DNA of 24,666 bases. Origin: a virus. A model generated the notes under the pieces. That model did not search any database and was not told where the DNA came from. It saw nothing but the letters and a program-made list of their open reading frames with translations. Of the stretch, positions 1-24,666 are shown in pieces. The stretch is taken from positions 1 to 24,666 of the IMG/VR virus record IMGVR_UViG_3300025928_000032; one strand, 5' to 3'. Position 1 is the stretch's first letter, and every line of letters begins with the position of its first letter. A program made the position numbers and the translations under genes.

Positions 1-445
1 CCATCACCCAGGACGGCGCGGTGCCGCTGAGCTGAGTCGGACTGACCTGAATCGATCCGTCGGTCAGCGCCTCGACCCGGACCAGCGGCGGGTTGGCGTT
101 GGAGAACTGGCTGACGCCCCAGGCCAGGGCGCTGCGGGTCGACGGGCGGATCCCGGCCGGCAGGGCGCCGGCGGCGAACGGGGTGACCGCGGTGTTGATG
201 GCGAACGTGCCGCTGGTCTTCTGGATCCAGAAGTAGACGTAGCAGCGGGTACCGACGACCCGGTAGCCGGGCACCGGGCCGGCCACGCCGGTGTAGTTCG
301 CGAAGCCGGAGGCGATCGTCAGCGCGGTCCAGCCGGAGGCGAACTTGGCCTCGATCTGGTTGGCCAGGGCCTGGATGTCTTGCGGCACGTTCGGCGCCGA
401 CGACAGCGACGGGTACGGCAGCTGCAGGTTCGAGGTCGACGGCAT
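1..445 (-). CDS. Minor tail / receptor-binding-type protein, 3' end outside window
   Basis: The frame opens with ATG at 443-445 and stays open to the window edge, so 148 codons of the N-terminal part are visible. The start is set by AGGAG five bases upstream; that ribosome site overlaps the TAG stop of the gene before it, so translation is probably coupled. The protein begins MPSTSNLQLPYPSLSSAPN, a Pro/Ser-rich opening seen in actinophage tail-tip proteins, followed by a helix (PQDIQALANQIEAKF) and then beta-rich sequence with many Tyr, Trp and Gly. Position after the baseplate genes and this composition suggest a tail-tip or fibre protein that contacts the host surface. The C-terminal domain that would identify the ligand is not in the window, so the role is inferred from context. 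Confidence 0.75.
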   Translation of the reverse strand, partial: MPSTSNLQLPYPSLSSAPNVPQDIQALANQIEAKFASGWTALTIASGFANYTGVAGPVPGYRVVGTRCYVYFWIQKTSGTFAINTAVTPFAAGALPAGIRPSTRSALAWGVSQFSNANPPLVRVEALTDGSIQVSPTQLSGTAPSWVM

Positions 446-452
446 GGCGCTC

Positions 453-734
453 CTAGCTGGGTGGGGTGCCGATGATGCGGCCAAGGATCAGCAGGCCCCC
501 AGGGGGCTGGTACAGGACGGCGACGACGTGGCCGACCGTCGGCGTGTACGAGGCCAGGTAGGCGGCCTGCACGGACTGGCCGCGCCAGGTGACGGTGGTC
601 AGAGCGTTGCCGTCCGCCGCGGCGCCCGCGGTGACGGTGGCGACGGTGGCCGGCTCGACCCAGGCGGACGGGGCGCCCTGCGGCGGCTTCCCGCGTAGCA
701 CTTCGGCGGCGAGCCTGCTGGTGTTGGTGGGCAC
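453..734 (-). CDS. Small baseplate / tail-tip protein, probable OB-fold
   Basis: A 93-residue protein starting with GTG; GGAG lies seven bases upstream within the end of the preceding gene and only four bases separate the two genes. The sequence is almost all beta-prone, with VTWRGQSVQAAYLASYTPTVG then HVVAVLYQPPGGLLILGRI. The pattern 'G..V.....GG.LILGRI' is what one expects at the end of a gpV or gp45-type OB domain, where a short barrel binds the tail hub. Placed directly after a DUF5047-like hub protein and before the receptor-binding-type protein, a hub-capping or baseplate role is reasonable. Fold assignment is from pattern only and would need a structure prediction. Confidence 0.7.
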   Translation of the reverse strand: MPTNTSRLAAEVLRGKPPQGAPSAWVEPATVATVTAGAAADGNALTTVTWRGQSVQAAYLASYTPTVGHVVAVLYQPPGGLLILGRIIGTPPS

Positions 735-738
735 CGGG

Positions 739-1842
739 TCACTCCCCGCTCGGGACGTCGCCGTCCGGCCGCGACGACCGGGTGGTGATCTGCTGGGTGC
801 CGGTCACGTCGAGCGGGACCGTGGCCGCGTCGATCAGGTGGAGCTCGGTGGTGCCGTCCGGGGTGAGCACGGTGACGACGTCCCCGCGATCCAGCGCCGG
901 GTTGACCACCGCCTCGACGTTGAGCTGCGCGTTAACCCCTTTGACCTTGTTCAGCAGGGCCTTGGCGGCGACGAGGGCCTGCGCCGAGGTGGTCATGGCG
1001 GGCGAGGTGTACCGGTAAGGGACGCGGCCGAACGGGCCGCCGACGTAAGTGCGCGAGGTCGGGTCGGTGTCGGCGACGACGACCGGCGCGTACGGTGCGG
1101 TGCCGGACACGTTGGACGGGTAGGCGACGACGACGTTGTAGGTGCGAGTGCGGTCGCGGATCCGGTCGCCGGACAGCAGTACCCCGGAGGGTGAGGCATC
1201 GACCGTCCACACCGGGGTCTGGCCGAGCAGCGGCGCGTCCTCGATGACCAGGTTGCCGAGGTTGCCGAAGTACACCTCGGCGCCGATGGAGGTGGCGAGG
1301 TCGACGACGGCCTGGGCGCGGTCCTGGTCCCAGACGAGCGGGCCGGCGGTGGCGGTGCTGGTGGCGTTCTGCGTCACCGAGATCCCGGAGACCGCACCGG
1401 TGACAAGGCGGGCGATCTCGGCGCGGATCTGGGCGGTCGCGATCGCCGGGGTGGGCTGTTCGAACTGGGCGCGCTGTACCCGGGCCCACCGGTCGGGCGC
1501 TGAGGTGACGGTGATGCCGCCGGCCGGGCCGACGCTGATCGACTGCTGGTCGAGGGAGAACACGCCGAGCGGCACCAGTTCGACGTCGCCGGACGGGTAG
1601 CGGATGCCCCGGTACGGGCGTAGCTCGACGCCGATGGTGTCCAGGGTCGACCAGAGGGTTCGGTCGGTGATGGACAGGTCGAGGGTGCGGCGTACGCCGG
1701 TGCCGTTGTTGATGTTGACGGTGCCGCCGGAGATCGGCATGTCGGAGGCGATGAGGCTGCCGCCGAGGTAGGCGTCGACCTGGACGACGGCGGCGTGCGA
1801 TTCGCGCAGCGCGGACAGGAAGGTGGTGCTGACCGGGTACAT
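739..1842 (-). CDS. DUF5047-like tail protein (baseplate hub type)
   Basis: A 367-residue protein. The ATG at 1840-1842 overlaps the TGA of the preceding gene by one base (TGATG), and the opening MYPVSTTFLSALRESHAAV is characteristic of the DUF5047 family of actinobacterial phages. Residues 1-120 carry the family region (VDAYLGGSLIASDMPISGG, then TLDLSITDRTLW). The rest resembles the domains of gp27/gp44-type hub proteins: a helical segment with AQAVVDLATSIGAEVYFGN, then strands, and a terminal part with LNVEAVVNPALDRGDVVTV, a motif common in tail-hub proteins. Its place after the distal tail protein fits a baseplate hub. The family name is recognised with good confidence; the hub role is inferred from order and pattern. 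Confidence 0.82.
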   Translation of the reverse strand: MYPVSTTFLSALRESHAAVVQVDAYLGGSLIASDMPISGGTVNINNGTGVRRTLDLSITDRTLWSTLDTIGVELRPYRGIRYPSGDVELVPLGVFSLDQQSISVGPAGGITVTSAPDRWARVQRAQFEQPTPAIATAQIRAEIARLVTGAVSGISVTQNATSTATAGPLVWDQDRAQAVVDLATSIGAEVYFGNLGNLVIEDAPLLGQTPVWTVDASPSGVLLSGDRIRDRTRTYNVVVAYPSNVSGTAPYAPVVVADTDPTSRTYVGGPFGRVPYRYTSPAMTTSAQALVAAKALLNKVKGVNAQLNVEAVVNPALDRGDVVTVLTPDGTTELHLIDAATVPLDVTGTQQITTRSSRPDGDVPSGE

Positions 1843-2621
1843 CAGGCGCCCGTCAGCACCGCGGTGTAGGTGGCGTACCGGGTGAGGACGGCCTGGTAGG
1901 TGGCCTGGGCGGCGAGGACGGTGGCGTAGGTGCGCTGCGACTGGATGCCGCCGGCGGGCCGGCCGACGACGATGTACGGGGCCGTCCAGATCCGCCAGGG
2001 GTGCGGGTAGTAGTCCTCGCGGAGCCGGTTCTGGGTGAGGTCGCCGAGCGCCAGGTACTGGTGGGTGAGGTCGGCGCCGAACAGCTTCGCCGGGGGGACG
2101 TCGAGCAGCAGCGGGGTGACGTCGTCGACGAGGCCGAGCAGGGCGGCATGTTCGGTGTCGTTCTTGGTCCGCAGGGTGATCGTGCCGGTCTTGGCCTTGC
2201 GCTGACCGTCGGAGACGACCACCGGGGTCGCCCGGCCGAGCGGCTGCAGCACCGCCTGGGTGACCGCGCGGACCGGCTGGCCCTCGCCCTGGAAGTCGAC
2301 CAGCTGCGACAGCGACGGGACGCCCGGGTGCCGCAGCCACACGTCGGCGACGTTGAGGGTGACGGCGGAGGAGGTGAGGCTGCCGGCCGCGGTCGTGGCG
2401 GTGTAGGTGGTCGAGGATCCGAACCAGGATTCGTAGTCGTAGCCGACCCAGGAGCCGGAGCCGTCGAGGGTGGCCGGCTCGGCCAGCCGGACCGGGGTCT
2501 GGCTGCCGTCCGGGTCGTTGCGGACGATCGTGGCGGAGGTCTGGCCGGTGTAGGTGAGGTTGAGCAGGACCCGGGGCGGGTTGTTGGTCGGGTCCGCGGT
2601 GGCGGTCAGGGTCGTCGTCAC
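1842..2621 (-). CDS. Distal tail protein-like minor tail protein
   Basis: A 259-residue protein. The start is taken as GTG at 2619-2621 because AAGGAG sits six bases upstream and the tape measure stop lies just before it; a longer frame upstream would run inside the tape measure gene. Residues 1-95 look like an immunoglobulin-like or fibronectin-like domain (TTTLTATADPTNNPPRVLL, then a Ser/Thr-rich stretch ending AVTLNVADVWLRHP). The second half is a different domain with RKAKTGTITLRTKND and LLLDVPPAKLFGADL, the style of siphophage Dit-like proteins. Being the first gene after the tape measure, it most likely forms the tail end ring. The family is not recognised with certainty. Confidence 0.75.
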   Translation of the reverse strand: MTTTLTATADPTNNPPRVLLNLTYTGQTSATIVRNDPDGSQTPVRLAEPATLDGSGSWVGYDYESWFGSSTTYTATTAAGSLTSSAVTLNVADVWLRHPGVPSLSQLVDFQGEGQPVRAVTQAVLQPLGRATPVVVSDGQRKAKTGTITLRTKNDTEHAALLGLVDDVTPLLLDVPPAKLFGADLTHQYLALGDLTQNRLREDYYPHPWRIWTAPYIVVGRPAGGIQSQRTYATVLAAQATYQAVLTRYATYTAVLTGA

Positions 2622-2631
2622 GGCGGCTCCT

Positions 2632-5600
2632 TCACGCGACCTGGTAGACAGTGGCGTCGACGACCTTGCCAATTGCCGTGTCGACCTCGAGCCGGACCTG
2701 CCGGGTGATGGTCTCCGCGCCGAGGGTGATCGGGATGGTGGCCTGCACAGTGACGTTGCGGGCCGCCTGCGCCGCGGCGCCGGTGCCGGGCTGCCAGTTG
2801 ACGTGGCCACCCCACCAGTTGGCGACAGCCCAGCCGACCTGGGCGCGGGTCTTGGCCAGGTTGCCGTTCTTCGGGGCGAACAGTTCCCCGCCGGTGGCCG
2901 GCTCTGCCCAGGCGTACCGGGTCGGCCCGGCGGGCGCGATCTGGGCGTCGGTGAGCGCCCCGCCAGCGGCGTGGGTGTAGATGCCGCCCCACCGGTTGCG
3001 GGTCAGGGTGATCCGGGCGTACTGGCTCATCAGGCTGTTGACCTGCGCGCGGGTCATGCCTGCCTTGAGCAGGATGGTGCGCAGCTGGTTGACGTAGCCG
3101 TTGTAGAAGGCGGTCGCGGTCTTGGCGTTGCCGGTCTCCTGGTACTGCGATTGGGCGGCGGCCTCGGCGGCGGACAGGTAGGAGAACAGGGTCTGCAGTT
3201 CGGCGCGGCCGGTGGCGGTGCGGCCGCTGAACGTCGGTTTCGTCCACGCGAACGCGGTCTTGGCGTTGGCCAGGGCGTCCTCGGCGGAGGCGAAGTCCTG
3301 TACCGACTTGACCCGGGCCAACGAGTTGGACGGGGCGGCGTTGGAGAGGTCGTAGGCCGGGCGCTCCGAGTAGGCCTTGATCAGCGCCCGGCGGGTGGCG
3401 GCGTTGACCTTCATCTTCTTCAGCGACGCGTCGAGCTGCCGGACGTAGTCGTCGTAGACCTTGTTGGCGGCCTTGACGCTGCCGGTCTCGTCGTACTTCG
3501 CCTTCGCCGCGTCCTGGGCGGCCTTGATGCCGGAGATCAGCGACGACCGGTTGTCGCGGCCCTTCTGGGTGGCCATCGAGAAGGTGCGGCCGTTCTCCTT
3601 CAGCGAGGAGGTCAGCTGGTCGACGGCCGAGCGGGCGGCGAGGATCGCGTCCGCGGTGTCCAGGCGCGACCCGCGGCTGCTGGAGCTCGTGCTGGGGCCG
3701 ACGTTGACCAGGCCGCCGCCGGCGTAGCCGCGCATCGGGGTGACCCGCTCCGGGCCGGCCTCACCGAACTCGTACGTGCGTCCGGAGCGGCCGACGCCGA
3801 TGACGTGCTCGGGAATGATGCCGCCGTTGGCCATGGCCCAGTGGTCGTGGGCGTTGCCCTTGAATCGGCCGGTGCCGGCGTGCTGGGCGTAGATGTCACC
3901 GGTGTAGGTGTGCCGGCGCCCGTTCTTGATGTTGAGGCTGTTCCACGGGGTGATGAGTTCCCGGGTGGGGCCCATGTAGTGCAGGTTGATCCACTCGGCG
4001 AGCGGCTTGGACGGCGGCCAGTCCACGGCCCGGCCGACCGCGTGATACGACCGGTTGCCGGACAGGGTGATCGCGCCGGGCCGGAAGGTGCTGGTGGCGT
4101 GCAGGCCGGGGAAGGCCTTGGCGACGACGGCCAGGATCCACTTGTAGGTCTCGCCTCCGCCGGCTGGGCTGGCATACACCGGGTTCGGGACCTTGGTGTT
4201 CTTGAGGTTGACCGGGAACGGGAAGACCCCACCGCCGCCGGCGTAGCCGGGCACGTAGCCGGTGGCGTTCATCTGGTCGAGCAGGCCCGGCGCCGCCGAT
4301 TCGATCTTGCGGCGGGAGCTCTTCTTGATGACGAACTCGTCGGCGTGCACGATGCCGGCCGGCTGCAGTGTGTCGCCTGGGCCGGTCCAGCCGCCGGTGT
4401 CGAAGCCGGGCCCGTCTCCGCGGCCGCCGCTGAGCTGGCCCAGGGTGTTGGCGCTCTTGAGCGCCTGCTGCATACCGGAGAGCTTGCGGAGCTCGGCCTC
4501 TACCTTGCCTTGCCCGGTGACCTTGGTCGCGATGACGTACTGCCCGGCGACCGCGTCAGCAGCGTGCTTGGCGTCGAGCAGCTGGGCCTTGGCCTGCTTC
4601 GCCCCGGGCGCTGACACCTTGGGGGCGTACGGGCCGCCGTTGGCGTACTTGTCCGCCGAGGTCTTGGCCCCGTTGAACTGCTTGGCGACGTCCTTGATCT
4701 GCGACGAGGTCAGGCCGGCCTTTTTGAGTGCGGTGACGAAGGCCGGGTCGAGCTTGCCGTTGAAGGTGTTCGACAGCCCGCCGACCGCGTCCTGCAGGTC
4801 GAGGGCGGACTTCGCCGAGTCGAGGCTGGCCTCGTGAAACTTGGCCTGAGCGGCTCTGGCCTGTTTGCTCTTGGGGCCGTATTTGTCGACCGCATCCGTC
4901 ATCGCGTCTTGGGCCTTTTTGGCCGCTTTAAGCGAATCAGCGTTTTTCTTCTGCGCGTCGATCAGCTTGAAGATCGGGTCGGTCTCGGACTTGAGGAGGT
5001 CGTGCAGGGCGGCGATCGCATCGTGCTCGCCTCGAGCGGCTCCGGCCACTGCATCGGCCTCGGTCGCGTACTTCTGCTGGGCGTCCTTGCCGATCTGCAG
5101 AGCCGAGTTGAGGTCACCGAGCTTGCCGGTAGCTCCGGCTGCCGAGCCGCTGTACTTGTTCAGCGAGCCTGCGCTCTGCTCGCTCGCGGCGGACTCTTTC
5201 TGCAGCTCCTGGTAGGTGTTCGGGAGCAGCTTGGCCAGCGCCTGGGTGTCCAGGCCCGACTTCGACAAGACCTGCTGCCACAGCTGGCTGGCCTTGTTGT
5301 AGTCGTTGATCGACGTGATGCTGCTGGTCAGCGCTTGGTCGAGGCTGGCCATGTTGTCGGTGGCCTGGTTGAACGACAGCCCGAAGATACTCTCGTTCAG
5401 CGCGTCGACCGCGCCGTGGACGCCCGGGATGGACGAGGTGAGGTCGTTGAGTCCGCCCCAGAAGCCGTGGGTGGCGGCGTCGGCGGTCTGGGCGTTCTTG
5501 CCGAGGTCGGACAGGTCGGAGCCGAAGACGTTGCTGAGCTCCCCGGCGACCTTGCCGGTGTTGACGTAGTTGGTGAGGGCGTTCGTCAGCCCGTTGACGT

Positions 5601-6996
5601 TGGCGGAGGCGGCACCGAAGTGGTCGGCCACCACCTCGAGGACCTCGAGGCCGGCGAAGACGATCGCGGCCTTGCCCGCGGCAGAGCTGACCTTGCCCAG
5701 GGCGCCGGCGGCTTTCTCCCCGGTCGGGCCCATGGCGCTGAGCTGTTCGACCGCGTCGGCGATGCCTTTGCGCAGCTTCACCCAGCCGGCCAGCCCGAGC
5801 AGGGCAGCCCCACCGAGCCCGGCGAGGACGGTGATGGTTGACCCAACCAGCGGCGGCATGCTGCTGAACTGGTCGACGAGGGTGTTGAGGCCTTTCGTCA
5901 GCACGCGCAGGCCGCCGTTGGCGCCGGATCCGGACTCGATGAACAGGGTCTCGACGGAGCCCTTGAGCCGCTCGACGTCGCCGGCCAGGTTGTTTGTCTG
6001 CTTCTGGGCGGTCTCGGCGGCGTAGCCGCTGGCGTCGACCGCGCCACGCCACTTGTCGACGCCCTTGGCGCCGTCGGTGTACAGGATGCTCGCGGCGCGG
6101 ATGGCGTCGTTGCCGAAGATCTGGCCGAGCGCCTGCTGACGCTGCTGGTCGGTGAGGCCCTTGAGGCGGGTCTGCAGCACCTGGGCGACGCCGTTGAAGC
6201 CGATGAACTTGCCGGACGCGTCGTAGAAGCTGACGCCCAGCTGGTCCATCAGGGTCTGGGTCTGCTTCGAAGGGTTGGCCAGGGCGATCAGCATCGTCCG
6301 CAGCGACGTGCCGGCGTCGGAGCCGATCAGGCCGGCGTTGGCGAACTCGGCCAGCACGCCGGTGGTGTCCTCGACGCTGAGCCCGAACTGGCCCGCGACC
6401 AGGCCGGACTGGTTGAGCGCCGCGCCCATGTCGTGGACGCTGCCCTGCGCCTTGCCGGCCGCGGCAGCGAGCAGGTCGGCGACGTGGGGCACCTGGTTGC
6501 CGGCCAGCTTGAACTGGGTCATCGCACTGGCCGCGATGGAGGCGGCCTCGCCGACGTCGAGCTGCCCGGCCGCGGCCAGGCTGAGGGCGCCCTTGAGACC
6601 GCCGCCGAGGATGTCGGCCGACTGGATGCCGGCCTTGCCCAGCTCGGTGATGCCGTTGGCCGCCTGGGTGGCCGAGTACTGCGTGTCCTTGCCGGCCTGG
6701 ATCGCGGCGGCCCGCAGCGCGCCCATGTGGCCCTGGGCGTCCTGGACGCCGACCGAGACCCCGGACATGGCCTTGTCGAAGTCGGCGGCCATCTTCACGG
6801 CGGCACCGGCCGCGCCGAGCAACCCGGCGCCCATGAGGGCGGCCTGGTCGCTGACCTTGTCGAGGTGGCCGCCCTTGGCCGCTTTGTCGAGTTCGCCGGT
6901 GAGCTGCCGGACGGCGGCGCCGCCCTCGCGCAGCTTGGAGCGCAGGTCGGTGACGTCGGCGGTGAGTTTGACCGAGACCGTGCGGGTCACCGTCAC
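2632..6996 (-). CDS. Tail tape measure protein with embedded M15-type peptidase motif
   Basis: A 1454-residue protein, by far the longest in the window, beginning with GTG one base after the stop of the chaperone extension. Residues about 1-45 form a coiled coil (TVSVKLTADVTDLRSKLRE), and residues about 65-330 are the TP901-type tape measure core (AADFDKAMSGVSVGVQDA, GITELGKAGIQSADILGGG). A hydrophobic segment follows near residues 375-402 (VGSTITVLAGLGGAALLG), then long Ala/Lys/Gln-rich helices. Near residues 980-990 is SYHAVGRAVDW and near 1047-1050 is HDHW, matching the SxHxxGxAxD and HxH zinc-ligand pattern of M15 peptidases, so the virion probably carries peptidoglycan-cutting activity for DNA entry. 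At roughly 1.5 angstrom per residue the tail would be near 200 nm. Confidence 0.93.
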   Translation of the reverse strand: MTVTRTVSVKLTADVTDLRSKLREGGAAVRQLTGELDKAAKGGHLDKVSDQAALMGAGLLGAAGAAVKMAADFDKAMSGVSVGVQDAQGHMGALRAAAIQAGKDTQYSATQAANGITELGKAGIQSADILGGGLKGALSLAAAGQLDVGEAASIAASAMTQFKLAGNQVPHVADLLAAAAGKAQGSVHDMGAALNQSGLVAGQFGLSVEDTTGVLAEFANAGLIGSDAGTSLRTMLIALANPSKQTQTLMDQLGVSFYDASGKFIGFNGVAQVLQTRLKGLTDQQRQQALGQIFGNDAIRAASILYTDGAKGVDKWRGAVDASGYAAETAQKQTNNLAGDVERLKGSVETLFIESGSGANGGLRVLTKGLNTLVDQFSSMPPLVGSTITVLAGLGGAALLGLAGWVKLRKGIADAVEQLSAMGPTGEKAAGALGKVSSAAGKAAIVFAGLEVLEVVADHFGAASANVNGLTNALTNYVNTGKVAGELSNVFGSDLSDLGKNAQTADAATHGFWGGLNDLTSSIPGVHGAVDALNESIFGLSFNQATDNMASLDQALTSSITSINDYNKASQLWQQVLSKSGLDTQALAKLLPNTYQELQKESAASEQSAGSLNKYSGSAAGATGKLGDLNSALQIGKDAQQKYATEADAVAGAARGEHDAIAALHDLLKSETDPIFKLIDAQKKNADSLKAAKKAQDAMTDAVDKYGPKSKQARAAQAKFHEASLDSAKSALDLQDAVGGLSNTFNGKLDPAFVTALKKAGLTSSQIKDVAKQFNGAKTSADKYANGGPYAPKVSAPGAKQAKAQLLDAKHAADAVAGQYVIATKVTGQGKVEAELRKLSGMQQALKSANTLGQLSGGRGDGPGFDTGGWTGPGDTLQPAGIVHADEFVIKKSSRRKIESAAPGLLDQMNATGYVPGYAGGGGVFPFPVNLKNTKVPNPVYASPAGGGETYKWILAVVAKAFPGLHATSTFRPGAITLSGNRSYHAVGRAVDWPPSKPLAEWINLHYMGPTRELITPWNSLNIKNGRRHTYTGDIYAQHAGTGRFKGNAHDHWAMANGGIIPEHVIGVGRSGRTYEFGEAGPERVTPMRGYAGGGLVNVGPSTSSSSRGSRLDTADAILAARSAVDQLTSSLKENGRTFSMATQKGRDNRSSLISGIKAAQDAAKAKYDETGSVKAANKVYDDYVRQLDASLKKMKVNAATRRALIKAYSERPAYDLSNAAPSNSLARVKSVQDFASAEDALANAKTAFAWTKPTFSGRTATGRAELQTLFSYLSAAEAAAQSQYQETGNAKTATAFYNGYVNQLRTILLKAGMTRAQVNSLMSQYARITLTRNRWGGIYTHAAGGALTDAQIAPAGPTRYAWAEPATGGELFAPKNGNLAKTRAQVGWAVANWWGGHVNWQPGTGAAAQAARNVTVQATIPITLGAETITRQVRLEVDTAIGKVVDATVYQVA

Positions 6997-6997
6997 C

Positions 6998-7405
6998 TCA
7001 CTTCTGTGCGGTCACTGACCAAAGCAGGGCGGCCGGCCGGGGAAGCTTGGTGGCTTCTTGGGCAGCGATCTTGGCGTCTTCGGCTCGGCAGCGGATCTTT
7101 CGGACCTTGAAGTCGGGGCCAGTGTCGGCGTGGCTGGTGCACTCCGACAGTGGGCCGCCGTGCAGCGGACACAGCTGCGAGCGGTAGAGCGCCAGGGCGA
7201 GGATTTCGCCGCGGTCCTGCTCCGTCCATTCGGCCTCTCGGACCGTGGTGGACCGAGCAATTCGGCCCTGGTCGTCGTACTCGTAGGTCGTCGTCTCGCT
7301 CAGCTCGCGCCCGTCGAAGACCGACGGGGGGATGCCGAGGGCCTCGGCGGCCTCTATTCGCTGCCGGTACTCGTCAGATACCTCGAGGCGGCGCGCGAGA
7401 AAGGG
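6998..7405 (-). CDS. Tail assembly chaperone, frameshifted C-terminal part (gpT-like)
   Basis: This frame is read only after a -1 slip at 7399-7405. From the slip to the stop I read every codon and found no ATG, GTG or TTG until the last six codons, so it cannot plausibly be started on its own; a start further upstream at 7495 would lie wholly within the chaperone gene in a shadow frame. The joined product would be 304 residues: 171 from the first frame and 133 from this one. It begins LARRLEVSDEYRQRIEAAEA and carries a small Cys/His cluster (LCPLHGGPLSEC, then C in KIRCRAED). Fusion chaperones of this kind bind the tape measure protein and bring major tail subunits during tail assembly. The stop is one base before the tape measure start. 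Confidence 0.85.
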   Translation of the reverse strand, partial: PFLARRLEVSDEYRQRIEAAEALGIPPSVFDGRELSETTTYEYDDQGRIARSTTVREAEWTEQDRGEILALALYRSQLCPLHGGPLSECTSHADTGPDFKVRKIRCRAEDAKIAAQEATKLPRPAALLWSVTAQK

Positions 7406-7911
7406 ACGTCGACCCCACCTCGGTTGACCATTACGGCCGCGTTGATCAGCGTGTTGTACTGGCCGTTGGAGAGGTCGTCGATGACCTCTTCCCATTCGGT
7501 GTCGTCGAGGATGGGGTCGACGACGCTGGCGCGCAGCAGCGGCTCGAGGAAGGTGTCGTAGTTGGCGTCGAGGAGCCGGTCCTCGTCGAGGACCTCGCCG
7601 TCGTCGTTCTGCCGCGGCGGGTGCTCGGCCATCAACGCCCGGTACTTCTTTCCGGGGAGCGCTTCGAGGACCCAGGTGTAGGACTCGTCGAGCATCTGTG
7701 CGCGCACGTTCTCGATCTCGCGGGCCAGCCGGCCGGTCTCCGGTTCGTCCTCGATCGACGTGGACGGGTTGGCAAGCTCGCGACGCTCGGCGTCGACCAG
7801 CTCACGCTCGAGGCGCTCGAACTTCTCGACCAGGTCGCCGCGCATGCAGATCGGTACGGTGCGACGGTTGCGCTTGGCCCGTGCCCGCATCTCCCTGAAA
7901 TCGGTGCTCAT
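7354..7911 (-). CDS. Tail assembly chaperone, unshifted form (gpG-like)
   Basis: A 185-residue protein in the position that lambda gpG occupies, between the major tail protein and the tape measure gene. ATG at 7909-7911 overlaps the stop of the preceding gene by four bases (ATGA). The N-terminal part is basic and then coiled-coil (ERLERELVDAERREL); the middle is acidic with a helical ALPGKKYRALMAEHPP, typical of actinophage chaperones; the C-terminal part before the slip reads LINAAVMVNRGGVDVPF. Normal translation adds 14 residues after the slip site and stops at TAG. It should act in the cytoplasm as a chaperone of the tape measure protein and not be part of the finished virion. Confidence 0.88.
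   Translation of the reverse strand: MSTDFREMRARAKRNRRTVPICMRGDLVEKFERLERELVDAERRELANPSTSIEDEPETGRLAREIENVRAQMLDESYTWVLEALPGKKYRALMAEHPPRQNDDGEVLDEDRLLDANYDTFLEPLLRASVVDPILDDTEWEEVIDDLSNGQYNTLINAAVMVNRGGVDVPFSRAASRYLTSTGSE
7399..7405 (-). other. -1 programmed ribosomal frameshift site, C-CCT-TTC
   Basis: On the minus strand the bases are C CCT TTC, with CCT and TTC as the zero-frame codons. This fits the X-XXY-YYZ heptamer of tandem -1 slips; after the slip the codons read CCC TTT CTC and continue in the 133-residue extension. Frame arithmetic agrees: zero-frame codons begin at coordinates divisible by three, and the extension is one base upstream of that. A 6-bp hairpin with a 3-base loop lies at 7334-7348, but about 50 bases downstream, which is farther than usual for a stimulating structure. 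I saw no convincing closer stem. Confidence 0.88.
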
Positions 7912-8222
7912 GCGGTCACCGCCTCGTACGTCGCAGCGAAAACATCCGGCTTGCAGGGGTAGAAAGTCCCCGGCTTGCTGTCACGTAGCACCCAGTCACC
8001 GTGACGGAATGTCGCCAATTCACTGTGCGTCGTAGGCAAGTCAAAGGCGATGAAGTCTGGGCCGATCTCGCCACAGGTATCAGATGCCTCGTCAGCCGAA
8101 ATTCTCCGGGCCGGGTTGGACTCGTTGATTGCACCGCAGACGAAATCGCAGACCTCACTCCAGGTAGACCACCGAACCTGGACGGACTCGACCTCAACAG
8201 GCTTCTTGCGGAACTTCGGCAT
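7908..8222 (-). CDS. Small phage protein of unknown function, likely inserted gene
   Basis: A 104-residue protein starting MPKFRKKPVEVESVQVRW. The ATG at 8220-8222 is chosen for a GAGGAG site six bases upstream; the longer frame would run through a hairpin and terminator. The 'FRKKPVxVEAVQ' opening and the end 'GDWVLRDSKPGTFYPCKPDVFAATYE' are common in small cytoplasmic phage proteins of unknown function, which resemble each other across unrelated phages. It sits where siphophages normally have nothing between major tail protein and chaperone. By hand count its G+C is about 59% over 7921-8220, against about 65-73% in single 60-base lines counted on each side. Its leader holds a possible pseudoknot. 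All this suggests a separately acquired gene, not a structural one. Confidence 0.82.
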   Translation of the reverse strand: MPKFRKKPVEVESVQVRWSTWSEVCDFVCGAINESNPARRISADEASDTCGEIGPDFIAFDLPTTHSELATFRHGDWVLRDSKPGTFYPCKPDVFAATYEAVTA

Positions 8223-8254
8223 GCTTTTCTCCTCGTCCCGATGTCCCGATGAGC

Positions 8255-8288
8255 GCCCGGCCGGCGTCGGGACTGGCACCGGCCGGGC
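8255..8288 (-). promoter_or_regulatory. 10-bp hairpin with loop complementary to two downstream repeats (candidate pseudoknot)
   Basis: On the minus strand GCCCGGCCGG and CCGGCCGGGC form a perfect 10-bp stem around a 14-base loop. The loop contains GTCCCGA (8267-8273). Directly downstream lie two tandem copies of ATCGGGAC (8243-8250 and 8235-8242), each able to pair with that loop sequence over seven bases. The second copy abuts the GAGGAG ribosome site of the small gene starting at 8222. The pairing is seen in the sequence; a role in controlling translation is inference. Confidence 0.5.
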
Positions 8289-8291
8289 ACG

Positions 8292-8316
8292 AAAAAACCG
8301 CCCCGGTCGGAGGCGG
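8292..8316 (-). terminator. Intrinsic terminator after the major tail gene
   Basis: On the minus strand a 19-base stem-loop (8298-8316) pairs CCGCCTC with GGGGCGG over seven pairs including one G-U, around a 5-base loop, and is followed at once by six T residues (8297-8292). It lies 20 bases after the stop of the major tail gene in the direction of transcription. This is the clearest intrinsic terminator in the window and would lower transcription of the chaperone and tape measure genes relative to the major tail protein. Confidence 0.85.
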
Positions 8317-8336
8317 CGAACAGGTTGTTGCGCTGG

Positions 8337-8828
8337 TCAGGCGATGGCGGCGTTCGAGCTCGGGGTGGCGGTCGGGAAGATCGGCACCTCGTAGCGCTCG
8401 GGCATGTTGTCCTCGTAGTCCATGTCGACCTGCTCGCCGCAGGCGATGGGGAAGACGCGGACCTTCTGCCCGCTCGCCGGCGCCGTCGACGCGGTGATGG
8501 ACTTTCGGCGCACCAGGTAGCCGCGGGTGTTGTAGACGAGCGTGGTCTTGGCGACGTCCGTGCCGGATTGGCTGCGCAGTCGCAGGCGCATGTTGCTGTA
8601 CGAGATCCGACCGGGGATCGAGGTGTCGAAGACGTCTTCGATGCCGGAGGTCGGTGCGCTCGCGGTGTCGGCGGCGAATCCGCTGGCACCGTCCTTGGTC
8701 ATCCACTGTGAGATGCGGATGCCCGCGTTGATCTCGGTGACGGTGGGCGCGTTGATACTGGCGATGCCGCCATTCGGCACAAACCACCAGGTCTCGCGAC
8801 CGTCGCCGATGATGTCGTTAGCGCCCAC
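8337..8828 (-). CDS. Major tail protein
   Basis: A 163-residue beta-rich protein with GTG start; AGGAG is six bases upstream, and the gene overlaps the one before it by 11 bases. It opens MGANDIIGDGRETWWFVPNG and continues with alternating strands (RISYSNMRLRLRSQ, TTLVYNTRGYLVRR, KVRVFPIACGEQVDMDY). Length, the short acidic and hydrophobic strands, and a place four genes after the tail terminator and just ahead of the chaperone region fit a tube-forming major tail protein. The strong terminator directly behind it is what one expects for a highly expressed gene. The family itself was assigned mainly by context and pattern. Confidence 0.82.
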   Translation of the reverse strand: MGANDIIGDGRETWWFVPNGGIASINAPTVTEINAGIRISQWMTKDGASGFAADTASAPTSGIEDVFDTSIPGRISYSNMRLRLRSQSGTDVAKTTLVYNTRGYLVRRKSITASTAPASGQKVRVFPIACGEQVDMDYEDNMPERYEVPIFPTATPSSNAAIA

Positions 8829-9192
8829 GGGGCTTCTCCTTCTCGTCGCTGGCCGGCGGCTCCTCCGCCTGCGGCGTCGTCACATCAGGGGTGTCGGCGA
8901 CCGCCGACTGCGGCTGTTGCACGGACTCAGGCAGCGCCACGATGACGCCTTGTTCGGTCCGTCGGGTCGGCGGGACGGCGTACTGCCAGCCCCGTCCCTG
9001 CCATGCATCGAGAGCGCCGGCTCGCATGAGCGAGTAGACCCCCGTCACCTCGTGCCGCATCCAGACCTCGTCGGCGCCCGTGGGCTCCGTGGTCTCGGTC
9101 CAGCCGTCCGAAGTGATCTGGTCGCGACGTGCGGCTCCTTCGACCTGGACGAATGTGTTGTCCGGCCCGATCAGCCAGTACGTGTTCTTCAC
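8818..9192 (-). CDS. Unknown protein in tail module
   Basis: A 124-residue protein beginning with GTG and reading MKNTYWLIGPDNTFVQVEG. It starts one base after the stop of the preceding gene; GAGGG lies upstream. The first 85 residues look like a compact alpha/beta domain with several Trp (DGWTETTEP, EVWMRHEVTGVYSLMRAGA, RGWQYAVPP). The last 40 residues are Pro/Glu/Ala-rich and probably disordered, ending in a basic tail. It overlaps the major tail gene by 11 bases, suggesting tightly coupled expression. I do not recognise a family; a virion or tail assembly role is only suggested by location. Confidence 0.75.
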   Translation of the reverse strand: MKNTYWLIGPDNTFVQVEGAARRDQITSDGWTETTEPTGADEVWMRHEVTGVYSLMRAGALDAWQGRGWQYAVPPTRRTEQGVIVALPESVQQPQSAVADTPDVTTPQAEEPPASDEKEKPRGR

Positions 9193-9193
9193 G

Positions 9194-9526
9194 TCAGACC
9201 CTCTTCAGCTCGTAGGTGACGCCAGAGGTGGCCGAGAAGTTCAGCGTCGCGTTGCTGGTGGTGAGGTTGATCGCCGACCGGGAGACGAAGAACTCCCGGA
9301 CCGAGGTGGTCGGCACGTTGACCGGTGTGACCGTGCCCGGGTTGCCCTGCGGGGTGACGCCGGAGTCGGACACCGAGAAGTTGGTGGCGGTGGTCGTGGT
9401 GATGACGCGGACGATCAGGCCGTTGGGCCCGAACTGGGAGTCGGCGACGGTGTCGGATGCGGACGGGGTGAGAGCGGTCGGTGTGATGCCGCCCGCGGTG
9501 ATGGTCTGGGAAGTTTGAGCCGCCAT
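9194..9526 (-). CDS. Small beta-rich unknown protein in head-tail region
   Basis: A 110-residue protein starting with ATG at 9524-9526 behind an AGGGAG site eight bases upstream. It is dominated by Thr, Ser, Val and Gly in alternating strand patterns (GLIVRVITTTTATNFSVSD, REFFVSRSAINLTTSNATL), with few charged residues and no cysteine. This composition suits a small beta-sandwich exposed on a virion, such as a tail-tube or head decoration part. It sits between the tail terminator and another unknown. A 66-base gap with no clear promoter or terminator precedes it. Function not recognised. Confidence 0.75.
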   Translation of the reverse strand: MAAQTSQTITAGGITPTALTPSASDTVADSQFGPNGLIVRVITTTTATNFSVSDSGVTPQGNPGTVTPVNVPTTSVREFFVSRSAINLTTSNATLNFSATSGVTYELKRV

Positions 9527-9592
9527 CCGGCGCGCTCCCTTCGGTGGAGGTGGCGGGTCCGCCGGATGACGGACAGTGATCTAGCGAGGCCG

Positions 9593-9985
9593 CTAGGCCG
9601 GGACGCTGGCGTACTGGTAGACGTCGACCTGGTTGAGGACGACCTGGGCGGTGGTCTCGTCTCGGTCGGCCGGTCGGGAGTCGATCAGCCTGATGCGGCT
9701 GCAATCGCGACCTGCGATGTCGGGGCGGATCCCGCCGAGCGAGGCCCACACCTGGTCGGCGATCACCCGCACGGCGTCCGCGTTGCCACCCACGGAGTGG
9801 ATGGTCGCGGTGACGACGACCCGGTCGAAGACGTCCTCGAGGGTGGTCCCGTCCGGCGTGGCGACGACGATGTAGGCCACCACGTACGGCGGTACGGTCC
9901 CGTTCTTGACGCTGCCGTCGCTGACCCGCAGGTTCGGGTTCTCCCTCAGCGCGGCCAGGATCGGCGCGGCGTGCTCGGCGTTCAC
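9593..9985 (-). CDS. Tail terminator protein
   Basis: A 130-residue protein beginning VNAEHAAPILAALRENPNL. GTG at 9983-9985 overlaps the stop of the gp10-like gene by four bases (GTGA), a coupling seen at several junctions here; a longer reading frame would lie inside the upstream gene. The protein has an N-terminal helix, then strands (YVVAYIVVATPDG), a central RVVVTATIHSVGGNADAVRVI and a C-terminal TTAQVVLNQVDVYQYAS. Length, layout and place between the gp10-like gene and the tail genes match tail terminators of the lambda gpU/HK97 type, which cap the tail tube. The family match is by pattern and position. Confidence 0.8.
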   Translation of the reverse strand: MNAEHAAPILAALRENPNLRVSDGSVKNGTVPPYVVAYIVVATPDGTTLEDVFDRVVVTATIHSVGGNADAVRVIADQVWASLGGIRPDIAGRDCSRIRLIDSRPADRDETTAQVVLNQVDVYQYASVPA

Positions 9986-10377
9986 CAGCTCAACGCCTCG
10001 ACCACGACGTCTTCGAGGGCCTTCTCGTAGCGGGGCGCCTCCGCCTCGAGCGCGGGGCCGAGGTGGGGGCGTGGGGCCGACCACGGGGTGCCGTACTCGT
10101 ATTCGAGGAGGTTGCCGAGCGCGCCCTGAACCTTGTCCTTGTCGGGGCCGATCTCGGCGGACGCGCCGGTAGCGGTCAGCTCGGTGTCGTAGGTGATCGA
10201 CGCGGCATACCGGGGGGTGTAGGGGCCGCGGCCGACGCGCTGCTGGGCGTCCTTCTTGACGTTGAGGGCGCCCTTCTGGGTGGCGGCGCGGACCTTGACC
10301 GGGAGGACACCGGCCGCAGCGTCGATGGAGGCGGCGAGATGCTTCAGGTCGCTGGTGTCCACCCGCAGTCCGTCCAC
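9982..10377 (-). CDS. HK97 gp10-like head-tail joining protein
   Basis: A 131-residue protein with GTG start and AAGGAGG seven bases upstream. The layout is that of the HK97 gp10-like family: LRVDTSDLKHLAASIDAAA helix, then KVRAATQKGALNVKKDAQQ, a loop with GRGPYTPRYAASITYDT, and the conserved 'LEYEYGTP' followed by 'PRPHLGPALE'. These are the sequences I use for the call. Proteins of this family join the tail completion or terminator complex. It shares a four-base overlap with the next gene, so the two products are probably made together. Confidence 0.85.
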   Translation of the reverse strand: MDGLRVDTSDLKHLAASIDAAAGVLPVKVRAATQKGALNVKKDAQQRVGRGPYTPRYAASITYDTELTATGASAEIGPDKDKVQGALGNLLEYEYGTPWSAPRPHLGPALEAEAPRYEKALEDVVVEALSW

Positions 10378-10389
10378 GGCCGGCCTCCT

Positions 10390-10788
10390 TCAGCTGGTGC
10401 GTTCGACGACGCCGACGCGGCGGGCGGTCTTCTCCGAGGCGTGTGCGAGGTCGCGGATGTAGAAGGTGCGGTCGGGCAGGTCCGGGTCGCTGATCGAGGT
10501 GGTGACGAGGACCTCGTCGTCGGGTTGCAGGCCGGTCACCGTGATCGGCAGGTGCACCTCGAGGCGGACCATCAGCAGGTAGGCCTCGCCGGCGTCCTGC
10601 TGCTGCGCCTGCATGGCCTGCTGCTGGATCCGGCACTTGCCCTGGTAGAGGGTCTCGTACGTCGGGGTGATCTCGCCGGTGTTCGGGTCGGTGGTCTCGT
10701 CGCCGGTGGGCCGCCGGATGGTGCAGGTGTCCTGCATGCGGACCTCGGCCATGGCGCGGCCGCGGGCGAGCACGTCGTCGCGGAACAT
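10390..10788 (-). CDS. DUF6093-like head-closure protein
   Basis: A 132-residue protein; the ATG at 10786-10788 overlaps the preceding stop by one base (TGATG), the same junction type as at 1842 and 13650. It reads MFRDDVLARGRAMAEVRMQD then TCTIRRPTGDETTDPNTG and LYQGKCRIQ, a signature of the DUF6093 family in actinophages: 'DTCTIRRPTG...DPxTG...YxGKCRIQ'. The second half is a beta barrel-like stretch (YLLMVRLEVHLPITVTG, TFYIRDLAHASEKTARR). Family members sit in head-completion modules, and the neighbours here (fibre-like protein before, gp10-like after) agree. A head-closure role is inferred by analogy with HK97 and SPP1 stopper proteins. Confidence 0.85.
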   Translation of the reverse strand: MFRDDVLARGRAMAEVRMQDTCTIRRPTGDETTDPNTGEITPTYETLYQGKCRIQQQAMQAQQQDAGEAYLLMVRLEVHLPITVTGLQPDDEVLVTTSISDPDLPDRTFYIRDLAHASEKTARRVGVVERTS

Positions 10789-11438
10789 CAGATCGCGGTG
10801 AGGTCGAGGGTCAGCGCGTTGATGGCGACGGTGAGCTGGCCCTGGCTGGCGAACGTCTCCGGGACGACCTTCTCGAAGTAGCCTTCGCCGCCACCGACCG
10901 CGGTCAGGTCGACCGCGGTGCCGCCGCTGGTGGTGCTGACCTTGAAGGTGTCGGTCGCGGCGTTGACGACGTAGTAGACGGTGCCTTCGGAGACGCCGGT
11001 CGGCAGAGCGGTGCCGAAGGAGTTGAAGAGCATCACCCGGTCGCCGTTGGCCAGGCCGTGGCCGGGGCTGAGGAACTGATCGTTGGTCAGGGTGGTGTCG
11101 ACGCTGAAGAACCCGCGGACGGTGCCGTTGATCGGAGCGTAACCGCGGTAGTTGTTCGTGTTGCCGGTGGCGGCGTTGAAGAAGCAGAAGAAGCCGTAGG
11201 TGCCCGGGGGAACGTCGAAGGTCAGCGCGCCGCTGTTCTGCTTGATCTCGGCGGCGGCCGCGGACCAGGTGACGGCCTGGCGGGCGTACGCCGGGCTGCC
11301 GCCGGTGGCCTCCGTGCCGGTGGCGTTGGTGCCGGTGCCCGGGTCGGTGAGCTGCCACACGGCGACGTGCGTGATCTGCGTGTTCGACTCGTCGAGGGCG
11401 TCGAGCATCGCGTTCTTCGCCGGGGTGTTGAACGGCAT
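10788..11438 (-). CDS. Tail-fibre-like virion protein in the connector module
   Basis: A 216-residue protein with ATG behind GAGGAG. It opens MPFNTPAKNAMLDALDESN and continues THVAVWQLTDPG, then GGSPAYARQAVTWSAAAAE, the pattern of a family annotated as 'phage tail fiber protein' in actinophages (N-terminal helix, then 'EvtGG.PAYaR.av.W'). Residues about 115-190 resemble a short repeat of fibre folds (NDQFLSPGHGLANGDRVM, GTVYYVVNAATDTFKVS), a motif found in many phage fibre and spike proteins where a value is 'reached' through beta strands. It lies between the 408-residue protein and the DUF6093-like gene, so it may decorate the head or neck and not the tail. Confidence 0.75.
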   Translation of the reverse strand: MPFNTPAKNAMLDALDESNTQITHVAVWQLTDPGTGTNATGTEATGGSPAYARQAVTWSAAAAEIKQNSGALTFDVPPGTYGFFCFFNAATGNTNNYRGYAPINGTVRGFFSVDTTLTNDQFLSPGHGLANGDRVMLFNSFGTALPTGVSEGTVYYVVNAATDTFKVSTTSGGTAVDLTAVGGGEGYFEKVVPETFASQGQLTVAINALTLDLTAI

Positions 11439-11448
11439 CGGTGTCTCC

Positions 11449-12675
11449 TCAGGGCCGGTAGATCACACCGGTGAACGGGCGGATGATGGTGCCGTGTGCC
11501 GGCCGCGTCACCAGGCGGCGGCCACGGCCGTAGGCGAGGACGACCGCACTGCATCGGCCGCTTACCGATCGCGTCGCGCCGACCTGGTCGGCGAACCCGG
11601 ATGCGGTTGGCGCAGTGACAGCCCGGCCCGTCGCGGCGACGCGCTTGGTGCTGGCTGATCGGCTATACGAGGCGGCGGATGATCGCGCACTGACCGAGGT
11701 CTGGTGCTTTGCAGCTGCGCCGACCGCGGCTACTGCTGTGGTGACCGCGAAAGACGGTGCGACCCGGGATACCGCGGATCGGATGACCGCACCGGCGATG
11801 CAACGGGCGGTAACGGAGCGCGCGGAACCGGATGCGACGGCGATGGCCGCACCTGCGGTAACGCCGACCCCTGGTGTCTTCTTGGCGGCGGCCGATACCC
11901 CGCTCACCGCAGCCGCCGCACGCACCGCGGCCGGTGTCACGTGCTTGGCCGCCGACCGGGCGATCGCCGCGGCTGAGGGGCTAACGCTGACCCTGCTGGC
12001 CTTCCGGGCGACCGAGGCGACAGACGCTGCCGCGACGCACCGCGCTGCAGCCCGGACGACCTTGACCGCGAGGGATTTGATGGTCGCCGCAGCGGTGTTC
12101 ATTCCGGCACCGGCCACCGCGCTGCTTGTCACGCGCCGGACCGGGCCGATGAAGTAGCCGTTCGAGTTGAACGTCTTGGTCGGGTAGGCGGTGGTCGACC
12201 CGTCGATGAACCGGCCGTTGTTCATCGTGCCGAGCGCGGTGGTCGCGCCGTCGGCGACACCGGTGATGCCGTTGTTGGTCAGCGAGAATCCGGACCAGTA
12301 GGCGCCGGTCGCCGCGTACCGGCCGGAGCTGGTACGTATGCCGAACACGTAGGTTTTGGCCGGGTCGGGGACGAACGACGTCACCGAGGTCAACGGCAGC
12401 GTGTTGTACGCGCTCGGGGTCAGGGTTCCGGCTGCCACAACATCGGTGGTGGCGATCAGAGTGCCGGTGCCGGTCTCCGCGGGGCTGTCGTCGGCGGTCG
12501 CTTCCCAGACCACGCCCTGGTAGTTGCCGATCGGGGTGTCCGCCGCCCAGAACTGCACGCCGACGACCGGGATGGTGTCGGCGAACGTGATCGTGGTGCC
12601 GAGGGTGATGCTCTGGCCTTCGGAGACGTTGGTCAGGGCCGGCGTCTGGGTGGTGTACAGCGTCTGGTCCGCCAT
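11449..12675 (-). CDS. DUF4082-like protein with long Ala/Val/Ser/Arg repeat tail
   Basis: A 408-residue protein with ATG at 12673-12675 and GGGGAG four bases upstream. Residues 1-150 resemble the DUF4082 fold: TITFADTIPVVGVQFWAAD, GNYQGVVWEAT, GTLIATT, then KTYVFGIRTSSGRYAATGA. Residues about 150-180 read like a short linker with NSNGYFIGPVRRV. Residues about 185-375 are low-complexity and made of roughly 19-21-residue degenerate repeats built on V-[ST]-x-R-x-x-A-A, for example SVTARCIAGAVIR, SVSARSSAASYSR and SVSGRCSAVVLAY. The repeats use unusually mixed synonymous Ala and Ser codons (GCT, GCA, GCG, GCC). The gene interrupts the connector region, where only small adaptor proteins are normal. 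A virion decoration or host-contact role is a guess. Confidence 0.78.
   Translation of the reverse strand: MADQTLYTTQTPALTNVSEGQSITLGTTITFADTIPVVGVQFWAADTPIGNYQGVVWEATADDSPAETGTGTLIATTDVVAAGTLTPSAYNTLPLTSVTSFVPDPAKTYVFGIRTSSGRYAATGAYWSGFSLTNNGITGVADGATTALGTMNNGRFIDGSTTAYPTKTFNSNGYFIGPVRRVTSSAVAGAGMNTAAATIKSLAVKVVRAAARCVAAASVASVARKASRVSVSPSAAAIARSAAKHVTPAAVRAAAAVSGVSAAAKKTPGVGVTAGAAIAVASGSARSVTARCIAGAVIRSAVSRVAPSFAVTTAVAAVGAAAKHQTSVSARSSAASYSRSASTKRVAATGRAVTAPTASGFADQVGATRSVSGRCSAVVLAYGRGRRLVTRPAHGTIIRPFTGVIYRP
11520..12120 (-). repeat. Degenerate tandem protein repeat, about 9-10 units of 19-21 residues
   Basis: Inside the 408-residue gene the encoded protein cycles through a pattern of one or two basic residues, V-[ST], a small residue, often R-C or R-S, then an Ala-rich run. 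Units visible include RVSVSPSAAAIARSAA, HVTPAAVRAAAAVSG, GVGVTAGAAIAVAS, SVTARCIAGAVIRSA and SVSARSSAASYSRSA. The DNA is much less repetitive than the protein because codons vary. Boundaries are approximate. Confidence 0.6.
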
Positions 12676-12711
12676 GGGCTCCCCGTAGGGCCGGGCGCCG
12701 GCGGCGCGGGA

Positions 12712-13149
12712 TCAGCAGTACGAGCCGGTCGGCGGCCCCACGTGCTTCAGCCGCGGGAACGCCGGGTCGGGCTGGCCGGCGGGGCGGATGGTGAAGGCGC
12801 CGCTGGAGCGGCCGAGCACGCTGTCGATGCGGTCCTTCTCGGCGTCGGTGAGCGCGGCGTCGCCGAACGTCTCGGTGGCGTACGTGGCGGACTCGCTGTA
12901 GTCGTCGATCTGCGAGGACCGCTGCCGGACGCCGTCGGGGTTGAGCACGACCCGTTTCGCGGCGGCCAGCGCGACACCCTTGAGCATCAGGAAGTCGATG
13001 TCGCTGAGCTGGTCGTAGCGGGCTGGTCCGGCGTAGAGCCGGATCTCCGCGGTGGCCAGGTTCCGGGCCAGTTCGGCGGTGGCGCCATCGAACTCGGGAA
13101 CCTGCAGGTAGGAGACGAACTCGTCGAGGGAGAACAGGTCGATGGCCAC
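12712..13149 (-). CDS. Head-tail connector (gp6-like adaptor)
   Basis: A 145-residue protein with GTG start and GAGGAG six bases upstream. It opens MAIDLFSLDEFVSYLQVPEF, followed by helices ATAELARNLATAEIRLYAG and a run with LMLKGVALAAAKRVVLNPDG. The 'sL.eF..yL.v...d.a.A.l....At..Ir.yaG' arrangement is that of the HK97 gp6 / SPP1 gp15-type adaptor that binds the portal and starts the neck. The C-terminal part (DSVLGRSSGAFTIRPAG) is a loop and arm. Position after the capsid and linker genes is the usual one. Confidence rests on pattern and position together. Confidence 0.82.
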   Translation of the reverse strand: MAIDLFSLDEFVSYLQVPEFDGATAELARNLATAEIRLYAGPARYDQLSDIDFLMLKGVALAAAKRVVLNPDGVRQRSSQIDDYSESATYATETFGDAALTDAEKDRIDSVLGRSSGAFTIRPAGQPDPAFPRLKHVGPPTGSYC

Positions 13150-13212
13150 CGGGTGCTCCTCGCCGGTCGGGGCCGGGCCGTGACGTGGCGGCGTCGCGGC
13201 CCGGCTCGCGGA

Positions 13213-13650
13213 CTACTCGGTCGGCTTGCCGGCCTTCTCGAGGGCGGCGATGACGTCCTCGCGGGACGCCTCCGGGTCGACCTCGACGCCGACGCTGGTG
13301 GCGTATTCGCGCCATGCCTGCGCGCTGGACCCGGACCCGCGCCGGGGCGGCACCGGACCGTTCCCGCCCGCGCCGTCGCCGCCAGCGGCCTTCTCCCGCT
13401 CGAGCTCGGCAATGCGGGCCTTCAGCTGGGCAACCTCGTTGTTGTCGGTCGCGGTGGCCTTCGGCGGCTCGCGTCGGGGCGGTTTAGCGCCTTCCCAGAC
13501 GTCCGGGTTGGTGATCGCCGCGAGCGCCCACTCGTTCTCGGGCCTGTTGAGGTCGTCGTCGGGTCCGAAGACCTTCTCCCGACCGGTGCGGGCGCCGGTG
13601 GCGTCGGTTTCGACGGCGTGGACGTGGGTGTTGAGCTTGTAGGTGGTCAT
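13213..13650 (-). CDS. Small unknown protein with coiled coil and SAP/HeH-like C-terminus
   Basis: A 145-residue protein; ATG at 13648-13650 overlaps the capsid stop by one base (TGATG). It opens MTTYKLNTHVHAVETDATG, then an acidic 'FGPDDDLNRPENEWALAAI', a 15-residue coiled coil (NEVAQLKARIAELEREKAAG), a Gly/Pro/Arg-rich linker, and a last 35 residues (AWREYATSVGVEVDPEASRE then DVIAALEKAG) resembling the short two-helix SAP/HeH motif found after many phage capsid genes. In other phages such proteins are thought to help head completion or bind the head-tail interface. The function is not known and the SAP-like call is by eye. Confidence 0.75.
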   Translation of the reverse strand: MTTYKLNTHVHAVETDATGARTGREKVFGPDDDLNRPENEWALAAITNPDVWEGAKPPRREPPKATATDNNEVAQLKARIAELEREKAAGGDGAGGNGPVPPRRGSGSSAQAWREYATSVGVEVDPEASREDVIAALEKAGKPTE

Positions 13651-14690
13651 CAGGCCACATCCGCGATCATGAGCAGGCGGGGGTTTTCCAGGACGGGCAT
13701 GCCGACGGCGTCGACGAAGACGAACTGCCGGTAGGGCGGTCCGACCTTTTCGATGACGGCGACGATGCCGGGCGCCTCCTCGATGGAGAAGTCGACAGCG
13801 TTGCTGTTGACCAGTTCGAGGGAGGTCGCCGTGACCCCCCAGGCGGTGTAACCGAGGTCGGCCACATTCGGCGGAAGAAAGATGACCCGGTCGGCCGGGA
13901 TGACGTTGGTGGAGACCCCGTCGACGTCGACCAGGGTGTCGTAGACCTGGACGATCGGCGGCAGGTTGAATGCGGACAGGACGTTGTCGAGGGCCGCCCG
14001 GGTGACCAGGCTGGGCGTGCCGGCCAGCGACGCGGCAAGCGTGCGGATCTCCGCGTTCTGGAGCATGTAGTTGAGCACCGCGGTCGAGATGACCATGCCG
14101 CCCGGGCGGAAGCCGTTCGTGGCGACGTAGGTGTTCACCCAGGTGGTGAGGTTCGCGATGATCGTGGCGGTCGCCGTCGAGGACCACAGGGTGCCCGGGG
14201 CGACGATGTTGCCGCCGGGGACACCGAAGTCCGCCTCCAGCACGAGGCCTCCCTCGCCTGCGAGGGTGAACTTGCCGTCGGTCAGCACGTCGCCGCGGGC
14301 CTGCTCCATGCGGGCCTGGACCTCGCGGGTGAGGTTGGTCGTGTCGTTGTAGACGGCGTTCTCGATCGCCGTGAGGCTGCCGCCGGCAGAGCGAGCGAAT
14401 TCCAGCTGCAGCCGCTCCAGCTCGCCCATGTTCAGCGAGGACGACAGCGGGGGCAGCTTGACCTGCTTGGTCACGCCGACGTCGCGTTCGGACACGTGCA
14501 GCCGGCCGTCGTAGGCGCGGAACCGGGCAGTCCGGTTGGTGCGGGTGATCTCCGCGAGGTCGACCCAGTTCTTGTCGATGTGGCGGTCCGGGAGGATCTG
14601 GTTGAGCGTGAATGCCTGCGGGGTCGGCACGTTGCGCGTGAAGACGGTCTGAGCGTCCGGCGTGACCGGCCCGTCGAAGACGATGGCCAT
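13650..14690 (-). CDS. Major capsid protein, lambda gpE type
   Basis: A 346-residue protein with ATG behind AAGGAG nine bases upstream. The length and design match the lambda gpE capsid family: early 'FTLNQILPDRHIDKNWVDL', then 'VKLPPLSSSLNMGELERL', a helical 'NLTREVQARMEQARGDVLTDG' where lambda E has 'R.E.m.a.vL.tGk', a beta strand 'LVLEADFGVPG' and the C-terminal 'GYTAWGVTATSLE'. It follows a lambda D-like decoration gene, the usual pairing. It forms the icosahedral shell of the head. No cleavage of the N-terminus is evident from the sequence. Confidence 0.92.
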   Translation of the reverse strand: MAIVFDGPVTPDAQTVFTRNVPTPQAFTLNQILPDRHIDKNWVDLAEITRTNRTARFRAYDGRLHVSERDVGVTKQVKLPPLSSSLNMGELERLQLEFARSAGGSLTAIENAVYNDTTNLTREVQARMEQARGDVLTDGKFTLAGEGGLVLEADFGVPGGNIVAPGTLWSSTATATIIANLTTWVNTYVATNGFRPGGMVISTAVLNYMLQNAEIRTLAASLAGTPSLVTRAALDNVLSAFNLPPIVQVYDTLVDVDGVSTNVIPADRVIFLPPNVADLGYTAWGVTATSLELVNSNAVDFSIEEAPGIVAVIEKVGPPYRQFVFVDAVGMPVLENPRLLMIADVA

Positions 14691-14715
14691 GGTGTTGTCT
14701 CCTTAGGTCGGCCGG

Positions 14716-15153
14716 TCAGGGGGTGACGGTCGAGAAGTGGATGAGCTTGAGCGCGGTCTGCCCGGCGGCGTCGATGTAGCCGCCGCCGGTGGCCGCGTTC
14801 GCGATCGGCAGCTTGGCCGTCGCGACGAAGCCGTGCACGAGGATCGCGGCGCCGACGTCCTTGGTGAGGTCCGACAGGTTGGGGATCTTGACCGAGCTGA
14901 GCAGGATGCCCGCGGCCGTCTGGGTACCGTCCGAGTTCGTCGACAGGTACGGCGCGTACAAACCCGTGGCGGTGATCTTGCCGAGCACGACGCCGGACGG
15001 GATGTAGCCGTTCGGGTAGTGCGTGGCCTGGGTGAATGCGCTGACGTCGAGCGTCACGGTCGGGGTGGTGCCCGGGTCGGTGCCGTGGGGGCTGAGCAGC
15101 CACGACCGCTTTTCGGTCTGGTAGCTGGTCGTCACCACCGAAATGTCGGTCAT
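14716..15153 (-). CDS. Head decoration protein, lambda gpD type
   Basis: A 145-residue beta-rich protein with ATG behind AAGGGA. It contains the 'GTTPTVTLDVSAFTQATHYP' then 'GYIPSGVVLGKITATGLYAPY' layout of the HDPD (lambda gpD-like) decoration family, and later 'GILLSSVKIPNLSDLTKDVG' with 'AAILVHGFVATAKLPI', where the 'G.L....' strands sit. Such proteins bind as trimers on the outside of the mature shell and stabilise it during packaging. It is directly ahead of the capsid gene in transcription, 25 bases away, as in lambda and many siphophages. Family and location agree. Confidence 0.88.
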   Translation of the reverse strand: MTDISVVTTSYQTEKRSWLLSPHGTDPGTTPTVTLDVSAFTQATHYPNGYIPSGVVLGKITATGLYAPYLSTNSDGTQTAAGILLSSVKIPNLSDLTKDVGAAILVHGFVATAKLPIANAATGGGYIDAAGQTALKLIHFSTVTP

Positions 15154-15177
15154 GATGATCCCTTTCCTGGGAACTTT

Positions 15178-15876
15178 CTACGTGGTCGTCTTCTTGCCAA
15201 ACCGCTTCTCGATCTCGGCCATGGCCTGATCGCGGGCCGAAACAGGCTTGCCACCGCGGTTGCCTTGTGACGGGTCCGGGCGCATCCCGTTCGAACGGCC
15301 GCTGCTGTTCTGGCCGCCCTGAGCTGAGCCGAAGTCCTTCAGCAGCTCGTCGGCGTCGGCCGCCAGCTCCTCGCGGGTGGTGCCGACGAGGCGCTTGGCC
15401 TGCGCCGAGGTGAGCTTCTTCTCCGCGGCGACCTCGGCCCGGAACCGAGCCAGGCGCTCCGCTGCGAGTTCCTGCTCGTGGTTAGCGATTCGCTGGGTCA
15501 GCGCGTCGAAATCGGGCTTGCCGTCCTCAGTGGGCTTCGCGCCCAATGCCTCGGCCAGCTTCTGCAGGGGAGCGAGGGCGTCGAGCTTGCCCCTCATGTC
15601 CGCGAGCTCCTTGCGAGCCGCGTTCCGCTCCGCCTTCATGGCGTCCAGCGCCTTCTTGCCGGCGTCGCCGAGCCCTTCCGGTGGGTCGCCATCACCGTTC
15701 TGGCCGCCGTCGTTCCCGCCGTCGCCGGAACCAGTCCCGGTGCCGCCGTCGCCTTCGCCCGATCCGCCCCGGACCGGCCAGATCGGGGTGCCGTTGCGGC
15801 GCCGGCCGATCGCGGTGAGCCCGGTGAACGGGTGGACGGGCAGGTCCGGCCCGAAGGCCGGAAGGTGGATCTTCAC
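15178..15876 (-). CDS. Scaffolding protein
   Basis: A 232-residue protein with GTG start and GGAG seven bases upstream. Residues 38-66 are a Gly/Asp/Glu/Asn-rich disordered linker; then a long coiled coil of about 80 residues (KALDAMKAERNAARKELAD, ALTQRIANHEQELAAERLA) ends in a basic Gly/Ser-rich tail with KPVSARDQAMAEIEKRFGKK. Acidic linker plus coiled coil and basic C-terminus is the scaffold design that guides capsid assembly and is lost from mature heads. Its place between the minor head protein and the decoration/capsid pair supports the call. I see no protease domain, so proteolysis of the scaffold would need another source. Confidence 0.85.
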   Translation of the reverse strand: MKIHLPAFGPDLPVHPFTGLTAIGRRRNGTPIWPVRGGSGEGDGGTGTGSGDGGNDGGQNGDGDPPEGLGDAGKKALDAMKAERNAARKELADMRGKLDALAPLQKLAEALGAKPTEDGKPDFDALTQRIANHEQELAAERLARFRAEVAAEKKLTSAQAKRLVGTTREELAADADELLKDFGSAQGGQNSSGRSNGMRPDPSQGNRGGKPVSARDQAMAEIEKRFGKKTTT

Positions 15877-15925
15877 TGGTGACTCCGTTGCGGGGTCGTC
15901 CCGGCGCCTTGCGCGTCCGGGTGGT

Positions 15926-16912
15926 CTATCGCAGGAGGTAGCCGTGCAGGCGGAGCAGCCGCAGCGCGTCGTCGCGGTCCTTGGCGTCGCGCAGGATCTG
16001 CTCGGGCATCAGCCGTACGCGCGTGGCGCGCCGGTAGCGGTCGGCTGCGTTCTTCGTTTGCGTCTGGCGGGCGCCGAGTCGTATGCCAGCCAGACCGCGT
16101 GTCGTCGTGCCCTCGGTGGTAACCAGAACGTCGCGCCCGAACAGCGAAGCGGTCTGTACGCCGCGGCGGGCGTTGACAACCTGGTTGATATCCGCGCCGT
16201 TACGGATCGCCTCTGCGCCAGCCTTCGTGAAGATCCGGTCCTGATCAGCGGGGCTGAGGCTGTGGAAGTAGGCCGTGGGGTTCGTGCGGATGTCGCCGGC
16301 GGTGTTCTCCCGCCCGGGCAAGCCCACGCAATCGCACTTCGGATGGCGCTGGAAGCCGGCGTTGTACCGGTACCAGCGGCCCGCCAGGAGCACGCAGCGG
16401 GAGCAGGACTGGCCGACGAGCATCCGGACGTAGCCGGTCGCCTGCGGGCGTGCGGTCGTAGCGACGAGGTCAGCGACCCGGCCGGCGTCAGCGACCTGCG
16501 TGCGGACGATCCGGTCGAGCAGGAACCCACCGGCGGCCAGCGCCTCGTCAATCGAGGTGCCATGACCGATGAGCTCGAGCGTCCCGATGACCGGCTGATA
16601 CAGCAGGTTGTCCAGGCCGCGGCCGTCCGAGGCGATCCCGGACAGCGATGCGGACGCTGTCCGGCCGGTAGCGGCCGGGTCAAGACCTTGCGCGTCGAGG
16701 ACCTCGTCCAGGTAGCGGTCAGCCTCGCCGGCGGCGACCCGCTGCGCGCCGGTAAGCACCACCATCAGCGGCAGCAGCTGAGAGATCCACGTCTGGGAGA
16801 TCTGGGCCGGGTTGAGCCGGCGCCAGGCCCGGCGGGCCTCGTCGGCGACCGCCTCGACCAGGCCGATCCGGTCCCGGCCGTGCGCCCGGGCAACCTCAGC
16901 GAACGACTGCAT
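15926..16912 (-). CDS. MuF-like minor head protein
   Basis: A 328-residue protein; ATG at 16910-16912 overlaps the portal gene by 17 bases. Residues 1-160 are helical. Residues 170-195 carry C170-x2-C173, then 'RWYRYNAGFQRHPKCDC' giving H190, C193 and C195, the zinc-binding site typical of MuF/VG15-type minor head proteins of actinophages. The C-terminal part has 'TKNAADRYRRATRVRLMPEQI', a basic helical end. Such proteins bind the portal inside the procapsid and are often ejected or needed for infection. The portal, this gene and the scaffold form the usual order. I do not see an extra effector or toxin domain. Confidence 0.85.
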   Translation of the reverse strand: MQSFAEVARAHGRDRIGLVEAVADEARRAWRRLNPAQISQTWISQLLPLMVVLTGAQRVAAGEADRYLDEVLDAQGLDPAATGRTASASLSGIASDGRGLDNLLYQPVIGTLELIGHGTSIDEALAAGGFLLDRIVRTQVADAGRVADLVATTARPQATGYVRMLVGQSCSRCVLLAGRWYRYNAGFQRHPKCDCVGLPGRENTAGDIRTNPTAYFHSLSPADQDRIFTKAGAEAIRNGADINQVVNARRGVQTASLFGRDVLVTTEGTTTRGLAGIRLGARQTQTKNAADRYRRATRVRLMPEQILRDAKDRDDALRLLRLHGYLLR

Positions 16913-18326
16913 CGGCCGGCTGCGGCTGGCCGGCGGCCGGATCAGCTGCGAGCGGCGGGTTCAGCCGGGCGGCGATCTGGTTGACCGGGTTCCGGGCCTC
17001 CTGGGCGGCGAACTGCTCGGCGAGCTTCTTGCGCCGGGCGGCCGAATAGCCGAGATCCACCCAGGCCGCCTCACGGGGCAGAATGTCCGCCTGAACCAGC
17101 TTCACCGCGGCGTCAGCGGCCTGCGCCCGGGTCGGGGTGGCCGGCGAGCGCCACTGGGTCTCGAGCAGCCGCATCCGGTCGTCCCATTCGCCGTCGCGGA
17201 TGCGGACCGCGATCTGCTGGGCCCGCTCCCACGACGCCTCGGCGCCGGTCTCGAAGTCCTCGACCTGCTTGATCAGCCGGGACTCGTCGGCCAGGATGCC
17301 CTCCGCGCTGGGCGGGTTCGTGGTCGCCTGGCCCAGGTAGCGCATCGGCAGACCGGTGACGCCGCTGACCAGCTGGGCGTAGTGGTTGACGATGCCGGAG
17401 AAGTTGGCCAGGTCGGCGGCGCTGAGCGACCCGACCTTGGCGTCCGGGTTCTTCAGGGCCCAGATCGCGCCGAAGTAGGCCTCCCACTGCGGGAGGACGT
17501 TGCCGTCCTTGTCCTTGAAGTCCGTGGGCTGGGCGCCGACCACGTACCGCTGCGGGACGGCGAGTGCCTCGGTGGCGACCTGGGCGTTGGTCAGGGCCCG
17601 GGCGGCCGCGTCGGTGAGGCCGATGATGCGGGTCATCGCCGAGCGGCCGTGCCGGCGCGACAGTTGCTCGCGGTGAACCAGCGGTACCACCGGCACCACG
17701 CCGAGGCCGTGCTCGTCGCGGTCGACCTCCGTCCAGGTGGCGTTGCGCCGCTCGAGCCAGATCGTAACGTCGGGCAGGTAGAGGGTGGCGTGGGTGAGGC
17801 CGTCGTCGACGTAGGACTTGGCGGCGGCGATCGGCTGCCTGGTCCGCGGGGACAGCTCGACGGCCATCTCGTTGGACGACTCGACCGTGATCAGCGGGGT
17901 CGCGGCGTCCCGCGGCCGGTCCTCGTCGCCGCCCTCGGCCGACGGGGCGTCGGGGGTGGCGGCGTCGCCGGCGCCTATCACGATGAACGCCTGGCCGAAC
18001 TTCAGCGCCTCCAGATGAGCCAGCTTCGACTCCCGGTCGAGGCTGTTCTCCTGCCAGATCCGCCACAGGTCCTCGTCGGCCTCGGTCGCGTCCGGCAGCT
18101 CGAATCCCTCGAGGGTGATCCGCTCGGCGAGGGCATCGACGTAGGTGCCCGGCCACGCCACGATCGTCAGGAAGCGGCGCAGCTCCGGCGGGATGGCCAG
18201 GCCGAGCTGCTCAACGCGCTGCTCCCCCTCGTAGTAGGCGTCGAGCAGCCGGTTGTGCCGCTGGGCCCGCTGAATCTTCGTCCAGAGCCGGTTGAGTAGC
18301 GTCTTCTCGTCGTCGGAGAGGGCCAC
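16896..18326 (-). CDS. Portal protein, SPP1 gp6-like
   Basis: A 476-residue protein with GTG start behind GAGGGGG. It follows the terminase gene by 18 bases. The N-terminal helix 'LSDDEKTLLNRLWTKIQRAQ' and 'LLDAYYEGEQRVEQLGLAIP' are those of SPP1-type portals, followed by 'LKFGQAFIVIGAGD' and a tunnel region with 'YAQLVSGVTGLPMRYLG' and 'SAEGILADESRLIKQVEDFE', and a C-terminal helix-rich crown. The dodecamer sits at one head vertex and is the DNA entry and exit. Length fits the family (about 450-500). The Ala/Pro/Gln-rich end overlaps the next gene and is probably disordered. Confidence 0.9.
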   Translation of the reverse strand: MALSDDEKTLLNRLWTKIQRAQRHNRLLDAYYEGEQRVEQLGLAIPPELRRFLTIVAWPGTYVDALAERITLEGFELPDATEADEDLWRIWQENSLDRESKLAHLEALKFGQAFIVIGAGDAATPDAPSAEGGDEDRPRDAATPLITVESSNEMAVELSPRTRQPIAAAKSYVDDGLTHATLYLPDVTIWLERRNATWTEVDRDEHGLGVVPVVPLVHREQLSRRHGRSAMTRIIGLTDAAARALTNAQVATEALAVPQRYVVGAQPTDFKDKDGNVLPQWEAYFGAIWALKNPDAKVGSLSAADLANFSGIVNHYAQLVSGVTGLPMRYLGQATTNPPSAEGILADESRLIKQVEDFETGAEASWERAQQIAVRIRDGEWDDRMRLLETQWRSPATPTRAQAADAAVKLVQADILPREAAWVDLGYSAARRKKLAEQFAAQEARNPVNQIAARLNPPLAADPAAGQPQPADAVVR

Positions 18327-18344
18327 ACGACCCCCTCACGTGGA

Positions 18345-19994
18345 CTATCGGAGCACCAGGACGGTCGTGTCGATCTCGGGTTCGGGTTCCCACTTGCCGG
18401 CGGCCAGGGCGTCGAGGCGGGCCTGCCAGGACAGGCCGCCGGCCATCGCCAGGTCGATCTTCTTCGGCGAGTCCGGGCGCTCTTTGGCCATCACCCACAG
18501 CGGCTTGCCCTCGTCGTCGCGCAGGTTGGTGTCGCGTTTCTGGGCGTGGCCGATGTGCTGCCAGAACGTCTCGTCGCCGTCGTTGTTCACCTCGCCAGCG
18601 GCGATCGCCAGCTGGTAGGTGCGGCACATCAGCGCGGTGCGGCGGATGTTGCGGGAGTCGGTGTAGAACTCGGCGAACACCTTCGGCCCGTACCGGCCAG
18701 ACCAGTCGGCCAACCGGGTGTCCCAGCCGCGGGCCGGGTCGCCGTAGAACCTGATCAGGCGCCACCGTTTGACGATCTCGTCGACGGCCTCGTCGACCTC
18801 GGCGACCGGCACCTCGTCGTCGGGCTGCTCCTCGGGGATCCACAGGCCGAACCGGTGCTGGAACCCGGTCTCGACCTCGGTGACGACCAGCGCGGTGGTG
18901 TCCTTCCAGCGGGAGCCGTCGAACCCGCCGGTCACGGCCGCGCCGCGCGGAATCAGGTAGCCGCGGCGGGCCTGGGTGCGCCACTTCTTGGCGTCGAACG
19001 CCTGCCGCTCGCCCTGCGTCCACCGGTTCGTCCACACCCGCTCGAGGTAGGCCAGATCTGCGCCCGGACGGTCCCACTGCTTGGCGATACCGCGCAGATC
19101 CGACCAGGCCGCGACCGCCGGGCCCGAGGCCTCCCGGATCGCGGCGATACGGCCCTGCATCGTCGTCAGGTCGTGGCCTGGGCCGGCCTCGCGGTGGAAG
19201 TAGGACAGCTCCGGATCCTCGATCTTGCCCTTGAGGATCAGCTCGGCCTCGTCCTTGTCGAGCTCGGCCACCGAGCCGGCGCCCGGCTCACCCGCGGTCG
19301 TGATGCCGAGCGACCACGGGTCGTCGAGGGGCCGTTTGGGGAGGTTGGCCTCCATCGTCTCGTAGGCCGAGCGGTGCCGGGCCGAGGTCAGCCGGTGCGT
19401 CTCGTCGTAGCCGGCGAACGTGGTCCGGGCGCCGTCACGGGCGTTCGGGGACTGCGCGAGGGCGACCGCCTTGCCGTCCGCCCGGCCGCGCTCGTCAAGC
19501 CGGAGGATCCGCTCGAGACCCGCGTCGAACAGGTCGGCGTCCGGGCCTTCCCGGCAGATCGTCAGCAGAACGTTGTACGCCAGCTCCTCGACCTGGTCGA
19601 CCGTGACCGCCAGCATCGGGATGTACGGGTCACGGACAGGGCGGCCGACCGGCACCCACGCCGAACCGACCCGTTTCCAGCCGTCGAACCGGACCGGCCC
19701 CTCCGGGTGGAGCTCGGCGAACGCGACCCAGCCCATCTTCTCGGTCTTCGCGGCGCCCTTACGCAGCGACCAGCGGACCCGGCGGAACCGGCGGCGGCCG
19801 GCCAGCTCATGCTCGCGCGGGAAGACCTCGTACGCCCGGTAGATCAAGGCGCGGGTCTCGCTGTCGAGCTTGGCCGGCTGCCCCTTCAGCGAGCCGGGCC
19901 CGAAGATCGCCCGCTCCTCGATCAGGTCACAGACCCCGGGCCCGAGCGTCGGCCACGGCCGCTTATCCAGCGGCGGGACAACAACCGTGGTCAC
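18345..19994 (-). CDS. terL: Terminase large subunit
   Basis: A 549-residue protein beginning with GTG that overlaps the small subunit stop by four bases (GTGA). It has the ATPase motifs in order: a deviant Walker A SLRKGAAKT at 76-84, a Walker B-like TTFAGYDET at 191-199 and a coupling motif ITTAGE at 231-236. The nuclease half shows GGFDGSRWKDTTAL from 356, with YGDP at 417-420, and DLAMA near 521, the three acidic positions of the RNase H-like fold. It packages DNA into the procapsid and cuts the concatemer. Walker A has Arg-Lys where many have Gly-Gly-x-G, as in other actinophage terminases. Next gene is the portal. Confidence 0.95.
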   Translation of the reverse strand: MTTVVVPPLDKRPWPTLGPGVCDLIEERAIFGPGSLKGQPAKLDSETRALIYRAYEVFPREHELAGRRRFRRVRWSLRKGAAKTEKMGWVAFAELHPEGPVRFDGWKRVGSAWVPVGRPVRDPYIPMLAVTVDQVEELAYNVLLTICREGPDADLFDAGLERILRLDERGRADGKAVALAQSPNARDGARTTFAGYDETHRLTSARHRSAYETMEANLPKRPLDDPWSLGITTAGEPGAGSVAELDKDEAELILKGKIEDPELSYFHREAGPGHDLTTMQGRIAAIREASGPAVAAWSDLRGIAKQWDRPGADLAYLERVWTNRWTQGERQAFDAKKWRTQARRGYLIPRGAAVTGGFDGSRWKDTTALVVTEVETGFQHRFGLWIPEEQPDDEVPVAEVDEAVDEIVKRWRLIRFYGDPARGWDTRLADWSGRYGPKVFAEFYTDSRNIRRTALMCRTYQLAIAAGEVNNDGDETFWQHIGHAQKRDTNLRDDEGKPLWVMAKERPDSPKKIDLAMAGGLSWQARLDALAAGKWEPEPEIDTTVLVLR

Positions 19995-20443
19995 ACGGCA
20001 TCGCCGAGGATGCTGCGCGGGTCGTCGGCCTTCTTCACCGCCTTCGGCGCGGCCGTCCGGCGGCGAGCACCGCGGTCCTGCGCCTCATCGACCTTCTCGA
20101 TCTCCCACTGCAGCCGGCGCCGGTCGAGCGGAGTGAGGCCGAACGCCATGCGCTGCTGGCGGATCTCGGCGGCCAAGTCCTTGCGCAGCTTCGGATCCTC
20201 GGTGCTCCAGAAATCGTCGACCAGGACCGCGAGGCCGAACAGACCGTGCAGGTCGCTCTTGTCGAACTCCGGCGCCATCGGCGACGCCCAGATCGCCCTC
20301 CACCAGGCTCGCGTCTGCTCGTGCCACAGCCGGGTCGGAAGCGCCGGCGTCTCGACGTCGTGCACCAATCTCAGCGTCGCGGCGGTGGACGCTCTGTTAC
20401 GGCGAGCGCGGACCGACGGATCCTTCGGTGGGGGGCCGGGCAT
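19991..20443 (-). CDS. terS: Terminase small subunit
   Basis: A 150-residue protein. The start at 20441-20443 was chosen because GAGGAG sits nine bases upstream and the 51 extra upstream codons have no ribosome site and an odd Gly/Pro-rich composition. It opens MPGPPPKDPSVRARRNRAST, a signature common to actinophage small terminases, and has helices through 'TRLWHEQTRAWWRAIW' and 'KSDLHGLFGLAVLVDDFW' that would form the oligomer core, with a basic Arg/Lys-rich tail for DNA contact. It recognises the packaging site and stimulates the large subunit. The HNH gene two genes upstream is the normal partner in cos-type phages. Confidence 0.87.
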   Translation of the reverse strand: MPGPPPKDPSVRARRNRASTAATLRLVHDVETPALPTRLWHEQTRAWWRAIWASPMAPEFDKSDLHGLFGLAVLVDDFWSTEDPKLRKDLAAEIRQQRMAFGLTPLDRRRLQWEIEKVDEAQDRGARRRTAAPKAVKKADDPRSILGDAV

Positions 20444-20592
20444 GTCGTGCTCCTCCTCTGCCGCCTTGCGCGGCCAACGGAGTCCCGGGTCACCTTGCGT
20501 GACCTGGAAGTCTGGGAATCTCGTACGCGGAAAAGACGCCCTCCCCGGCGGTCCGCCACCCTTGTGGATCTTGGGGGATCCTCCCCACCCCG
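20444..20592 (-). promoter_or_regulatory. Leader before the small terminase with two GCAAG-loop hairpins
   Basis: This 149-base gap holds, on the minus strand, GGTCAC-GCAAG-GTGACC (20488-20504) and GCCGC-GCAAG-GCGGC (20460-20474), both closing the same five-base loop, plus a weaker GGATC/GATCC stem near the start. The second hairpin lies next to the GAGGAG site. No clear -10/-35 promoter is visible, and no T-tract follows. Because packaging signals often lie here in cos phages, it is a plausible cos or terminase-binding region. Confidence 0.45.
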
Positions 20593-20787
20593 TCACTCAG
20601 CGTTAGCACCGTCGGGTGTCGTAAGTCCGTAGGCAGGGTCGGTGAGCACACGATCGACCGTCTCAAGGCGCCTGCGCTGCCGTTCGACAAGTGGGTGGCC
20701 GTCGGTCAGTCCCTTGGCCAGCAGGTCGTCAAGCTCGTGCTTGTAACGCGCCTTGTCCTGCTCGAACGCCTCGCGGGTGAACTCCAT
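20593..20787 (-). CDS. Small helical unknown protein
   Basis: A 64-residue protein, MEFTREAFEQDKARYKHELD then DLLAKGLTDGHPLVERQRRR, highly charged and probably two helices. The start is taken at 20785-20787, with GGAGG six bases upstream and two bases after the HNH stop; the longer frame would overlap the HNH gene. The protein resembles the short helical genes found between HNH and small terminase genes in actinophages, but no function is known to me. It could be an accessory terminase factor given its place, although that is only a guess. Confidence 0.7.
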   Translation of the reverse strand: MEFTREAFEQDKARYKHELDDLLAKGLTDGHPLVERQRRRLETVDRVLTDPAYGLTTPDGANAE

Positions 20788-20789
20788 GG

Positions 20790-21146
20790 TCAGCCTCCGT
20801 GTGCGGCCTTGCCTCCGGCTGAGCGGTTGCACAGCTGGTGCTCGGGCCCGCGGATGCGACGCTGCTCGTCATGGCCAAGGTCCCATGTCTGACCGGGCAG
20901 GATGAGCCGGGCCGGCATGAGGCAGCGTGGTGCGTGGCAGTGCACGCCACCTCGGGCAACACGGACTGCCCATGATCGCCGTGCCTGGTCGTACTCGGTG
21001 TCGTAGCCACGCGCCTGACGCCGGCCACGGCGGAGCTCGTGCTGCTGGCCGCAGGGCGCGCACCGGCCACGGTCCACGAGGGTGGGGCAGCTGCCTTGGT
21101 GGGCCGGGCATCCGGTGCATCGGCAGACGCGCTGGGCGCGGCGCAT
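20790..21146 (-). CDS. HNH endonuclease
   Basis: A 118-residue protein with several paired cysteines: C29-x2-C32 with following His, C70 and C75, then the catalytic end 'WDLGHDEQRRIRGPEHQLCN' with H92, H103 and N107. That is the HNH order, with two zinc knuckles as in many actinophage HNH proteins. Start ATG lies two bases after the stop of the membrane peptide; no strong ribosome site is visible (ATGCTGCTCGGCTGACC upstream), so coupling to the previous gene is likely. HNH proteins near terminase genes nick DNA at cos sites during packaging, and the two gene distance to the terminase fits. Confidence 0.88.
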   Translation of the reverse strand: MRRAQRVCRCTGCPAHQGSCPTLVDRGRCAPCGQQHELRRGRRQARGYDTEYDQARRSWAVRVARGGVHCHAPRCLMPARLILPGQTWDLGHDEQRRIRGPEHQLCNRSAGGKAAHGG

Positions 21147-21148
21147 GG

Positions 21149-21244
21149 TCAGCCGAGCAGCATGAACGCGCCGAGCAGGGCGGCGAAGACGAGGTAGGGC
21201 GCGAGGATGGCGGCTGCGATCTTCCAGTCGGTGGCGGTTCGCAT
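21149..21244 (-). CDS. 31-residue single-pass membrane peptide
   Basis: A small protein MRTATDWKIAAAILAPYLVF then AALLGAFMLLG. The start at 21242-21244 has AAGGTGG six bases upstream, and the upstream codons in the longer frame would run through a hairpin. Residues 8-30 form one transmembrane helix; the N-terminus is short and basic, so N-in orientation is likely. Its stop is two bases from the HNH start, so it is translated with the nuclease. No lysis partner is seen nearby. Its function is unknown; it is too short to recognise. Confidence 0.68.
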   Translation of the reverse strand: MRTATDWKIAAAILAPYLVFAALLGAFMLLG

Positions 21245-21267
21245 GTTCACCACCTTGGATACGCAGA

Positions 21268-21297
21268 AACCCTGCCGGATCAGGACCGGGCAGGGTT
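21268..21297 (-). promoter_or_regulatory. Hairpin before the membrane peptide gene
   Basis: On the minus strand AACCCTGCC and GGCAGGGTT form a perfect 9-bp stem around 12 bases, which can extend inward with a CGG/CCG pair by bulging one C. Only three T residues follow. It could be a weak terminator or attenuator placed just ahead of the ribosome site of the 31-residue gene (17 bases from the stem to the AAGGTGG site or less). Confidence 0.5.
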
Positions 21298-21371
21298 CAC
21301 TTGCGGCAGATCTTCGCAGGCGTCTAGGCAATCGTCAAACCACGGCGGCCCACTCCATGGCGTTCATCGTC

Positions 21372-21629
21372 TCACCACCGACTCTTGCCGCGCCGCAGCC
21401 TGTACGCCGAGTGCATGCGACGGATGCGCGGGTGCGAGCGCCGGAACAGCAGCTGGTAGCCCGCCGGCGTGAGCCTCAGGGTGCTCCCGCGAAATATCAG
21501 CGGCGGCATTACGAACACCTGCCCGGCGGGCACCACGATCGGCTCCTCGAATCTGATCATGGCTACATGGCTCGTGATGTCCACGCCGCTGACGCTGACC
21601 GACGTGGGCTTGCCCGGTAGCAGCGTCAT
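21372..21629 (-). CDS. Small unknown protein
   Basis: An 85-residue protein with ATG behind GAGGAAG. The first part is beta-rich and hydrophobic (KPTSVSVSGVDITSHVAMIRF, EEPIVVPAGQVFVMPPLIF); the last 25 residues are strongly basic (RRSHPRIRRMHSAYRLRRGK), which suggests nucleic-acid contact or attachment to something acidic. There is a 127-base gap behind it with the hairpin listed separately. No family recognised, and no partner evident beyond the surrounding accessory genes. Confidence 0.65.
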   Translation of the reverse strand: MTLLPGKPTSVSVSGVDITSHVAMIRFEEPIVVPAGQVFVMPPLIFRGSTLRLTPAGYQLLFRRSHPRIRRMHSAYRLRRGKSRW

Positions 21630-21654
21630 GCCGCTTCCTCGCTCTCCGTGGCGT

Positions 21655-22278
21655 TCAAGCCACTTTGACCTTCGTGCTGGTCTTGATGTGCTCGCCGAGG
21701 ACCTGAATGCTGCCGTCCTCGCTCGACCAGGTGGCCCCGCACGCCCGGCAGGCCGCCCGCTCAGCGGTCAGGTTGACCCGCAGGGTGCCGGTCTGTTCGC
21801 AGTCGGGCAGCGGGCAGGTGGCGCCGCGCAGCACGAGGACGTTCTCCCAGCCGACCAGGACGGCGGACCAGCCTCGCCACCGGCGCAGGTCGGCCAGCAG
21901 GCGCTTCTGCAGGTCGTGGTCGAGGTGGCCAGCGGCACCAACGAGGGCGCGCACGTTGGACTCGACGGACGCGCGCAGGGCCAGGCCGAGGTCTTCGCAC
22001 CAGGCGAGGACGGCCATGCTGATCTCGTCGTGGCAGGACAGGGCCTCGACGGCGAGGGGTGGCCGGCTGGCGGGGATGCTGCTGGCCTGCGGTTCGCCGC
22101 TGGAGCAGCCGGCCGGGATGACGGATTGGTAGAGCTGGGCGAGCAGGCCCGGGAGGACGGTGGTGTGGTGGCGGACTTTCTTGTGCCGGTTGCTGTCCCA
22201 CACCTCGTAGCGTTCACGGTTGAAGTGGGGTTCGGTCAGGGTGTCCGCGATGGTGGCGATCTGGTCGAGCAGGGTCAC
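21655..22278 (-). CDS. Zinc-ribbon protein of unknown function
   Basis: A 207-residue protein. GTG at 22276-22278 overlaps the stop of the previous gene by four bases (GTGA) and is preferred over the ATG at 22347, which would place 23 codons inside the previous gene. The protein is mostly helical with LLDQIATIADTLTEPHFNRE, then LGLALRASVESNVRALVG and DLRRWRGWSAVLVGWENVL, ending with a zinc ribbon: CPLPDC, then 15-20 residues later CRACGATW. The middle region resembles unknown proteins common in actinophages near replication genes. A DNA-binding role is possible; function not known. Confidence 0.78.
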   Translation of the reverse strand: MTLLDQIATIADTLTEPHFNRERYEVWDSNRHKKVRHHTTVLPGLLAQLYQSVIPAGCSSGEPQASSIPASRPPLAVEALSCHDEISMAVLAWCEDLGLALRASVESNVRALVGAAGHLDHDLQKRLLADLRRWRGWSAVLVGWENVLVLRGATCPLPDCEQTGTLRVNLTAERAACRACGATWSSEDGSIQVLGEHIKTSTKVKVA

Positions 22279-22478
22279 GGGCACTCCTCGGTCGGTGCTG
22301 AACTTTGCGGCCAGCCCAGGTGCTGGCGGTTCGTGTGCGGCGTCCACATCTGCCGCTCGGGTAGGTGTTTGATGCGCCGATCAAGGCAGGGCCGGCCGGG
22401 CTGGGCGCCGCATCCGCAGGGTCCGTATTCGTCCCAGGCGGCTTCCGGCGTCCAGTGAGCGCCGTAGTCGCTGGGCAT
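22275..22478 (-). CDS. Small zinc-finger protein
   Basis: A 67-residue protein starting MPSDYGAHWTPEAAWDEYGP. ATG at 22476-22478 is preferred to the TTG at 22547 because the latter would overlap the nuclease gene by 44 bases; a short GGGA lies just before. The pattern CGCGAQPGRPCLDRR belongs to the actinobacterial zinc-finger proteins with 'CxxCxAxPGxPC' used by many phage-borne and mobile-element short proteins. The C-terminal half is Pro/Gln/His-rich. It likely binds nucleic acid; partner unknown. Confidence 0.7.
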   Translation of the reverse strand: MPSDYGAHWTPEAAWDEYGPCGCGAQPGRPCLDRRIKHLPERQMWTPHTNRQHLGWPQSSAPTEECP

Positions 22479-22503
22479 CTGTCCCGATCGGCTCACGACG
22501 GTC

Positions 22504-22920
22504 TCAGGCGGCTTCTGCGCGCGGGTCGGTGGCGCGGTCCCGGGCAAGGTGGTCTTCGGCGGCCTGGGTGGCGCTGAGGGGGCTGCCGTAGCCGGCTTGG
22601 CGCAGTAGGCGGGTGAAGGTGGCGCCGGTCATGGTGACGTAGCCGTCGGCGGGGCTGGCTTTGCCGCGGCGGTGGTGCCAGACGGCCGAGTAGTCGGCGC
22701 CGTCGTTGGCCTGTTCGATGGCGGCCTCGTCGACCCAGGCGGCCAGCTCGGTGGCGCGGCAGTTTTTCGCTTCGAGGACCCAGCCGGGGATGCCGGCGAT
22801 GTCGCCGCGGTCGCTGGTGCCTTTGAGCGCGCGTCGTTCGGCGTGCGGGAAGCCTTCGGCGGCCAGGTGGCGGACGACGGCGGTCTCCCATGCGGTGCCT
22901 TTGCTCTTGCTGGCGCTCAT
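22504..22920 (-). CDS. PD-(D/E)XK nuclease (Holliday junction resolvase-like)
   Basis: A 138-residue protein overlapping the previous gene by four bases (ATGA). The N-terminus has the fold's first helix (GTAWETAVVRHLAAEGFPHA) with E12, then a strand 'AERRALKGTSDRGDIAGIPG', with D40, and the active-site 'WVLEAKN' with E50 and K52: D-x9-E-x-K. A following helix and 'HHRRGKASPADGYVTMTG' complete the core. This pattern identifies the PD-(D/E)XK superfamily, and small versions near replication genes in actinophages are called resolvases or VRR-NUC-like. It would act on branched DNA in replication or recombination. The substrate is not shown by the sequence. Confidence 0.88.
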   Translation of the reverse strand: MSASKSKGTAWETAVVRHLAAEGFPHAERRALKGTSDRGDIAGIPGWVLEAKNCRATELAAWVDEAAIEQANDGADYSAVWHHRRGKASPADGYVTMTGATFTRLLRQAGYGSPLSATQAAEDHLARDRATDPRAEAA

Positions 22921-23141
22921 GCGGCACGCTCCTCGATCGCCTGGCGGAGGTAGCAGGCGAGGTCGAGGGCTTCCTGGTAGGCGTCGATGAGGGCGTCGCG
23001 GCCGTTGTGGGGTTGTAGCGGGGTGCCGTAGCGCTGAATGCCGACGTGCTCTCGTTCTTCGAGGTCTCGGCGGACGAGCGACTGGATGGATGTTCGGTTG
23101 TTGCGGACGGGTGCCGGCTGGTCGGTGATGGGTTGGGTCAT
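22917..23141 (-). CDS. Short helical MazG-like protein
   Basis: A 74-residue protein with AGGAG six bases upstream. It ends in the segment 'GRDALIDAYQEALDLACYLR', typical of a small family widespread in actinophages and their hosts, which resembles one helix pair of the MazG/dCTPase all-alpha NTP pyrophosphohydrolases (acidic residues at E/D positions along 'EALDLACYLRQAIEE'). It is shorter than a full MazG, so catalytic activity is not certain. It lies between a Cys/His protein and a nuclease, among the replication-related genes, so nucleotide-pool care is a plausible role. Confidence 0.75.
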   Translation of the reverse strand: MTQPITDQPAPVRNNRTSIQSLVRRDLEEREHVGIQRYGTPLQPHNGRDALIDAYQEALDLACYLRQAIEERAA

Positions 23142-23143
23142 GT

Positions 23144-23416
23144 TCAGCTCCTGGTGCAGTCGTGCTGGGCGTGGATGTTGCTGGCGAGGTGGTTGTCGGC
23201 GAGGCGGGATTGGTCGCGGTAGGCGAGTTGGCCGTTGAGGAGTCGGGCGTAGGTGCGGCGGCCGGATGCGATGGCGGCGACTTCGGCGGGGAGGCCTCCG
23301 GGGAGGGGTAGGAGGTCGACGGTGGCGGGGATGCCTTCGTCGAGGGCGCGCAGTGTGGGCATGCCGCAGCGGGGGCAGGTGGCGAGTTCGGCTGGGGTGT
23401 TGACGAAGTGGTTCAT
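23144..23416 (-). CDS. Small Cys/His-rich unknown protein
   Basis: A 90-residue protein starting MNHFVNTPAELATCPRCGMP. The ATG at 23414-23416 is chosen over an upstream start at 23482: AGAGGG stands just before it, and the 22 extra residues would be read from the inverted repeat. C-P-R-C at residues 14-17 plus 'HAQHDC' near the end suggest a zinc site split between the termini. The middle is hydrophobic, with LPLPGGLPAEVAAIASG. No family recognised. The start codon lies seven bases from the end of the repeat arm, so the repeat is within the mRNA leader or the promoter. Confidence 0.7.
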   Translation of the reverse strand: MNHFVNTPAELATCPRCGMPTLRALDEGIPATVDLLPLPGGLPAEVAAIASGRRTYARLLNGQLAYRDQSRLADNHLASNIHAQHDCTRS

Positions 23417-23423
23417 TGGCCCT

Positions 23424-23451
23424 CTGCGGGGTTTGAGCCTTTGCGGGGTTT
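23424..23451. repeat. Inverted repeat arm 1 (28 bases)
   Basis: Perfect complement of 23540-23567. Each arm holds two copies of a GCGGGGTTT-type word separated by seven or eight bases, so the pair gives four copies. The 88 bases between arms contain a 12-base palindrome at 23459-23470 and an AT-rich stretch near 23508-23515. It sits in the 158-base gap behind the helicase gene. Confidence 0.85.
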
Positions 23452-23458
23452 TCCTGCG

Positions 23459-23470
23459 AGGGGCGCCCCT
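23459..23470. repeat. 12-base perfect palindrome between the repeat arms
   Basis: AGGGGCGCCCCT reads the same on both strands. It lies between the arms of the 28-base inverted repeat and about 43 bases ahead of the next start codon. It could be an operator half-site pair or a chance GC-rich palindrome. Confidence 0.6.
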
Positions 23471-23539
23471 AGGTGTTTCCACGGTTCCGTTACGGTGTGT
23501 AGTGGATCTATAAACTCTCGTGCGCGTGTCTCCGAAAAC

Positions 23540-23567
23540 AAACCCCGCAAAGGCTCAAACCCCGCAG
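23540..23567. repeat. Inverted repeat arm 2 (28 bases)
   Basis: Starts seven bases after the stop of the helicase gene (in transcription direction) and is the perfect complement of 23424-23451. It contains AACCCCGCA twice, 17 bases apart. Together with arm 1 it could form a long stem with an 88-base loop or act as spaced protein-binding sites. Confidence 0.85.
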
Positions 23568-23574
23568 CCATGGC

Positions 23575-24666
23575 TCACGCACCTGCCTGATTCGAGAGGA
23601 TCTGCCACTGTTTGATGTGGTCTCGTGTTTCGCCGGCTGGGCGGACGACGAAGTGGCCGGCCCATCGCCCTTGCCGGTTGGAGAGCCACCGGCCGAGGCT
23701 TTTCGAGATGCCCGCGAGCCCGTGCGGGTGGCGGGCGGCCTTGTCGGCGAGCTCGCCCGGTAGCGCGTCGTGGGCGATCCGGCCGGTCGCGATGACACCG
23801 CCTGCGTCGATGTCGGACAGCAGGGCTTTGACGGTCCACGGGTCGTCGCCGTAGGCGTCGTGGACGGCGTGCAGGAACACAGCCCATTCGTCGTCGTCGC
23901 CGCCGACGGACACCTGGGTGGATTTGTCGTCGAATCCGCCGGGGACGCCGGCGTTGGCGAGGATGCCGGCGATGGTGCGCACCCAGTGGGCGTAGCCGTC
24001 GCTGGCGTGTTCGGGCGGCACGGGGCGGCCGGCGACGACCCAGGACCGGACGATGGTGAGCAGGGCGTGGAGGAGTTCCCCGCGCCGGTTCTTGACCCAC
24101 CGTTCGAGGTCGGCGATCGCGAAGTTGGTGCGTTGTTCGGGGTTGGGCACGCCGGGGTCGATGACGGTGCGGATGGTGCGCCGGGGCAGGTCACCGCCGA
24201 TGTGGATGTTGTTACCGGTGATGGTCCACAGCCGGTCGTTGACGGTGTTGGCCCATTCGTTGCCGCCCAGGAGCCGGTCGTCCCATTGGTCGGAGGTGAG
24301 CAGCCCGGCGAGTGCGCTCGATTTGAGGGCGCCGGACACGTTGTCGATGACGACGACGGGGCCGGTGGTGACCGACAGAATGGTGGTGATCTGTTTGCGC
24401 AGCTCGGTGTCGTTCTCGGGCATCTCGGCCCGGAACACGCCGCCGTGGATATGCCGGGCGAGGTTGGCCAGGAGTGTTTTCCCGGAGCCTGGCTGGTGGG
24501 CTTCGATGGCGTGGAGTTTGTACGGGGCGGGCGCGATCGCCCGCAGCATGGGCGTGATGAGCATGCCGAGGTAGTTGGCGCGGAATTCGTCGGAGACGAA
24601 CGGGAACCCGTCGACCATCTCGAGGAGCAGTTTGACCGCGTCGGTGACTTCGGACTGGCCGGGTTC
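23575..24666 (-). CDS. Primase/helicase-type ATPase, 5' part outside window
   Basis: The frame runs from the window edge to TGA at 23575 (363 residues seen); the ATG at 24616-24618 is internal, because 16 open codons precede it. Walker A is HQPGSGKTLLA, then Walker B PVVVIDN, then a sensor-1-like WTITGNN with a basic 'PRRTIR' following, an order shared with SF3 and phage primase-helicase ATPases. The C-terminal 120 residues end in a helical region with GLAGISKSLGRWLS that may bind DNA (winged-helix-like). Homologues in actinophages and integrated elements carry an N-terminal primase or polymerase domain, which would be outside this window. It would unwind the replication fork. Ends just ahead of the inverted repeat. 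Confidence 0.85.
   Translation of the reverse strand, partial: EPGQSEVTDAVKLLLEMVDGFPFVSDEFRANYLGMLITPMLRAIAPAPYKLHAIEAHQPGSGKTLLANLARHIHGGVFRAEMPENDTELRKQITTILSVTTGPVVVIDNVSGALKSSALAGLLTSDQWDDRLLGGNEWANTVNDRLWTITGNNIHIGGDLPRRTIRTVIDPGVPNPEQRTNFAIADLERWVKNRRGELLHALLTIVRSWVVAGRPVPPEHASDGYAHWVRTIAGILANAGVPGGFDDKSTQVSVGGDDDEWAVFLHAVHDAYGDDPWTVKALLSDIDAGGVIATGRIAHDALPGELADKAARHPHGLAGISKSLGRWLSNRQGRWAGHFVVRPAGETRDHIKQWQILSNQAGA

Follow-up and report, generated by a model that had tools for sequence, protein, structure and literature searches.

A candidate neck-attached adhesin with a 20-residue repeat stalk beside a Gp80-like gene in a viral genome

Three genes of Alishewanella phage LSH1 are reported to form a module: gp35 gives a match to the GP4 fibril, and gp34 has a payload domain adjoining a stretch for which beta-helix predictions were poor (PMC13243795). 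The authors of that study suggested that the poorly predicted region of gp34 may hold a repetitive motif, proposed a working model of anchor, fibril and payload, and named Alishewanella phage Slicko01 as holding a homologue (PMC13243795). The GP4 family is represented in Pfam by PF23140 (Gp80, “Podophage GP4 fiber I protein gp80”), for which a structure is available (PDB 8jou), and a 15-fold collar has been described for DEV and GP4 (PMC10925440). The neck fibre of cyanophage A-1(L) comprises an anchor, a repeated shaft and a distal carbohydrate-binding module that showed no host binding (PMC10966104).

The locus described here lies in a virus record of 24,666 bases, analysed over its whole length and henceforth referred to as the window. 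It encodes a 408-aa protein and, beside it, a 216-aa Gp80-like partner. LSH1 gp34-gp35-gp36 and Slicko01 have the same arrangement, in which the payload precedes a region that resisted confident AlphaFold modelling and a GP4-fibril-like protein is encoded alongside. The payloads differ, being a beta-helix lyase-like domain in LSH1 and DUF4082 in the window, and the LSH1 module includes an extra Ig-like gene and lies after the lysis genes, whereas the window module lies in the neck block. GP4 gp80, a small beta protein through which an adhesin is attached to the virion, belongs to the same PHROG family as the 216-aa partner, which is longer and carries an additional beta module behind its Gp80-like domain. 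Unlike podophage GP4, the window phage probably infects an actinobacterial host; it also has a tail tube gene and a large ORF of tape-measure size, and its repeat protein has no sequence match in the PDB. The likeness to A-1(L) would be one of layout, a fibre at the neck with an anchor and a repeated shaft, the shaft being a chain of gp81 proteins in A-1(L) and 20-residue repeats in the window. Since the distal module of A-1(L) does not bind the host, the tip of the window protein need not be the primary receptor binder.

We regard it as fairly probable that the 408-aa protein is an adhesin attached at the neck, that its tip is exchangeable and its stalk made of beta repeats, and that the Gp80-like protein joins it to the virion. 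The appendage would be built at the head-tail neck. The N-terminal DUF4082 domain would be its exchangeable payload, probably binding a host surface glycan or polymer, with the glycan itself a guess. The C-terminal 20-residue repeats would form a beta-structured stalk ending in a conserved RP-motif tail, the RP motif would be the docking end of the adhesin, and the 216-aa protein would connect the stalk to the neck, much as the GP4 fibril (PDB 8jou) links its adhesin to the tail collar. We infer the presence of the 408-aa protein in the virion, its position at the neck, its attaching end and the ligand of its tip. At the level of sequence, an adhesin is suggested by the DUF4082 match, the period of 20 residues, the exchange of N-terminal domains on a conserved tail, the tight Gp80-like linkage and recurrence in many unrelated phages. 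Mycobacteriophages such as LeBron have this gene pair amid their minor tail genes, which may limit how widely the neck position applies.

The 408-aa gene and its neighbours

The gene encoding the 408-aa protein occupies positions 11449–12675 of the window and is read from an ATG at 12675 on the minus strand. All window features for which coordinates are given below lie on that strand too. The ORF call agreed exactly with the coordinates in the initial annotation. The gene order at the locus is head-tail adaptor Ad1 (12712–13149; PHROG 137, E 1.9e-10), the 408-aa gene, the 216-aa gene (10788–11438), a gene for a DUF6093 head-closure-like protein (10390–10770; PF19586, E 3.3e-36) and an HK97-gp10-like gene. 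The window capsid protein is of the Phage_cap_E type and is 68% identical to those of Arthrobacter phages such as RadFad. In RadFad, the closest cultured relative examined, the adaptor and stopper genes are directly adjacent with no intervening gene, in agreement with the earlier remark that nothing this long is expected between the connector and closure genes. The window phage also encodes its own lambda-D-like decoration protein (PF02924).

The DUF4082-like N-terminus that had been proposed from the letters of the DNA was recovered as a PF13313 match spanning residues 10–176 (12148–12648; E 1.8e-12). The score of 47.8 bits lies above the curated Pfam gathering cut-off of 28.4, and the match covers model positions 2–143 of 143. 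DUF4082 is a family without assigned function. Searches for close relatives returned none among INPHARED phages or GTDB genomes, and DUF4082 gave a single weak match across named phage records (gene 1 of Arthrobacter phage Wildwest, 27%). A search of open papers found none on DUF4082 in phages.

The repeat tail and its reading frame

The domain is followed by approximately nine 20-residue repeats (residues ~205–386; 11518–12063), supported by the alignment of relatives, the period scores and the beta alternation, with a unit resembling K-x-V-x-x-T-G-R-x-V-A-A. The protein then ends in an RP-rich motif, RPxxG..RPFxGxxYRP (residues 387–408; 11452–11517), which is conserved in the alignment of relatives (A1). 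A short second repeat of eight residues, RPxSGxT, is found at the C-terminus in two copies in the window protein and in three copies in relatives L010 and L012. Further carriers and relatives came from IMG/VR searches that used the tail or the neighbouring 216-aa protein as query; the carriers' tails are 40–48% identical to that of the window.

In the window protein alone, lag 20 scored highest (z 2.9) and lag 40 second (z 2.7), both below the all-lag shuffle level. The tails of four relatives gave z values of 6.0, 7.6, 5.4 and 6.1 at lag 20, compared to a 99.9% shuffle maximum of 4.1–4.8, while a fifth (L012) gave z 4.0 at lag 40 and 3.3 at lag 20. A period of 20 is suggestive from the window sequence itself and is established by homology with these relatives. 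The degenerate repeat of the initial annotation is thereby upheld, weak in the window protein alone and strong in the relatives sharing its tail. The length variation that it had proposed looking for in related phages was also observed, as homologue tails align with gains or losses of whole 20-residue units.

Small residues alternate at even lags 2, 4, 6 and 8 (z +2.1, +2.8, +3.6 and +3.4, pooled from related and hence non-independent sequences) with negative values at odd lags, which points to a beta-strand-like tail. Of five AlphaFold models of the window tail, only the best (pLDDT 55–78) had a beta-solenoid-like fold, drawn with two strands per unit; the other four were poor, and the tail of relative L007 had a mean pLDDT of 31. 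In the proposed reading the tail would be a beta-structured stalk with about two strands per unit. Searches of PDB sequences with the tail or with the DUF4082 part returned nothing significant. Foldseek of the model against the PDB gave weak beta-sandwich matches only, including CBM32 and CBM35 (E ~0.06–0.1), and against viral models no coherent answer. The guess that the tip binds a glycan draws on none of these matches.

The tail is strongly basic, with 31 K+R and one acidic residue, and all six tails carry about 30 K+R per 225 residues and are almost without acidic residues. This composition would suit an internal protein whose K/R-rich tail binds packaged DNA or is ejected. Such a role is very unlikely, as the alternating pattern fits a beta-sheet rather than a disordered tail, DUF4082 and the domains that replace it resemble surface domains, and other period-20 partners are not basic, the repeats of Slicko01 being S/T/N/D-rich.

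The initial annotation had also described mixed alanine codons between repeats and read them as a protein pattern kept while the DNA is kept different. Mixed codons were indeed observed. Alanine is encoded in the tail by GCG, GCC, GCA and GCT at fractions of.40,.37,.16 and.08, compared to.27,.63,.04 and.06 in neighbouring genes, and repeats at the DNA level are almost absent. The second part of the claim was not supported. The same codon was used at 0.381 of repeat-equivalent positions compared to 0.334 after synonymous shuffling (P(<=obs) 0.94), and selection for DNA divergence between repeats was unsupported by such shuffling in the window and in five relatives. The codon mixing is a general drop of GC3 in the tail rather than repeat-by-repeat avoidance. 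GC3 is 0.77 in the tail (11452–12135) compared to ~0.93 in neighbouring genes, and it is lower in the tail than in the N-terminal part in L002, L007 and L015 as well, the three relatives in which the comparison can be made within one gene. Across the window genome, higher GC at positions 1 and 2 weakly accompanies lower GC3 (r -0.30), though the tail itself sits outside most of the span covered by this trend.

The three codon positions of the tail are unusually alike in GC content (GC1/GC2/GC3 0.66/0.71/0.77) and ORFs exist on the antisense strand, as could be expected if the repeat tail were an artefact of reading frame or base composition in a GC-rich genome, with, for example, the antisense frame as the real gene. 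This explanation is extremely improbable. In every pair of tails, synonymous divergence is larger than non-synonymous (pN/pS 0.43–0.71), and the antisense frame is broken in four of the six homologues; on these grounds antisense coding of the tail was rejected. Additionally, the tail is fused in frame to different domain types, and the period in the relatives is exactly 20.

The Gp80-like partner and its period-20 neighbours

The N-terminal domain of the 216-aa protein belongs to PHROG 240 (E 1.4e-8), and the protein is 67–93% identical among the relatives compared. By itself, the window protein gave no match to Pfam Gp80 (PF23140) at threshold and none to 8jou_a. Four members of alignment A6 match Pfam Gp80, and the relatives L019, L020 and Magritte gp26 pass the cut-off. 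The A6 profile, which includes closer relatives, matches 8jou_a with E 3e-8; BcepMigl gp56 matches 8jou_a with E 2.5e-59. Judged by these profile matches, the 216-aa partner is distantly homologous to the GP4 fibre protein. L019 and L020, two contigs found via DUF4082, carry that domain together with a dissimilar repeat of period 20 (z 9.4 and 4.6), directly next to a Gp80-like gene. The Gp80-like protein of phiM5 is present in the particle proteome.

A small beta module within the 216-aa protein (10887–11093) resembles T-x-D-x-F-x-S-P-x-H-G-L-x-x-G-D and was identified by matches to PHROGs 7765, 4711 and 9370. The same PHROGs also match an insert (residues ~162–245) in the SU10-like major capsid protein of L002 (L002:3003–4184). 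Going by these shared matches, the module is a mobile domain common to fibre and capsid proteins. Three further loci have a gene for an LtfC-like beta-sandwich protein (PF23926; L028:3604–3948, L030:3679–4011 and L034:3656–3958) ahead of the Gp80-like gene, which makes each of them a three-gene module like LSH1 gp34–36.

Thirty-five loci with a Gp80-like gene were collected, and chosen ORFs of at least 90 aa were scored for repeat period. An ORF no more than 700 bases away was counted as a neighbour, and it was scored positive when its best period was exactly 20 with z of at least 5. A period-20 neighbour was present at 25 of the 35 loci, among which the window locus is included and itself falls below z 5, compared to none of 254 more distant ORFs. 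For the 28 loci outside the set from which the idea was formed, the figure was 20, and collapsing these to seven broad clusters left 4/7 (Fisher P 0.009). Several of the remaining loci have neighbours with periods of 10, 21 or 22. The period-20 members include the minor tail proteins LeBron gp21, Bernardo gp33 and CELFI gp23, and Magritte gp27, a GDPD-domain protein. Among 12 further cultured phages, mostly nearer GP4, the adjacent gene had its best lag at 20 in five (Lietuvens, PVJ1, phiM5, BcepMigl and Itty13; z 3.9–5.2), and several large phages in this group gave no signal in the adjacent gene.

The repeats themselves are very different in sequence, for example RTATGSGTGSAS in L044–L049 and STFDVSDIASVL in Slicko01, and no Pfam family covers them. 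What the loci share is a structural period, and these differences leave common descent of the repeat unsupported. A search of open papers found none on a 20-residue repeat beside Gp80.

In Slicko01, an 1843-aa protein has a period of 20 with z 12.1, the sole strongly periodic ORF among the 108 scored, and its gene lies ~330 bases from a PHROG 240 gene. From its size and context, it is the putative LSH1 gp34 homologue. The period-20 link to LSH1 gp34 would run through this homologue, and it offers a testable answer to the published puzzle on phage LSH1. There is a slightly better than even chance that a repeat of exactly 20 residues, free in sequence, is the general stalk partner of Gp80-fold connectors across tailed phages of many hosts, that it is the “unpredictable” domain of LSH1, and that it defines a plug-in appendage with swappable tips. 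The occurrence of repeat proteins beside one small fibre protein in many unrelated phages suggests that such a plug-in design is common to phage appendages. As a simple search rule, a 20-residue period beside a Gp80-like gene flags host-interaction proteins that are missed by sequence search and structure prediction.

Exchange of domains among carriers

The N-terminal partner of the tail is DUF4082 in the window and one of two other beta-like domain types in L002, L007 and L015. In L002 and L007 the tail is fused to a domain marked by SFGFT..SGxLLVVV, and in L015 to a possible divergent relative of that domain (24% identity). In L010 and L012 the tail is a separate ORF, and an SFGFT-type domain is encoded by its own gene nearby. 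The presence of these parts fused in some phages and as separate neighbouring genes in others would be a classic sign of parts that work together. The comparison shows that the layout is reversed in this family, with a variable N-terminal tip and a conserved C-terminal stalk and end motif.

In carriers, the tail gene always lies directly before the conserved 216-aa gene. L011 has the 216-aa gene without a tail gene directly before it, and the same slot (L011:1946–5401) holds ORFs that we take to resemble sugar-nucleotide enzymes of the epimerase type. Strict adjacency, together with the occasional occurrence of the tail as a separate ORF, would be compatible with an assembly or chaperone protein that serves the 216-aa neighbour and stays outside the virion. 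This is quite unlikely, given that the length of the protein, its repeats and its exchange of domains are what one expects of a structural appendage, and that annotation places related neighbours among minor tail or virion-associated proteins.

The major capsid proteins of the carriers belong to different families (Phage_cap_E, SU10 and GP7), which indicates that the cassette moves as a unit. The same observation bears on whether the 408-aa protein is a head decoration that coats the capsid surface, with its basic repeat stalk contacting the capsid or cell wall. Such a decoration would agree with the position of the gene within the head-to-connector block, with the basic tail and with the “head protein” label of PHROG 240. 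That label is probably misleading, as PHROG 240 genes lie among the minor tail genes of LeBron (gp22, L022), Bernardo and CELFI (L023 and L024) and the family matches the GP4 tail fibril. The window phage already has its lambda-D-like decoration gene, and because the cassette travels between phages of different capsid Pfam families, an appendage of the neck or tail is more likely than a place on the head surface. Overall, a head decoration is unlikely. The initial annotation had listed a head or neck decoration, a fibre and a host-interacting repeat as possible roles; gene context, through domain swapping and the GP4-family partner, favours a fibre or host-interacting role, and the head-surface option has become the less likely one.

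The separate repeat ORFs at L010:5262–5987 and L012:3027–3806 are in frame with a preceding 158-aa ORF and start one codon past its TGA, the context of which is almost identical in both. Programmed stop readthrough was considered and set aside, since a plausible ribosome site and an adjacent GTG make re-initiation the simpler explanation; either could occur at this TGA. The same neck slot of L010 (L010:2071–5258) contains extra small genes of 99, 226, 119, 232 and 158 aa, and a relative of the 119-aa gene recurs before the fused gene in L015.
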